From positions 1 through 58,850 of the forward strand of contig MHBH01000086.1 in NCBI GenBank assembly GCA_001804805.1: a DNA stretch of 58,850 nt, written 5' to 3'. Under the pieces are notes generated by a model that saw only the letters and a list, made by a program, of their open reading frames with translations, ran no database searches and was not told where the DNA came from. The stretch is from Lentisphaerae bacterium GWF2_49_21. Its GTDB lineage: Bacteria > Verrucomicrobiota > Lentisphaeria > Victivallales > GWF2-50-93. This document shows positions 1 through 58,850 of the stretch, in pieces. Each line of letters opens with the position of its first letter. Positions within the stretch are counted from its first letter, which is position 1. A program made the position numbers and the translations under genes.

Positions 1-86
1 AACAAAATGTGTCTTGAAGGGAAATTTGAAGATTTCTTTTAAATAGGTCTTTTTTTGATTTGACAGGAACCTTAATGGGTGACTTT

Positions 87-188
87 GGAGTGCGGCACTC
101 CTGTGCCGCTTTGTTTTTATATTGGAGTTGCTTTGCTTGATTCTCCTCTTCAAGCGGAATTCAAAGCGGCACAGGGGTGCCGCACTCC
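87..188. repeat. Inverted pair of GGAG-hairpin (REP-like) elements
   Basis: Two 26-base arms (87-112 and 163-188) are near-perfect inverted copies. Each begins GGAGT and continues with a 7-bp hairpin, GCGGCAC/GTGCCGC, with a 4-base loop. The arms differ only in the loop. A GGAG tetranucleotide next to a hairpin is the architecture of bacterial REP elements, and an inverted pair resembles a BIME. In the rest of bases 1-281 I see no coding region. Confidence 0.7.
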
Positions 189-281
189 AAAGATTCGCTC
201 CGCTCATCGTAAATCATTTGAATCCGTAACAATACAATAATCCTCCGATATTTTAACTTTGACTCATTTGTCGCCCCCCCC

Positions 282-532
282 TCATTTCCCTTTCGAATAG
301 TCGATCACCAGCTTCCCCTTGACGACCTTTACCTCCAAGCTCTCCAGATCTCCTGCTTTGTCAGAGCCCATGTGGCAACAACAAATCCCATCCGGTCCGC
401 CGGCGCGGAATACTCAATCCCGTCCTTTTCCACAGGCTTGACTTGTTCAGGCGCACTCCTCTTGGCGAAAGCCGGAACGGCAAGACACACGGCGGCTACA
501 ACCAAAACCATCATCATCAGTTTCATGTTCAT
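282..532 (-). pseudogene. Small secreted protein, frameshifted
   Basis: An ATG at 532 opens a reading frame with a clear signal peptide (MNMKLMMMVLVVAAVCLAVP then AFA-K). The frame runs to residue 57 and then ends in an unnatural tail with a stop at 329. A shift of one base near 365-370 continues the protein as GSDKAGDLESLEVKVV and so on to a stop at 282, giving about 83 residues in total. The span is one base short of a multiple of three, so a single-base loss explains it. It is either a recent pseudogene or a sequencing/assembly error. I do not recognise the family. The mature part is short and polar, probably periplasmic. Confidence 0.5.
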
Positions 533-600
533 AAGATGTTTCCCTCTTTTATGTAATAAGACGGGAAAAGACTGTATTTATTAGATGGAATTGGGAAAAC

Positions 601-800
601 AAGTATTCTTTACGTCAGGCGCCTTGGCCTGACCTTGGACTGCTGAAGCTCGCTTCAGCCTTGTTCAGAGGAGCTCTTGTCGCGCCGTAGCTTCTCAGCG
701 AAGGCGGATGCTCCTCGTATTCCGGACAAGCAAGCTTGTCAGGGAAAAGGCGGTACTCAGCCTTCGCCAGAAGTCTATGCCCGACACGGCAAGGTACCGT
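601..800. repeat. Tandem set of short palindromes in an intergenic gap
   Basis: The 533-821 gap holds no gene but several hairpins in a row. They include GTCAGGC/GCCTGAC at 614-633, GCTGAAG/CTTCAGC at 642-659, and a block at about 670-790 with the wording GTAGCTTCTCAGCGAAGGC. The first palindrome recurs at 47179-47197, and similar wording (GTAGCCTTTGGCGAAG) recurs inside the repeat at 48708-48822. This looks like accumulated REP-type debris and not a regulatory region. Confidence 0.5.
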
Positions 801-821
801 ACTCCACGTGATTTGCTTATC

Positions 822-1148
822 CTACAACGAGCTCCTGTCCATGACATACCATGCCGCGACCAGCGGATCATCGACTGAACTCCGGGTGTGGTGGTCCTCG
901 CCCGCCGCCACTATCACGACATCGCCAGCCTTGACAGGATAATCCTTGCCATCAATGGGAATGACTCCGCTTCCTTGGATGAAGATAAACACTTCGTCCA
1001 CGTCGTGGACATGGCGCGGTTCGGGATGAGCCGTTTCTCCCGGCTTGAACACGTATACTCCGCCGCCTGTGATTTTGGCTTCACCAAGTATGTCCGGCAG
1101 GAGCCGTCCGCCTTTAGGTTTGAGATCGCGAATGGTCAATCGTTTCAT
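822..1148 (-). CDS. Small cupin-domain protein
   Basis: This is a 108-residue single-domain cupin (Cupin_2 type). The metal-binding signature is visible as HVHDVDE at residues 46-52 and a second cluster GEDHHT near residue 86. The conserved turn GSGVIPIDGKDYPVKAGDVV lies between them. Cupins of this size bind a metal and often a small sugar or carboxylate ligand, and many are isomerases, dioxygenases or sensors. The sequence does not say which. There is no signal peptide, so it is cytoplasmic. It stands alone on the minus strand, flanked by repeats. Its family is secure and its substrate unknown. Confidence 0.85.
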   Translation of the reverse strand: MKRLTIRDLKPKGGRLLPDILGEAKITGGGVYVFKPGETAHPEPRHVHDVDEVFIFIQGSGVIPIDGKDYPVKAGDVVIVAAGEDHHTRSSVDDPLVAAWYVMDRSSL

Positions 1149-1200
1149 GGTATTGCCTTTCTTGAAAAACGAACAGGCTTAGCTGCGCTTCCCGTCAGGT

Positions 1201-1220
1201 ATAGCCAAATTGTTGGCTAT
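1201..1220 (-). terminator. Hairpin after the small membrane-protein gene
   Basis: ATAGCCAA and TTGGCTAT form a perfect 8-bp stem with a 4-base loop, directly beyond the end of the gene at 1222. There is no T-run, so an intrinsic terminator is only possible. Confidence 0.35.
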
Positions 1221-1221
1221 T

Positions 1222-1529
1222 CTATCTTTCAATAACATGCTGAGTTAAATAAATGCAAACAAGCCAAATAATAATTTCAACAAAAAGAAGACTTGCCCCC
1301 ACGCATAATGCATATTTCATTCTTTTTGTTTTCTCAACAAAGGTAATGATAATAATTATAGCAATTGAACAAAGGAATCCGAAAATTAATCCAGCGGCCA
1401 TTGAACCGACAGGAAAATCATCAAATCCCCAAATAAGTTGTTGCCCTACCATTGCGCACATCCCAATCAATAGCGGCAATAAGGCTGTAGCTATAGTGAA
1501 AAACGACCAGCATATGATCTTTTAATCAT
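1222..1529 (-). pseudogene. Small three-helix membrane protein, probable frameshift near the start
   Basis: The frame ending at 1222 encodes three hydrophobic segments (starting ATALLPLLIGMCAMV, then AAGLIFGFLCSIAIIIIITFV, then ALCVGASLLFVEIIIWLVCIY). It opens only at a TTG inside the first helix. An ATG at 1529 in another frame gives MIKRSYAGRF. Adding one base in the five-A run at 1499-1503 joins the two into a sensible protein of about 102 residues starting MIKRSYAGRFF. I infer a one-base loss in a homopolymer, which could be real decay or a read error. The region is AT-rich compared with its neighbours. Function unknown. Confidence 0.4.
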
Positions 1530-1675
1530 TTTTAGCCAACTGTTATTATTGTGTACATCCTGTTTTGCATAAAATAGCACTTTTCCCGATTCAATACAAT
1601 ACGCAGGAGGGCGGGGGGATCTGCCGAAACAGATAAAAGCAGGTGAGGCGTGTCTGCTGAAGAGGTGTATTCATA

Positions 1676-1747
1676 GCTTGTAGTTAAGCCATTATTGGCT
1701 GTGTTATTTTAGGCAAGGAAACACGCAAAAATGCGTTAACTACAAGC
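1676..1747. repeat. 72-bp element with 12-bp inverted ends (TTAACTAC family)
   Basis: The ends GCTTGTAGTTAA and TTAACTACAAGC are perfect inverted repeats. Inside each end lies a small hairpin: AGCCA/TGGCT on the left and ACGCA/TGCGT on the right. A second copy with the same ends is at 48586-48658. Reading outward-in, each half is GTAGTTA followed by a hairpin, which is the REP layout. The 1530-1888 gap has no gene; apart from this element and the half-element at 1809 I see nothing in it. Confidence 0.75.
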
Positions 1748-1808
1748 AAATGCATCAAGGGAGTTCCTGCGGATGTTCTTATCAAGAGTAGGGGGCGGGC
1801 GATTCAAA

Positions 1809-1843
1809 GAACAGCTCTTGCGAGCTTAACTACAAACGAATTC
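1809..1843. repeat. Single half-element of the TTAACTAC family
   Basis: GAACA, an AGCTC-TTGC-GAGCT hairpin and TTAACTACAAACGAA match one arm of the paired element at 3517-3598. No clear partner arm follows. Confidence 0.65.
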
Positions 1844-1888
1844 AAAATCGTTTTTTCTTCGATTGTTCGTAATTCGTCATTCGACTGT

Positions 1889-3469
1889 TCAATTCCCGCC
1901 TATGGCGGCAAGCCTCTTCAGCGTTCTTTCCCTGCCCAGCATTTCCATCGTCTCGTAGATTCCGGCGCCGGTGGTCTGTCCGGTGACGGCAATCCTCAAG
2001 GGCTGGTTCAGCTTGCCTTCCTGGATTCCGGAGAGGTTTTCGGACTCTCTTATAAATTTTTGCAGCACATCAATATTGAAATCGCTGGACGCCTCAATCA
2101 GCTCACTGATCTTCCTTATGGCTGATTTGACATTTGCATCCTGCAAAAATTTATTGACGGCCTTGCCGTCCTTCTCGTATTCGTCGAAGAAGAAGAATTT
2201 CCACGCGGAGACCTGCGGGAAAAGCTTTGTGCGTGACTGCATCAGGCCTGCGACTTTCGCAAAATATACCTGGTCGATGCCGGCCGTCCAGCCCTGTGAT
2301 TCCGCGACCTTCCAGATCTCGTCTGCGAACTTCGCAGGAGAGATTTCCGCCATGTACTGTCCGTTCATGTTTCCGAGCTTGTTCATGTCGAACTGGGCCG
2401 ATGAACTCTTGACGCGCTCAAGTGTGAACGCGTCGATGATCTCCTTACGGGTCATCTTTTCGCGGTCGTCGCCGGGAGACCAACCGAGCAGGGAGAGATA
2501 ATTGAAGAGGGCGTCGGGCAGATATCCCTTGCTCCTGAAATCGCCGACATAGGCGTCGCCGTCGCGTTTGCTGTACGGTTTGCCGGACTGGTTCACGATC
2601 ATCGGAAGATGTGCGTAGAGAGGCACCGGATATCCGATTGCACGGAACAGGAAGATGTGGCGGTACGTGTTCTCGACGTGGTCGTCGCCGCGGACGATGT
2701 GCGTTATCTTCTGTTCGACGTCGTCGCAGACGTTCGCAAGATGGAAGACAGGCGTGCCGTCGCCGCGGACGATCACGAGATCCTTCATGCTGTCGAGAGG
2801 TTTTGCGAGTTCGCCCTTGATGATGTCCTTGAACACGATTTCACGCCTCTGGAAGATGAGTTTTGCGGAATTCGCAATTTCAAACGTGGCGTCCTTCTTG
2901 AATATGTTCTCGATCTCCTTCTCGATTTCGAAGAGGCATTTGCCTGTGGAGTCAAGGATCTTGAGCTGGTGGTATCCGGCAAGCGACGCCGAACGCTCCG
3001 TCGATTTCCCTTTTTCGTTCAGCTGTGAGAAATGGATCCCCGAACTGCTGATCTTCACTGGTGCAGCAGGATCAACCTGTAGTTCGGCGGGACCGGCGAT
3101 CCTCACGTCTGGATTATCATCGGTGTACCAGGGCAGTTTGAAAATTATCGGGGCGGGTTCGGGACCGGCAACCTTTGGACGGAATGCTTTTCCGTCCAAG
3201 AGCATTTTTTCAGCGGCCTTGAGGTGGGCGGCGGCATTCTTGCTCTGGTAGAAGATTTCTTCGTCGTAGTCAATACCGAGCCATTTCATGCATTCGAGCA
3301 GCGTATCGATGGCAGCCTGTGTCGAGCGTTCCCTGTCGGTGTCCTCGACGCGCAGGAGGAACTTGCCTCCGGAATGCCTTGCGAAAAGCCAGTCGAAGAT
3401 GGCGGTCCTGATATTCCCGATGTGAACGTGGCCCGTAGGCGACGGCGCGAATCTAACTCTGATATCCAT
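1889..3469 (-). CDS. gltX: Glutamyl-tRNA synthetase
   Basis: This 526-residue class I synthetase charges tRNA-Glu in the cytoplasm. The N-terminal catalytic core is clear: FAPSPTGHVHIGN (the HIGH region, residues 7-19), VEDTDRER at 41-48, the HIVRGDDHVENT block near 257-268, and KPYSKRDGD (the KMSKS loop) at 297-305. The C-terminal anticodon-binding part runs from about 330. The segment between GKAF (residue 96) and FKDIIKGEL (213) is unusual. The CxC and RYDGRC stretch normal in bacterial GltX is missing, and about 95 residues of unfamiliar sequence follow IIFKLPW. The protein is therefore longer than the usual 465-490 residues. A repeat pair lies upstream, with no other gene in the transcript. 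Confidence 0.95.
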   Translation of the reverse strand: MDIRVRFAPSPTGHVHIGNIRTAIFDWLFARHSGGKFLLRVEDTDRERSTQAAIDTLLECMKWLGIDYDEEIFYQSKNAAAHLKAAEKMLLDGKAFRPKVAGPEPAPIIFKLPWYTDDNPDVRIAGPAELQVDPAAPVKISSSGIHFSQLNEKGKSTERSASLAGYHQLKILDSTGKCLFEIEKEIENIFKKDATFEIANSAKLIFQRREIVFKDIIKGELAKPLDSMKDLVIVRGDGTPVFHLANVCDDVEQKITHIVRGDDHVENTYRHIFLFRAIGYPVPLYAHLPMIVNQSGKPYSKRDGDAYVGDFRSKGYLPDALFNYLSLLGWSPGDDREKMTRKEIIDAFTLERVKSSSAQFDMNKLGNMNGQYMAEISPAKFADEIWKVAESQGWTAGIDQVYFAKVAGLMQSRTKLFPQVSAWKFFFFDEYEKDGKAVNKFLQDANVKSAIRKISELIEASSDFNIDVLQKFIRESENLSGIQEGKLNQPLRIAVTGQTTGAGIYETMEMLGRERTLKRLAAIGGN

Positions 3470-3516
3470 AAATTCCTTTTGTAAATAAATTTTCTTCTAA
3501 AATATGAATACATGAA

Positions 3517-3598
3517 GAACACGTCTTGCGACGTTAACTACAAACGAACGACAAGATGAATTGAATATGTTCGTAGTTAAGCTCGCAAGAGCTGTTCC
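3517..3598. repeat. Inverted pair of TTAACTAC-family elements
   Basis: The left arm (GAACA, ACGTC-TTGC-GACGT hairpin, TTAACTACAAACGA) and the right arm (RC: GAACA, AGCTC-TTGC-GAGCT, TTAACTACGAACA) are inverted copies about 20 bases apart. The two stems differ in sequence yet both pair, and the flanks are constant. It lies between gltX and the oxidoreductase fusion, whose genes run in the same direction. Confidence 0.75.
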
Positions 3599-3628
3599 CT
3601 GTCTTTTCATTCATCCAGTATCTTTTTT

Positions 3629-5641
3629 TCAAATCTCCAGATTCAGCCACTTCAGTTCCTTGGGCGTCAGCTCGACGGTGAGCGCCTCGAAGGAGCTCTT
3701 CGTCTCCGAGATCGCCCTGGGTCCGATGAGAGGGAACGTCGGGAACGGCTGGCAGAGGACATACGCAAGTGCGATGCTTATCGGACGGACGTTTTTCTTC
3801 TTTGCCAGTTCGAAGGCGCGTGCCTGTCTCTGGAAGTTGTCGTCGCTGTACCAGCTGAATACGAGTGATTCGTCGGATGTGAGATCAGGACGTGCGCGTT
3901 CCGGGACGAAGAATCCGCGTGCCTGGCTCGACCAACCCATGAGCGGCATCTGGTTTTTCTTGAACCATTTCCTGGATTCCGGATCCGAGGCGGCTATGCA
4001 GCCTGCCCATACGGGATTGACCATGCGGGCGAGACTGAAGTTGTTGCTTACCGCTGAGAAGCCGGCAAGGCCTTTTCTCTTGGCGTATGCGTTCGCCTTC
4101 TTTACGCGTGCAATGCTCCAGTTAGATCCGCCGAACGCCTTGATCCTCCCGGCCTTGACGTGTTCGTTGAGTACGTCGATGAATTCTCCGACGGGGATGT
4201 CCGGATTGTCGCGGTGCATCATGTAGATGTCGAGATGGTCCATCTGGAGGCGTTCGAGGGACTCCTTCAATTCGCGTGTAAGATTATCCGGATCGCAGAA
4301 TGGGGTATGCGCACCTTTGTCGAGGATTACGACCTTGTCGCGGATATTACGGGATTTCACCCAGTTCCCGAGAGTCTTTTCACATAAACCACCACCGTAG
4401 ATGTGTGCGCTGTCGAAGCAGTTTCCGCCGCGTTCGAAGAAGTCGTCGAACATCACCGCGGCATGCGGGAACGTGGTCTGGTTGTCGACGCCCATGATCA
4501 GGCGGGAGACCTGTTTTTCGAGGCCTGCGACGGTCCCATATTTCATCTTTGAATCCGCTTTCACTGCAAGCGGGCGTTTATGGACAGGAGTAGTAAAGAA
4601 TTCTGGTTTCTCGGCTTCATACACGAGCTCGAGTTCGCGGCGCCACATGTCGAGCATCCTCATGTTGCCCATGGAATCGGCGTAAGACATTGCGGGGAAT
4701 TTAGCTTCCTTGTTTGCGAGGTGTTCGGCTACGGTGTCAGCTTCAATTCCATAGAGCCATTCACCTGTCTGGATCTGGATTTTGCGCGGTTCCTTCTCGT
4801 CATTGCGCTTGACGATTATCTCAGTCGTTCCGCCTTCGCGTGCCGGGATCCACGGAGAAGGGATGAGGATATAGCCTTCTGAACCGAAGATCCTGACGAC
4901 ATTCTCCTGGTTCACGGCGACGCCTGTTGCGAGGTTCGCAACAATTCCCTTGTCGAATTTAGCGGAAGCCACGGCCCATTCGTCGGCGTTGGATGCACCG
5001 AGATGGCCGAATCCCTTGAGGGAGAGAGGTTCGGCGAAATCTTTTCCGAGTGCCACTCCTGCGACAAGCCTGCACATCGAGGTGCAGTAGCAGCCGACGT
5101 CGAGGATTCCTCCTCCTCCGAGCTGGTTCTTGAAGAGCCTGCCTTCGGGATTGAATCCGGCATGGAAGCTGAAGGTCGCCTGGATGACGCGCACTTCGCC
5201 GATGACTTTCTCACGCAGGAGCTCGACGAGCTTTTTCGTCTGCGGATGGCAGCGGTACATGAACGCTTCCATGAAGAATACGTTGTTGTCCTTTGCGGCC
5301 TCGATCATCGCCATCAGTTCGAAATGGTTCAGTGCGGCGGGTTTTTCGCAGAGTATATGTTTGCCGGCCTCGGCAGCCCGGATCGCCCATTCGGCGTGCA
5401 TCGGATGCGGTGTCGCAATATATACCGCCTGGACATCCTTGTCGGCGAGAAGCGCCTCGTAGGATCCATACTTGCGCGGGACGTTGAGTTCCTTCGCGAA
5501 TGCATCGGCCTTTTCCTGGCTTCTGCTGCCGACTGCGAGCATTTCACCGGTCTTCGAATGCTGGACTCCTTTTGCGAATGCCTTGGCGATTCCACCGGCA
5601 CCAATGATGCCCCAGCGGATTTTATTTCCATTTACGCTCAT
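3629..5641 (-). CDS. Gfo/Idh/MocA oxidoreductase fused to an aldo/keto reductase
   Basis: This is a 670-residue two-enzyme fusion. Residues 1-350 are a Gfo/Idh/MocA NAD(P)-dependent sugar dehydrogenase, with nucleotide-binding GIIGAGGIA near 12-20 and the catalytic-lysine motif CEKPAA near 98. Residues 370-670 are an aldo/keto reductase, with an FDSAHIYGGG segment carrying the Asp and Tyr, the Lys in VVILDKGAH, the His in YMMHRDNP, and the downstream FGGSNWS strand. All four residues of the reductase tetrad are visible. No signal peptide is present. The fusion suggests sequential oxidation and reduction of a sugar or polyol, but the substrate cannot be read from the sequence. Start: ATG at 5641 after an AAGGAG-like site. 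Confidence 0.9.
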   Translation of the reverse strand: MSVNGNKIRWGIIGAGGIAKAFAKGVQHSKTGEMLAVGSRSQEKADAFAKELNVPRKYGSYEALLADKDVQAVYIATPHPMHAEWAIRAAEAGKHILCEKPAALNHFELMAMIEAAKDNNVFFMEAFMYRCHPQTKKLVELLREKVIGEVRVIQATFSFHAGFNPEGRLFKNQLGGGGILDVGCYCTSMCRLVAGVALGKDFAEPLSLKGFGHLGASNADEWAVASAKFDKGIVANLATGVAVNQENVVRIFGSEGYILIPSPWIPAREGGTTEIIVKRNDEKEPRKIQIQTGEWLYGIEADTVAEHLANKEAKFPAMSYADSMGNMRMLDMWRRELELVYEAEKPEFFTTPVHKRPLAVKADSKMKYGTVAGLEKQVSRLIMGVDNQTTFPHAAVMFDDFFERGGNCFDSAHIYGGGLCEKTLGNWVKSRNIRDKVVILDKGAHTPFCDPDNLTRELKESLERLQMDHLDIYMMHRDNPDIPVGEFIDVLNEHVKAGRIKAFGGSNWSIARVKKANAYAKRKGLAGFSAVSNNFSLARMVNPVWAGCIAASDPESRKWFKKNQMPLMGWSSQARGFFVPERARPDLTSDESLVFSWYSDDNFQRQARAFELAKKKNVRPISIALAYVLCQPFPTFPLIGPRAISETKSSFEALTVELTPKELKWLNLEI

Positions 5642-5664
5642 TTATACTCCTTAAGATTAAAATT

Positions 5665-5773
5665 GAATAACCAATGTCCAACAAGGAATTTCCAATGTCC
5701 AACGAAACTCAAATGCACTATCTTACAGAACTTACTTCATCATTCGATATTCCTTGTTCGATATTGGATATTC
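5665..5773. repeat. Inverted-repeat element with 33-bp arms (CCAATGTCC family)
   Basis: The arm at 5665-5697 (GAATAACCAATGTCCAACAA and so on) and the arm at 5741-5773 are inverted relative to each other, with only a few mismatches. The spacer is 43 bases. The element fills the gap between two minus-strand genes. It has the form of a miniature inverted-repeat element or paired REP, without a GTAG signature. Confidence 0.6.
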
Positions 5774-5785
5774 GTATTGAAAAAT

Positions 5786-7792
5786 TTACAATTTCGGTCC
5801 GCATACAATGCGGAAGCCGACGTTTTTCTTCGATATCTTGAGATCAAGCGAATAACGGTTGGCACTAGTGAGCTCGCTGGCGTTGCTCATGAATGATCCG
5901 CCGCGCAGGATCTTCAGGTTGTCGGCGGAAGCATCCGACCCCTTCGGATCCTTGATGTCAATTCCAAGATATGCTCCGTCATGCCAGTCGTTGCACCATT
6001 CCCAGACATTTCCGTGCATGTCGTAGATGCCCCAGGCGTTGGCCTTCTTTTTCCCGGCAGGATATGTTTTTCCGCCGGAATTCTTTATGAACCAGGAAAA
6101 GTCGGAAAGCAAGGCCGTATCATCGCCAAACGAAAACAAGGTTGATGGCGGAGCCTTGTCCTTTGATGCGGACGCACGGCATGAGTATTCCCATTCGGCC
6201 TCGGTGGGCAGGCGGTATTCGTAGCCTGCCGGAAGACGTTTCGCCAGCGATTCGCGTTTTGTCAGCCATTTGCAGAACTGGTCGGCGGCCTTCCAGGTTA
6301 TCGCCACGACGGGCTGGTTCTCATCGCCCCAGTAATCTCCGCCGCCGCTCTTCATCTTATATTCCTTGGTGATCGGACAGTAGTCGTTTGTCCAGGCTAT
6401 CTCCTTGTCGCGGTCGACTTTCTTCGGCTCGTTGCCGTCGCCGGTTGGATTCTGCAGATAGAAGAGGAACTGTCCGATTGTCACTTCATGCTGTCCCATC
6501 CAGAACGGTTTTGTGAGCGTCACTGAATGCGCCTTGTTCTCGGCATCGTCATCGGCATCCGGCAGGCCCATGGTGAAAGTTCCCGGAGCTATCGGGACGA
6601 AAGACATTTTCAGGTCTGGCACGTTCCATTTTTTTCCAGGTGTCGGACCGCCTGCGACATTCGTCTTGAATGACTTTATCTTGTTGATCATGTCCTCGAT
6701 GTCTATTTTCGAATCGTCCGACAGGTTCTTCTGGTCCGCGATCATTGTCTCAAGCAGAAGCAGCGCCTTGTCGCAGAGTTCGCCGGGAGTCATTTCGCTT
6801 TCCGCCTTGTCCTGGGCGGTCTTTGCCAGGAGGTAGAGCCTGTCGGCCTCGGACAGCACGGACTTGAGCTTGTCCTGCTGTTCCTTCAGCTTGGCTTCGA
6901 CTTTTTTCAGTGCGTCATGGAGCTCGAGGAAGTTCCTGATCTCGGTGGTGGCGCCTGATTCCTTGATCTTGGTGAAGGCTGTTACGGCCTCCTTCTGGTT
7001 CCCCTTTTTCATCTCAGCAAGTCCGTAGTCAAGGGCTTCGCCGGGCGACTTGAGCTCCCTGGGAAGAGGGATTGGCGCGTCCCTGCCGTACAAGTTCATG
7101 AGCTTCTTGATCTCATCGAGGGGGATGGACTTTTCAATTTCATGGAAGGATTCTGCGGCCTCCTCGAAATTGCCGTCCTTGATCCTGGCGATTCCGTAGT
7201 CGAGAAGGTCTCCGGGGCCCATCGAAAGCTTTGCAGAGAGGATTTCGATCAGCCTGTGCAGTCCGGAGAGGCTTTCCTTGTCGCCGGCGATGCGCATGGA
7301 GATGTCATAGCTCTTTAAAATCTTGCCGGTCTCCTTTTTGGCATCTATGAGCTTGGCGATGATGGTGAACTTGCTGCCCTTCTTGTCGATCTGGCCGGTG
7401 ACGATGTAGTCGGCTCCGACCATTGCGCCGAACTTCGAGGCTTCGAGGGCTCCGCTCGAACTGACCTTCTGCTCCTTGAGGACTTTTGCGATCTTCGCAC
7501 GGGTGATCATCCGGTAGAAGGCCTTCTGTGTGAGTTCGTTCTCGAACTTTTCAGCTATGTCCCAGCCGTTGAGGCCCCAGTCGGCGAGGGATGGAGCTAT
7601 TGAAAAGTCATGGACGGCCACCCAAGGTGCGTCTTCTTCGGCAGTCTGTGGTGCGGACTTCTTGCCGGCATTTCCGGCATCGGCGGTCTTTTCCGCTTTT
7701 ATCTGATCAGCGGCCTTCTGGTTTTGTGCGAATATCCCGTGTGAAAGCAGGAGTGCCGCTGAAATGAGAATTAGTGTCTTGAACTTCTTCAT
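5786..7792 (-). CDS. Secreted CsgG-like/FGE-sulfatase-domain protein
   Basis: This is a 668-residue exported protein. The signal peptide is residues 1-22, ending GIFAQ. Residues 55-190 resemble the CsgG/FlgO-like domain that reports on envelope lipoproteins (WVAVHDFSIAP, then GADYIVTGQIDKKGSKF). The middle, 195-390, is helical with two TPR-like repeats (GDLLDYGIARIKDGNFEEAA and GEALDYGLAEMKKGNQKEA) and a coiled coil. Residues 395-668 are an FGE-sulfatase (SUMF1-like) fold, with FTMG, HEVTIGQFLFYL, YRLPTEAEWEYSCRA, YDMHGNVWEWCNDW and LRGGSF. In this family most members are not true formylglycine enzymes; some bind or modify partner proteins. No sulfatase is adjacent. The domain calls are firm and the role is inferred only. 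Confidence 0.85.
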   Translation of the reverse strand: MKKFKTLILISAALLLSHGIFAQNQKAADQIKAEKTADAGNAGKKSAPQTAEEDAPWVAVHDFSIAPSLADWGLNGWDIAEKFENELTQKAFYRMITRAKIAKVLKEQKVSSSGALEASKFGAMVGADYIVTGQIDKKGSKFTIIAKLIDAKKETGKILKSYDISMRIAGDKESLSGLHRLIEILSAKLSMGPGDLLDYGIARIKDGNFEEAAESFHEIEKSIPLDEIKKLMNLYGRDAPIPLPRELKSPGEALDYGLAEMKKGNQKEAVTAFTKIKESGATTEIRNFLELHDALKKVEAKLKEQQDKLKSVLSEADRLYLLAKTAQDKAESEMTPGELCDKALLLLETMIADQKNLSDDSKIDIEDMINKIKSFKTNVAGGPTPGKKWNVPDLKMSFVPIAPGTFTMGLPDADDDAENKAHSVTLTKPFWMGQHEVTIGQFLFYLQNPTGDGNEPKKVDRDKEIAWTNDYCPITKEYKMKSGGGDYWGDENQPVVAITWKAADQFCKWLTKRESLAKRLPAGYEYRLPTEAEWEYSCRASASKDKAPPSTLFSFGDDTALLSDFSWFIKNSGGKTYPAGKKKANAWGIYDMHGNVWEWCNDWHDGAYLGIDIKDPKGSDASADNLKILRGGSFMSNASELTSANRYSLDLKISKKNVGFRIVCGPKL

Positions 7793-7921
7793 GCTTAAAA
7801 TCTCTGGAATTGGTTTTTCCGGACAATAAAAATACGATGAAATAGGGGTTTTACAAATGGAAAAGTCAATGTAGGTTAATGACCCAATGCCCCATAATTA
7901 TCTAAAGGAAAGGAACTGTGG

Positions 7922-8428
7922 ATGATGAAAAAGATCATTTTTACCGCCGCATGCGTCGCCGGACTCATGTTCTCCAGCCTGATCTCCTTGGCCGACAACT
8001 CCGACATCATAAGCAGCCTTTGCAAAAAGGACAGCACCGATGATCCTTTTGCCACCCTGACCAAGAAGGTGAAGGACGACACCGCGAAGCTTGATAAGAA
8101 CAAGAAGGACAAGAAGAAGACGGAGACTGTCCAGCAGTCCATCGACGACGCCATCAAATCGCGCGAGGACAAGTACAATTCCATCAAGACAGACATAGAA
8201 GCGAAGATCGCAAAGCTCAACGACTCCGTGACCAAACTTACCGAACAGCTCGAAAAGGCCAAAGGCGCTGGCGGAGACACTTCCAGCCTTGAGAAGAACC
8301 TGAAGATCGCCCAGGATGATCTGGCGAAATATCAGGAGGCCCTTAAAAAACTCGAAGGATATTTCACCGCAGCCACTGCCGCAGATCCCAAGAAGGATGC
8401 CAAGAAGGCTGATGCGAAGAAGAAGTGA
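7922..8428 (+). CDS. Secreted coiled-coil protein
   Basis: This is a 168-residue protein with a signal peptide (MKKIIFTAACVAGLMFSS to about residue 24), a lysine-rich region, a long heptad coiled coil between about residues 65 and 145, and a charged tail of KKDAKKADAKKK type. An AAAGGAAAGG ribosome site precedes the ATG. I recognise no catalytic domain. Cationic, coiled-coil periplasmic proteins of this type often bind the cell wall or an outer-membrane partner, but that is only a possibility here. It is transcribed divergently from the CsgG/FGE gene, across a 129-base gap. Confidence 0.75.
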   Translation: MMKKIIFTAACVAGLMFSSLISLADNSDIISSLCKKDSTDDPFATLTKKVKDDTAKLDKNKKDKKKTETVQQSIDDAIKSREDKYNSIKTDIEAKIAKLNDSVTKLTEQLEKAKGAGGDTSSLEKNLKIAQDDLAKYQEALKKLEGYFTAATAADPKKDAKKADAKKK

Positions 8429-8429
8429 G

Positions 8430-8469
8430 GTACGTATTCAGTAAACTATGTCGTTTACTTAATCCGTAC
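8430..8469. repeat. Long palindrome, GTAAAC-GTTTAC family
   Basis: Arms of 17 bases (GTACGTATTCAGTAAAC and GTTTACTTAATCCGTAC) pair with two mismatches around a 6-base loop. The element starts just after the stop codon. A second copy with the same core lies at 52651-52690. Confidence 0.65.
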
Positions 8470-8512
8470 TAAAAATAAAATGCAAAATCACTCCTTTTAT
8501 GATTTATTAGAT

Positions 8513-8552
8513 GTAAATATTCACTGAAGGACATGCTTCAGTGAATATTTAC
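8513..8552. repeat. Perfect 17-bp hairpin
   Basis: GTAAATATTCACTGAAG pairs perfectly with its complement across a 6-base loop (GACATG). It sits 30 bases ahead of the hydrolase start. It may end the upstream transcript or be a mobile hairpin. There is no T-run. Confidence 0.55.
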
Positions 8553-8581
8553 CAGTGACTAATCGAGCAAGGATCCGGCCG

Positions 8582-9556
8582 ATGAAAAAGGTATTCTTAT
8601 CCCTCCTATTCCTTTATTCCACGATGTTCGTCTGCTTTGCCGAGGAGCAGGCGCCGGAGTTCAAAACACTAAAGATTGTCTGGCATGACGATGCAAGGAA
8701 CCGCGATATTCCTGTCAAAATATATTTTCCCGCCACGGCAGGAAAATATCCGGTGATCATCTTTTCCCACGGACTCGGCGGCACCTGCGACGGCTATGAA
8801 TACATCGGCACGCACTGGGCGAAGAACGGCTATGTGTCGGTGCACATCCAGCACAAAGGAAGCGATGACGGCGTCTGGCGCGGTAAGACGGACCCCATGC
8901 AGGAGATGAAGAAGGCCACGATGGATCTGGAAAGCATACTCAACCGGCCGAAGGATGTCACTTTCGCTATCGATCAGATCGACAAACTCGACAAGGACGA
9001 GAAATCCGAGCTCAAGGACAAGTGCGACATGGACAAGGTCGGCGTGGCCGGACATTCCTTCGGCGCATATACTGCGCTTGCAAGTTCCGGCAGGATGCTC
9101 GTCGGCCCTCTCGGTGGGAAACTGAATCTGGCGGATCCGCGCATCAAGGCGTGTATCGCGATGAGCGCACCAGCAAAGGACAAGGAGAAGAAGAACAATT
9201 CATATGCCGGTTACAAAGTACCGTGCATGCACATGACAGGCATTCTCGATGACAGTCCGGTAGGCGACACAAAAGCCGCTGACCGTAGAATTCCTTTTGA
9301 CAGTATTGACAAGGGCGACCAGTACCTCATCACCTTCAAGGATGGCGATCACATGATTTTTTCCGGCAGGGGATTGAAGATGGGGGAACGGGCTGAGAAG
9401 GACAAGATGTTCCAGGAACTCATCAAGCAATCCACTACTAAATTCTGGGATGCCTATCTCAAGAGCGAGCCCGAAGCTAAAAAATGGCTGGTGGAAGGCG
9501 ATCTGGAAAAGGCCATGGGGGAACAGGCGAAAGTAGAGAAGAAAAACAGGAAATAA
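8582..9556 (+). CDS. Secreted alpha/beta hydrolase
   Basis: This is a 324-residue exported esterase or acylhydrolase of the alpha/beta-hydrolase superfamily, nearest the dienelactone hydrolase/PAF-acetylhydrolase-like group. The signal peptide follows the ATG at 8582 (MKKVFLSLLFLYSTMFVCFA). An upstream in-frame GTG at 8555 would add nine charged residues before it and is less likely. The oxyanion strand VIIFSHGLGG is near residue 55. The nucleophile elbow is GHSFGAYTA near 160. The likely acid is the Asp in GILDDSP and the likely His is in DGDHMIF. The substrate is unknown; a periplasmic ester or lipid is likely. Confidence 0.85.
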   Translation: MKKVFLSLLFLYSTMFVCFAEEQAPEFKTLKIVWHDDARNRDIPVKIYFPATAGKYPVIIFSHGLGGTCDGYEYIGTHWAKNGYVSVHIQHKGSDDGVWRGKTDPMQEMKKATMDLESILNRPKDVTFAIDQIDKLDKDEKSELKDKCDMDKVGVAGHSFGAYTALASSGRMLVGPLGGKLNLADPRIKACIAMSAPAKDKEKKNNSYAGYKVPCMHMTGILDDSPVGDTKAADRRIPFDSIDKGDQYLITFKDGDHMIFSGRGLKMGERAEKDKMFQELIKQSTTKFWDAYLKSEPEAKKWLVEGDLEKAMGEQAKVEKKNRK

Positions 9557-9589
9557 AGTGAATTTTTAAAAGTTCTACTTGAGGGGTAG

Positions 9590-9618
9590 TAGACATTTGA
9601 GGCAGTTTATGATATAAT
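9590..9618 (+). promoter_or_regulatory. Sigma-70-type promoter for the 9651 gene
   Basis: TAGACA at 9590-9595, a 17-base spacer and a perfect TATAAT at 9613-9618 precede the ATG at 9651. The expected leader is about 25 bases. Confidence 0.6.
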
Positions 9619-9650
9619 CTGCTAAAATTAACAAATATTAGAAAATAAAT

Positions 9651-10808
9651 ATGCTCAGGCAGCTTATATCAATAATAATATCAGGATTGCTTGTTTCGTC
9701 TGTAATTGCCCAGGATGAGCCCGGGGAGCTTGTAAGGGCCAGGTCATCCTACCAGTCACAGCTGAAAACAGCCATGCAATCCTGCAAGCAGAAGGTTGAG
9801 GGCCTTGATAAGATCCAGTCCCCGGAGGAAAAGACCAAGGAGCTGAACAAGCTCAAGGTGTCATACCAGCAGCAGCTCGAGTTCATAGCGAAATCCTATC
9901 TCTCGAAGCTTGACAGCATGAAGAAGCTGCCTTCTTTCAACAGAAACCAGGCCAACGCCATAAGGAATGAGATATCCAGCTTCGAAAAGCCTGATCCGTC
10001 CGTCCTCCCGGGTACAACCCCTGAGAAGCCTGCCGCCAAAAACACCGATGACAAGACTGGTAAGAATGAAGGGGCTCCTAAGAACGTTACCCCGGCCGTT
10101 GATGAGGGTGAAGAATTGGACGAAGATGAAATTCCCGGTCTTAAGCCGGTAGACGGCAAGAATTCCGAAACCGATGTTGCTGGAGTTCAGGCGACAACTC
10201 TCGAGGATGCCAAGGCTAAAAACCATGAGGAGATCAAGAAATTCAATTTGAGCGAACTGAAGGGCGACTGGATCAAGGAGCGCCGTGAATTCGCGGCAAA
10301 GAGGCCGCGCCCGGAGAATTATATCTTTACGCAGGCGGCCTTCAACTCGTATGTCGCAACTATTCCCGAGGACAAGAGGGAGCTTGAGGAGAAGCGTTTC
10401 AAGCAGCTCGGTGGAATCAAGGACTACATGTGCCGGCTCATGGAGAGGAACACGTATCCCAAGCCGGTGAGTCTTAAGGGCGGCAGCAGATCAAGCGGAA
10501 TCATGGTCAATCCGAACTACATAGCTGCCAAGAGCGGCAGCAGATACAAGAGGCTTGGATGGGATTCCCTTCCCGTCAACGAAGCCGCCAACATCCTCGC
10601 CCACTTCGCCGCCATGAGGCTCAAGATCACCAACGTTCCCGGCGTGTCGAAAGATGAGCTCAAACGTATGGCCGCCGAAGATTATCTGCGCATCGGAATG
10701 CTCTGCGACTGGTACGAGGAATATGATGACGCCGTCAAATATGCCAAGAAGGCCGTGGAAGCCGATCCGAAGATAGAGGAAATAGTCAAGAAATATATGA
10801 TGCAGTAA
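9651..10808 (+). CDS. Secreted helical protein of unknown function
   Basis: This is a 385-residue protein with a signal peptide (MLRQLISIIISGLLVSSVIA-Q). Residues 25-110 form a coiled coil. A low-complexity acidic linker covers about 115-185 (EGEELDEDEIPGLKP). The C-terminal part from about 200 ends in a TPR-like helix pair (LCDWYEEYDDAVKYAKKAVEADPK). No enzyme motif is visible. The layout suggests a periplasmic or surface scaffold. It has its own promoter and ends in a hairpin, so it is monocistronic. Confidence 0.75.
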   Translation: MLRQLISIIISGLLVSSVIAQDEPGELVRARSSYQSQLKTAMQSCKQKVEGLDKIQSPEEKTKELNKLKVSYQQQLEFIAKSYLSKLDSMKKLPSFNRNQANAIRNEISSFEKPDPSVLPGTTPEKPAAKNTDDKTGKNEGAPKNVTPAVDEGEELDEDEIPGLKPVDGKNSETDVAGVQATTLEDAKAKNHEEIKKFNLSELKGDWIKERREFAAKRPRPENYIFTQAAFNSYVATIPEDKRELEEKRFKQLGGIKDYMCRLMERNTYPKPVSLKGGSRSSGIMVNPNYIAAKSGSRYKRLGWDSLPVNEAANILAHFAAMRLKITNVPGVSKDELKRMAAEDYLRIGMLCDWYEEYDDAVKYAKKAVEADPKIEEIVKKYMMQ

Positions 10809-10834
10809 AATTCCGCCGTCCGGCGGAATTTTAC
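10805..10834 (+). terminator. Hairpin overlapping the stop codon of the 9651 gene
   Basis: GTAAAATTCCGCCG and CGGCGGAATTTTAC are perfect 14-base inverted arms, and the TAA stop codon is inside the left arm. The right arm ends in a short T-run, which fits an intrinsic terminator. Confidence 0.65.
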
Positions 10835-10858
10835 AACTACCTCAAGGTCATTTTTCAC

Positions 10859-10914
10859 TTGACTTCCGGAAGAATCACAATATATTCCTATCAGTAGACC
10901 AACTTGACCAACTT
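10859..10914 (+). promoter_or_regulatory. Promoter and tandem operator of the toxin-antitoxin pair
   Basis: TTGACT at 10859-10864, 16 bases, then TATATT at 10881-10886 form a good promoter. Two perfect head-to-tail copies of GACCAACTT follow at 10897-10905 and 10906-10914, near the expected start of transcription. Phd-type antitoxins repress their own operon, so these repeats are candidate binding sites. Confidence 0.55.
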
Positions 10915-10933
10915 AGAGTTTTTGGGAGGTCCT

Positions 10934-11182
10934 ATGATTACAGTAAACACATATGAAGCCAAGACGAGGCTGTCCGAACTTCTTCACATCGTGAATGAAA
11001 AGAAGGAGGTGGTGAGGATCTGCCGGAAAGGGAAGGCTATGGCGGAACTCGTGTTTCCGGGAAGGGGCAAGGTTATGAACAATCCGTTCAAGAGGCATCC
11101 TAAGCTCATGGGGGTCAAGATAAAATGTGATCTTACCAGTCCGGCAATTGATGAAAGCGACCTCCCTGAACATATGAAATGA
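10934..11182 (+). CDS. Phd/YefM-type antitoxin
   Basis: This 82-residue protein has the N-terminal Phd/YefM DNA-binding fold: MITVNTYEAKTRLSELLHIV, then VRICRKGKAMAELV. The tail of about 40 residues is basic then acidic and would bind and block the toxin. The start is set by GGGAGG four bases before the ATG at 10934; an upstream in-frame TTG at 10904 has no ribosome site. The stop overlaps the toxin start by four bases (ATGA), so the two are translationally coupled. Confidence 0.9.
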   Translation: MITVNTYEAKTRLSELLHIVNEKKEVVRICRKGKAMAELVFPGRGKVMNNPFKRHPKLMGVKIKCDLTSPAIDESDLPEHMK

Positions 11183-11580
11183 AGGTTCCTTCGATGCTTC
11201 TAATGGATACATGTGCCCTGATATGGCTAGTCGAGGATCTGAACTCTCTGGGCAGTTCAGCAAAAAGTTCAATTGCTGGGAGTCCGGACAGCCTACATAT
11301 ATCCGCGATTTCCGCATTGGAAATATCCTTGCTGGCCACAAAGAAGAGAATAATATTGCCGATGGAGCCATTCAAATGGTATTCGGAAGCCATAAAATTG
11401 CATGGGATAACTGAGCTGCCGGTAACCGGTGAGATTGCAGCCTTGTCCGGAAAACTGCCTATGATCCATAAGGATCCCTGCGACAGGATAATAATTGCCA
11501 CGGCCATGCTTCACAAGATGAAAATCCTAACCGCCGATGATGCCTTCAGGAAATATGAGGGTGTCAAGGTTGTATGGTGA
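11179..11580 (+). CDS. PIN-domain toxin (VapC-like ribonuclease)
   Basis: This 133-residue PIN protein is the toxin partner of the preceding antitoxin. The acidic metal-binding residues are in place: Asp10 in LLMDTCALIW, Glu in ISALEISLL, Asp in DPCDRIIIATA and Asp in LTADDAF. The family cleaves tRNA or other RNA. The pairing of a PIN toxin with a Phd-type antitoxin is common. No frameshift or missing acid is seen, so the module looks active. Confidence 0.9.
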   Translation: MKVPSMLLMDTCALIWLVEDLNSLGSSAKSSIAGSPDSLHISAISALEISLLATKKRIILPMEPFKWYSEAIKLHGITELPVTGEIAALSGKLPMIHKDPCDRIIIATAMLHKMKILTADDAFRKYEGVKVVW

Positions 11581-11602
11581 AATGGCGGGTAGAATTAATT
11601 AT

Positions 11603-11631
11603 TTCGTGTCATTCGTGTGTTTCGTGGTGAA
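11603..11631. repeat. TTCGTG direct-repeat unit
   Basis: Three TTCGTG words at 9-11-base spacing end in TTCGTGGTGAA. A near copy is at 15265-15292. Both lie in gaps after gene ends. Confidence 0.45.
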
Positions 11632-11636
11632 TGCTT

Positions 11637-14492
11637 TTATTTCTTCAGTATTCCCGACAGGAACTGGCCGGTGAACGACTTCGGATTTTTCGCGACCTGC
11701 TCAGGTGTCCCCTCTGCTACAAGATCTCCGCCCTTGTCTCCGCCTTCCGGACCTAGGTCGATTATGTAGTCTGAGGTCTTGATAAGTTCGAGGTTGTGTT
11801 CCACGACAAGCACTGTATTTCCTTGGTCGCGGAGCCGCATCAGGACTTCGAGGAGCTTTTCGACGTCGGCGATATGCAGGCCGGTTGTGGGTTCGTCGAG
11901 GATGTAGAGAGTGTGGCCGCGGGGGATTCTTGCGAGTTCCGCAGAAAGCTTCACGCGTTGGGCTTCACCGCCGGAAAGTGTCGTCGCGGGCTGTCCGAGA
12001 TGGATATATCCGAGTCCGACTTCCTCGAGGGTCTTGAGTTTGCGGTGGAGCTTCGGGATCGCGGAGAAGAATTCGGCCGCGTCGCTGACGGTCATTTCAA
12101 GCACGTCGGCTATGCTCCTGCCTTTGAAGAGGACGCTCAGAGTCTCGCGGTTGAAGCGCCTGCCCTTGCAGGAGGAGCATGTCACGTATACTTCCGGCAG
12201 GAACTGCATTTCGATCATCTTTACGCCGTCGCCATGGCATTCCTCGCAGCGTCCGCCTTTCACATTGAAGCTGAATCTTCCGGACTTGTAGCCGCGCATC
12301 TTTGATTCTGGAAGCTTGGAGTAGAGGTCGCGGATGATGCCGAATGCGTCGGTGTATGTCGCCGGATTGGATCGCGGAGTGCGTCCGATCGGGCTCTGGT
12401 CGATCACGATCACCTTGTTGATGTTTTCAAGACCGCTGATCTTCTTGTGCTTCCCGGGAATGCCGGTGCCGATCTTGAAATGACGGTCGAGTGCGAGGCG
12501 CAATGTGTCATCGATGAGACTGCTCTTGCCGGATCCGGAGACGCCGGTGATGCAGCAGAACGTACCGAGCGGGATTTTTACGTTTATCTTTTTCAGGTTG
12601 TTGTGTTCGGCGCCTTCGATCGACAGGAATTTGCCGTCGCCCTTGAGCCTTTTCGAGGGCAGGGGGACGGTCTTCTCGCCGGAAAGATATTTTCCGGTGA
12701 TGGAAGTTTTTGTCTTTTCGACTTCCTTCGGTGTTCCTGAAGCGACGAGTTCGCCGCCGTGCCGTCCGGCGCCGGGGCCCAGATCGAGGACATAGTCGGC
12801 CCTGCGGATGGTGTCGAGATCGTGTTCGACGACTATCACGGTGTTTCCGGTGTCGCGGAGCTTCTCCAGTGTGTTGAGAAGCTTCATATTGTCCTTCTGA
12901 TGGAGTCCGATGCTAGGTTCATCGAGGATGTAGAGGACGCCTGTAAGACCGCTGCCGATCTGTGTTGCAAGGCGGATCCGCTGGGCTTCGCCGCCGGACA
13001 GGGTGCCGCTTTCGCGGTTCAGAGTCAGATATGAAAGTCCTACATCCTTCAGGAAGTTGAGACGGCTGCGGATTTCGCGGATTACCTCGTGGGCGATTGT
13101 CTTCTCCTCCGCGTTGAGCTTCAGCTTGTCCAGGAAGCTGTCGGCATCGGTGACAGTGAGTTCGTTGTATTTGTGGATGCCGAGATCTCCGACTTTCACC
13201 GCCAGGATTTCCGGACGGAGACGGTTTCCCTTGCAGTCAGGACAGCATCTCCTGCCCATGTATTTCTTCAGGCGTTCCCTTACGTCTTCGCTCTCAGTCT
13301 CGATGAACCGGCGCTGGAGATTCTTGAGTATCCCCTCGAACGGCTTGTCGAGCTTGTGCATCCTGCCCGAGCGCCAGTAATCAAATTTTATAATATCGTT
13401 TCCGCTGCCGTTGAGGAGGACGTCCCTTACATTCTGCGGAATATCCTTGAACGGCATTAGCACCATGTCCTCTATCTTGAAATGTGCGGCGATGCATCTG
13501 AGGAGATGATTATAGTAGATCATAAGACGGCGCGGCCCCCTGCGCCATGGCGGGATCGCGCCCTGCTTGATGGAGCGGCTTGGATCCGGGATCACAAGTT
13601 CGGGATCGAAGATGAGCTGAGTGCCGAGACCGTTGCATGTCGGACACGCCCCGTACGGGCTGTTGAACGAGAAGTTGCGTGGTGCGAGCTGTCCGAAGCT
13701 GATTCCGCACTTGACGCAGGCGAGCTGTTCGCTGATCTGCTCCTCTGTCCATTTGCCTTTTTTGTCGTCGGGATTTTCAAGAAGGATTATGATAATACCT
13801 GCACCGCAGCGGAGGGCGAGTTCGACGGAGTCGTTGAGGCGTGATGATTCGGTCTTTCCGGTAACGAGACGGTCGACGACGGCTTCGATGCTGTGCCGGA
13901 TGTTTTTCTCGAGCTTCGGAAGTTTTCCGTCGAGTTCGAAGATCTCGCCATCGATACGGGCCCTGACGAATCCGTCGCGCTTGAGCTTGTCGAGAATGTC
14001 TTGCTGTCCGCCTTTCCTGCCGGTGACATACGGTGCGAGGATCATCATCTTGCGGTTTGGGGGAAGCGTGAGGATCTTCTCACAGATTGCTTCGGCGCTC
14101 TGTCCTTTGATGGCAACACCGCATTTCGGACAGTGTGGTTTTCCGACATGGGCGTAGAGGAGGCGGAGGTAGTCATATATTTCAGTGGTGGTGGCGACGG
14201 TCGAGCGCGGATTGCTTCCGGCGGTACGCTGTTCGATTGCTATGGCGGGTGAGAGGCCTTCGATGTGTTCGACGTCGGGCTTCTGCATCTGGTCGAGGAA
14301 CTGCCTGGCATAAGCGGACAGGCTTTCGACATAGCGGCGCTGTCCTTCGGCGTAGAGCGTGTCAAAGGCGAGGGATGATTTTCCGGATCCGCTGAGTCCG
14401 GTGATGACGACGAGTTTGTGCCTGGGGATGGTGACGTTTATCCCCTTGAGGTTGTGCTGCCGCGCACCTTTGATGATGATGTCCTTGAACAT
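11637..14492 (-). CDS. uvrA: Excinuclease ABC subunit A
   Basis: This is a full-length 951-residue damage-recognition ATPase of nucleotide excision repair. It has two ABC modules. The first has Walker [10 protein letters not shown] near residue 34 and signature [12 protein letters not shown] near 490. The second has GVSGSGKSS near 645 and [12 protein letters not shown] near 835. The zinc modules show as CPKC, CVKC with CPTC, CPDC and the CEEC/CSSC pair in the C-terminal half. The [25 protein letters not shown] stretch (residues about 86-110) is typical. It stands alone, with a perfect hairpin directly against its start codon. UvrB and UvrC are not in the window. Confidence 0.97.
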
Positions 14493-14529
14493 ATATTTTC
14501 CGCCGTTTTAGGTACGGCGGAAAATATAT
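14491..14529 (-). promoter_or_regulatory. Perfect 16-bp hairpin ending at the uvrA start codon
   Basis: Arms 14491-14506 and 14514-14529 are perfect inverted repeats (ATATATTTTCCGCCGT and its complement) with a 7-base loop. In the mRNA the 3' arm reads ACGGCGGAAAATATAT, and its last two bases are the first two of the ATG. The GGCGGAA segment is the only plausible ribosome site and would be buried in the stem. Translation control is an inference; a transposed hairpin is the alternative. Confidence 0.55.
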
Positions 14530-14568
14530 ACAAAAAATCCTGAAAAACTACTGTAGGAGTTAAAATAT

Positions 14569-14598
14569 AAATCCGACAATTTCCTGGATGTCGGATTT
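14569..14598. repeat. 10-bp hairpin between divergent genes
   Basis: AAATCCGACA and TGTCGGATTT form a perfect stem with a 10-base loop in the divergent gap between uvrA and the 14674 gene. It could be an operator or a hairpin element; nothing favours one. Confidence 0.4.
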
Positions 14599-14673
14599 AT
14601 TAGCGGAGCGGAGTCAGCAGGTTTTATTGCGTTCCCTGTAACCTTTTTTCCAAAAGGAGGTATATTATATGAT

Positions 14674-15204
14674 ATGAACAGTCTGGCAAAGGTGAAGATG
14701 CGCAGGATGGCTCTGCTTGTAGGAGTCTCTCTGCTGCTTGCCGGGCTTGTGATATACGGGGTGATGAAGCCTGATCCTGAGGAGCAGGAGTACAGCAGGA
14801 TCAAGAATATCATCCTCTCCAGCGAGCCGGGAGGCAATGCCGACAACGAGGAGACGCGCCGCGAATTCCGCAAGCTGGTCGAGAAGCTCAAGCCCGAGAC
14901 CCGCGAACGCCTCGTCACCGAGATCATGCGCCAGCGCCTGTACGAGGCCCGAGAGAAGACCAAGGATCTCAGCGAAAAGGAAAAACAGGCCAAGGTCGAC
15001 GAGATGGTCACGAAGGTCAAGGAGGGGTTTTCCAAGCTGAATCCCGAACAGCGCGAGAAGATAAAGGAGGACATGAACTCCGAGGAAGGCAAAAAACGCC
15101 TGAAGAAATCAATAGACTTCTACTATACCGAATTCACCACCGAGGAGCGTACGCGCCTCGATCCGCTTGTCAACGAGATCATGACCGGCCTGAATAGTCT
15201 TTAG
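14674..15204 (+). CDS. Membrane-anchored helical protein
   Basis: This is a 176-residue protein with one N-terminal membrane helix (LLVGVSLLLAGLVIYGVM, residues 14-31) and a highly charged, largely helical remainder. An AAGGAGG site lies 13 bases ahead of the ATG, an unusually long distance. The sequence is rich in Glu, Lys and Arg (NPEQREKIKEDMNSEEGKKR). No known domain is recognised. The topology suggests a periplasmic helical domain on a membrane anchor. Confidence 0.75.
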   Translation: MNSLAKVKMRRMALLVGVSLLLAGLVIYGVMKPDPEEQEYSRIKNIILSSEPGGNADNEETRREFRKLVEKLKPETRERLVTEIMRQRLYEAREKTKDLSEKEKQAKVDEMVTKVKEGFSKLNPEQREKIKEDMNSEEGKKRLKKSIDFYYTEFTTEERTRLDPLVNEIMTGLNSL

Positions 15205-15264
15205 CCACAGACTTTCACAGACTGGATTTCTTCTTCCAGATTATATTCTTCTGAAAAATAAATT

Positions 15265-15292
15265 TTCGTGTTTTTCGTGTGCTTCGTGGTAA
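15265..15292. repeat. TTCGTG direct-repeat unit, second copy
   Basis: Three TTCGTG words again, ending TTCGTGGTAA. It matches the unit at 11603-11631 in order and orientation. Confidence 0.45.
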
Positions 15293-15376
15293 AAATCTTT
15301 CTTCCATGTTATTTTACAAATTTGGAATTATCTGTTCCGGCCAGACAAAAATGTCACTTTCATAAAGAGGTTTGAA

Positions 15377-16900
15377 ATGAGCACGCAGAACGAAAACATC
15401 GAACTGAACATTCTCGACAAGATAAGCCATGCGCTTGTTCACCAGAGGAACGCCTCCTCGCTGCTGAGGGAGGTTCTCGACATACTCCAGCATGAGATGG
15501 GATTTGAGCATGGTGCATTCACCCTGCGGCGCGGAAACATCCTGGTGATAGAGGCGTCCACCGGGCTCAATGAGGATGAGAAGAAGCGTGGGCAGTACAA
15601 GATGGGTGAAGGCGTGAACGGGAAAGTCGCGTCTACAGGGAAGGCTGTCATCATTCCCGACATTTCAAAGGACTCCTCGTTTCTGGGGAAGACGAAGGCC
15701 AAGCGTGCCGCGAAGACCGCATATGTCTGCGTGCCGATCAAGCACAGCGGGGAAGTCATTGGCACCTTGGGGATTGATCATCCTGCGGCGTCTGATGAAA
15801 AACTCCAGAAGGTACTCGGCCTGCTGAAGATCCTCTCCAACATCCTTGCTGATGCGGTGGCGACATTCAAGCAGGAGATAGAGGAGAAGGAGCAGCTGCG
15901 GAATGAGAACGAGAGGCTGAGGCAGGAGCTCGGAGTCCAGTTCCATCCCAGCAACATCATAGGCAACTGCAGCGGGATGAAGGCGGTCTATGCGATGATC
16001 GCACAGGTCGCGGACAGCCCGGCAACGGTCCTCATCCGCGGGGAGTCCGGAACCGGCAAGGAACTTGTCGCACGCGCCATCCATTATGCGAGCCCCAGGA
16101 AGGGCGGACCATTCATCGCCGTGAACTGCGCGGCGCTTCCGGAAAACCTCATAGAAAGCGAACTCTTCGGGCATGAGAAAGGATCTTTTACGGGGGCCCA
16201 CCAGCAAAGGAAGGGGCGCTTCGAGATTGCCAATGGAGGAACTCTCTTCCTGGACGAGATCGGCGACATCAGCCAGGCTGTCCAGGTCAGACTTCTACGG
16301 GTCCTGCAGGAACGTGTCTTTGAACGGGTAGGCGGGCATGAGCTCGTGGAATCCAACGCGAGGATAATCGCCGCGACGAGCCGCGACCTCGAACAGGCGA
16401 TCCAGGAGAACAAGTTCCGCGAGGATCTTTATTACAGGCTGAATGTCTTTCCGATAATACTTCCGGCGCTGCGCGAGAGGAAGTCCGACATCATCCTGCT
16501 TGCCGATCATTTCCTGGACAAGTACAACAGGACCTACAACAAGAATGTACGCAGGATTTCGACGCCGGCAATCAACATGATGATGGCATACCACTGGCCG
16601 GGCAATGTGAGGGAGCTTGAGAACTCACTCGAGCGGGCTGTGCTCGTGACGACAAACGATGTTGTCAATGCCTATGACCTTCCGCCGTCACTGCAGACCG
16701 CCCAGGAAAGCGGTACGTCGATCATAACCGAGGAAGGTGCTTCATTTGAGACAATGGTCGCATCATTTGAGAAGGAGCTCATCGTAGATGCATTGAAGAA
16801 CAACCGCTGGAATGTCGCCGCCGCGGCCCGTGCGCTAAATACCACCCAGCGTATAATGCATTACAAGATCGAAAAGTTGAATATAGAAATTCAAAAGTGA
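15377..16900 (+). CDS. GAF-AAA+ sigma-54-dependent activator (NifA/NorR type)
   Basis: This is a 507-residue enhancer-binding protein. A GAF domain covers about 25-165, and the AAA+ domain about 195-425, with Walker A GESGTGKE at 222-229, the sigma-54 contact loop GSFTGA at 269-274 (Ser for the usual Ala) and Walker B FLDEIGD at 291-297. A Fis-type helix-turn-helix sits at the C-terminus ([18 protein letters not shown]). No receiver domain is present, so the GAF domain should sense a ligand or redox state directly. No sigma-54 promoter in the window can be tied to it. It may be the first gene ahead of the phosphatase, 63 bases downstream. Confidence 0.92.
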
Positions 16901-16963
16901 TTTGGATTTGATAGTATGTTGGGCTTTAGCCCGACACCAAATTTGACTTAAGGACAGCAGATC

Positions 16964-17431
16964 ATGAAAATATTATTTGTCTGCACTGGAAACACTTGCC
17001 GGAGCCCGATGGCCGAGGCGTATTTCAGGAGCCTCTGTGAAAAGGCTGGCAGGGATGATATAGAAGTGTCCTCCGCCGGAACTTTTGCGGGCGGAGGGGA
17101 TTGTGCGTCACAGCAGACCGTCGCAGTGATGAAGGATTACGGGATCGATGTTTCCGGGCACAGGAGCAGAATGCTGTCGATGGACATGGTCACCGGCTCC
17201 GATCTTATCATAACAATGACCGACTCGCACCGTCAGCACATAGGCTCGATGCTGCCTGCAGCCCTGAAAAAAACCAGGAACCTGCTTGAATTTGTCCAGA
17301 AGAAAGGCAACATTTCAGACCCTTTCGGGGGAACGGAAAAGGTTTACGGCGATTGTTTCTGTGAAATGAAGGAGGCCCTCGACAATCTTTTCCTGGAAGT
17401 GATTGGGAAGAAAGACAGGACGGCAAAATAA
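16964..17431 (+). CDS. Low-molecular-weight protein-tyrosine (or arginine) phosphatase
   Basis: This 155-residue cytoplasmic phosphatase has the P-loop CTGNTCRS at residues 7-14 (nucleophile Cys7, Arg13) and the general-acid loop DPFGG near 118. The Thr-Cys pair inside the P-loop (GNTCRS) is the form found in YwlE-like arginine phosphatases and their relatives. Gene order here (phosphatase, rpiB, glyA) also matches the ywlE-ywlF-glyA order known in Bacillus, which supports the YwlE-like reading. Specificity is not proven. A 250-base repeat block separates it from the next gene. Confidence 0.9.
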   Translation: MKILFVCTGNTCRSPMAEAYFRSLCEKAGRDDIEVSSAGTFAGGGDCASQQTVAVMKDYGIDVSGHRSRMLSMDMVTGSDLIITMTDSHRQHIGSMLPAALKKTRNLLEFVQKKGNISDPFGGTEKVYGDCFCEMKEALDNLFLEVIGKKDRTAK

Positions 17432-17435
17432 GTTT

Positions 17436-17655
17436 TTATGTCACCGCCCTGCGGGGGCTTGATTGTTTTGGAAATATATTACCCATGGCTCGCGCCATGG
17501 GCTATAATATGTCGCCTCCTGCGGAGGCTATCAAAAGGAATGTATGATTCAAGCCCTAGCAGAGGGCGGAATATTGTAGCCCCATGCGAAGCGTGGGGGT
17601 AGGAAAAAGACAAAAAATATAAGCCTCCGCAGGATGGCGACATAAGCGAATGGCA
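17436..17655. repeat. Block of nested hairpin elements between the phosphatase and rpiB-glyA
   Basis: At least three hairpin types are packed together: CCGCCCTGCGGGGGC near 17443, CCCATGG/CCATGGG near 17481-17501, and a GTAG followed by CCCCATGCGAAGCGTGGGG at 17576-17598. The outer parts repeat in inverted order: the words GTCGCCTCCTGCGGAGGC and CCGCCCT return as complements near 17550-17640. The 17432-17688 gap holds nothing else. This is a compound REP/BIME cluster. Confidence 0.65.
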
Positions 17656-17688
17656 ATAAATTGAAATATTAAAAATAAGGAATGAAAA

Positions 17689-19410
17689 ATGAAGAAGATA
17701 GCAGACTGGTCAGGCAAGAAGGAACTCACGATCGCAATCGCCGGAGACCACGGCGGTTTTGAATTCAAGAACAAGCTGGTGGCGAAGCTTTCCGCCATGG
17801 GGCACAAGGTCCTCGACAAGGGGCCGTTCAACCTGGATCCCTGCGACGACTATTCGGATTTCGGCGCCGAACTCGGTTTTGCAATAGTCAAGGGGAAGGC
17901 AGACTGCGGTATCCTCATCTGCCGCTCCGGAGTGGGCATGGGGATTGTCGCAAACCGGTTCCACAATGTCAGGGCCGCCGTTGCGACAGAAGAGAAGGTT
18001 GCAAAATCAAGCCGCGACCACAACTGCTCGAACGTGCTCGTGATTCCTGCCGACATCATCTCCTTCGAAACTGCTGAGAAACTGGTCAAGACATGGCTTT
18101 CGACTCCTTTCAGCAAGGATGAGCGCCACGAAAGGAGGCTTGAGAAGATCGAGAAGAAGACATATGACGAGATTTCAGCGGTACGTGAAGCTGATCCTGA
18201 AATTGCACATATGCTCGACAAGGAACTGGAACGCCAGGACGGCGGACTTGAACTCATCGCCTCGGAAAATTTCGCGAGCTGCGCGATCCGCGCCGCCCAG
18301 GGAACCGTCCTCACGAACAAATATGCCGAAGGTTATCCGGGGAAACGCTATTACAATGGCTGTGAAGTAGTCGATGAAGTCGAGAGTCTTGCCATAAAAC
18401 GTGCCTGCCAGCTCTTCGGGGCCGAGGCGGCCAATGTCCAGGCGCATTCCGGAAGCCAGGCCAACATGGCTGCGTATTTCGCGCTTATACAGCCCGGCGA
18501 CACCGTCCTTGCGATGGATCTTGCGCACGGCGGACATCTCACACACGGACATCCGATGAACTTCAGCGGAATGCTCTACAAGATCGTTCCCTATGGTGTC
18601 GACAAGCAGACTGAAATGCTCAACTACGATGAGATCGAGAAGCTTGCACTGGCGAACAAGCCCAAGCTCATCGTCGTCGGTGCAAGCGCGTATCCGAGGA
18701 CGCTTGATTTCAAGAGGTTCCGCGAGATAGCCGACAAGATTGGCGCGAAGATCATGGTCGACATGGCGCATATCGCAGGCCTTGTAGCCGCAGGACTCCA
18801 TCCGAGTCCGGTTCCTTACGCCGAGGTCGTGACTTCCACGACGCACAAGACGCTCCGTGGTCCGAGATCGGGACTGATCCTCTGCAAGGAAAAATATGCC
18901 AAGGACATCAATTCAAAGCTGTTCCCGGGACTCCAGGGCGGGCCGATGATGCATACGATCGCCGCGAAGGCTATTTGCTTTTATGAGGCTTTACAGCCGG
19001 AGTTCAAGGAATACCAGAAGCAGATATTGAAGAATGCGGCGCAGCTTGCAGCAGAACTCGGGAAACGTGGATTTAGGATTGTCTCAGGTGGAACCGACAA
19101 CCATCTCATGCTCGTCGACCTCCGTCCGAAGAAGTCGACAGGCAAGGAGATCGCGCTCGCTCTCGACAAGGCCGCGATCACCGTGAACAAGAACATGATC
19201 CCGTTCGATCCTGAAAAACCATTTATCGCCAGCGGAATAAGGATAGGCACCCCTGCGGTGACCACGCGTGGGATGAAGGAGGCGGAAATGACAAAGATCG
19301 CCGCATGGATCGAAAAGGCCGTGGACTGCAAGAACGATGAAGCCGCACTGAAACAGATCGCCGCCGAAGTGAAGGAGTTCACGAGGAATTTTCCATTGCC
19401 GCAATTCTGA
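17689..19410 (+). CDS. glyA: Fusion of ribose-5-phosphate isomerase B and serine hydroxymethyltransferase
   Basis: This 573-residue polypeptide carries two complete enzymes. Residues 10-150 are RpiB, with AGDHGGFE near 18-25, Cys77 in [10 protein letters not shown] and the His110 region [10 protein letters not shown], linking ribulose-5-P and ribose-5-P. Residues 155-573 are GlyA, with [20 protein letters not shown] and the PLP lysine K386 in TTHKTLRG, converting serine and tetrahydrofolate to glycine and methylene-THF. The linker is short ([12 protein letters not shown]). There is no internal stop, so the fusion is real unless an assembly error removed a stop. serS follows 88 bases later, so serine and glycine functions are grouped. 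Confidence 0.95.
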
Positions 19411-19498
19411 AGAATGTGTCGGAGACTTGGCGTAACGGAGTGACGGCGAATTTTGAAAATATAATAACTGTATGTTCTGGGGATTAAGAAGGAGTATC

Positions 19499-20743
19499 AT
19501 GATTGACATAAAATTGCTAAGGGAGAAGCCGGAGTTTGTAAAGAAGAACTGCGAAGTTCGCGGGGCCAAGGTCGATGTCGACGAGATCGTCGCACTTGAC
19601 AAGGAAATGCGCGAGCTCACGGTCAAGACCGAGACTTTAAGGTCAGACAGGAACAGGCTCAGCAAGGAATGCAGGGACAAGCCGGAAGCCCGGGAGCAGG
19701 TGAAGAAGATAAAGGAGGAGCTTGCGCTTCTCGAGCCCAAGCTTGTTGAACTGCAGGCCCAGCTCGATGCGAAGATGGCTTGGCTCCCGAATATAATTTC
19801 ACCGGAGACTCCTGCAGGAAAAGACGACACCGAGAACAAGGAGATCAGGAAAGTCGGCGAAGTCCGGAAGTTCTCATTCAAGCCGAAGGACCATCAGGAG
19901 CTTGGAGATCTGCTCGGAGTGATCGACGCCACCCGCGGTGCGAAAGTCGCAAAATCCGGTTTCTACTATTGGAAAGGGCAGGGAGCCCAGCTCTGCAACG
20001 CCATGTTCTTCTGGACGCAGATGGAACTTGTCAAGAAAGGATTCACTTCGTTCCTGACGCCGTGCTGTGCCAAGGAAAAGACTCTCTTTGGAACTGGATA
20101 TCTTCCATTCTTCGCAGACCAGACCTTCAAGATCGACAAGGAGGACCTCTCCCTGATCGGAACTTCCGAACAGACGCTTGTGGCTTTCCATGCCGACGAG
20201 ACATTGAATGCGGCATCCCTTCCTATAAGATATACTGCGTTCAGTCCGTGTTTCAGGACCGAGGCAGGCAGCTATGGAAAGGCGACGAAGGGGATTTTCC
20301 GCGTCCATCAGTTCCACAAGGTCGAACAGATCATCTTCTGTCTTCCCGAGGAGTCCGAGAAGTACCATCAGGAATGTCTTGTCAATGAGGAATACCTTCT
20401 CCAGAAGCTTGGAATTCCGTACCGCGTGGTCGATGTATGTCTTGGCGACATGGGTGCGCCGGGCTACAGGAAATACGATACCGAGGCGTGGTTCCCGGGA
20501 TTCGGCGGATACAGAGAAGTCACTTCCAACACCAACCTCACGGATTTCCAGGCACGCCGCCTAAACATCAAATACAAGAAGGACGACGGCTCGAAGGGAT
20601 TCGTCCACACGATCAGCGCGACAGCTGTCACAGACAGAGTTGCGATTGCCATTTTGGAAAACTTCCAGCAGGAAGATGGATCAGTCATAGTGCCAGAAGT
20701 GCTCAGGCCATTTACGGGATTTGAGAAGATCGTGCCGGCTTGA
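19499..20743 (+). CDS. serS: Seryl-tRNA synthetase
   Basis: This is a class II synthetase of 414 residues. The N-terminal coiled-coil arm (residues about 25-100) grips tRNA-Ser. The core shows motif 2 (FRTEAGSYGKATKGIFRVHQFHKVEQ region, near 250-275) and motif 3 (HTISATAVTDRVAIAILENFQ near 372-392). The start is the ATG at 19499, preceded by AGAAGGAG, giving MIDIKLLREKPEFV as is usual for SerS. An upstream in-frame ATG at 19472 adds nine unsupported residues. It is followed at once by a REP pair. Confidence 0.96.
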   Translation: MIDIKLLREKPEFVKKNCEVRGAKVDVDEIVALDKEMRELTVKTETLRSDRNRLSKECRDKPEAREQVKKIKEELALLEPKLVELQAQLDAKMAWLPNIISPETPAGKDDTENKEIRKVGEVRKFSFKPKDHQELGDLLGVIDATRGAKVAKSGFYYWKGQGAQLCNAMFFWTQMELVKKGFTSFLTPCCAKEKTLFGTGYLPFFADQTFKIDKEDLSLIGTSEQTLVAFHADETLNAASLPIRYTAFSPCFRTEAGSYGKATKGIFRVHQFHKVEQIIFCLPEESEKYHQECLVNEEYLLQKLGIPYRVVDVCLGDMGAPGYRKYDTEAWFPGFGGYREVTSNTNLTDFQARRLNIKYKKDDGSKGFVHTISATAVTDRVAIAILENFQQEDGSVIVPEVLRPFTGFEKIVPA

Positions 20744-20747
20744 GTCG

Positions 20748-20819
20748 GAGTAGGGACGGGCTTTAGCCTGTCCCATTCTTGAAGACGAAGATGGTACATG
20801 CTGAAGCACGTACCTACTC
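20748..20819. repeat. Inverted pair of GTAGG-hairpin elements (GCTTTAGC family)
   Basis: Left arm GAGTAGGGACGGGCTTTAGC and right arm (RC) GAGTAGGTACGTGCTTCAGC each have GTAG followed by a hairpin with a TTTA or TTCA loop. The pair lies five bases after the serS stop. Other copies are at 36697-36768 and 48708-48822. Confidence 0.75.
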
Positions 20820-20876
20820 AAGCAGGCCAAGTTTCGATGAAACTGGCGGAGATATAAAGCTTTTTAAAGGCGGAAT

Positions 20877-21203
20877 ATGACTTATAGGAAGCATCCAACG
20901 TATAACAGGCATCTGATAAATGTATTTCTTGGAGGATTATTGTTTTTTCTCTTGTTTGCTTTAGCAACTGGTTATACTGATCAAAAATGGATGGACTGGT
21001 TGGGCATAATCTTAGGAATTATCTTTATTTTTGGTTTTGGTATATATGCCTTTTGGGTCACAAAACATATCAGGTGTCCGGAATGTTCATCCATTTGCGA
21101 ATATCATTCAGGCAATTTTCCCGGCGGTGACTGGAAAGCCATTTGTAAAAAATGTGATATTGTTTGGGAATTAGATAGATTGTTTAAATCATTTGAGAAA
21201 TGA
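20877..21203 (+). CDS. Small membrane protein with a zinc ribbon
   Basis: This is a 108-residue protein with two transmembrane helices (residues 14-32 and about 41-61). A C-terminal zinc ribbon follows (CPEC at 66-69, CKKC near 92-95, plus a CEYH between them). The gene is visibly AT-richer than serS and the lipoprotein that follows. Function unknown. A cytosolic C-terminal zinc knuckle on a two-helix anchor is the supported description. Confidence 0.7.
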   Translation: MTYRKHPTYNRHLINVFLGGLLFFLLFALATGYTDQKWMDWLGIILGIIFIFGFGIYAFWVTKHIRCPECSSICEYHSGNFPGGDWKAICKKCDIVWELDRLFKSFEK

Positions 21204-21237
21204 TGCAGGCCTGGTTCGAAGAAAACTGGAATAACGA

Positions 21238-21267
21238 AGAACATGCCTTGCGGCATTAACTACGGGC
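21238..21267. repeat. Single half-element of the TTAACTAC family
   Basis: GAACA, the ATGCC-TTGC-GGCAT hairpin and TTAACTAC. The stem differs from all other copies but pairs fully. It lies just ahead of the lipoprotein start. Confidence 0.65.
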
Positions 21268-21276
21268 GGATACAAA

Positions 21277-22224
21277 ATGAAAAGAAAAATCCTCTTTAAT
21301 GTCTTCCTGATTGTCTTGTGTTCGATCATCCTCTCCTCGTGCGAAACCATTCCCCAGCCCCTTCCTCAATTGCCACTTTCCGAGTTTTCGGAGGCGGTAT
21401 CGGTGACGGCTGAGAACAACATGGCGGCTTATGCGGAGATCGAGAAAGTGCATCAGGATGTGGAACTGATGAAGATTGTTGCGAATTTCGACAACAAAGG
21501 ATTCAAGCCTGATTCGGTAAGGCCGTTTTTTGACAGTCAGGCGTTGAAGGTCAGGAAGCAGGTTTTGGACGGGCTCTGCCTTTACTCCGAAAAGCTTTCC
21601 GGGATCTCCGATGGAAAACAGCTCGAGGAGTTCGACGAGGAGACCAGGAAACTCGGTGCTTCGCTCCAGGAACTTAATGAAGGACTGATGAAAAGCAGTT
21701 TCTTCAGGAATACACAGATGGAATCCTCAAGCGTCCAGGTTTTCTCGACCGCCGTGAATGCCATCGGAAGATGGATAATAGAATACAAGAAGGACAAGGC
21801 TGTCAGGGAAACCATTATAGGCATGAACGTCAATATCCGTGACATATGCACGCTGTTCATGCAGGATTTCGGGAATCCGCCTGACGGCATGCACAAGAAT
21901 CCCGGAGGACTCCGCGCCCAGCAGTGGAACCAGCATGACGAGTTGATGCTGCTGCAGGACAAGTTCATCGGCGACAACAAGAACAAGATGGATCCTGTGG
22001 CCAAGAAGCTGGAGATTGAAAAGCTTGCATCGCTGCCGATGAAGCAGAAGGAGGCCGACGCGGTGCTTGCAGACATGCAGAATTCATTCAAAAGAATCCG
22101 TGATATCCACGATGCGCTTGCCAAGGATGCCGTTGGAGAGAAGCAGGATTACGAATTGATGCTGAAGAAGCTGATAGCCGAAGGAAAGCGGATCGGGAAG
22201 TTCTATAAGAGCGTAAAGAACTGA
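21277..22224 (+). CDS. Lipoprotein of unknown function
   Basis: This is a 315-residue helical protein with a lipobox (IILSSC, Cys21), so it should be acylated and membrane-attached. The remainder is all-helical and hydrophilic, with a short Pro-rich stretch (TIPQPLPQLPLSE) after the Cys. No known domain is recognised. After its end comes a 130-base stretch with TTAAAAC-type direct repeats (about 22270-22310). It may be the first gene of the following glycan operon, but the gap argues against it. Confidence 0.75.
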   Translation: MKRKILFNVFLIVLCSIILSSCETIPQPLPQLPLSEFSEAVSVTAENNMAAYAEIEKVHQDVELMKIVANFDNKGFKPDSVRPFFDSQALKVRKQVLDGLCLYSEKLSGISDGKQLEEFDEETRKLGASLQELNEGLMKSSFFRNTQMESSSVQVFSTAVNAIGRWIIEYKKDKAVRETIIGMNVNIRDICTLFMQDFGNPPDGMHKNPGGLRAQQWNQHDELMLLQDKFIGDNKNKMDPVAKKLEIEKLASLPMKQKEADAVLADMQNSFKRIRDIHDALAKDAVGEKQDYELMLKKLIAEGKRIGKFYKSVKN

Positions 22225-22355
22225 AGAGGTCGTCGGTCGTCAGCGCCGAAAAAACCAGTGCCTCTGGAGCTTAAAACCTAAAACTTAACACTTAAAACTT
22301 TTCTTTTAGCTTAAAAGCCTTATATTTGCCCTTTCATTCAAGGATAATATCCCAT

Positions 22356-23084
22356 ATGAATTCAGACATATATCTTTCCATAGTGATACCGGTCTTCAAC
22401 GAGGAGGATAATCTTGAGCCGCTCGTGAAGGAGCTTGAGCCTGTACTCGAGAAGGCCGGACAGAAGTATGAGGTGATCTTCGTTGATGACAGGAGTACCG
22501 ACGGAAGCTTTGAAGTTCTGAAGAAGTTGAAGGAGACGAGACCTTATATAAGGATAATTCCCCACACGGTGAATTCAGGAGAGAGCGCAGGAGAAGCTAC
22601 CGGATTCGCGCATGCCAGAGGCTCGATAATAATCACGATGGATGCGGACCAGCAGAACGATCCGGCTGACATTCCGAATCTGCTGGAGGCGCTCCAGGAC
22701 GACATCGACTGTGTCTGCGGAGTCCGCAGGAGAAGGCGCGACACGATCGTCAAAAGAATATCATCGCGTACGGCCAATACATTCCGCAATTCGATCACCG
22801 GAGACAGGATAGTCGATGCAGGATGTACATACCGTGCGATACGCAGGAAGTCGCTGTGGCAGATACCGGTCTTCAATGGAATGCACAGGTTTCTGCCGAC
22901 GCTCCTCCGCATGCAGGGATACAGGGTGGTCGAACTGCTCGTCAACGACAGGCCCCGCACGCGCGGAAAATCGAAGTACGGGATCGGCAACAGGATGTGG
23001 AGGGGGATCATGGATTGTTTTGCGATGCGCTGGATGAAGAAAAGAGCACTCGTAGGAGACAGGGTTGGAGATGAATATTCATAA
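22356..23084 (+). CDS. Family 2 glycosyltransferase (polyprenyl-phosphate sugar synthase type)
   Basis: This is a 242-residue GT2 enzyme of the DPM1/ArnC class. Visible motifs are VIPVFNEEDNL near the N-terminus, FVDDRSTDGS, MDADQQNDP (the metal/sugar DXD-like region) and RPRTRGKSKYG. There are no long membrane helices, so it is a soluble or peripheral enzyme that puts a sugar on a lipid phosphate. The start is the ATG at 22356 (MNSDIYLSIVIPVF), preceded by AAGGATAA. A longer in-frame TTG at 22326 is less likely. Its product would feed the ArnT-like enzyme at the end of the same operon. Confidence 0.92.
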   Translation: MNSDIYLSIVIPVFNEEDNLEPLVKELEPVLEKAGQKYEVIFVDDRSTDGSFEVLKKLKETRPYIRIIPHTVNSGESAGEATGFAHARGSIIITMDADQQNDPADIPNLLEALQDDIDCVCGVRRRRRDTIVKRISSRTANTFRNSITGDRIVDAGCTYRAIRRKSLWQIPVFNGMHRFLPTLLRMQGYRVVELLVNDRPRTRGKSKYGIGNRMWRGIMDCFAMRWMKKRALVGDRVGDEYS

Positions 23085-23196
23085 GAAAATATCTGAATCC
23101 GGCATGTCTGACGAGTCTGTCAGGTCGGATTTAGACATCTTGTATTCGGATTTAAAAAGGGATATACAGAATAAAAAAGATGAAGGAAATCATTAA
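23071..23196 (+). CDS. Possible 41-residue peptide between the GT2 and VTT genes
   Basis: An ATG at 23071 lies inside the end of the GT2 gene, with a close GGAG. The frame runs MNIHKKISESGMSDESV and on to a stop at 23196, overlapping the start of the next gene by 17 bases. The peptide is acidic and helical with no known motif. Overlap at both ends suggests coupling, but such a short frame may be chance. Confidence 0.3.
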   Translation: MNIHKKISESGMSDESVRSDLDILYSDLKRDIQNKKDEGNH

Positions 23197-23932
23197 CGGA
23201 GAAAACGGCGACAGCAGTTCGGAGAACGGTTCCGAAGGGGATTTCCAGCATCTTATCGAAAAGCCTGCCTCAAGTTCGGTACTTTCCATAAGAAAAGACC
23301 TTGTCTTCCTTCTTGGTTTTGTCATAATCATATTCATCGCCTACAATTCCCCTCTGAAGCAATATATCGACAAGGCTCCTGAGATCTGCGAGAAGATAAA
23401 ACAGACCGGAATGCTTGCCCCGGTGATCTTCACTCTTGGTGTCTGCGTGCTGGTCTGCGCGGGCGTGCCCCGCCTGCTGCTCTGTCCGATCGGCGGCATG
23501 GCCTTTGGATTTGTCTTCGGGCTGATGTACTGCGTGATCGGGACGCTGATTGCCTATTACATAATCTTCCTGTTTGTGAGGTGGGGGGGGCGGAATTTCG
23601 TGCTGAAGCACAGCCATGGATTGAACAAGCTGACGAAAGTCCTGGAGCATGGGGGGATCCCGGCGGTGATACTTGCAAGGCAGATGCCCATCCATGGGAT
23701 GGTGATAAACCTGATCCTCGGGCTGTCGCCGATCAGGCACAGGGATTTTTTAATAGGAACGCTGATAGGGCTTTTTCCGGAGGCCATTCCGTTCACACTC
23801 ATCGGCAAGGGGGCGAAACAGGGGACGCTCTGGCAGAGCATGATCTATATAATGCTGGCGCTCCTGGTGCTTGTGGTCATATGGCTTGCCGTCAAACTTT
23901 ATTCGCGGAACAAAAAAAACAATTCCAATTGA
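23180..23932 (+). CDS. VTT/DedA-family membrane protein (TVP38 type)
   Basis: This is a 250-residue polytopic protein of the VTT-domain (SNARE-associated) family. Helices lie at about 42-60, 77-115, 116-145, 183-207 and 222-243. The family core shows as CPIGGMAFGFVFGLMYCVIG with the re-entrant motif, and RQMPIHGMVINLILGLSPI. VTT/DedA proteins move or flip lipids such as undecaprenyl phosphate. Lying between a polyprenyl sugar synthase and an ArnT-like enzyme, this one may help return or flip the lipid carrier. That role is inference from the neighbours. Confidence 0.88.
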   Translation: MKEIINGENGDSSSENGSEGDFQHLIEKPASSSVLSIRKDLVFLLGFVIIIFIAYNSPLKQYIDKAPEICEKIKQTGMLAPVIFTLGVCVLVCAGVPRLLLCPIGGMAFGFVFGLMYCVIGTLIAYYIIFLFVRWGGRNFVLKHSHGLNKLTKVLEHGGIPAVILARQMPIHGMVINLILGLSPIRHRDFLIGTLIGLFPEAIPFTLIGKGAKQGTLWQSMIYIMLALLVLVVIWLAVKLYSRNKKNNSN

Positions 23933-23949
23933 AAAAACGGATAGAACAA

Positions 23950-23987
23950 ATATTTTCTTTTCCCGCAGACGCCGGAAAAGAAAATAT
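23950..23987. promoter_or_regulatory. Perfect 14-bp hairpin ahead of the dehydrogenase gene
   Basis: ATATTTTCTTTTCC and GGAAAAGAAAATAT pair fully across a 10-base loop, 20 bases before the start codon. It resembles the uvrA hairpin in its ATATTTTC ends. It may be an attenuator or a hairpin element; there is no T-run. Confidence 0.4.
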
Positions 23988-24007
23988 AAAATAGGAATGG
24001 ATATAAG

Positions 24008-25084
24008 ATGAACAGGAAGAAATTGAAATTTGCGGTAATCGGATGCGGACGTGTGTCTAGCAACCATCTGAAGGCCCTGACTTCCGGAAAGATAGACGGC
24101 GAACTGGTCGCTATCTGCGACATAGATGAAAAGAAGGCCAGGGCGAAATCCGAGGAGTTCAAAGTCCCGTATTATCTCGACTACCATGACATGATGGAGA
24201 AACACCAGGAGATAGATGTTGTAGACGTTGCGACTCCTACAGGTTACCATGCCAGGCACGTAATAGATGTTTCACGCCATGGAAAGCACATAGTTGTAGA
24301 GAAACCTATGGCGCTCCGCGTCGAGGACTGCGATGCCATGATAAAGGCGTGCGCGGACCACAAATGCCGCCTCTTTGTCGTGAAGCAGAACCGTTTCAAT
24401 CCTGCGGTCGTCTCAGCGAGGAAGGCCCTTGAATCAGGGCGCTTCGGAAAGATGGTCATGGGAACGGTGCGTGTCAGGTGGAAGAGGATGCAGTCGTACT
24501 ATGAGCAGGACAACTGGCACGGCACATGGGAGCTTGACGGCGGGGTGATGTCGCAGCAGGCCAGCCATCATCTGGATCTCCTGCAATGGTTCATGGGGCC
24601 GATCGAAAGCATGTACTGCGTAACCGCTACAAGGCTCATGAATATTCCGGTCGAGGACACTTCAGTGGCGTGCTTTAATTTCAAGTCCGGTGCGCTTGGC
24701 GCATACGAGGCGACAGTCGCATCCCGTCCGGAGGATCTCGAGGGCTCTCTCAGCCTTCTCGGCGAGAAGGGGACCGTGATCATCGGCGGACATGCCGTCA
24801 ACAAGATCCTCTATTGGAAGTTCAACGAGGAGCATCCGGACGATGTCCACATGCAGAGCGCCTCTTCGCAGGAGGTTCCGAATGTCTACGGGCACGGTCA
24901 CACTCCATATCTTGCAAACGTGATTGACGCGATCATGAACAACAAGCCTGGGCTTGTGGAGGCGCCGGAGGGCAGGAAGAACATTGAGATTCTTACGGCG
25001 CTCTACGAATCAGCGGCTCTCGGCGGGCAGAAGGTGTATCCCGGATATCCTGTCAAGAAATCTATGCTCGGACGCAAGGAATAG
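24008..25084 (+). CDS. WlbA-like sugar-nucleotide dehydrogenase (Gfo/Idh/MocA)
   Basis: This 358-residue NAD-dependent enzyme is closest in motif content to the WlbA/WbpB group that oxidises C3 of UDP-GlcNAc-uronate. It has the Rossmann loop GCGRVSSNH near 13-21, the catalytic motif VEKPMA near 98-103, and HGTWELDGGVMSQQASHHLD near 172-191. No signal peptide. It abuts the next gene directly (stop TAG, then ATG with no gap). The likely role is to make a modified sugar for lipid A or another envelope glycan; substrate assignment is inferred. Confidence 0.88.
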   Translation: MNRKKLKFAVIGCGRVSSNHLKALTSGKIDGELVAICDIDEKKARAKSEEFKVPYYLDYHDMMEKHQEIDVVDVATPTGYHARHVIDVSRHGKHIVVEKPMALRVEDCDAMIKACADHKCRLFVVKQNRFNPAVVSARKALESGRFGKMVMGTVRVRWKRMQSYYEQDNWHGTWELDGGVMSQQASHHLDLLQWFMGPIESMYCVTATRLMNIPVEDTSVACFNFKSGALGAYEATVASRPEDLEGSLSLLGEKGTVIIGGHAVNKILYWKFNEEHPDDVHMQSASSQEVPNVYGHGHTPYLANVIDAIMNNKPGLVEAPEGRKNIEILTALYESAALGGQKVYPGYPVKKSMLGRKE

Positions 25085-26773
25085 ATGGATTTCAAATTAA
25101 CCAAGCTGAACGCCTATGCAATTGTGTTCCTCATATGGGCGGCAATATATCTTCCCGGGCTTGGCGCGTTCCATATCAACTTCAACGAAGGCCGCAGGAT
25201 AATGCCGGCCGTAGGGATGCTGGATACCGGCAACTGGAGGGTCCCCTCTCTTGCCGGAGAGGAATATTTCAAGAAGCCTCCGATGATAAACTGGCTTATA
25301 GCGGGCTCCTTCATAGTGTTCGGAGAAATGTCTGATTTTGCTGCAAGATTTCCGTCGGCGGTGGCCGTTCTGGCTTTTGTCACACTCCTTGTCCTGATGC
25401 CGTCGGGTTTCATGGATATCCGGACGAGATTTGCCGCAGCGATTATTTTTCTGACATCGGCAGGATGCATCGACAACGGAACCCAGGCCGAGATAGACAG
25501 TGTTTACGCATGTGTGACGGGAATGGCCATGATATCCTGGCTCAACCTATGGTCGGCCGGGAAGAAAAGCTCTCTGGCCCTCTGGCTGATACCCGGGATT
25601 ATAATTGGATTCGGGCTTCTTGTGAAAGGTCCGATAATACTTCTTTTCTTCTACATGGTGGTCATATCAGTACTGGCATATGAAAAAAGGCTCAGGGAGC
25701 TCCTGAGCCTCCATCATGCCCTGGGCATAATTGCAATGGTTGGTATTTTCATGTCCTGGATGCTGTCCGTTCCCGCATCGGCTCCGTCAGATGATGTGAA
25801 GTCAAAGATGGCCGGCACGTGGATAGCCGAGATGTGGCTGACATTCCAGGGTGAGGATTTGAATCTGCCGAAGTGGCCGTTGCGCGCCTCGGGTGCATTC
25901 CTGGGCCTGCTCCCATGGCTTTTATTCGCCCCGTTTCTTTTCAAGGAAAGTCATGTTTCGAAGATCCCTGATAAGGACAGGCTTCTTTTCAAGGGGTGCC
26001 GGTTTGCGGTGATCGCAGCCTTGATCATAGTGAATCTCATGCCTGCGGTAAAGGCGAGATATTCGCTGCCGATCTACGGGCTGGCCCTGACGCTTATCGG
26101 CTGGATGCTCATTGCCGGAACTTCTTCTTCAATGGTTGAAAAGCTCTGGAGGCGGCTGCTCCTGGCAATATCGGGAATTGCAGCTCTTGCCTGTCTTCTT
26201 TCGGTTGTGACAATAATTGCAGGAGGCATCGGGAGCCTGTCTTTCATTCCCGGAGATGTCATCGTGAATGTTAATTCCGCAATATCCGGCATCCGTTCTT
26301 CAGTTTTCCTCATGGCATCAGGATTCCTTGCATCAGCCCTGTCGTGTGCGGCATTCTTTTTCATCCTGAAGAAGAACGAGATGATCTCCGGGAATTTCAA
26401 CCTGGTCCTCGCGAGCGGAGTGGTTGCCGCGTTGCTGGGCCTTTCAGTTGCGAGCTTCGCTCTTCCTGTTGCAGCACGGTACCAGAAGGGGCATGACAAG
26501 GCGGGGGCGGAGATAAGTTCAATGATAAAGGGCGGCACGCTCCATGCCTATAAAGTCACATGCGAACCTTTCCTTTTCTACATACGTCCGCCGGTCAAGT
26601 TCTTCATGAAGCCGGAGCAGGTGCACGAGAAAGTAAAATATCTGCTATACCGGTCGGACATGCAGGCGGAAGTTGATGGATCGGGGATCCTGTCAGGCCG
26701 GAATCCGCGTGTGACAAGCAAGTTCATGAACAGAAAATACAACTATACGCTTGTAGAGCTTGACGTCAGATAA
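25085..26773 (+). CDS. ArnT-like (GT39/GT83) membrane glycosyltransferase
   Basis: This 562-residue protein has about 12 membrane helices and the PMT_2/ArnT layout. A first periplasmic loop carries NEGRRIMPAVGM followed by GNWRVPSLAGEEYFKKPPMINWLIA, the typical region after the catalytic acid. Here the loop reads FNEGRR where relatives usually have DE. It would transfer a sugar from a polyprenyl phosphate to a lipid or protein outside the membrane. It is the last gene of the operon starting at 22356, and with the GT2 enzyme gives a donor-and-transferase pair. Confidence 0.88.
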   Translation: MDFKLTKLNAYAIVFLIWAAIYLPGLGAFHINFNEGRRIMPAVGMLDTGNWRVPSLAGEEYFKKPPMINWLIAGSFIVFGEMSDFAARFPSAVAVLAFVTLLVLMPSGFMDIRTRFAAAIIFLTSAGCIDNGTQAEIDSVYACVTGMAMISWLNLWSAGKKSSLALWLIPGIIIGFGLLVKGPIILLFFYMVVISVLAYEKRLRELLSLHHALGIIAMVGIFMSWMLSVPASAPSDDVKSKMAGTWIAEMWLTFQGEDLNLPKWPLRASGAFLGLLPWLLFAPFLFKESHVSKIPDKDRLLFKGCRFAVIAALIIVNLMPAVKARYSLPIYGLALTLIGWMLIAGTSSSMVEKLWRRLLLAISGIAALACLLSVVTIIAGGIGSLSFIPGDVIVNVNSAISGIRSSVFLMASGFLASALSCAAFFFILKKNEMISGNFNLVLASGVVAALLGLSVASFALPVAARYQKGHDKAGAEISSMIKGGTLHAYKVTCEPFLFYIRPPVKFFMKPEQVHEKVKYLLYRSDMQAEVDGSGILSGRNPRVTSKFMNRKYNYTLVELDVR

Positions 26774-26827
26774 GGCCTAATGTTCTCTTGATACTTGAGC
26801 AGATTTCAAAACTATCGTTTTGACATA

Positions 26828-26908
26828 CAGGTGTCAGGTGTCAGAAAAAGCTGAATATATGTGTCTTGTATGTATTACTCCTTCCTGAACACTGACACCT
26901 GAACACTG
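26828..26908. repeat. Inverted GGTGTCAG words in the gap after the glycan operon
   Basis: CAGGTGTCAGGTGTCAG at 26828-26844 is matched in inverted form by CTGACACCTGAACAC near 26890. Similar words (CCTGACACCTGACACCTG) occur at 43506-43523. The 26774-26937 gap contains nothing else. Confidence 0.45.
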
Positions 26909-26937
26909 TCAATTACTGACTTTTGCAATTGGCTCAC

Positions 26938-27249
26938 TTACTTGCTAGTTTCCTGGGATACCGCCTTCCACTTGCCGTTTTCCTTCTTGAAGGTGAATTT
27001 CCAGGTGACTTTCGGGCCAGCCATTTCGGCGGCCTCCATTTTGCAGATTGCGGTGGCCGTTTCATCCTTCTCCTCGACTTTCTCGAAGCTTGCAACCTTC
27101 ATGTCCATGCTCCTGCTCTTGCAGTATTCCCTTACGGCGGCCTCATATGGTCCTGTATTGACGGTTACATCATCCTTGGAACCGCAGGCGGAAAGGAAAG
27201 TCATCAGGACAGCCAGTGAAAAACATGCGATCATCAGCTTTTTCATCAT
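26938..27249 (-). CDS. Small lipoprotein
   Basis: This is a 103-residue protein with a lipobox (TFLSAC, Cys22) after a short hydrophobic segment. The remainder is a small alpha/beta domain ending in WKFTFKKENGKWKAVSQE, a pattern common in small NTF2-like or DUF4878-like periplasmic proteins. The resemblance is weak and the function unknown. It is transcribed on its own, opposite to its neighbours. Confidence 0.7.
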   Translation of the reverse strand: MMKKLMIACFSLAVLMTFLSACGSKDDVTVNTGPYEAAVREYCKSRSMDMKVASFEKVEEKDETATAICKMEAAEMAGPKVTWKFTFKKENGKWKAVSQETSK

Positions 27250-27353
27250 GCACCTCGATATTTATTTTTAGGAAAGGGATTTTTTAAAATAATAACGCTT
27301 CAAGCAATAAAGTCAAAATTGATTTTAGGGGTTCCCTTGATAATAAGCCGCTC

Positions 27354-28952
27354 ATGCAATATTTTTATGGCAATTATAACTGTTATACGTTGGGCGGGAA
27401 TTTGAAAAACACGTACATATGTCCTTCATGCAAGCAGGAGTTCGCCTGGGATGACTCCCTGGACGAAACCATGATACGGTGTCCGATGTGCAAGGTTGAG
27501 ATGGCGGCTCCCGCTCCTCTCCTGCCGAGAGGCTCCGAGGTAGGGGATTACCTTATAAAGGAACGGATCGGGGTCGGGGGCATGGGAGAAGTCTATCTTG
27601 CCGAGCAGAAGTCCATGAAACGTCCGGTCGCACTGAAAATACTCCATGAGGATCTGATCCAGGACAAGGCCTATCTTGAAAGGTTCTACAGGGAGGTCCG
27701 CATCCTTGCCCAGATAGAGCACTCGAACGTCGTGAAGGCCATTGAAGCCGGCTACACCGGCAACGTCTATTATTTTTCAATGACATTCATAGAGGGCAAG
27801 GACATCAAGAGACTGCTTGACGAGGGCAGGAAGTTCACTGAGACGGAGGCCCTCCAGATAATCTCCGGGATAGCCGACGCCTTGAAATATGCCTGGGAAA
27901 AACACGGGATCCTCCACAGGGACATAAAGCCCGCAAACATAATGCTCACACCTGAAAATGAAGTGAAGCTCATGGATCTGGGCATATCCAAGAAGACGAA
28001 AGGCGAGGACGTCGAGCTTACAATGGCCGGCATGATGGTTGGTTCTCCTCAGTATGTGAGCCCCGAACAGGCGAAGGCGCTCAAGGACATTGATTTCAGG
28101 GCTGACATGTATTCGCTTGGCGCGACTCTCTACCATCTTCTTACAGGTTCCCCCCCTTATCCAGGCGACAATGCCATGGAAGTGCTGGCAAGGCATCTGG
28201 ATGAGCCAGTGCCGGATCCAAGGAAGCTGCGCCCTGACATATCTGAAGCCACAGTCGAGCTGATAAATGTCATGATGGCCAAGAACAAGGAAGACAGATT
28301 TTCGAACTGGGATGACTGCATGAACGAGATGAAAGACATAATGGACGACCTGTCAGAGCCCGTTAAAACTCCAAGCTCTGAAGGTGCTGCTGGAAGCCCG
28401 CAGAAGGTTCCGCCTTCAGCTACTGCGGACACGAAACCAAAGGTGAAAAAGTCATATGGCAAGGCGTTGAAGATTGCGGTTTATGCCATGCTGTTCATTA
28501 TCTGCATTGTCGGCTTTGTCTTTGTCGTGAAAAAAGGAATGAAAGATGCAAAGAGGGACCGGGCGAAGAGCCTGTTCAATGAAGCTGTAAATTTCATTGA
28601 TAACAATCCGGAGCCTGCCAGTTTCAGGAAGGCGATTGCCATGCTGGAAAACGTCAAGAAGGTCGGGGAACCATATTATTCCGCAGAGGCGGAAATTCAG
28701 ATGGATATGATACTTGAGAAGGCGCAGAAGATAAAGAGCAAAAGGAAGCAGGGCCAGCAGAGGGACGCTCTCGAGGAGCTCAAGAAGAAATCCTACGAAT
28801 ATGAGAAGGCCGGCGAGTTCGACAAGGCTATTGCTTTCTGGCAGAATTACCAGAAGGGCGGCCAGTATGCTAAGGAATTTGATTTTGAAATAAACAAGGC
28901 GGTTGATTACCTCAACAGGAAGAAGAAAAGCAGCGAGGAGGGGATTGAATGA
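27354..28952 (+). CDS. Membrane-bound serine/threonine protein kinase with N-terminal zinc ribbon
   Basis: This is a 532-residue Hanks-type kinase. A zinc ribbon (CPSC, CPMC; residues 23-46) precedes the kinase domain (about 65-330), with GVGGMGEVY, the VALK lysine, the catalytic loop HRDIKPANIM and DLG in place of DFG. A single membrane helix follows at about 375-396. The external or C-terminal part is a coiled, TPR-like region (residues 400-532). The ATG at 27354 has no ribosome site. A TTG at 27402, after GGCGGGAA, would start the protein at MKNTYICPSC and is a good alternative. The gene overlaps the next by four bases (ATGA). Confidence 0.93.
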   Translation: MQYFYGNYNCYTLGGNLKNTYICPSCKQEFAWDDSLDETMIRCPMCKVEMAAPAPLLPRGSEVGDYLIKERIGVGGMGEVYLAEQKSMKRPVALKILHEDLIQDKAYLERFYREVRILAQIEHSNVVKAIEAGYTGNVYYFSMTFIEGKDIKRLLDEGRKFTETEALQIISGIADALKYAWEKHGILHRDIKPANIMLTPENEVKLMDLGISKKTKGEDVELTMAGMMVGSPQYVSPEQAKALKDIDFRADMYSLGATLYHLLTGSPPYPGDNAMEVLARHLDEPVPDPRKLRPDISEATVELINVMMAKNKEDRFSNWDDCMNEMKDIMDDLSEPVKTPSSEGAAGSPQKVPPSATADTKPKVKKSYGKALKIAVYAMLFIICIVGFVFVVKKGMKDAKRDRAKSLFNEAVNFIDNNPEPASFRKAIAMLENVKKVGEPYYSAEAEIQMDMILEKAQKIKSKRKQGQQRDALEELKKKSYEYEKAGEFDKAIAFWQNYQKGGQYAKEFDFEINKAVDYLNRKKKSSEEGIE

Positions 28953-29482
28953 TCAGCGAAACAGATATTTATAAGATTGAAAGGCCTTCGCCGATGCTGC
29001 TGAAGCTCTACGTGATCAGGAGCATATTGTCGGGACCGTTCATAATATTTTCACTGCCTGTCCTTCTTTTCAGGTATTACACCCTCAGATATAGTTTTGA
29101 CAACGAGGGCATAGGCATGAAATGGGGTTTCATATTCCGCAAGGAGGTGAATCTCACCTATGCAAGAATCCAGGATATCCATCTTACATCGGGTCTTGTC
29201 CAGAGGTGGCTGGGGTTGGCTGACGTGAAGATCCAGACCGCCTCCGGCAGCTCTGAACCTGAGATGACAATCGAAGGGATTATCGAATACGAGAAGCTCA
29301 GGGATTTCCTGTATGCCAGGATGCGCGGCTACAAGGATATGGGTGCGGTGAAACCAGTAGTATCTGCGTCCATCACCGCCGGACAAGGCGTGCTCGGGGC
29401 GGATGCATTGAAGATACTTGCCGATATCAGGGATGAGCTCAAGGCCGCCAGGGAGGCGCTGGAAAAAGTTTCAGGGAAGTGA
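28949..29482 (+). CDS. Bacterial PH-domain membrane protein (bPH2/YdbS type)
   Basis: This is a 177-residue protein with a hydrophobic pair of helices at about 20-45 followed by a bPH2 (DUF304) domain of about 60-125. The family motifs are present: YSFDNEGIGMKWGFIFRKEVNLTYARIQDIHLTSGLVQRWLGLADVKIQTA. This is the YdbS/YdbT-type fold. A C-terminal helix (about 150-177) is coiled. Coupled to the kinase by an ATGA overlap, and followed after 7 bases by a second PH protein. It may be a kinase partner or target; that is inference. Confidence 0.88.
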   Translation: MISETDIYKIERPSPMLLKLYVIRSILSGPFIIFSLPVLLFRYYTLRYSFDNEGIGMKWGFIFRKEVNLTYARIQDIHLTSGLVQRWLGLADVKIQTASGSSEPEMTIEGIIEYEKLRDFLYARMRGYKDMGAVKPVVSASITAGQGVLGADALKILADIRDELKAAREALEKVSGK

Positions 29483-29489
29483 GTGAAGC

Positions 29490-30269
29490 ATGTACCAGTT
29501 CGTCAAGAATATTGTCCTAAGGGTGCTGAGAGTACCGCCGGAACCCCTTGACCCGATGGGTGAAGTGGGGAGCCTGAAAGTTTTCAGGGCATCTCCTAAT
29601 TTCTTCAAATACAGGCTGTATGTCTGGATTCTTGGAAATGTCTTCTCCGCCTTTCTGCTCGCCCTTGGCGCGGGCATATCCTTTGCGCATATGTTGAAGA
29701 CGCATGCTCCAGCCACAGGATTCATGCTTGCCTTGTTATCCCTTGCAGGAATCTGCGTGATCGGCCTGGTCCATCTCATAATATCCTTCATAATGCTCAG
29801 GCTGGACTACGAGATGCGATGGTACAAGATCACCGACCGGAGCCTTAGGATAAGGGAGGGGATTGTCTTTGTGAGGGAAATGACAATGACCTTCGCCAAC
29901 ATACAGAACATCTCAATTTCCCAGGGGCCGATACAGCGTTTTTTCAAGATCGCGGATCTCAAGGTGGAAACTGCCGGCGGCGGCGGAGCCATACAGGCGG
30001 ATCACAATGCCCAGAGCCAGATGTTCTCTATGCATATAGGGATATTCAGGGGGATCGACAATTGTGAAGAAGTCCGCAACACCATGCTTGCCAGGCTCAA
30101 GAAGCTGAGGGACAGCGGTCTTGGGGACACCGACGACCATCAGCATCCGGCGATTCCTGCTCCAGTCAATCAGGCGGGAGAAGCCGAAGGCCTGATGGAA
30201 GTCCTGAAATCCATGCATTCGGAGGCATGTCTTCTCAGGAAAAGTGCTGCCAGCCTGCGGATCAGCTGA
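29490..30269 (+). CDS. Second bacterial PH-domain membrane protein
   Basis: This is a 259-residue protein with two membrane helices (about 45-68 and 73-95) and a bPH2 domain at about 100-165 (YKITDRSLRIREGIVFVREMTMTFANIQNISISQGPIQRFFKIADLKVETAGG). A 90-residue tail ends in helices. It is homologous in domain to the preceding protein but longer. The RBS is weak (GTGAGTGAAGC). The pair recalls the ydbS-ydbT pairs of other bacteria, here linked to a kinase. Confidence 0.88.
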   Translation: MYQFVKNIVLRVLRVPPEPLDPMGEVGSLKVFRASPNFFKYRLYVWILGNVFSAFLLALGAGISFAHMLKTHAPATGFMLALLSLAGICVIGLVHLIISFIMLRLDYEMRWYKITDRSLRIREGIVFVREMTMTFANIQNISISQGPIQRFFKIADLKVETAGGGGAIQADHNAQSQMFSMHIGIFRGIDNCEEVRNTMLARLKKLRDSGLGDTDDHQHPAIPAPVNQAGEAEGLMEVLKSMHSEACLLRKSAASLRIS

Positions 30270-30317
30270 CATCCAATTTTGAAATCAGGATTTAATGGAC
30301 TGAAGGGAACTTCTGAC

Positions 30318-31142
30318 TTGGATAAAATATTCCTACTCTTATTCCTTTTTCTCATTCCCGTGATCTTCATTGTTTTCAGGAGAACAAGGAAGCTGAGGAG
30401 GCGTGCCCGGCTGTCAAAGATGGATTTCCCGCCAAAGTGGGAGGATATTTTAGGAAAGAATGTGCCGCCCTACAGGAAAATGCCGGATGGGCTGAAAGGC
30501 CAGCTGCGGAGCCACATCAGGATTTTCCTTGGCGAGAAAAGCTTTGAAGGCTGCAGCGGCCAGAAGATAGATGACGAGATAAGGGTTGTTGTTGCGGCAT
30601 TCGCATGCATCCTCCTCCTCAACAGGAAGACAGACTATTATCCTGAACTTTCGTCCATCCTGGTGTATCCTGATGCATACTGGGTCAATGAGGAATTCCA
30701 TGTCGGCGGACAGGCCATCAGATCAAAGGCTGTAAACCTCGGCGAGTCCTGGGAGAACGGATCAGTCATCCTCTCCTGGAGCCAGATAAAGGAGGAGCTT
30801 GCCGATGAGAACTGCGGACAAAGCCTGATCATACATGAATTTGCGCATCAGGTTGATGCCGAAGACGGCTTCATGAACGGCCTTCCTGAACTTGGCGAGG
30901 GCTCAAATTACGGGCAATGGGCGAAGGTGTTTGCCAGGGAATATGAGGATCTCAGGGAAGGGGCGTTGAAGGGGAATTATGATGTCATAGATGATTATGG
31001 GAGGAAGGATCCCTCTGAGTTTTTTGCAGTTGCAACGGAGGGATTCTTCCTCAAGGCTGCTGAAATGAAGGACAGGCATCCCGAACTATATGGGGAGCTG
31101 AGCAGGTTTTTCAAGGTTGATCCGTCGCAATGGAGTGTATAG
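30318..31142 (+). CDS. mtfA: MtfA-type zinc metallopeptidase
   Basis: This is a 274-residue protein with an N-terminal membrane helix (MDKIFLLLFLFLIPVIFIVF), unlike the soluble E. coli MtfA. The peptidase domain has the zinc motif HEFAHQVDAEDG near residues 171-182, and the downstream glutamate region DPSEFFAVATEGFF. E. coli MtfA is known for binding Mlc and as an aminopeptidase; no Mlc is seen here. The start is a TTG at 30318 after GAAGGGA; a farther in-frame TTG at 30279 lacks a ribosome site. It closes the kinase operon after a 48-base gap. Confidence 0.85.
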   Translation: MDKIFLLLFLFLIPVIFIVFRRTRKLRRRARLSKMDFPPKWEDILGKNVPPYRKMPDGLKGQLRSHIRIFLGEKSFEGCSGQKIDDEIRVVVAAFACILLLNRKTDYYPELSSILVYPDAYWVNEEFHVGGQAIRSKAVNLGESWENGSVILSWSQIKEELADENCGQSLIIHEFAHQVDAEDGFMNGLPELGEGSNYGQWAKVFAREYEDLREGALKGNYDVIDDYGRKDPSEFFAVATEGFFLKAAEMKDRHPELYGELSRFFKVDPSQWSV

Positions 31143-31204
31143 GATTGACTATTCAGCATTCATATGTTAACTTATCGCTTCAAATATAATTAGGGAATAT
31201 CCCC

Positions 31205-31624
31205 ATGAAAAACATCTATCTTGTACTGGCGCTTATGATTTTCATCTGTGGCTGCTCCTCCGCTCCTGAGCAGAAGAAGGATGTTTTAGCTCCTGAAATG
31301 CCTGGAGTCGCTCCGGCTGAGATGAAGGACACCGGAAACCTGGATACGGCCTTCAAGGACAACAAGAGACGGCTAGAGCATGCGATCATCGCAAGGGACA
31401 GGTACATCCAGCTCCTGAGAGACGCTAAAACGGTTGAAGAGGTCGACAGGATCAAGACATCCCTCGGCAGGGCCCAGGAGGATGTAGAATTCCTCCAGCT
31501 GGAACTTGAGGAGGCGCCGCACCAGAAATTCGAGCACAAGACTTATATCTACGGACCGCTGGGATGGGTTGTCCTGCTCACTGAGTTCACCCTCAAGAGG
31601 CTTTATATAATCTACGAATGGTGA
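31205..31624 (+). CDS. Small DUF4349-like lipoprotein
   Basis: This is a 139-residue protein with a lipobox (FICGC, Cys16). A helical segment (ARDRYIQLLRDAKTVEEVDRIKTSLGRAQEDVEFL) has the pattern typical of DUF4349. The C-terminus ends YGPLGWVVLLTEFTLKRLYIIYEW, a hydrophobic tail. It is a candidate periplasmic or outer-membrane anchored protein. Function unknown. It converges with the histidine kinase gene 12 bases away. Confidence 0.7.
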   Translation: MKNIYLVLALMIFICGCSSAPEQKKDVLAPEMPGVAPAEMKDTGNLDTAFKDNKRRLEHAIIARDRYIQLLRDAKTVEEVDRIKTSLGRAQEDVEFLQLELEEAPHQKFEHKTYIYGPLGWVVLLTEFTLKRLYIIYEW

Positions 31625-31636
31625 ACCGAGATTTCC

Positions 31637-34378
31637 TTAGATCCTGCAGCTTTTCATCAGGGCCTCATTTATCAGATCCGGCAGCCATGAGATCTTAAGC
31701 GGCCTTCTCATGAATATCAAGCTCTTCCTGCTCTTGAAAGTCTCAGGAACCTGGGATTCAGACGTGAGCACTATTATTTCAGAGCTGTCGGACGCCTCCT
31801 TGAGCTTTTCAATGTCAAAGCCAGGAATATCCCTCTCGAAGAAACAAAGGGTGAAAGGCTGGTTTTTCCTGGCTGCAGCGCTGATCAAGCTTATGCCTTG
31901 TTCAAAATCCTCGGAACTCTCGCATTCTATGTTCAACGCTGAAATCTGGCTGCACAGTGATTCACGGCTTATATGGTTGTCGTCGGCGACGAGGATGCTG
32001 ACAGGCCCGGATTCAAAATCGAAAAGAAGATCACGTCCTGGGACTGACGACATCAGCGGCAGATGGAATATGCAGTAGAAATCCGAGCCTTTCCCTGCGA
32101 AGCTCGTAAGTCCTATCTCCCCCCCCATCAGCTCCATCAGGCGCTTGCATATGGGGAGCCCGAGGCCCGCACCTCCATAACGCCTTGTGATGGACGCATC
32201 CAGCTGGGTGAACTTCTCGAAAATGAATTTCTGGGATTCCTCCGGAACTCCTGAGCCAGTGTCGATCACATCGATCCTTATCTTCGCCGAGATGCCGTCG
32301 GTCTCCAGGCATGATGCCTTGATGAGCACATGGCCTTTCTTTGTGAATTTGACGGCATTGACGGTAAGATTGATAAGCACCTGCCTTATCCTGATCGCGT
32401 CCCCTATCACGTATCGAGGCGTGCCTTGTTCGAAGCTTACTATGAGCCTGAGCCTTTTTTCCGCGGCGGCGACTGAATTTATATGCACGACATCCTCTAT
32501 GGTCTCCAGCATGTCAAGAGGTTCCTTCTGGATGTCAAGCTTGCCGGCTTCGATCTTGGACATGTCCAGGATGTCGTTTATGAGCGAAAGCAGCATCCTG
32601 GAAGAAGTGCATATCGCGGTGGCGTATTCGACCTGTTCAGGAGAAAGCTTCGATGACTGCAGGAGCTCGGCCATCCCAAGGATGCTGTTCATGGGCGTCC
32701 TGATCTCGTGCGACATGTTCGCCAGGAATTCGCTCTTGGCCTTGTTCGCGGATTCAGCGGACTCCATGGCCTGCTTCAGGGATCTTTCATATGCCTTCCG
32801 CTCGGAAACATCCTCCTTGAAACCGATGAAATGGGTGATCTGCCCATTGTTCATTATGGGGGAGATGGAGACAAACTCCCAGTAGAGGTCGCCATTTTTC
32901 TTTTTGTTCTGGAACTCTCCCTTCCATTCCTTTCCGGCAAGGAGCATACTCCACATCTGCTTGTAATATTCAGGGCCTTGGACACCGGATTTCTGTATGT
33001 TCATGTTCCTGCCGATGACTTCCTTCATGGTGTATCCGGTGAGCTTTGTGAATTTAGGATTCACGTATTCTATGTTTCCGTTCATGTCCGTGATGACAAT
33101 GCTTGCCGGACTGTGTTCGACCCCGAGCACGAGCATGTTGAATTCAGCCTGCATATGCTGCCTTTCAATGGCGGCCCCGATGATGTTGGCTGAACTTTTC
33201 AGGACTTTTATCTCAGGTTCGGACCAGGATCTTTCATGCCGTGTCTCAATGAAGCTTATCTGCCCCCACCACTTGTCAGCGGACTTGATCGGAATGACAA
33301 GGATGGACTTTATGTTCAAGGCGGTGAGGAGGCCCCTCTCGTTTTCAGGGAATCCTGCAGCGTTTCCATATATGGTGCCGCCATTCTCAAGGATTTCCTG
33401 CCATCTTTCGAATCCAGAGCTGCTGAATGAGAAATCCTGGAGGATAGGATTTCCGCTCTGCCTCTGTGCGTTTTCCAGGGCCCATTCGTATTTCAGGTTC
33501 GTCGTAATTTCACCGGAGTCGTCCGGAAGATTGTTTTCGCAGATGAAGACCGAATTCAGATCCGCCGCCTTGCCTACCTTTGCAAGGGCATCATTGATTG
33601 CCGATTCGAAATCGGGCAGCTTGATGAGGCTTTCCGAACAATAGCTGGCGGCTTCGAGAATGATGTTCTGGCGCTTGAGGATCTTCTCAATGTCCTCCCT
33701 GTCCTTTATCTCCCTTGTGAGGTTTTCATTGACGGAGTGGAGCTTCTCCGTCCTGTCGGACACCATCTTCTCAAGCTGGAGCCTGTATTGCTGGAGTTCC
33801 TCTTCGCTCTTCTTTCGCTCGGATATGTCGCGCCAGCTCGAAAGTATTTCCAAGCTCTGCCCGCTCTTTGGTGAAAGGAGCACGCGGTTGACCGATTCAA
33901 TCCAGATGCTTGTCCCGTCCTTGCGGAGGAATTTGAATATTATCTGGAGTCCGGTGTTCTCCGGAATTGCGAAGATCGCATCAAACGTCTTCCTGTCGTC
34001 CTCATGGATGCGTTCATGGAACCTGGCCCCCTCAAGCTCTCCTGAAGCAAACCCAAGCACCCTCTCGCAGGAGGGTGAGAAGTATGTGGCATTGTCGGGT
34101 GAAGACAGCCTTACGAGTACGTCATGGGAATTGTCGGCGAGTATGCGGTACCTTTCCTCGCTGTCCTGCAGAAGCTTTCTGTTTTTCACCATGAGATGGT
34201 GCAGGTATAGCAGGAATATGGAGAACATCAGGAGGACGAATGTCGCACAGAACCATAGGAAATCACGGTTCAAGTATAGAGGCACAGGAGCATCGGCTTC
34301 CGAAGAGTCGGCGGCGAGCGCCGTGATAGATGGCGCTATGGCTGCAAGCACGTAAAATATTTTTGCCCAGATTCTCAT
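31637..34378 (-). CDS. Multi-sensor histidine kinase with a degenerate receiver domain
   Basis: This is a 913-residue hybrid kinase. A signal-like helix (1-23) and a membrane helix (about 40-62) precede PAS (72-195), coiled coil, GAF (about 250-410), a second PAS (about 425-545), HisKA with SHEIRTPMNS, HATPase (GGAGLGLPIC) and a C-terminal receiver fold (about 795-913). In the receiver, VSILVADDN holds the metal acids, but the phospho-acceptor position reads FFERDIPGF. Glu848 replaces Asp, and the late Lys is Arg892. So it likely cannot be phosphorylated. No separate response regulator lies nearby. Four-base overlap with the MEMO gene upstream. Confidence 0.92.
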   Translation of the reverse strand: MRIWAKIFYVLAAIAPSITALAADSSEADAPVPLYLNRDFLWFCATFVLLMFSIFLLYLHHLMVKNRKLLQDSEERYRILADNSHDVLVRLSSPDNATYFSPSCERVLGFASGELEGARFHERIHEDDRKTFDAIFAIPENTGLQIIFKFLRKDGTSIWIESVNRVLLSPKSGQSLEILSSWRDISERKKSEEELQQYRLQLEKMVSDRTEKLHSVNENLTREIKDREDIEKILKRQNIILEAASYCSESLIKLPDFESAINDALAKVGKAADLNSVFICENNLPDDSGEITTNLKYEWALENAQRQSGNPILQDFSFSSSGFERWQEILENGGTIYGNAAGFPENERGLLTALNIKSILVIPIKSADKWWGQISFIETRHERSWSEPEIKVLKSSANIIGAAIERQHMQAEFNMLVLGVEHSPASIVITDMNGNIEYVNPKFTKLTGYTMKEVIGRNMNIQKSGVQGPEYYKQMWSMLLAGKEWKGEFQNKKKNGDLYWEFVSISPIMNNGQITHFIGFKEDVSERKAYERSLKQAMESAESANKAKSEFLANMSHEIRTPMNSILGMAELLQSSKLSPEQVEYATAICTSSRMLLSLINDILDMSKIEAGKLDIQKEPLDMLETIEDVVHINSVAAAEKRLRLIVSFEQGTPRYVIGDAIRIRQVLINLTVNAVKFTKKGHVLIKASCLETDGISAKIRIDVIDTGSGVPEESQKFIFEKFTQLDASITRRYGGAGLGLPICKRLMELMGGEIGLTSFAGKGSDFYCIFHLPLMSSVPGRDLLFDFESGPVSILVADDNHISRESLCSQISALNIECESSEDFEQGISLISAAARKNQPFTLCFFERDIPGFDIEKLKEASDSSEIIVLTSESQVPETFKSRKSLIFMRRPLKISWLPDLINEALMKSCRI

Positions 34379-35271
34379 GTCCCTGTTTTCCTGCGGATGG
34401 AGATCCCCGCATAGCTTACGCAGTGCGAGTAGTCGCCTGTCATTTCTCCGCTTGTGGTGTATTCGACGAGTTCAGGCTCGAAAACAGCGCCGGTCTTCTT
34501 GACAAGCTCAATTGTCTTCAGGAGGATCCTTATCGGGTTTGCTCCGCAGATGGTCGCCCTTGTCCTGTCAATATAGCTGGAAAATCCCCTGAAATCGAGA
34601 GCGGTTATTTTGTCCACGGCTCCCATGTCGAGCTCCTTCAGTTTTTCAGGAATGTTTTCCGAGAAGGGCTTGTACCCGAACGATCGGCCGAAATGCGTGA
34701 AGTCCGAGCTTATCACCCAGAGGTTTTCCGGTACAAGCAGGCCCGAGAGCGCTTCAGCTATCTCTCCGGCTGAATTGGTCTCAATCTGGCCGCACACGAA
34801 CGGAATCAGCTTTATGTCCGGGAAAAGAATCTGCAGGAATGGAAGCTCAACCTCAAGGGAATGTTCGGGGATGTGAGCCTCTGTCATTTCCGAAATATAG
34901 GAGGTTTTGCTGTTCAGGAGTTTTTCGACGGCATCCAGGTCAACTTCAATATTCCCAAGCGGAGTCTTATATGCCTTGAAGGATGCCGCAACAATCCCTT
35001 CGAACGGGAACATGTGGGTGGGGGAGATGACAACAGCTCTCTTGTAGTCCCCGCCCTCTGCGGTCTTCAGTGTCTTTGCCGCAGTCTTGCCGGAATATAC
35101 GTATCCTGCATGCGGGACAATCACTGCCTGGACTTTGCCGTAACCAGCCTTCGCTTTGCCAGTGTCTGCCGAGGAAAGCATTTTCTCCACATCTGCCTTC
35201 AGCTTCATCGGATTGGCATCATAGAACTGGCCTGCCACGGCGGGTTCCCTGACTGAAAATCCTGCTTTCAT
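34375..35271 (-). CDS. MEMO1-family protein (AmmeMemoRadiSam system protein B)
   Basis: This is a 298-residue cytoplasmic protein of the MEMO family. The start REPAVAGQFYDANPMKL, then VPHAGYVYSGKTAAKTL, SPTHMFPFEG, EHSLEVELPFLQ, VISSDFTHFGRSFGY and the last block DYSHCVSYAGI together give the metal-binding residues of the fold. In many bacteria it lies with an AMMECR1-like and a radical SAM gene; here neither is next to it. The function of the system is unsettled. The stop overlaps the histidine kinase start by four bases. Start: ATG at 35271 after GGGAGG. Confidence 0.9.
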   Translation of the reverse strand: MKAGFSVREPAVAGQFYDANPMKLKADVEKMLSSADTGKAKAGYGKVQAVIVPHAGYVYSGKTAAKTLKTAEGGDYKRAVVISPTHMFPFEGIVAASFKAYKTPLGNIEVDLDAVEKLLNSKTSYISEMTEAHIPEHSLEVELPFLQILFPDIKLIPFVCGQIETNSAGEIAEALSGLLVPENLWVISSDFTHFGRSFGYKPFSENIPEKLKELDMGAVDKITALDFRGFSSYIDRTRATICGANPIRILLKTIELVKKTGAVFEPELVEYTTSGEMTGDYSHCVSYAGISIRRKTGT

Positions 35272-35360
35272 GCTACCCTCCCATCTGTATTGTACGGATT
35301 GCCGGGAATAATCTACAATTGGAATGCAGGTACTTCAATATGCCCGGGCGCTCTTGTTAT

Positions 35361-35400
35361 AAAGAATCTCCGGCCCAAAAAGGGCCTTAGGAGACTCTTT
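35361..35400 (-). terminator. Terminator hairpin for the DUF2314 gene
   Basis: Two stacked stems, AAAGA..TCTCC / GGAGA..TCTTT with an inner GGCCC/GGGCC, form a near-complete hairpin just past the stop at 35402. There is only a short T-run beyond it. Confidence 0.5.
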
Positions 35401-35401
35401 A

Positions 35402-35884
35402 TTACAGTTCAAATCCGGCTTCCTTGAGGAACTCCTCTCGTTCCTTCGGAGACATCCTGTCGATGAAATATCTTACAGTATATCCACCAATCATCTTCTT
35501 GCCGTCCTGGTATTTCCAGTCGGAGATCTCCTCGAGCTTCAAAGAGACCTTCTGCCCGAGCTTGACTTCCAGCGTCGCATCAGCATCGTTGGCGACAATA
35601 CCCTGGATGATACCGTTGCTTTCATCGGTGACGTCAATCCACATGTGTTCATGCCCCCCGTCCGGGGTAGGGTAGGGCTTCTTGACGGAGAACGCATTTG
35701 TCCCGGATTTTTTTGCATGGAAGGCGGCAACGAAATCTTTGGATGAAGCCTTGGCCTTTGCTATCGCATCGTTCATTGCCTTGTCATCGGCCTTCACCTG
35801 AATGACTGGATCTGCGTCCTTGCTCTTTGAACATCCGGAAAAAACCAGCGTCAACGCCATCATAATAGCAATCAAAATCTTCAT
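35402..35884 (-). CDS. DUF2314-family lipoprotein
   Basis: This is a 160-residue protein with a lipobox (VFSGC, Cys18). The DUF2314 (YegJ-like) domain covers about 55-155, with HEHMWIDVTDESNGIIQGIVAND, the GQKVSL strand, and ISDWKYQDGKKMIGGYTVRY. The domain is found in proteins of unknown function in many Gram-negatives. RBS AAGGAG five bases from ATG. Monocistronic, ended by a hairpin. Confidence 0.82.
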   Translation of the reverse strand: MKILIAIMMALTLVFSGCSKSKDADPVIQVKADDKAMNDAIAKAKASSKDFVAAFHAKKSGTNAFSVKKPYPTPDGGHEHMWIDVTDESNGIIQGIVANDADATLEVKLGQKVSLKLEEISDWKYQDGKKMIGGYTVRYFIDRMSPKEREEFLKEAGFEL

Positions 35885-35937
35885 AAGGACTCCTTGTTTA
35901 TATGTTTATCAGTGACAATTAATAATTCAATAATTGT

Positions 35938-36681
35938 TCATTTTCGTTCATACCACATCGCACAGAGGCGTTTGCTCTTGACTGCGAACGGGAAGATAGC
36001 GAAGAACATGAAGCTCAGCATGATCCTGTTCGTGGAGTACCAGGAGAACTTCCTTCCGGAGGTGATCGTAGGAATATTGACAATGACGAACTTGTATCCG
36101 TTCTTTTTGCCCCATTTGCGTAGCAGCCTCGAGAACCAGATCTCTTCGGAGGCGTAGATGGTTTCATCAAAGCCTCCGGTCTGTTCCCAGGCGTCCTTCC
36201 TGCAGAACAGGAATGAGCCCGCAGCCATAGGATGATACTTTACGGCGGTGTTCCAGGTCCAGAGGAAAAGCTTTCCGAACAGCGGAAGTTCTATGTCGAA
36301 TGTGACTGATGAACCGCCGCCGCAGGCCTTGTTGTTCTCAAGCTGGTTCAGGCATTCGTCTATCAGGGCGGAAGAGATAAGCGTATCGGCATCCACAAAG
36401 AAAAGGTAGCGGCCCGAAGCCGCCTTGGCGCCTGCGTTCCGGGCCCTGGCAATGCAGTTGATCTTCTCGAAGACTACTTTTGCGCCCTTGGCTTTTGCGA
36501 ATTCCGCAGTCTTGTCGGTGGAGTTGTTGTCGACAACGACTATTTCGCCCCTGAGGCCGTTGAAAGGATTTTCAGAGGCGGCAATGAGGCTGTCAAGAGT
36601 CTTCCCGATGAATCCCTCCTCGTTGAAGGCCGGGACGATCAGGGAGAAGTCGATTTTAAGATTTTCAGAATTTTCGGTCAT
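35938..36681 (-). CDS. Family 2 glycosyltransferase with C-terminal membrane segment
   Basis: This is a 247-residue GT2 enzyme. The nucleotide-sugar site is visible: SLIVPAFNEEGFIGKTLDSL, VVDNNSTDKTAEF, and FVDADTLIS (DXD). The C-terminal part shows hydrophobic stretches (near 130-150 and at about 222-240). The substrate is not predictable. A REP pair with GTAG hairpins lies immediately upstream, then DUF2851. Confidence 0.88.
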   Translation of the reverse strand: MTENSENLKIDFSLIVPAFNEEGFIGKTLDSLIAASENPFNGLRGEIVVVDNNSTDKTAEFAKAKGAKVVFEKINCIARARNAGAKAASGRYLFFVDADTLISSALIDECLNQLENNKACGGGSSVTFDIELPLFGKLFLWTWNTAVKYHPMAAGSFLFCRKDAWEQTGGFDETIYASEEIWFSRLLRKWGKKNGYKFVIVNIPTITSGRKFSWYSTNRIMLSFMFFAIFPFAVKSKRLCAMWYERK

Positions 36682-36696
36682 AAATATTCTTATTCT

Positions 36697-36768
36697 AAGT
36701 AGGGACGGGCTTTAGCCTGTCCCAATCATAATAGCATTGATGGTACATGCTAAAGCACGTACCTACTT
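36697..36768. repeat. Inverted pair of GTAGG-hairpin elements overlapping a stop codon
   Basis: The arms AAGTAGGGACGGGCTTTAGC and (RC) AAGTAGGTACGTGCTTTAGC match with three mismatches in 24 bases. The right arm overlaps the last codons of the DUF2851 gene, and its GTAG contains the gene's TAG stop. Confidence 0.75.
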
Positions 36769-38100
36769 CCTATTCAGCTTCCCCAGCCTGCAGGAAGCGC
36801 AATCCCCGGAATTATCATTGCAATGTTTCTTGTACAGGTGCATTGCTCCGTGGAATGAGGCGGTATCGCAGATTATCCTGCGGAACCGCTGCGGAGGCAT
36901 GAACCACCTGTGGTATGCCGTACGGACATTCCTGTTCATCTGCGGCATCGGAAGCAGCTGCCATGTCTTGAGCGCATATGCTCCGAGACGCATATCCTGT
37001 TTGATCGTCGAATAAGCGTGGAGCGCCGGCAGCAGGACATTCGCCGCGATGTCGTTCATCCTGTCGGGGCCGATTACTGATGACGGCTTGGAGAATTTCC
37101 TGAAGAAATTCACATAGTCGTTCCAGGTCTTGTGCGAAACAACAAGATCTTCGGTCAGATATTCCGCAAAATCTTTTTCCTTCATCCCGGACTGCGTCTT
37201 TTCAGACAGGAACTTCAGAGGTTTCCGGGAAAAGAGATTGAGAAGGACGCCAAGCGCCGCGATCCTTCGTTCGGGCATGTTCAAGGGGCGGACACCGGAC
37301 TTCGCCCACCTGATGTTTTCCCGGCTTGTCATACGCGTCTTCCACCATGTCGCCCAGGTCTTTTTGACAAAGCTCTTCATTTTGTCGTCGAGTTTTGCGG
37401 ATGAGGGATCCGGGAGGAGTCCGGATTCGCCCCAGAGCACGGCTTCAAGGACATCCCTGTCGTCGAGGTCGTCGTATTCGGAACAGCGCATGTAGAGTTC
37501 GATGAAGGCTTCACGGTTCTTCTTATATCCGCATGCCTCGAAGATGTGCTTCAGGCAGGTCTGTTCCGAGCCGGAATCGATCATCTCGCTCAGGAGGTTC
37601 CTGCTCTTTTCCTCGAACCTTTCAATGCCTGCCCTTGCAAAGGCATCATGGATTTCGGTATCGTCGGCTGAGGAGAAGAAGGAGACGCATGCGCCATTTG
37701 AGAATTTCTCGGACTCCGTCAGCGGGAATTCCGAACTTTTGTCCGGCCTTATGAGTATCGCCGGAAATGGCGGGACCTTGGCTGAATCCCCTGGAGGAAC
37801 GGATTTTTTTGAAAGCACATGCAAGATTACATTGGCATAGTTCGGATCGGTGTGATGGCCATGCGCGAACCAGTCGGAATTCTCCTGATGCACTTCCACG
37901 TCGCCTGCGGCCTCCATGCCGTCGATTATCAGCTTTGCGCCTTTGAAGTCAGGCCCTTCCTCGAAGTTCCAGTTCCCCGGGAAAAGGACCGTAATGTCTT
38001 TTTTGTCGATGGTTTTTACCACAGTGCCATGCGGTATGCTGTTCCAAGCGGACTGCAGGCGCAGTTCGGGTTTAGTGTTCTTATCCTTGTCGGTCCTCAT
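36763..38100 (-). CDS. DUF2851-family protein
   Basis: This is a 445-residue protein. The family core is seen as FPGNWNFEEGPDFKGAKLIIDG, VEVHQENSDWFAHGHHTDPNYANVILHVL and, near the C-terminus, a cysteine cluster (CDTASFHGAMHLYKKHC, CASC). DUF2851 proteins are common in Bacteroidota and PVC bacteria and have no agreed function. Its stop codon TAG lies in a REP element. Start: ATG at 38100 after GGGGGA. Confidence 0.85.
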   Translation of the reverse strand: MRTDKDKNTKPELRLQSAWNSIPHGTVVKTIDKKDITVLFPGNWNFEEGPDFKGAKLIIDGMEAAGDVEVHQENSDWFAHGHHTDPNYANVILHVLSKKSVPPGDSAKVPPFPAILIRPDKSSEFPLTESEKFSNGACVSFFSSADDTEIHDAFARAGIERFEEKSRNLLSEMIDSGSEQTCLKHIFEACGYKKNREAFIELYMRCSEYDDLDDRDVLEAVLWGESGLLPDPSSAKLDDKMKSFVKKTWATWWKTRMTSRENIRWAKSGVRPLNMPERRIAALGVLLNLFSRKPLKFLSEKTQSGMKEKDFAEYLTEDLVVSHKTWNDYVNFFRKFSKPSSVIGPDRMNDIAANVLLPALHAYSTIKQDMRLGAYALKTWQLLPMPQMNRNVRTAYHRWFMPPQRFRRIICDTASFHGAMHLYKKHCNDNSGDCASCRLGKLNRK

Positions 38101-38178
38101 ATTCCCCCATTATTCTTGAAATATTCCAGTAAATGATGTTTATTTTGCAAAGTCATAAAATAATCGGGCTATCTGAAA

Positions 38179-39534
38179 ATGAAAACAATTTTATCGATAC
38201 TCACGGGATTTTTATTGCCGATGGCACTTTTTGCCGTCGAGCCAGGAAATCCCCGTCTTACTCCAGTGGTCAAGGCTGTCTCAGAAGTACTTCCGTCGGT
38301 TGTGAACATAGGCACGGAGAGGATAGTCTCACGCCCGTATTCGCGCTGGGGCGAGAACGATCCTTTCGAAAGCCTGTTCAGGGATTTCTACGCGGAGCAG
38401 GGGGCGGTAAACACGACCTCGCTCGGAAGTGGCAGCATAATCGATCCCTCCGGACTCATACTGACCAACGCCCATGTCGTGAACAGGGCGACCAAGATAA
38501 CCGTGACCTTGGACGACGGCTCCCAGTATACCGCCAGGGAGATAGCTACCGATGATCTGAACGACATCGCCCTTCTTAAGATTGAAAACCTGCCACAGGG
38601 AAAGAAGTTCAGGCCGATGAAGTTTGCACAGCCTGAGGACCTGCTTCTCGGTGAAATGGTAATTGCCGTCGGCAATCCATACGGACTCGGCCATAGCATT
38701 TCACAGGGCGTGCTAAGCGCCAGAGGAAGAAAGGCGACATATGAGGGGAATATCATTTTTTCGGATATTATCCAGACTGATGCCGCGATCAATCCCGGCA
38801 ACAGCGGCGGACCTCTGATCAACCTCGACGGCGAACTCATCGGGATAAGCACGGCGATATTCAAGGAAGCCCAGGGAATCGGTTTCGCCATTCCGGTGAA
38901 GAGGCTCGAGGATGTACTGGCAAGATGGCTGATACCGGAAAGGTTCGGGGAGCTTTCCCTTGGAATCCTGCCGGCCCAGAAGAAGAACAAGGAAGGAACA
39001 ATGGAGTTCTTTGCCGGTGAGGTCTTTGACGGAAGCCCGGCGTCCAAGGCCGGAATAAGGAAGGACGACAGGATACTCGAAATAAACGGCGTCAAACCCT
39101 CAAGTCTCTTAGACATCGGCCTTGTCCTATGGAAAATTCCAGCTGGAGGCGAAGCCAGGATTAAGACATCCGATTCCAAGACTATATCGCTCAAAGTCGA
39201 GAAGGTGAAATATTCGGATGGTTTTGAAATGGCCAAGGTAAAACTCGGACTCGGACTCCAGGAACTTACGCCCAAGCTTGCCAAGGCTCTTGAATATCCT
39301 TTTGAAGGCGGGCTTGTAGTCAGCGACATTCCTGCCGATACTGAAAATGTGAACAGGGGCGACATCCTTGTAAAGCTCGGGGAGATTCCTGTGAACAACG
39401 CTTCCGAGGTGGCGAAAGCGCTGATGGACAAGCATCACGGCGACAGTGTCGAAGCGATGTTCGTCAGCCTCATAAGGAAACGGGACAAGATGTTCATCAT
39501 GAAACGGGTCGCAGTCATCAAGGTCAAGCTGTAA
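38179..39534 (+). CDS. HtrA/DegP-like periplasmic serine protease
   Basis: This is a 451-residue trypsin-like protease with two PDZ domains. The signal peptide is residues 1-19. The catalytic triad is intact: His99 in TNAHVV, Asp129 in NDIALLK and Ser209 in GNSGGP. PDZ1 covers about 245-340 (PASKAGIRKDDRILEINGV) and PDZ2 about 350-440. It degrades misfolded envelope proteins, as in the DegP family. Start is the ATG at 38179. The next gene begins four bases after the stop, so the two may be co-transcribed. Confidence 0.93.
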   Translation: MKTILSILTGFLLPMALFAVEPGNPRLTPVVKAVSEVLPSVVNIGTERIVSRPYSRWGENDPFESLFRDFYAEQGAVNTTSLGSGSIIDPSGLILTNAHVVNRATKITVTLDDGSQYTAREIATDDLNDIALLKIENLPQGKKFRPMKFAQPEDLLLGEMVIAVGNPYGLGHSISQGVLSARGRKATYEGNIIFSDIIQTDAAINPGNSGGPLINLDGELIGISTAIFKEAQGIGFAIPVKRLEDVLARWLIPERFGELSLGILPAQKKNKEGTMEFFAGEVFDGSPASKAGIRKDDRILEINGVKPSSLLDIGLVLWKIPAGGEARIKTSDSKTISLKVEKVKYSDGFEMAKVKLGLGLQELTPKLAKALEYPFEGGLVVSDIPADTENVNRGDILVKLGEIPVNNASEVAKALMDKHHGDSVEAMFVSLIRKRDKMFIMKRVAVIKVKL

Positions 39535-39537
39535 AAA

Positions 39538-40941
39538 ATGTACAAGCTATTTATATTGTGTGCAATTTTAATTTTTTGCCAGATGGATATCCATGCACAA
39601 GCAGTTGAGGATGCTGGCCAGAAGAACCTGCAGCTGAACTACATTGTAAAACAGATCACTTCTCAAAAAGTATCAATTGAAGAAAAGCAGAGGCTTTTAC
39701 GGAGATTAAGTCTCAATGATGAAGCCGCCGGTGCCTTAATAAGTTATATGAAAGATGCAGACAGTGCATTGGTCCTAGATATCTTCGAGATTGTTGCGAC
39801 CTATGATGTGGGTAAAAATGGAATGATTTCCAACGAATTGGAGAATGCTTCGCTGGCCTTGATAAGGGACCGTGCCAATGACGTTGAACTTGCAAGTGAG
39901 CTTGTTTTTAAACTTCAGTGTAGAAAAAACAGCGAATTGCTTCCCTTTGCCTGTTTGAAGGCGTTTGAAAAATCGGATGACTTTTTTATTAAGATGTTAA
40001 AGGAAAAAAGTTCCTCGCTCAGAATGTTTTCACATTGTCAGCCTCTTGGTTACAAGGACTTCTATTGCAAGGTGATGGAAGAGAAATATGATTTGAAATC
40101 GACTTCCGTGGTTCTGGACTTGATCCAAGATAATGAAACAGTTATCAGCCTTATCAGGGAGGAGGACATTAAATGTTTTTTCTCTCCGGAAATTAAGGAT
40201 AGCGATGAGCTTGCGGACAAGTCCCTTAAAATAATGGAGAAAGTATTCCATCGTAAATTTGCCGGCCTTGATGCCTTTGGAAAATGGTGGGGCAGCTTGG
40301 ACAGGAAGTCATTTTCGCTGAATGAGAATTCCCTGAATGCGGCGTTGAACAAGGAACTGGATTACGAGGAAAGATCCTTTGCGCTACAACAGCTTTCTGC
40401 TTTTGAAGTTTCTTCTCCAGGAAAGCTTCCTGAGGCGTATTATGATAAACTTCTGGCAAGTATAAGGGACAATAGTGATGATGTTAAAATAAGGCAATGG
40501 ATACTTGTCAACCTCCTTACTTGTAAAAAGGAGAGCCTAAGGCCTGAATTGTTAAAAATTCTTGAGACGACCATGGACAAAGATCTTAAATCCCGGCAAT
40601 TATTCATTTTTATGAATTTGGGAGATTATGTCGATGATGAAAAAATCTATGCGAAAGTTCTTAAGGTAATGCAAGATAAGAATGAAAAGCTCGTAGACAG
40701 AAGCTTTGCCGCCATGGGACTGGGAGAAGTTTCAAAAAAAAGGAGAATTACAGCGGAATTGATCATGAAATACTATGAGGAGAACTTCAAGGCTGATGGC
40801 GAAAGAAGCCAAGCGAAGAACGTTGCAGTTTTTGGGCTGGAGAAAATAACCGGGTTCAAATCAGATCTCAACAAGCCCGAACATTACAGTCCGGATTTCT
40901 GGAAAGAAAAGATCTCGCAAATCCCTGAAGACAAGAAATAA
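39538..40941 (+). CDS. Secreted helical protein, possible HEAT-like repeats, AT-rich gene
   Basis: This is a 467-residue protein with a signal peptide (MYKLFILCAILIFCQMDIHA). The rest is a series of helix pairs (LSLNDEAAGALISYMKDADSALVLDIFE, ILVNLLTCKKESLRPELLKILE, RSFAAMGLGEVSKKRRITAELIMKYY) in HEAT-like spacing. No catalytic residues stand out. The base composition is clearly more AT-rich than in the HtrA gene four bases before, so it may be of different origin or relaxed. It could be an HtrA partner by position only. Confidence 0.65.
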   Translation: MYKLFILCAILIFCQMDIHAQAVEDAGQKNLQLNYIVKQITSQKVSIEEKQRLLRRLSLNDEAAGALISYMKDADSALVLDIFEIVATYDVGKNGMISNELENASLALIRDRANDVELASELVFKLQCRKNSELLPFACLKAFEKSDDFFIKMLKEKSSSLRMFSHCQPLGYKDFYCKVMEEKYDLKSTSVVLDLIQDNETVISLIREEDIKCFFSPEIKDSDELADKSLKIMEKVFHRKFAGLDAFGKWWGSLDRKSFSLNENSLNAALNKELDYEERSFALQQLSAFEVSSPGKLPEAYYDKLLASIRDNSDDVKIRQWILVNLLTCKKESLRPELLKILETTMDKDLKSRQLFIFMNLGDYVDDEKIYAKVLKVMQDKNEKLVDRSFAAMGLGEVSKKRRITAELIMKYYEENFKADGERSQAKNVAVFGLEKITGFKSDLNKPEHYSPDFWKEKISQIPEDKK

Positions 40942-40964
40942 AAACCGGTCCGGTTTTTATTTCT
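40934..40964. terminator. Bidirectional terminator between convergent genes
   Basis: AGAAATAAAAACCGG and CCGGTTTTTATTTCT are perfect arms joined by one T. The stops of both converging genes (40941 and 40957) lie inside the arms, and A- and T-runs flank the GC core on both strands. Confidence 0.75.
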
Positions 40965-41382
40965 GCACCTGGAGGCTTTTCGCAGTATATTCCATGAGTT
41001 CGATGGCGTTGCCGTCGGGATCTCCGATCCATGCCTGTTTTGAGTTGTCCATGCCGACCTTGACATCAGTCACCTTCACGCCCTTCTTTTCGAGATCAGC
41101 CTTGAGCTGTTCGATATTGTCGACCTGGAGGCAGAAATGCTTGTACTGGTTTCCACCGACAAGCTCCTGAACTTTCCCGTCAGACCATTTCTTCTGGGCC
41201 ATGGCGTGGTCGAATATCTCTATGAAGGTCTGGGTGCCGCAGGCGATATAATAGCCGAAGGGCTGCCTGTCCTCATTGTCGAGCGTGAACTTCAGCTTGA
41301 GTCCGAGCTTTTCGGTGTAGAAGGAGACCATTTCCTTCGTTCTTCTTGTGTGGAAGCAGATGTGTGCGAGCTGTTTTATCAT
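40957..41382 (-). CDS. Glyoxalase/VOC-family protein
   Basis: This is a 141-residue vicinal-oxygen-chelate domain protein. Visible features are the metal-ligand starts AHICFHTRRTKEMVSFYTEKLGL, the Glu in TFIEIFDH, the His in YKHFCLQVDN, and GDPDGNAIELMEY at the end. These match a full pair of beta-alpha-beta-beta-beta units. Lactoylglutathione lyase and related functions are possible, without proof of substrate. The start is the ATG at 41382 behind AGGAGG; a longer in-frame start at 41409 is less likely. Confidence 0.88.
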   Translation of the reverse strand: MIKQLAHICFHTRRTKEMVSFYTEKLGLKLKFTLDNEDRQPFGYYIACGTQTFIEIFDHAMAQKKWSDGKVQELVGGNQYKHFCLQVDNIEQLKADLEKKGVKVTDVKVGMDNSKQAWIGDPDGNAIELMEYTAKSLQVQK

Positions 41383-41464
41383 CGGGGAATCCTCCTTTGT
41401 ATTTTTCAACGTGTTGAAAAATACATTTGAAGTCCTTCAAATCAAGATGGGGATGGAAATAAAA

Positions 41465-41491
41465 AAGGCGCCGTCTTTTGAACGGCGCCTT
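41465..41491 (-). terminator. Intrinsic terminator of the 41513 gene
   Basis: AAGGCGCCGT and ACGGCGCCTT are perfect arms with a 7-base loop, followed on the minus strand by a run of six or more T. It lies just past the gene's stop. Confidence 0.85.
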
Positions 41492-41512
41492 GATTGGTGT
41501 CTTATATGACTA

Positions 41513-41794
41513 TTAAATCTGGCCTAGGAACTTGGCTTTCTGCTCCTCAAGCATGAGACCGACCTTGTCGAAGTCGATCGGCTCATATCCGCCAACTGAG
41601 ATCTCGGAGCAGAACACAAGCCAGGACTGATGATCCCAGTTGCCCTTGTTCTTCTTCACGAAGCTCTCTACCTTGCCGGATTTCGCCAGCTTTTTGAGGT
41701 TGCTTTCCTTGTCGCAGACCGGTGCAGCCTTAGTGCATTCGGGCTTTGCGCATGCCTTTTCCTGGACAGTTTTCGGACTCTTGCCTTTTTTCAT
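41513..41794 (-). CDS. Small cytoplasmic protein with N-terminal cysteines
   Basis: This is a 93-residue protein. The N-terminal part is basic with three cysteines (CAKPECTKAAPVCDKES). The rest, KLAKSGKVESFVKKNKGNWDHQSWLVFCSEI, is a compact helix-rich domain. No signal peptide and no recognised family. GGGGG ribosome site and a clean terminator support a real gene. Confidence 0.7.
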   Translation of the reverse strand: MKKGKSPKTVQEKACAKPECTKAAPVCDKESNLKKLAKSGKVESFVKKNKGNWDHQSWLVFCSEISVGGYEPIDFDKVGLMLEEQKAKFLGQI

Positions 41795-41965
41795 TATATC
41801 CCCCGTTTTGTTAAGTTATTTTTTTAACGGAATGCTATTTATACATCATAAGTCGGGAATTTCAAGCAGAAATCCAGTGAAATTATCACCACTGCCATCC
41901 CGCGTGGGCAGCACTCGGAAAAACCACTTTGCCTGAGGCGGGAATCGAATGGGCATACGAAAATT

Positions 41966-42199
41966 TTACTTCTTGAGCTTCTTCCTGAGGGAATCCTGTA
42001 TCTTCGCGAGCTTCTCCCTGCTGGCGGACATTTCAACACCGCAAATCGGGCATTTGAAATCGCCAAGTCCTGACATGTCCATGTCCCTGCGATGCTTCGT
42101 ACCTTCGGATTCCTTGAAAATCCTCCCGCAGTCAGTGTTCTGGCATGGAACCAGAAGCTCCGTGTCCTTTTTCCCGAACAGACTACTGAAAATACCCAT
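41966..42199 (-). CDS. Small zinc-ribbon protein
   Basis: This is a 77-residue protein with two cysteine pairs (CQNTDC near 19-24 and CPIC near 50-53), as in a zinc ribbon or knuckle, and a basic helical tail (REKLAKIQDSLRKKLKK). The start MGIFSSLFGKKD is seen in many small cytoplasmic proteins of unknown role. GGGGGG ribosome site. It could bind nucleic acid or act in a complex; unproven. Confidence 0.7.
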   Translation of the reverse strand: MGIFSSLFGKKDTELLVPCQNTDCGRIFKESEGTKHRRDMDMSGLGDFKCPICGVEMSASREKLAKIQDSLRKKLKK

Positions 42200-42382
42200 T
42201 GTCCACCCCCCTTGTTTTATTCCCGTAATACTTTAGCACCTGAATATATGCAGCAATAATCACGCCAGGCAAAGAGAGAATACGGTGGGGAATTGGAAAA
42301 TTTCAGCAAAGCAGTTCCCCCCGGAAAAGTTTACAGAAGCAAATCTCCTTGCTCATGAGGACAATATAGATGTACAAACTTT

Positions 42383-42399
42383 AAAAACAAGGTTTTTTA
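42383..42399 (-). terminator. Weak A/T hairpin at the end of the 42397 gene
   Basis: AAAAAC and GTTTTT arms with a short loop, followed by AAAG on the coding strand. The stem has a single GC pair, so function is doubtful. Confidence 0.3.
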
Positions 42400-42828
42400 G
42401 TTTGCAGGCGGCTTCTTTTCAAGCACCCTGCGCAGGGCGTCTTCAAGCTCCACTGCTGTTTTTACCTCGTTTATCTTCAATGAGCTGGAGCGCCCGTCCC
42501 TTGTCCTGACGGTGATCTTTACGGCATCCTTGTCCCCTCCCAGGCTCCTCAGGACCACTATTGCTGAAAATACGACTATGCCCAGGAAGAACACCCCGGT
42601 CAGGCTGTCCATGGCGATGAATGAATTGTTCCCGGAACAGAACCAGAGTACGAAATATCCCGAGATTCCTATCAATATCACCACGGCAAGGTTTGTCTTG
42701 TTGATCCCGCAGTCGGAAAGCTCGAAGGAGGTGATGTCTCCGACTGGTATGTTCTTGTCCTTGATGACAAGTGCTTCATCGGTCAGTTTGATGCCATTTC
42801 TCTCAAAATATGTCTTTGATCCGTTCAT
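42397..42828 (-). CDS. Two-helix membrane protein (DUF6232-like)
   Basis: This is a 143-residue protein. Two membrane helices (about 50-70 and 80-100) sit between an N-terminal beta-rich part (TYFERNGIKLTDEALVIKDKNIPVGDITSFEL) and a C-terminal KITVRTRDGRSSSLKINEVKTAVELEDALRRVL. The layout resembles DUF6232 proteins. The ATG at 42828 follows the nitroreductase stop by two bases, suggesting coupling; an upstream start at 42858 would lie within that gene. Confidence 0.7.
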   Translation of the reverse strand: MNGSKTYFERNGIKLTDEALVIKDKNIPVGDITSFELSDCGINKTNLAVVILIGISGYFVLWFCSGNNSFIAMDSLTGVFFLGIVVFSAIVVLRSLGGDKDAVKITVRTRDGRSSSLKINEVKTAVELEDALRRVLEKKPPAN

Positions 42829-42832
42829 GTGT

Positions 42833-43393
42833 TCAGATGATCCTTGAGATCTCCTCAAGTTTCATACGTTTGCCTTCCTCCGGCGGTTCCATTGGACTTG
42901 CAGGATGGCCCAGGCTGATCAGGGAGAGGATCTGGAGCGAGCGGGGGAGCGTCAGTATTTTGCGGACCTGCTTTTCATTGAACCAGCCGATCCAGCAAGT
43001 ACCGAGACCCTGTGCTTCAGCCGCAAGGACGAAATGTTCGCCCGCGATCCCGATGTCAATCAGATGATACTGGACTTTTGAGATCATCGGGGCGATTGTG
43101 TGGGTGAGAATGCTCGTTTCCGCGCATAGCACGACGATCACAGGAGCCTTCTGTGCCCAGGGCATGGAGATTCCGGGGAGAAGTCCGTCGGAACATAATT
43201 TCCTGCGAAGTTCGCAGTCCTTGACGACTATGAAACGCCATGGCTGCTTGTTGCAGGCTGATGGCGCGAGGCGTGCCGCCTCAAGGCAGTTTCTTATGAG
43301 AGCGTCAGGAACAGGAGCCTCGCTGTAGTTGCGGCAGCTCCTGCGTTTCCTGACGAGGTCAAAAAAAGAATTGAATTCAGTTTTCAAAGACAA
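42833..43393 (-). CDS. Nitroreductase-family flavoprotein
   Basis: This is a 186-residue FMN-binding nitroreductase-like protein. Key motifs are VRKRRSCRNYSEAPVPDAL at the start, EAARLAPSACNKQPWRFIVV, and EAQGLGTCWIGWF. The start is a TTG at 43393 (or 43387), with no strong ribosome site; the poorly defined start is the one odd point. The family reduces nitro groups, quinones or dehalogenates. The substrate is not evident. Confidence 0.88.
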   Translation of the reverse strand: MSLKTEFNSFFDLVRKRRSCRNYSEAPVPDALIRNCLEAARLAPSACNKQPWRFIVVKDCELRRKLCSDGLLPGISMPWAQKAPVIVVLCAETSILTHTIAPMISKVQYHLIDIGIAGEHFVLAAEAQGLGTCWIGWFNEKQVRKILTLPRSLQILSLISLGHPASPMEPPEEGKRMKLEEISRII

Positions 43394-43505
43394 ATTAAAG
43401 TTTGAACTCCAACAATGTGTTTTGTTCCCACATCAAACACTGCGTCTTGATATCACAATCTTCATCCCCGACACCCCGCTCCGCCCAAGGGCTACGAGGG
43501 GCAGG

Positions 43506-43523
43506 CCTGACACCTGACACCTG
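43506..43523. repeat. CTGACACC tandem words
   Basis: CCTGACACCTGACACCTG is a tandem of eight-base words that also appears, in either orientation, at 26828-26908. Confidence 0.4.
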
Positions 43524-43528
43524 GTTCT

Positions 43529-44140
43529 TCAGAATCCTATGAGCGGCTTCTTGCTCTGTTTTGCCACTTCTATGTCCTGGCTTTCCCATACGGCAAGGCC
43601 TGTTTCAAGGTCCGTGAGCGTCATATGGAAATAGAAATATGATTCACGCATCCTGCCTTCGGCTGTCTTCATCTGGGTGATCTCGCCGGCGAGGCTGAAA
43701 TCGGGAGCTATGGCCGTTCCCTGCTTTTTCACGGTCTTCTGGTTGAACATCTCGTCGTCCTCAAGCGCGCGCACCTGCTTGGTCGACTTGTCTATTGCGC
43801 CGGCTCCGCTGACAGCGGTGGTCGTGATTGCCTTGCCGGAGCGCAGGATCGAGCTTGTGATCTTCTGCGTGAGGATCTGCACGTCGATGTGCTGGGATGT
43901 CGAGTTCTTCACCGTGCTGACCATTATGACGGCTTTTTTCCCGTCGGCCTTTACAAGCGTACCTGATTCAAGAAGGGAGTTTATGCATTTCTCCGCGGCC
44001 ATCTGCCAGTCCTTGAAATTGATCTCGTCCGTCGTTGTAAGTCCTGCATTCCCCGACGCATCGATCCTTGCCGGATCCGAACCGCATCCACAGACCGCCA
44101 GCATGGCGGCCATAATCAGCATTGCAACCGTGATTCTCAT
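43529..44140 (-). CDS. LpoB-like lipoprotein (penicillin-binding-protein activator)
   Basis: This is a 203-residue lipoprotein (lipobox AVCGC, Cys19). The LpoB/YcfM domain covers about 40-200: FKDWQMAAEKCINSLLESG, KAVIMVSTVKNSTSQHID, KITSSILRSGKAITTT, FSLAGEITQMKTAEGRMRESYFYFHMTLTDLETGLAVWESQDIEVAKQSKK. In E. coli LpoB activates PBP1b from the outer membrane. No PBP gene is here. It is the last of three genes in a minus-strand operon with an AAGGAGG start site. Confidence 0.88.
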   Translation of the reverse strand: MRITVAMLIMAAMLAVCGCGSDPARIDASGNAGLTTTDEINFKDWQMAAEKCINSLLESGTLVKADGKKAVIMVSTVKNSTSQHIDVQILTQKITSSILRSGKAITTTAVSGAGAIDKSTKQVRALEDDEMFNQKTVKKQGTAIAPDFSLAGEITQMKTAEGRMRESYFYFHMTLTDLETGLAVWESQDIEVAKQSKKPLIGF

Positions 44141-44153
44141 ATTACTACCTCCT

Positions 44154-45326
44154 TCAATTTATGAATATTTCTACGTTCTGTTTCTTTTTTTCAGAGTCAA
44201 TCTTCTCCTGGATCAGTTCCGATATCTTCTGGTTCTTCATGCCCTCGAGCAGGAATCCCTTCACGTCATTGAACGGCATGAAGTCGGATTTCAGTTTCTC
44301 GGTGAGCTTGATTATGTGGAAGCCATAGTCGGTTTCAACGACCTCGCTGATATTTCCGGGCTCCATCGCGAAAGCCGCCTTTTCGAACTCTTCGGCCATC
44401 CTGCCCTTTTCAAAGGCCCCGAGATCTCCACCCTTCTCCTTGCTGGGACATGCGCTGTTCTCGGCTGCGAGCTTCGCAAAATCCTCGCCCTGCTTGATCT
44501 TGGCGAGAATCTCAGAAGCCTTTTTCCTGGCAGCATCCTTCAGCGCCTGCTCTGCCTTCTTCTTGTCCTCTTCAGACATGCCTTTTTCCTTTTCCGGATC
44601 AATATCATCGGGAGTGATGAGTATGTGTGACGCGCGTACCGATTCGGGCCTCTTGAAACGGTCCTGGTTCTCACGGTAGTATTTTTCAGCGTCCGCGTCC
44701 GTGACAGTTATTCCGGGGACAACTTTGTCGTCTATCCATTTCTTGATGGCGAGTCCGATGGCCAGATTCTCCAGGATTGCAGCCTTTGTCATGCCCTGCT
44801 TGGCAAGGGTTTCGTCAAGATTCTCCGGAGGAACCTGGGCCGTGAGATTCTTGAACTCCTCCTCAGCCTTGACAGGATCCGGATTGTAACCGTCGGCCTT
44901 GGCCAGCTTGAGCAGGATCTTGGATGCGATTATGTCATTGAGCCTTTCCTTGACTTCCGCCTTCCATGCTTCAGGAGGTATGGCTGAAAGCTGTCCGTTG
45001 TCCTTCATCATCATGAGGATGGGCTTGAACTCCTCCTTTATCTTGTCGCGTGTTATTTTCTCATCGCCTATCTTGGCGACGAGATCAGGCAGGAATGCCA
45101 GAGGGTCGGCATTGGGATCGGCCTTTGCTGCGGTTTCAGGGGCTGGTTTCGCCTTGGTGTCAGACAGGGGAGCTTCCTTCTTTGCGGAAGGCTGTTCAGG
45201 CTTTGCAGGCTCAGTCTTCGTGAGTTCTTTTCCTGCCGGAGCTTCAGCTCTCTTGTCGGCGCCGGACCATGTGCATGAAGTGCATGCAAGGACAAGCACC
45301 GATATTAGATACAGTTGTTTTTTCAT
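44154..45326 (-). CDS. SurA/PrsA-type parvulin peptidyl-prolyl isomerase
   Basis: This is a 390-residue envelope chaperone. A hydrophobic export segment with Cys residues at its end (VLVLACTSC) may be a lipobox. An alanine- and lysine-rich linker (about 25-75) leads to a SurA-like N-domain (about 80-215) and a parvulin domain (about 230-350: RASHILIT, KIKQGEDFAKLAAENSACPSKEKGGDLGAFEKGRM, FHIIKLTEK). Such proteins fold outer-membrane proteins. Start: ATG at 45326, nine bases after AAGGTG; the GTG in that site is a less likely start. Middle gene of the operon. Confidence 0.9.
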   Translation of the reverse strand: MKKQLYLISVLVLACTSCTWSGADKRAEAPAGKELTKTEPAKPEQPSAKKEAPLSDTKAKPAPETAAKADPNADPLAFLPDLVAKIGDEKITRDKIKEEFKPILMMMKDNGQLSAIPPEAWKAEVKERLNDIIASKILLKLAKADGYNPDPVKAEEEFKNLTAQVPPENLDETLAKQGMTKAAILENLAIGLAIKKWIDDKVVPGITVTDADAEKYYRENQDRFKRPESVRASHILITPDDIDPEKEKGMSEEDKKKAEQALKDAARKKASEILAKIKQGEDFAKLAAENSACPSKEKGGDLGAFEKGRMAEEFEKAAFAMEPGNISEVVETDYGFHIIKLTEKLKSDFMPFNDVKGFLLEGMKNQKISELIQEKIDSEKKKQNVEIFIN

Positions 45327-45339
45327 CGTCTCTGACACC

Positions 45340-46104
45340 TTATTTTATACTTTTAGAGGTTCCCTTTGATTTATCAGCCTCAACTACCGGTTTTGGGACC
45401 GAACCGCTAATATAGTCCAGATAGTCCAGAATAACAGGATGTTCTGGATTTTCCAGTCCCAGTACCGAGAGCGCGGATACCGCCCTGGAATCATTCTTTG
45501 AAAGCAGGGCGAAGGCTTCGATGGAAAGATCGTCTACAGCCTTCCGTTTCTCGCTTGAATATAGTTTTTTCGCAAGCGCCAGCTTTTCATTTGCGAGGGG
45601 CAGCAGTACCTGGGCCGGCTTGTATTTCGCGGCGATCATCTTTATTTTCGCGGCATTCCTTGCGAGGCGCGTCACATTGGAACTGTCATTTACGGCCTCC
45701 ACCGCCTCCTTCAGCTGCTTCAAGGTCTGGAGTTCATTCAGGATGGCTAGGAATTCGTCGCTCCTTCCCTCCTTGAACATGTGCTCATCCGTCATCTTTA
45801 TTGCCTCGTCGATCCTCCCTTCATTGACAAGCAACTGGATTTCGGACACCTTGGAGTTGCTCTTCTCGGTGGTTTCAAGATTGGCAAGGAATATGTTTCC
45901 CGCATCGAGCTTCCTAAGCCGTTCGATCTTCTTGACTGCCGACTGGTGGTCCCCTTTTTCGAGGCTGTTGAAAGTTTCCTGCACAAGACGTGAGCGCACA
46001 GTAGGCGGGTCAGGGGCCTCCTTCTTCTTGAAACATCCAGCCGAAAAAAGCAATGAAAGCGCAAGAACGGCTGAAAAAACAAAGATAAGATGTATTTTCC
46101 TCAT
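45340..46104 (-). CDS. TPR-like lipoprotein
   Basis: This is a 254-residue lipoprotein (lipobox LFSAGC, Cys24). It contains helix pairs resembling tetratricopeptide repeats (TFNSLEKGDHQSAVKKIERLRKLDAG, LLVNEGRIDEAIKMTDEHMFKEG, LSIEAFALLSKNDSRAVSAL). It is the first gene of the operon with the parvulin and LpoB genes, 13 bases apart at each junction. It may assist outer-membrane or wall assembly; that is inference from context. Confidence 0.75.
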   Translation of the reverse strand: MRKIHLIFVFSAVLALSLLFSAGCFKKKEAPDPPTVRSRLVQETFNSLEKGDHQSAVKKIERLRKLDAGNIFLANLETTEKSNSKVSEIQLLVNEGRIDEAIKMTDEHMFKEGRSDEFLAILNELQTLKQLKEAVEAVNDSSNVTRLARNAAKIKMIAAKYKPAQVLLPLANEKLALAKKLYSSEKRKAVDDLSIEAFALLSKNDSRAVSALSVLGLENPEHPVILDYLDYISGSVPKPVVEADKSKGTSKSIK

Positions 46105-46204
46105 CTGAAGCTTTATTAAATATTATTTCCCTGTTAATTTATAAATGTCCCATAAGAATAGCATTTATTGTACGAAAATAAACCATTATAACAAGGATTT
46201 TAAT

Positions 46205-46918
46205 ATGAGAATTGACGGAAGGAAGAACGGACAGCTCAGACCTGTCAGGATCACACCCGGATTTTTAAAGCATCCCGCAGGATCGGCGCTTATCGAATTC
46301 GGCAATACCAGGGTCATCTGCGCAGCAAGCATCATGGAGGAAGTCCCCTCGTGGATGAGGAGCCAGAAAGTGCCCGGAGGCTGGGTCACAGGCGAATACC
46401 AGATGATACCCGCCTCGACACCCGACAGGACAAGACGCGAGATCAACCATCCAAGCGGACGTACCCAGGAGATCCAGCGCCTCATCGGAAGATGCCTCCG
46501 CGCCGCTGTCAACCTCGGAAAACTCGGACCACGCTCGATCTACATCGACTGCGAAGTGATCGACGCCGACGGCGGAACACGCTGCGCAAGCATCACCGGC
46601 GGCATGGTCGCCCTGCAGCTTGCCATAAGAAAGCTCATGAAGGATGGAAAACTGGCCGAGAATCCAATCCTGTGCAATATTGCCGCGGTAAGCGTCGGAG
46701 TTGTCAAGGGGGAAGTCCTGCTCGACCTGTGCTACCAGGAAGATTCGAGCGCGGATGTGGACATGAATCTCATAATGACCGATCAGGGACGCATCGTCGA
46801 GGTCCAGGCCACCGGCGAGGAAAGCACCTTCTCCAAAAAAGAATTTGATTCCATGCAGAAACTCGCTGAAAAAGGGATCAACCATCTTTTCGAGCTCCAG
46901 AAGAAGGCGCTGAAGTAA
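46205..46918 (+). CDS. rph: Ribonuclease PH
   Basis: This is a 237-residue phosphorolytic exoribonuclease that trims tRNA 3' ends, of normal length. Motifs include MRIDGRKNGQLRPVRI, ICAASIMEEVPSWM, the RxxR-type EYQMIPASTPDRTRRE block, EIQRLIGRCLRAAVNL and DADGGTRCASITGG, with VEVQATGEESTFSK near the end. The start is ATG at 46205 after AAGGAT; the frame is open upstream to 46145 but without support. It is monocistronic. Confidence 0.95.
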   Translation: MRIDGRKNGQLRPVRITPGFLKHPAGSALIEFGNTRVICAASIMEEVPSWMRSQKVPGGWVTGEYQMIPASTPDRTRREINHPSGRTQEIQRLIGRCLRAAVNLGKLGPRSIYIDCEVIDADGGTRCASITGGMVALQLAIRKLMKDGKLAENPILCNIAAVSVGVVKGEVLLDLCYQEDSSADVDMNLIMTDQGRIVEVQATGEESTFSKKEFDSMQKLAEKGINHLFELQKKALK

Positions 46919-46929
46919 GCGTGACGGTG

Positions 46930-47082
46930 CATCGGAGTATCCTCTATCATTTCAAGTGCGATAAAACCACCACGGGAACAAATGAAAGAAAGTTTGTCCT
47001 CCGTCAAATCCCGCTTGAGACGTTTCTTGCACTCAGCAATTATGGCCTTATGCCATCTCCTGACTAGTTTTTCATTGTCCAT
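46930..47082 (-). pseudogene. 3'-truncated remnant of a small conserved protein
   Basis: An ATG at 47082 opens a natural-looking frame (MDNEKLVRRWHKAIIAECKK, then RLKRDLTEDKLSFICSRG and GFIALEMIEDT) of about 50 residues. Then the frame runs on into the antisense of rph with no stop. The normal C-terminal end seems to be missing. I believe small proteins with a SRGGFIALEMIEDT-like block and a slightly longer tail occur in other bacteria, but could not check it. It is a gene fragment cut off next to the rph end. Confidence 0.4.
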
Positions 47083-47178
47083 GATTTTGCCAACGCCTAT
47101 GCTCAAGTATCTCGCGGAGCGGGATTACATGTAGCGGCCTAGTTAAGAATTTATACCTTGTCCTTTTTTTGTATTTAC

Positions 47179-47240
47179 GTCAGGCACTTTGGCCTGACCC
47201 GGGAGTGCTTGCCCTGAGCTTGTCGCAGGGCGCGTGACAT
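47179..47240. repeat. GTCAGGC palindrome and a following hairpin
   Basis: GTCAGGC/GCCTGAC at 47179-47197 matches the element at 614-633. A GCCCTG/CAGGGC hairpin follows at about 47209-47230. Nothing else is visible in the 47083-47401 gap. Confidence 0.5.
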
Positions 47241-47401
47241 AGTTTTAAGTTTACCCATCATTTGCTTATTTCCTAAATTTAGGCTTGAAAATCAAAATAA
47301 AGGCCTAAAAATGCATTCGTAATATATTAAATGACAATTAGTTAAGTGGAAACGTCCCTGTTGTCCTCTTGTCAGAGTGTAACCTGTTATGGAGTCACGG
47401 G

Positions 47402-48475
47402 TCAATGAGATAACCACTTCCTGACCATCTTCTCTTTCACTTCATCGAGAGCCTTATCAGCATCTACTCCGGCGATGTTTGTCGCAGTGACCAAGGCAAA
47501 ATTCCTCGCTGGCGCGAGCCACATGCTAGCATACCAGAACGTATTTGACCCGTTGTGCCAAAGCTCCTTTCCTCCTGCCCAATCACTCTCGACGCAGAGC
47601 CAGCCGAAGGCGTAATCACTGCCGGCAGGAGGGGTATGGAGTTTTCGCATGGTCTCTGTCTTTAGTAGCCCGTTCTGCCTTTCTCCCTCTACATGGAAGA
47701 CCGCGAAGAGCGCCAGGTCATCTAACGAGCAATGAACCCGACCGGCAGCCGAGATCGCCGGCGGATTATCCTTTTGGCTCGGTGTCTTCACGGACTCCGT
47801 TTTCGTATGGCCCCAAGGCTGATCAACTTCGTCCTTCGTTCCAGGCGGGCCGAAGCCGGCGGAATCCATGTGCAGAGGGCTGAACAGTTTTTCAGTTGCC
47901 AGATGCTCCCACGGCTCGCCGATGGCTCTTTCAATCATCGCACTCACGATGGCATAGCCTGAGTTGGAGTAGATCATCTTTGTTCCAGGTGTAACCGCGA
48001 GTGGATAGGCGAGAACAGCTCTGGCAAATTCGTAACGTTGTTGCGTCGGCGTGCCATTTTCCTCCCATGCGCGCGACCATGCAACGCTGTCTGGATTGTT
48101 GGCGATCCCGCCGCGATGCGTGAGCAACTGTTCCAGCCTCACAGTTTCGCACTGTCGATGGATCTCCCCTGTCAATTCTGGAAACACCTCGGCAACGGTA
48201 GTATTCCAACGCAACCGGCCTTCCTCGATGAGCATCGCGGCAATGGTAGCCGTCATGGACTTGGTGCAGGAGCCGATGTGGAACTTGTCGCTGGTTGCTA
48301 CTGGCACGGCATTGCCAGTCTTGCGGATACCCACGGCCGCGCGGTCACAGACTTTGCCGTCCTTCACGACAACCAGACCAAGTGCAGGCAGGTCATATTT
48401 GTCGCGAATTTCCTGCAAAGCCTTCATGGCCTCCGGAACTGATGCTGGTTGCTCCGCTGATTTTGGCAAGGTCAT
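47402..48475 (-). CDS. Beta-lactamase-like serine hydrolase (class C/esterase family)
   Basis: This is a 357-residue serine hydrolase of the beta-lactamase/transpeptidase fold. The active-site Ser-x-x-Lys is GSCTKSM near residue 69, the Tyr-x-Asn is YSNSGYAI near 171, and the third box reads HNGSN where many have HTG. There is no signal peptide, unlike true secreted beta-lactamases, so an esterase or peptidase is likely. Arginine codons are largely CGN, where most neighbours use AGG. It shares a near-identical promoter with the distant regulator. Both point to relocation or transfer. Confidence 0.88.
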   Translation of the reverse strand: MTLPKSAEQPASVPEAMKALQEIRDKYDLPALGLVVVKDGKVCDRAAVGIRKTGNAVPVATSDKFHIGSCTKSMTATIAAMLIEEGRLRWNTTVAEVFPELTGEIHRQCETVRLEQLLTHRGGIANNPDSVAWSRAWEENGTPTQQRYEFARAVLAYPLAVTPGTKMIYSNSGYAIVSAMIERAIGEPWEHLATEKLFSPLHMDSAGFGPPGTKDEVDQPWGHTKTESVKTPSQKDNPPAISAAGRVHCSLDDLALFAVFHVEGERQNGLLKTETMRKLHTPPAGSDYAFGWLCVESDWAGGKELWHNGSNTFWYASMWLAPARNFALVTATNIAGVDADKALDEVKEKMVRKWLSH

Positions 48476-48513
48476 ATCGGCATCCTAATCAAATTTACTT
48501 TCATTCTTTTTTG

Positions 48514-48545
48514 AAAATAAACTTCGGTCAGGGAAATATCAAGGG
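48514..48545 (-). promoter_or_regulatory. Promoter/leader shared with the GntR-type regulator gene
   Basis: On the minus strand TTGATA (48537-48542), a 17-base spacer and TATTTT (48514-48519) form a promoter. The 31-base block 48515-48545 differs at only three positions from 58642-58672 ahead of the regulator. The bases just before both start codons (AGGATGCSGATATG) also match. Confidence 0.6.
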
Positions 48546-48585
48546 AACCTTGGAAAAACTGAAGATGCATTTGCTTTTTTGTATT

Positions 48586-48658
48586 GCTTGTAGTTAAGCC
48601 ATTATTGGCTGTGATTCACTTGATTGGGAAAACACGCAAGAATGCGTTAACTACAAGC
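48586..48658. repeat. Second 73-bp TTAACTAC-family element
   Basis: Ends GCTTGTAGTTAA and TTAACTACAAGC are identical to the copy at 1676-1747, and the hairpins (AGCCA/TGGCT and ACGCA/TGCGT) are kept. The central part has changed. It lies between the hydrolase promoter and the next repeat. Confidence 0.75.
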
Positions 48659-48707
48659 GAATATCGAAGATAGAAGACCTTGCATCTGGAGGATTCGAAC
48701 GTTCTTA

Positions 48708-48822
48708 AAGTAGGTACGGGCTTTCGGTGTCCGGCGTAGCCTTTGGCGAAGTCAGAAGGATGCACCATTCTTAATTCTTAAAATTCCAAAATTCTGGTAC
48801 AGCCTAAAGGCCGTACCTACTT
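48708..48822. repeat. GTAGG-hairpin pair with an inserted second repeat
   Basis: AAGTAGGTACGGGCTTT at the left and (RC) AAGTAGGTACGGCCTTTAGG at the right are the ends of the GCTTTAGC family. The left hairpin is broken by about 40 bases with GTAGCCTTTGGCGAAG wording, which resembles the block near 675-700. So one element seems to have landed in another. The remainder of the gap to 48888 is without features. Confidence 0.6.
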
Positions 48823-48888
48823 AACGCGCAAATCCACCAATGGTAAACAATCATCGAATTTCAGTTTCCCATTGATGTCAAGAATCAG

Positions 48889-51800
48889 CTATGGCAATGT
48901 GATGGGAGATGGCTGTGGAGCGTACGGGGTGGAGGTCGCCTTGCCGTCCTTCATGCGGATGATGCGGACATTTCCGTAGAGCGGGGATGCGAGGTCGGCG
49001 ACTTTCTCCACGCCTGTCTTGATTTCCTCTTTTCCAGTTTTCTCGTTCTTGATTTCAGAACGGAATTTCTGTTCGGCCTGTACGGTGAACTCGGGAAGCA
49101 ATTCGAGCGTGATGGCTGCTTCAATACGGTATCCGAGATTGATCCAGCGTTCACTGACTCCTACTTTAATCTGCCTGGATTCCACCGGCGCACCATTTCT
49201 GCTGAGCTTTGCCGTGCCGATGCGTTTGCCCTTGGAATCTTTGGCGGTCGATGACAGGAGCAGTGTGACCGCTTTTGACAGGTCGTTTGTCTTGGAAAGG
49301 GTTATTTCCACGCCATCGCCTTCTTCAAATGGCATCGAGTCGGAAACAGTGGCAAATACATTCAAGATCCCCGCGTCGCGCCTCATGCTGACATCCCCTA
49401 TGACTTCGCCTTTTTCAATAATGGAGACACCGGGCACATTGGGATTCCATTCGGTGTATTCACCATCGATCCCGATTCCTCTTGTGACATTGCCATACCA
49501 GTTTGAGTATGGGATCGTGATGGGCTGTTTTTCTCCAAACTGAGATGCTGTGCCGAGTTTGATGTTTCCGTTTAGACGGGTTGTCTTGCCGGGGCCTGAA
49601 ATTTCGATGATGCGGTCGTCGCCGCTGGATACTGCAAAGAGTATTTTCTTTTCCGTTTTGGGATCCCTGATGAACAGTCCGGTGAAATTTTCGATGTTAA
49701 TGACATTTCCGCCGACTTTTGGATGAACTCCATTTTCATCGAGGAGGACGTCTCCAAGGACAAAGCCGTCCTCTGTGTATCCGACGTAGTTGGCGGGTTC
49801 AATGTTGTGCGCGAGCACGATGCCATCCACTATTCCGGCAATTCCTGATACGGTGGTGAAATCACACAGTCCCGGTATTGTGGAATGGCTGCCGGCGATC
49901 CATTGGGCCTTGCCGTCTTTGATCTTGACGAGACGGTTTTCGGTGGCGCGGTCCCAGAAGCTCATGTGGCGGTGGGGGCCTATGTTGCAGATGTAGTAGA
50001 CGGAACCGTCCTTCTCATAGGAGACGAAATTGTAGCTGCCTCCTTTGCCCCAGTAGTTGGATTCACCTTCCTTGACGTATGGCGTGAATGAGCTCTTCTG
50101 GTACTTCGGTGCGCCGCATCCGCTGGTATTTGCAGACGCCCACTTGCCCGTGAGCCCATGCAATGTGAGGTCGCGGTCGATCCAGGCGGTCTCCTCCGTG
50201 TCGGGGTCGATGTATTTTTCTTCGTCCTGGATGAGCCCGTCGCCGTTCTGGTCGGCCCATGAAAAATCATTCTGGGGTGTCTTGGAATTCTTGCCCGAAT
50301 TCCGCGATATGAAGGCGCTGGGAATCCAGCGGTCGCTCTTCCAGATCCACAAGCCTGCTCCGAGGGGATTGGAGGCGCGGTTGCCCTTGGACATGCGGAA
50401 GAGATATTTGTTCCCGTTGGCCGCCTTGAATGCAATGACATGCCCGTAGCCGTTGTCGGCCAGATCAGTCATTGTAGGATTCCGCGTTGCGCCATCGGCT
50501 CCGAGTCCGAGATCCTGGATGGAGACGATTTTCCATGCGGCCGCCGGAGCAAGGGGATTTTTCCTGTAGAGATCATAGTCGAGCTTGGTTTCAATGAACT
50601 TGGCATTCCCGCCGCAGTTGTAGAATACGCGCGACACGTCGTCGAGATCAGGGCCGAACGTATTGTAGGCGACAGGGCCGTAGAAGTCTTCGAGCCATTT
50701 ACCTTCGGGTGTGATTTTGATGAAGCGCTTTGGTGGTGACGTCATTTCTGCGAGCCAGATGTTGCCGTCGATGCCGACCGTCATTGAAGTGATGTTGACG
50801 AAGGAGAGGGGATTGTATGGAATGGAATTGGCGCCTCTTCCTCCTGCGATGCCGAATGATGTGATGAGCTTTCCATCAGATGAGAATTTCCTGATCTGCT
50901 GGGAACTGCCAAGGTCGGACACATAGAGAAATCCTTTTGCATCGGCGCAGACGGCCTTTGGCGCTTCGAGATTGTCGATGATGACTCGACCGGTTTTTTT
51001 TGCAATCTCCCAGCCGATGACTTGTTTGCCGCTGCAGATTAGGAGTGTTGCGCCGTTCAGGCGTGACAGCCCTTGCGGAGCCGGGGATTTGCAGCCTATG
51101 TCGTTTTCAACTGCGCCCGAACTCAAGTCGACTGCACCGATCCTGTTTTCGGCGGGGACGCTGAAATAGGCTTTGCCTCCGACGATGGCGAGTCCATCGA
51201 CGGCATTTCCGTCAGCAGGCAGTTCCAGCGCTGCGCGGGCTGACGCGCCCTTGGCCGTTCCCATGGGGACATCCTTGCCTGTGTCAGGATCGATGCGGAC
51301 CAGGCTGCTTTTTGTTGCATCAGTATTTATAATGCATGCCATCCCGTCTCCTGCGGCGATGTGGCGGGCGGTCTTGAATCCACCGGCGGAACGTTTCCAA
51401 AGTGCGACACCGGTCTGCGGATTTATCTTCCTTATCGATGGCTGGCCCTCCTCGCATGCGTTCGCCATGTAGATGCCTCCGGCGTCTGAAGCGACGGATT
51501 TCTGCGGGCCGTGCTGTCCGCCGATGGCACCCAGGCCGTCCGGTGTGCGGTATGGAGGACGTCCGGAACTTCCTACGCTTCCCATGAAGTCGGCCTTCAT
51601 GCAGTCGAACAGCAGGGCTTTCCACTGGTAGCTGCCGGCGGGCAACGGTTCCCCGTAGCGGTCGCGTCCATCCCAATGGATGACATGCCTGCCTGCTGTG
51701 AATTCTGTTGCCATGACAAGCTCCCGCAGGATCCACCCGTTATTGTCTGTAATGTTCAGGCTGAGCCGGCCAGGCCTTGGAAGTTCCACTTCAATATCGG

Positions 51801-52629
51801 CGCCGCCTGTAGGCTTCCCGATCGCCAGTACAGGTTTGTCTGCGCTTATCGCAATGCTGTCCACGTATCTCGCATCGCCCCATGTGTCAGGATAAAGCCT
51901 GGCCTCAGTGGGAAGATCCTCGATGGTCAGGCCCGGTCCTTCTTTTGTAAAGAGCCAGATGGCGCCTGCATTCTGCATTCCACCCGGATCCGAGAAGACT
52001 ACCTGTGCGTCAAAGTTGAATTTTTCGGGGCGGTGCTTCCATATACCGAGGGTATTCCTCCAGGGAAGACATATTTCCATGCAATACCCTTTGCCGTCGT
52101 ATTTCCTGAATGAGACCTGCGCGCCTTCCGCAGGGGCAACGTAGTCAAACCGGGCTTCGCCCACAGGGGATTTGAAGGTGTACGGTTTTTTATTTCCGGA
52201 TTTCGGACGGTACACATAGACTTCATTCTTCTCGTTGCGGAGGCAGGCGGCCACCCGCTGTTCATCACCATCCTGCGTCTTGAAATAAAATGCGACAGTA
52301 TCGCCGCCTTTGAACATCTCCTCCGGAGCGGTGGCTGCGTTTTTCAGGGGACTTGGATCTTCAACCTCCACAAATGCGTAGAAATTATTATAGTCTGCGG
52401 CGAAGCGCATCTGGGCTTTGCCATCCTTCGATGACAGGAGCGCTGTCGCCGGGACCTGCCAGTCCTTCGAGTCTCCGTCAATGACAAGATGACCTTTGAG
52501 GTTGAATATCTGGGCATCCTTCTGTGAAGGAACTGATGCCCCTTTTTTTTCCTGTCCGGGCACGGTTGCCTGGAGGCAGAGGCAAAGCAGCACGGGCAGG
52601 AGATGTTTGAAGCGCAGCAATGTGATCAT
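48889..52629 (-). CDS. Giant secreted CBM9-like/beta-propeller protein
   Basis: This is a 1246-residue exported protein. A signal peptide (residues 1-25) leads to a CBM9/DOMON-like domain (about 42-240: LVIDGDSKDWQVP, FYAFVEVEDPSP, GDTVAFYFKT). A FlgD-like Ig domain follows (about 275-345: ILRELVMATEFTAGRHVIHWDG). Next is a PQQ/NHL-type beta-propeller (about 375-1030), interrupted by an EF-hand-like loop, ADQNGDGLIQDEE, near 790. A second CBM9-like domain closes it (about 1040-1230). No catalytic residue is evident. It is a paralogue of the next gene and probably binds polysaccharide at the cell surface. Confidence 0.85.
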   Translation of the reverse strand: MITLLRFKHLLPVLLCLCLQATVPGQEKKGASVPSQKDAQIFNLKGHLVIDGDSKDWQVPATALLSSKDGKAQMRFAADYNNFYAFVEVEDPSPLKNAATAPEEMFKGGDTVAFYFKTQDGDEQRVAACLRNEKNEVYVYRPKSGNKKPYTFKSPVGEARFDYVAPAEGAQVSFRKYDGKGYCMEICLPWRNTLGIWKHRPEKFNFDAQVVFSDPGGMQNAGAIWLFTKEGPGLTIEDLPTEARLYPDTWGDARYVDSIAISADKPVLAIGKPTGGADIEVELPRPGRLSLNITDNNGWILRELVMATEFTAGRHVIHWDGRDRYGEPLPAGSYQWKALLFDCMKADFMGSVGSSGRPPYRTPDGLGAIGGQHGPQKSVASDAGGIYMANACEEGQPSIRKINPQTGVALWKRSAGGFKTARHIAAGDGMACIINTDATKSSLVRIDPDTGKDVPMGTAKGASARAALELPADGNAVDGLAIVGGKAYFSVPAENRIGAVDLSSGAVENDIGCKSPAPQGLSRLNGATLLICSGKQVIGWEIAKKTGRVIIDNLEAPKAVCADAKGFLYVSDLGSSQQIRKFSSDGKLITSFGIAGGRGANSIPYNPLSFVNITSMTVGIDGNIWLAEMTSPPKRFIKITPEGKWLEDFYGPVAYNTFGPDLDDVSRVFYNCGGNAKFIETKLDYDLYRKNPLAPAAAWKIVSIQDLGLGADGATRNPTMTDLADNGYGHVIAFKAANGNKYLFRMSKGNRASNPLGAGLWIWKSDRWIPSAFISRNSGKNSKTPQNDFSWADQNGDGLIQDEEKYIDPDTEETAWIDRDLTLHGLTGKWASANTSGCGAPKYQKSSFTPYVKEGESNYWGKGGSYNFVSYEKDGSVYYICNIGPHRHMSFWDRATENRLVKIKDGKAQWIAGSHSTIPGLCDFTTVSGIAGIVDGIVLAHNIEPANYVGYTEDGFVLGDVLLDENGVHPKVGGNVINIENFTGLFIRDPKTEKKILFAVSSGDDRIIEISGPGKTTRLNGNIKLGTASQFGEKQPITIPYSNWYGNVTRGIGIDGEYTEWNPNVPGVSIIEKGEVIGDVSMRRDAGILNVFATVSDSMPFEEGDGVEITLSKTNDLSKAVTLLLSSTAKDSKGKRIGTAKLSRNGAPVESRQIKVGVSERWINLGYRIEAAITLELLPEFTVQAEQKFRSEIKNEKTGKEEIKTGVEKVADLASPLYGNVRIIRMKDGKATSTPYAPQPSPITLP

Positions 52630-52650
52630 ATGTCAAAAACCTTTCACTTG

Positions 52651-52690
52651 GTACGGATCAAGTAAACTATTTCGTTTACTTGTTCCTGCC
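52651..52690. repeat. Second GTAAAC-GTTTAC palindrome
   Basis: GTACGGATCAAGTAAAC, a TATTTC loop, then GTTTACTTG. It is the inverted-orientation counterpart of the element at 8430-8469 and lies between the two giant genes. Confidence 0.6.
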
Positions 52691-52702
52691 GGATATGCGG
52701 TC

Positions 52703-55700
52703 TTAGAAATTGAACACGCCCCAGTTGGCGGGTTCCATCTTCAGCTCGAACACTTCGTCCGCGACAAGTCCGGTCTTCTGGTTGTTCCAGTAACTGCGCA
52801 GAACCGTGTCCTGCCCGGCGCTGTCGCCATGTGTGACACCAATATCCCCTTGAAGCTTGAGACCGTTCCTGGGATTCAGTCCAAGGCTCTTGAGGGGAAT
52901 TGCGGCCTCGAGGATGTATTGCTTTTTCTTGGCGTCTGCCTTCACTTCGATCTTTGCGTCTTCGAGCACCTTGACACTCTGCATCTCATATCCCTCGCGG
53001 ATCACGCCAGAGAAAAATTTGCGCGGCTGCTTGTCTTCTGCAATCCTGCGGAATACAACTGCCGTTGGCTTGCCCTGGAGGTTGCCGATGGAAAGACGCA
53101 GATCTCCGAGAACCGCCTCATTGCGTTTCGGTTCGGCTTTTGGATCGGTGCCGATCTGGAAGTCGACAGTATCTCCCATTGCATACATCTGGGCCGGATC
53201 ACTGGCTCCGTTCACCCATGGCGTGTCGTCGCCGACCTGCCATCCAAGATAAAGGTTGTTGTCGTCGTAGGAGATGGCGGCCTCGACCTTGGCAGCCTTG
53301 TTTTTTTCAAATTTCAATGTGTCAATGCCGGAAAAATCCTTGCGCAGATCACCAGTGAAGCTGATGGTCTGTTTTTTCACAGTGCATATTCCGGTACCGA
53401 TGCTTGCCTGCAGCAGCTTCTCGCGGAAGTTCTTTGCCAGCGCGATGTCGGTGTCCTTGACTTCAAGTCCGCCGCCCTTGATCTTTTTGACGGTCTCAAG
53501 TCCGACAACTTTTAGATCGATATAGGCTGTCTTCCCCGCCTGGAGATAGAGCTGGCCTTCCTTTGTCACGGCTATCGAGCCGCCGAAATCTTCAGCGCCC
53601 ATTCCGGGAGGACAGTTGTCCATGATGGCGCCGGGTACAGCGCTTTCGGGCCATTTGATTTTCATTGGATCCGCTTCAAACAGCCTGCTCAAGTAGAAAC
53701 CTTCACCGGTCATGATATGCCATTCGCCCTTGTCGGTTCCGATGACAAAGATGTCGCCGATGGGATCTGGAAGTCTGCCGGTTCCGACAATGTCATAGGC
53801 GCCACGGATCATTCCTGTCTGCTGCGGAGGCGCCCTATGTCCTCCGTGGACACCGACATAGTTGTTGGGATAGCTCCATTTGAGTTTTCCGGACTCTATG
53901 TCGTAGCATACGAAATCGCTGTTGTTCTTGCCGTAATGGCCATTATAGACAATAAGTTTGCCATCCTGTGAACCGCAGCTGCGCTGCGAGCCCATGCCGC
54001 CACGGCTACGGATGTCTTCTGGAGCAGGCATAAGTTTTTCCTGGGCCAGATCATATATTGGCGCACCGCATTTTGTCCAGGAGGTCGGCGCAATACGGTA
54101 GACTCCGCCATAGAAAATCATGCTTTGAGTCATCGGCATGTACCAACCGGTGATCCACCCTCCCAACGCAACATTATATTCCTTGATTTCCTCAGGCTGC
54201 TCCTGCTGGTCGTCGTTGGCATCAGACCATATTCGTGCCCCGGTGATATTCCCTACAAGCCATCCCTTTTCATTTTTCTTGTCGCTGAGAGCTTCGAGAC
54301 GGGCGCGCAGCTTGTACGATCCCGGTGCGATGCGTTCATATATCGAGACAGGATTGTATCCGTGGATCCAGCCCTCGGCAACAGCCACGTACTGCCGGCC
54401 TTCAGGACTGAGGCCGATACGGCTGTTCGCCATCTCCTTGCGGTGGAAGACGCCGATGCATGCCGCTTTTCCAGTCTCCTTGTCCAGACGCCATTCACAT
54501 CCGCTCCCGACCATTACCATCGGATCCAGAGAGGATATCGCCCCTCCGGTCGCGCCATAGGGCGTGGGGCCGAAAAACTCATTGATGAAAGCACCGGTCT
54601 GGCTGTCCCAGCAGGAAATCCGTTTGGGCTTGTCATCTTTTTCAGCAACCCAGAGCTTTCCTTTGGAATCGACTTTCAATGCAGTGATGAAACGCATGCC
54701 GCTCGGATCCCAGGGACCCAGAAGAGGACGGCCGCCTTTCTTGCCGATGCTGCGCATAAGCTTTCCGTCCTGTCCGAAAACCTGTACCTGGTTATCGGGG
54801 TCAAGGAGCCCGACATATATTTCACCATCCTTGCCAATTGCAAGACCACGGGCGTTTTCCAGACCTGAAACAACAGATTCAGTTTTTCCATCATCCTTCA
54901 GGCGAAGGACCTGTTTGCCGGCGGAAATTACATATATGGTGCCATCGGACGAGGCTTCAATATCGCCAGGTTCGGCAATGGCGATTGTATTAAGTTCTTT
55001 TCCGGTTTCGGCATCAAGGACACGGATGTTCTGGCCCTGGCTCAGATAGAGTTTTCCTTTTGCAAAATCAAGACCGAGCATGCCTTCGCCGATCGGCAGC
55101 ACCGCCGTATCCTGTCCTTTCCAGGAACTGTAATCCCCTTTTTTCGCATCGATGCGGTATAATGCTTTTTCATGGCCGTCATTGACATATGCAATCCCAT
55201 TTCCCTCGGCTATATGGATTGCGCCTCCGAACCCGCCGTGCTTGTGGCGCCACTTCACTTTTCCATCGAGATCCGTGCAGACCACCGCTTTGCCGGCCTC
55301 GGAACCGTTCCAACCCAGGAACATCTGCTTGCCGTCAGTAGCGACTGAGCTCGGCTTCCCATGATCGCCGCCCCAGTTTCCTCCGGGTGAATCGAATGGA
55401 GTTTTTCCGGAGTTGTCGGCCCAGCCGACCAGGCGCAGGCCAAGTCCGCCATGATAGATGGCCTCCCATGTGTATGCACCCGGCTGGACAACTTCCCCTG
55501 GCTGGAAATGGCTCATGTTGGTCAGGCCGTCCCATAGGATTTCATGCTTGCCGGCGGTCATGAAGTTGGCGGTCAGCAGCTGGCGCGCCACAAGTCCATC
55601 GGAGTTTTTGATGTTCAAAGAAACGAAACCGTCTTCCGGCATATCAAAATTGATCTTTGCAAACCCTTCCATCTTCTTTGCTTCGAAGAGGGTGGCCCAG

Positions 55701-56530
55701 TCGACCGAGGGCCTGCCGTCTTTCATTGCAACGTCGAATTCGCGCCTGTCCGCCATGATCAGCTTCTGCGGCTCCACTTTGCCACTGGCTGTGAAAGTTC
55801 CGAACCCCCAGCAGGTGAACGCCTGGAAGGTGAACACCCGGTCCGGTGTAACGCCCGGACGGAAAATATCCTTCATCGTAATGCGGAAATTGCTGCTGGT
55901 ATTGAAATTGGCTTCCACTGAAAAAACAATCTGTCCATCGGCCTTCGGAGTGATCCCTCCGGCGACAAGTGTCTTCCAGGGCAGGGACAGCTCCTGCACA
56001 TATCCCTTGCCGTCGGCATTCTTTAAAAAGGCCTGCTGCGCCCCTTTGGTCTTCGCATCCTTGAGATCTTCGTGCGTCTTTTTCGGGAACGCCAGGTCAA
56101 TGACATCCTTCCCGTCGCGGTCGCTCCAGGCGGTGACCCAGCAGATTGGCGGAGGATTCTTCTCTTCCGGTTTTGCAATTATGCGCAGCTGGAGGGAATC
56201 CCCTCGCCATGCGTGGTCGCCTGCAACGGATCCGGGATTGCTCATGGGAGTCTCGTCAATCCACCGGGCAAGTACATAAAGATTGTCGGCATCGTACATG
56301 GCATGGATCCACACACCCATCTTGTCCCGCAGGTTCTCCACGTCGGAGCAGACGAAAATGCCGCCGGACAGATCCCAGTCGTCAAACTTCCCGTCGACAA
56401 CGACATTACCGGGCTTTGGGAGGATCCGGATGTTGATGTTCTCCGTCTCGGTTGCGTTGAGAGTCCCGAGGGACACTGATAGGAACGCGAGCACCCCGAT
56501 GAATCTGCTTAATCCGATTCTTCCAATCAT
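52703..56530 (-). CDS. Second giant secreted CBM9-like/beta-propeller protein
   Basis: This 1275-residue paralogue of the preceding protein has the same order: a signal peptide (ending near LGTLNAT), a CBM9-like domain (about 30-245: VVVDGKFDDWDLSG, DNLYVLARWIDETP), a FlgD-like Ig strand set (about 315-375: MTAGKHEILWDG), a PQQ/NHL propeller (about 400-1040) with a DANDDQQEQPEE loop in place of the EF-hand, and a C-terminal CBM9-like domain (about 1095-1270: NLYLGWQVGDDTP). The start is the ATG at 56530, seven bases after AAAGG; ATGs at 56536 and 56545 are alternatives. No enzyme motif. 73 bases separate the two genes. Confidence 0.85.
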   Translation of the reverse strand: MIGRIGLSRFIGVLAFLSVSLGTLNATETENINIRILPKPGNVVVDGKFDDWDLSGGIFVCSDVENLRDKMGVWIHAMYDADNLYVLARWIDETPMSNPGSVAGDHAWRGDSLQLRIIAKPEEKNPPPICWVTAWSDRDGKDVIDLAFPKKTHEDLKDAKTKGAQQAFLKNADGKGYVQELSLPWKTLVAGGITPKADGQIVFSVEANFNTSSNFRITMKDIFRPGVTPDRVFTFQAFTCWGFGTFTASGKVEPQKLIMADRREFDVAMKDGRPSVDWATLFEAKKMEGFAKINFDMPEDGFVSLNIKNSDGLVARQLLTANFMTAGKHEILWDGLTNMSHFQPGEVVQPGAYTWEAIYHGGLGLRLVGWADNSGKTPFDSPGGNWGGDHGKPSSVATDGKQMFLGWNGSEAGKAVVCTDLDGKVKWRHKHGGFGGAIHIAEGNGIAYVNDGHEKALYRIDAKKGDYSSWKGQDTAVLPIGEGMLGLDFAKGKLYLSQGQNIRVLDAETGKELNTIAIAEPGDIEASSDGTIYVISAGKQVLRLKDDGKTESVVSGLENARGLAIGKDGEIYVGLLDPDNQVQVFGQDGKLMRSIGKKGGRPLLGPWDPSGMRFITALKVDSKGKLWVAEKDDKPKRISCWDSQTGAFINEFFGPTPYGATGGAISSLDPMVMVGSGCEWRLDKETGKAACIGVFHRKEMANSRIGLSPEGRQYVAVAEGWIHGYNPVSIYERIAPGSYKLRARLEALSDKKNEKGWLVGNITGARIWSDANDDQQEQPEEIKEYNVALGGWITGWYMPMTQSMIFYGGVYRIAPTSWTKCGAPIYDLAQEKLMPAPEDIRSRGGMGSQRSCGSQDGKLIVYNGHYGKNNSDFVCYDIESGKLKWSYPNNYVGVHGGHRAPPQQTGMIRGAYDIVGTGRLPDPIGDIFVIGTDKGEWHIMTGEGFYLSRLFEADPMKIKWPESAVPGAIMDNCPPGMGAEDFGGSIAVTKEGQLYLQAGKTAYIDLKVVGLETVKKIKGGGLEVKDTDIALAKNFREKLLQASIGTGICTVKKQTISFTGDLRKDFSGIDTLKFEKNKAAKVEAAISYDDNNLYLGWQVGDDTPWVNGASDPAQMYAMGDTVDFQIGTDPKAEPKRNEAVLGDLRLSIGNLQGKPTAVVFRRIAEDKQPRKFFSGVIREGYEMQSVKVLEDAKIEVKADAKKKQYILEAAIPLKSLGLNPRNGLKLQGDIGVTHGDSAGQDTVLRSYWNNQKTGLVADEVFELKMEPANWGVFNF

Positions 56531-56601
56531 AGTCATACCTTTCATATTATATAGAATTTTATATCATTGATTAATCCGCCCCAGCTTGCTGGGACAGTAG
56601 T

Positions 56602-57390
56602 TTATCGCCAGCCGTATAAACTTCCACCGGCATAAGCCCAGTTCAGGTCATCATTGGTCCGCCATAGAACCCTGCCGCTGAGGCAGAGCGAGTTGCTTCC
56701 ATATGGTTTTGCCAGAGGATTGCTCTTGGGGGCGTGGTTCGCCCAGGGATGGATTCCATCTGTCCATCCTTCGGGAAGTGTGCCATTATCAGTTATGATT
56801 ACTATATCGTCAGGACCTCTGGACGTAGTAAATCCACGACCGTCAATATAAACGTCAAAACCGTCAGCCCAGACGTCCGGATTGCCGTCGGGATTGTTGT
56901 CCGGGGTCGTTATGCTGTTTCCGTCTACGTCAAGAGAACTGCCCCAGCCAATATTCCACCACCATGTGCTGGCATAATGAGATTCGCCCCAGCTATAGCC
57001 CAGGGCCACGGGACAGCCCCAGATACCGTCAGGTTTACATGTAATATTTATATAGGTGGGTGATAAACGCTCTCTGACAGTGAAATGGTCCCTCTGCCGC
57101 ATGTCGTTCGCGCCGGGAAGGCGGGAATTGAAGTCGCTGGAATACATGTTTATCGCCAGCCCGACTTGTCTCATGTTTGATCTTTCGATGGTGAGTTTCG
57201 CCTGAGTCTTGGCGTTCTGCAGGGCTGGGAGGAGCAATGCGGCGAGAATTGCGATGATCGCAATGACCACGAGTAGCTCTATTAGTGTGAAGCGAGCTAC
57301 TCTCGCCGTCGCCCCCCGCAGACGCGGGGCAGCTATGGTGGGCACAGCGACAAGCAATTCAATCAAAGTAAATGATCGCTTCACTTCCAT
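56602..57390 (-). CDS. Pseudopilin-like protein with a doubled prepilin motif
   Basis: This is a 262-residue protein of the type II secretion pseudopilin group common in PVC bacteria. The start is the ATG at 57390, after GGAGG, giving [14 protein letters not shown]; the frame is open to 57471, but the added 27 residues lack support. The N-terminal motif FTLIELLV occurs at residues 7-14 and again at 34-41, where the usual [16 protein letters not shown] helix follows. The large C-terminal domain (about 70-262) has the Trp-rich pattern of the family. The 56546-56601 gap has only an AT-rich stretch. Confidence 0.88.
57268..57372 (-). repeat. In-frame doubling of the prepilin motif with synonymous recoding
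   Basis: Copy 1 of FTLIELLV is 57349-57372 and copy 2 is 57268-57291, 81 bases apart. Codon pairs are TTT/TTC, ACT/ACA, TTG/CTA, ATT/ATA, GAA/GAG, TTG/CTA, CTT/CTC and GTC/GTG, so all eight differ while the protein is the same. The 57-base connector encodes [19 protein letters not shown] and forms a GC hairpin at 57311-57330. GAGTAGCTC (57271-57279) and GAGCTACTC (57294-57302) pair across copy 2. Confidence 0.85.
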
Positions 57391-57497
57391 TTTGCCTCCA
57401 CGAACAATATACAAATAAAAAGTAATATAGTATATGGTAAGAATTATACCGTCGCTTGTCCATGCTGTCAAGAGGTGCGATCGCGATTTTTTAAATA

Positions 57498-58604
57498 TTA
57501 TTTCCGGTTCCGGAGCCGGGCGTATTCATCGTCGGTGCAGGCATCGATGAAGTTTGCCCTGGAAATCCTTGCGGATGTTTTCCGGAGTTTCAATATCTCA
57601 ATGCACCTCTGCATGAGGCCATGTATGTCGTAGCCGATGAATTTCACGGGCAGGGGGGGCATGGAGCTCCTCGGGAAATTGCAGTGCGAGACAAGTTCCA
57701 GTTCTCCGGGGATTCTGATGCCTGCGAGTTTCAGTCCTTCGCAGACAGGTCCGATCAGATTGTCATCCCCCACGAGCAGGGCATCGGGCCGCTCCGCCTT
57801 TGGCTGCGACGACATGAGCAGGCGCACAATATTGACTGCGGCCTCCGTCCATTCCAGATGGCATAAATGATGCCACTGCGGCACCAGGATGAGATTCCTC
57901 CTTGAGAATGCAGGCGCCAGTTGTCTTGTAAGAAATCCTTTCTGGCCTTTGGTCGAGATAAAGGCAATCCGCCTGCAGTCCCTGGATTCAAGATAATCCA
58001 GGCTCTTGTCGATAAAGGATCCGGCATTCATGCTGAGCCAGGGAATGTCGACTCTTTCATTGTTTCCGCTCATAATTACCCTCGGGATATCCCCTTCGAG
58101 CACAGCCGGAGTCTTTTCTATCATGAAGACAGGTGAGGAGAAAATTATTCCAGCAAGCCGCTCCTTCCTGATATCATTGATGAGACGCATATAATCTGGA
58201 CGCAATGGATTGCCGTCAATCCAGAAATAAGGAATGATTTTTATCCCGAGTTCATTTTGAATGGATTTTGACACTTCCAGCAGCGTAGCGAAGAACATGT
58301 TCCACCCAAGCTCGGAGCTGGCGGTTGGGAAGACAAGGGCATAATTGGTGAGGTGGGGCGGAGTTTCATTGACGTAGGTGCCCCGGTTCTTGTTCATGTT
58401 CACCCGCAGGAAGCCGTCGGAGATCAATGATGACATGGTCCTGTAGATTGTGACCGTAGTCACATTGAACTTCTTTCCAAGTTCAATGTGGGTTGGAATC
58501 TTGCGTCCCGCAGGCCACTTGCCGCTGATGATCATTTTCCTGACAAATGCGGCGATCTTGTCCTGCTCGACAGGATTCCTCCCGCGCTTTTTCTGCAAAT
58601 CCAT
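57498..58604 (-). CDS. GntR-headed transcriptional regulator with a LacI-type sensor domain
   Basis: This is a 368-residue regulator. The N-terminal GntR winged helix is at about 14-80 ([35 protein letters not shown]). The remainder (about 90-360) is a periplasmic-binding-protein-like sensor as in LacI and XylR ([47 protein letters not shown]). These usually respond to a sugar. Placed upstream of the pseudopilin and giant surface proteins in the same direction, it may control them. Its own leader matches that of the hydrolase at 47402-48475. Start: ATG at 58604 after AGGATG. Confidence 0.9.
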
Positions 58605-58640
58605 ATCCGCATCCTATTAAAATATTCTGTCCAACGTCCT

Positions 58641-58672
58641 TAAATAAACTTCTGTCGGAGAAATATCAAGGG
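58641..58672 (-). promoter_or_regulatory. Promoter/leader of the regulator gene
   Basis: TTGATA (58664-58669), 17 bases and TATTTA (58641-58646) form a promoter. It is almost the same as 48514-48545, with three changes in 31 bases. Confidence 0.6.
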
Positions 58673-58687
58673 AGGGAAGAATCAATA

Positions 58688-58850
58688 TCAATAAAGCGCA
58701 TAAGGCGTTGTATTTTCACGAATGAGTTTTCTTGTGCGTTTTTTAGATTTCAGATAAATGTTGCCAGTCCCTTTTCCGGGAGTTTTCTCTTCCACGTCCA
58801 ATGCCCTGAGTCGGTTGCTGCCAACTTTTCCTTTCATCTTCAGGATCCAG
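58688..58850 (-). CDS. Possible 3' end of a gene continuing beyond the window
   Basis: A frame open from the window edge to a TGA at 58688 encodes a basic tail (GKGTGNIYLKSKKRTRKLIR, then ENTTPYALY). A second frame in the same stretch is also open until about 58750. No homology is recognised, so this may be chance. Confidence 0.25.
   Translation of the reverse strand, partial: WILKMKGKVGSNRLRALDVEEKTPGKGTGNIYLKSKKRTRKLIRENTTPYALY

Follow-up and report, generated by a model that had tools for sequence, protein, structure and literature searches.

REP repeats are very short DNA elements that a partner enzyme, the RAYT transposase, presumably copies to new places within a bacterial genome. In the GTAG superfamily, which comprises families GTAG-1 to GTAG-24, REPs with a GTAG foot, sub-families with complementary stems, HH and TT dimers and heterodimers have already been described, and the reason why heterodimers predominate was left open (PMC3733652). 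RAYT-REP co-evolution (PMC2817692) and REPs that remain after the loss of their RAYT (PMC3686654) have also been described. In the closest case studied biochemically, the Marinomonas REP with its 5-bp stem and 4-nt loop, mismatches seriously reduce cleavage while changes to most stem letters are tolerated; in the loop, positions 1, 2 and 4 are essential whereas position 3 is free (Corneloup 2021, PMC8266576).

We analyzed a stretch of 58,850 nucleotides from Lentisphaerae bacterium GWF2_49_21, hereafter the window. It contains hairpins that, judging from sequence, are very probably REP sequences of the GTAG superfamily, in two related families that each flank one RAYT gene and would have been spread by RAYTs. 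This is a known kind of system in a new example: two REP families, with their RAYTs, from a single Lentisphaerae-type genus that has received little study. Like the REPs of PMC3733652, these elements have a GTAG foot, a short palindrome, complementary stem sub-families and HH/TT heterodimers, and they are intergenic and present in high copy number; they differ in their 5-bp stem, 3-nt TYA spacer, TTNT or GNRA loops and host, a Lentisphaerae-group genus. With the group-3 REPtron Mb of Marinomonas sp. MWYL1 (PMC8266576) they share a perfect 5-bp palindrome set apart from GTAG, a 4-nt loop whose third position is free and a single REP-flanked RAYT. The spacer of Mb is 2 nt long and its loop is TTTA, against a 3-nt spacer and TTNT or GNRA loops here. 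REPINs and BIMEs (PMC3116915; E. coli BIME, TnpA-REP 4ER8) similarly use an inverted REP pair with two arm types as a unit, but here HH and TT families occur side by side and the stems carry no bulges. The REP papers searched for the name Lentisphaerae do not contain it (0 occurrences in PMC3733652).

Hairpins and other repeats in the window

The genome of the window (G000, 95% complete) was compared with three sister genomes of the same genus: G001 (Lentisphaerae bacterium GWF2_50_93), G002 and G003. A covariance model built from copies of the genus found exactly 8 hairpins in the window (E-values 1.5e-7 to 5.3e-6), distributed over the five places at which the first-pass annotation had located its copies (Table 1). 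All have the layout GTAGTTA, 5-bp stem, 4-nt loop. The word TTAACTAC, which is GTAGTTAA in the opposite reading direction, occurs 8 times in the window against 0.39 expected in shuffles, and a count of at least 8 was reached in 0/100 shuffles. The several inverted pairs claimed earlier correspond to three dimers, two HH and one TT. The proposed order of GTAG, TTA and hairpin was confirmed, but the loop said to be often GCAA is so in only 4/8 hairpins, all of class B (defined below); the others have TTAT, TTTT or TTCT.

Table 1. REP hairpins and dimers of the window
Feature	Position	Strand	Basis or context
Class A HH dimer (GTAG ends outside) plus 4-nt GCTT ends	1676..1747	.	Covariance model, dimer survey
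Class A hairpin AGCCA-TTAT-TGGCT	1680-1704	+	First arm of 1676..1747 dimer
Class A hairpin ACGCA-TTTT-TGCGT	1719-1743	-	Second arm of 1676..1747 dimer
Class B single REP GTAGTTA-AGCTC-GCAA-GAGCT-GTTC	1809..1833	-	Sequence, covariance model
Class B TT dimer (GTAG ends inside)	3517..3597	.	Covariance model, dimer survey
Class B ACGTC hairpin	3517-3541	-	Arm of 3517..3597 TT dimer
Class B AGCTC hairpin	3573-3597	+	Arm of 3517..3597 TT dimer
Class B single REP GTAGTTA-ATGCC-GCAA-GGCAT-GTTC	21239..21263	-	Sequence, covariance model
Class A HH dimer	48586..48658	.	Covariance model, dimer survey
Class A hairpin AGCCA-TTAT-TGGCT	48590-48614	+	Arm of 48586..48658 dimer
Class A hairpin ACGCA-TTCT-TGCGT	48630-48654	-	Arm of 48586..48658 dimer

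Other repeats were also seen in the window. A third dimer family, at 20750-20817, 36699-36766 and 48710-48824, consists of GTAGGGACGGGC-TTTA-GCCTGTCCC facing GTAGGTACGTGC-TTYA-GCATGTACC (an HH heterodimer); about 40 copies similar to it are among the matches listed in G001. This family may belong to the RAYT at locus L015 (C9), which GTAGG-type sites adjoin. An inverted pair headed by GGAG (GGAGTGCGGCACYCCTGTGCCGC) lies at 83-192, and the same type flanks RAYT L097 (C63). No known Rfam RNA was found at the hairpins; the sole match in the window, Acido-Lenti-1 (40.6 bits, 17482-17529), is away from them, inside a repeat (17435-17645) dispersed in all three sister genomes, and in this genome the motif may represent an element that is mobile or multicopy. 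Further dispersed repeats common to the sister genomes are found at 8429-8553 (up to 95-96% identity), 5660-5773 and 609-756.

Two classes of paired stems and their dimers

Statistics were collected from 1.59 Mb of the 5.9 Mb of G000, together with pattern counts over the whole genome. The hairpins form two stem classes, each with two arm types. Class A has stems AGCCA or ACGCA and a TTNT loop; class B has stems AGCTC, ACGTC, AGCCC, ATGCC, ATGTC and rarer ones (AGCYC or AYGYC and variants) and a GNRA loop. This loop variation resembles the loop rule of the Marinomonas REP. Read from GTAG, the order of both classes is GYTY-GTAG-TYA-stem(5)-loop(4)-stem(5)-GT, with GTAG 5' of the palindrome in all copies. 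The flank of the stem is rigid: a G at -4 in 129/129 copies is followed by Y, T (in nearly all), GTAG, T, Y and A. The 1.59-Mb sample contains 285 GTAGTYA words, and the pairing behind them is bimodal, as a perfect 5-bp stem follows 130 (129 of them the REPs) and the rest are mostly unpaired.

When copies in this sample were picked by flanks and loop with the stem ignored, pairing was perfect (5/5) in 55/60 class A and 69/74 class B copies, or 124/134 together, which bears out the earlier claim that each stem keeps pairing. Because only flanks and loop were used for this choice, the pairing is not an artefact of selecting paired copies; alignment A3 was assembled by hand out of copies already known to pair, and its 100% pairing was excluded from the evidence. 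The covariation test called for by the first-pass annotation was carried out on 43 distinct class B rows, also chosen blind to the stem, and was positive: the score was 0.552, compared with 0.182 for shuffled rows and at most 0.095 in a slid control. In the same rows, 96.7% of cells were paired (75.2 +/- 2.1 shuffled) and both sides had changed in 44 cells (15.3 shuffled). It should be noted that class B rows are related copies, so that shuffle counts are not probabilities and the slid control can be relied on more safely. Together, the shuffles of the window, the stem-blind pairing and the covariation rule out chance as the origin of the hairpins.

The copies are far from the very few that had been considered as a possible outcome, with hundreds in G000. 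Whole-genome pattern counts gave 121 class A copies in G000, 64 in G001, 1 in G002 and 28 in G003, and 163, 126, 44 and 31 class B copies, respectively. Both classes in G000 reach the high copy number of GTAG-superfamily REPs (about 100 or more per genome), and a reversed-pattern control gave zero matches for both. The class A and B patterns were found in 0/56 other genomes of the family and order and are confined to the genus (4 genomes); the covariance model, run on four other genomes of the same family, gave no match among the candidates scored (at most 150 per genome).

Most class A copies in the 1.59-Mb sample (46/56) lie in HH dimers whose arms are 59-65 bp apart, and these join AGCCA to ACGCA in 23/23 cases. 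In class B, 36/73 copies lie in TT dimers, 17/18 of which combine an AGC-type with an AYG-type stem, an imperfect AGTCC/GGGCT stem being scored as AGC-type. The dimers form units of 70-90 nt that recur at unlinked sites between genes, and the similarity among unlinked copies mostly ends 0-8 nt past the GTAG ends of the unit, with longer common flanks in a few pairs. The five stems noted in the window do not represent five independent lineages, as they sort by loop into two classes and by dimer position into two arm types. The two options first put forward, several lineages or a selected structure, both hold in part: classes A and B are two lineages that each flank their own RAYT, and within each class the stems follow the dimer arms.

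With DNA energy parameters, nine real class A dimers gave -8.6 to -9.3 kcal/mol for two hairpins and -6.6 to -12.9 kcal/mol for an end-paired or long form, so the two folds are of roughly equal stability. In virtual class A homodimers, one long hairpin was calculated to be strongly favoured, at about -24 to -26 kcal/mol. Partner stems would thus be kept unlike at stem positions 2-3 (GC versus CG or TG), so that the inverted arms would not anneal into one long hairpin and both small hairpins would stay available. From this calculation on nine dimers, we infer that selection against arm annealing may lie behind the dimer rule.

Genomic positions

ORFs of at least 250 aa cover 76% of the sample yet hold only 2/56 class A and 7/73 class B copies, so the elements are extragenic. 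Class A copies lie between convergent genes in 20/51 cases, compared with 126/826 background pairs. At orthologous places of the sister genomes, the copies at 1676-1843 and 3517-3597 are absent (the latter in G001), the intergenic DNA at these places in G001 and G002 having diverged too far to show a clean empty site. At 21239-21263, the copy is unaligned in G001 but its 25-nt core stands unchanged in the corresponding position of G003; inheritance or selection would explain this as readily as mobility. For 48586-48658, only the ACGCA arm is recognizable at the likely orthologous place in G001.

The intergenic location, the excess of class A between convergent genes and the copy conserved in place in G003 could also be read as signs of RNA elements (terminators, mRNA stabilizers or processing sites) selected at gene ends, with a secondary link to RAYTs; the GNRA loops of class B, set on a C-G pair, would be stable in RNA. 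We regard this as highly improbable: the stems have only 5 bp and no fixed U-run behind them, no Rfam family matches at the hairpins, most surveyed positions are not common to the sister genomes, neither the fixed GYTY-GTAG nor the dimer rule requires a role in RNA, and the same hairpins flank RAYT genes.

RAYT genes and their hairpins

Twenty Y1 transposase matches were found in G000 (loci L001-L020), most of them RAYT-like. One of these, L017 (C7:24942-25532), has class A HH dimers on both sides; this is the RAYT between matching hairpins that had been proposed as a search target. It scores 83.4 bits against NCBIfam REP_Tyr_transpos (NF047646; cut-off 80), and the only solved structure matched by its family profile is E. 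coli TnpA-REP 4ER8 (E 1e-11). The RAYT alignment (A1) contains the HYH and YIxxNP motifs (HUH and tyrosine domain). The REP-type layout recognized earlier is that of GTAG-type REPs. The G001 orthologue, L169, is 75% identical to L017 and flanked by the same class A stems. A distinct RAYT in G001, L171 (G001:C56:43817-44407), has class B hairpins on both sides and is 50-52% identical to the class A RAYTs L017 and L169. A RAYT flanked by its own REP family, or REPtron, is thus found for class A in G000 and G001, and for class B only in G001.

In the RAYT tree, the class A, class B and GTAGTA-GCGCA RAYTs fall in one well supported clade (96/99). The surveyed members of this clade bear GTAG-headed REPs, and GGAG-headed RAYTs fall outside; RAYT L113, also GTAG-headed, lies outside the clade as well, in an unresolved part of the tree. 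REP-like hairpins headed by GGAG, not GTAG, accompany RAYTs L019, L020, L115-L121 and L164-L166 (Lentisphaerae, Verrucomicrobia, Planctomycetes), and the word GGAG was absent from the REP papers searched. The RAYT at L019:1354-1947(-) has a tyrosine in place of the first HUH histidine (NYYH) and is possibly inactive. With about 20 Y1 genes, several with clearly different REP types, G000 offers a good set for the study of enzyme-hairpin specificity.

No orthologue of L171 was found in G000 (95% complete), G002 or G003, the best G000 match being the class A RAYT at 50%. Ownership of class B by other Y1 genes of G000 was rejected, as the flanks of the other listed RAYTs carry different REP types where any were seen. 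Class B in G000 therefore seems to have lost its own enzyme or to use another, its copies being either remnants of a lost enzyme's activity or substrates on which the class A RAYT acts in trans. Decay would be expected if the enzyme were gone, but it does not stand out: imperfect stems make up 5/74 of class B and 5/60 of class A in G000. For class B in G001, which has the enzyme, they number 6 among 100 listed, and in G003 6/34 (by eye, with wobble pairs scored as imperfect). This may reflect a recent loss, use by another RAYT, a gene that was missed, or selection.

That the class A RAYT mobilizes class B in G000, both classes being substrates of one enzyme, would account for 163 copies no more decayed than class A where no class B RAYT was found, and the two classes share the GYTY-GTAGTYA head, the geometry and the AGC/AYG arm rule. 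We nevertheless think it unlikely. The classes have different loops and closing pairs, and in the group-3 enzymes tested it is the loop that determines recognition; a distinct RAYT with class B hairpins exists in G001; G002 has 44 class B copies, 1 class A copy and no class A RAYT that we could find; published RAYTs are each paired with their own REP family; and the class B gene may sit in a gap of the incomplete G000 assembly.

The preferred reading is thus of two REP families, each with its own RAYT, and mobilization by these enzymes is inferred from sequence. A RAYT, as a single-strand HUH/Tyr nuclease, would bind its cognate REP as a folded top strand, contacting GTAG, the perfect stem and the loop letters, and a cut near the REP would let the unit spread within the genome. 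Stems would be free to change by compensating pairs because their letters probably matter less than pairing and loop. We hold it possible, though rather doubtful, that two things apply jointly: that the stem covariation of REP dimers is driven by selection against annealing at positions 2-3, and that class B, lacking a RAYT of its own, is kept in use by a second RAYT or by a host function.

These results extend the known REPs by two well-defined families, together with their RAYTs, from a phylum that has been poorly studied. Strict heterodimers in both polarities would give a simple and testable answer to the question of why heterodimers predominate (PMC3733652). The natural variation over hundreds of copies mirrors test-tube selection on a group-3 TnpA-REP, in which pairing and loop count and stem letters hardly do. 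Finally, a genus in which four species carry class B copies but the enzyme was found in just one provides a natural test of what becomes of REPs after enzyme loss.
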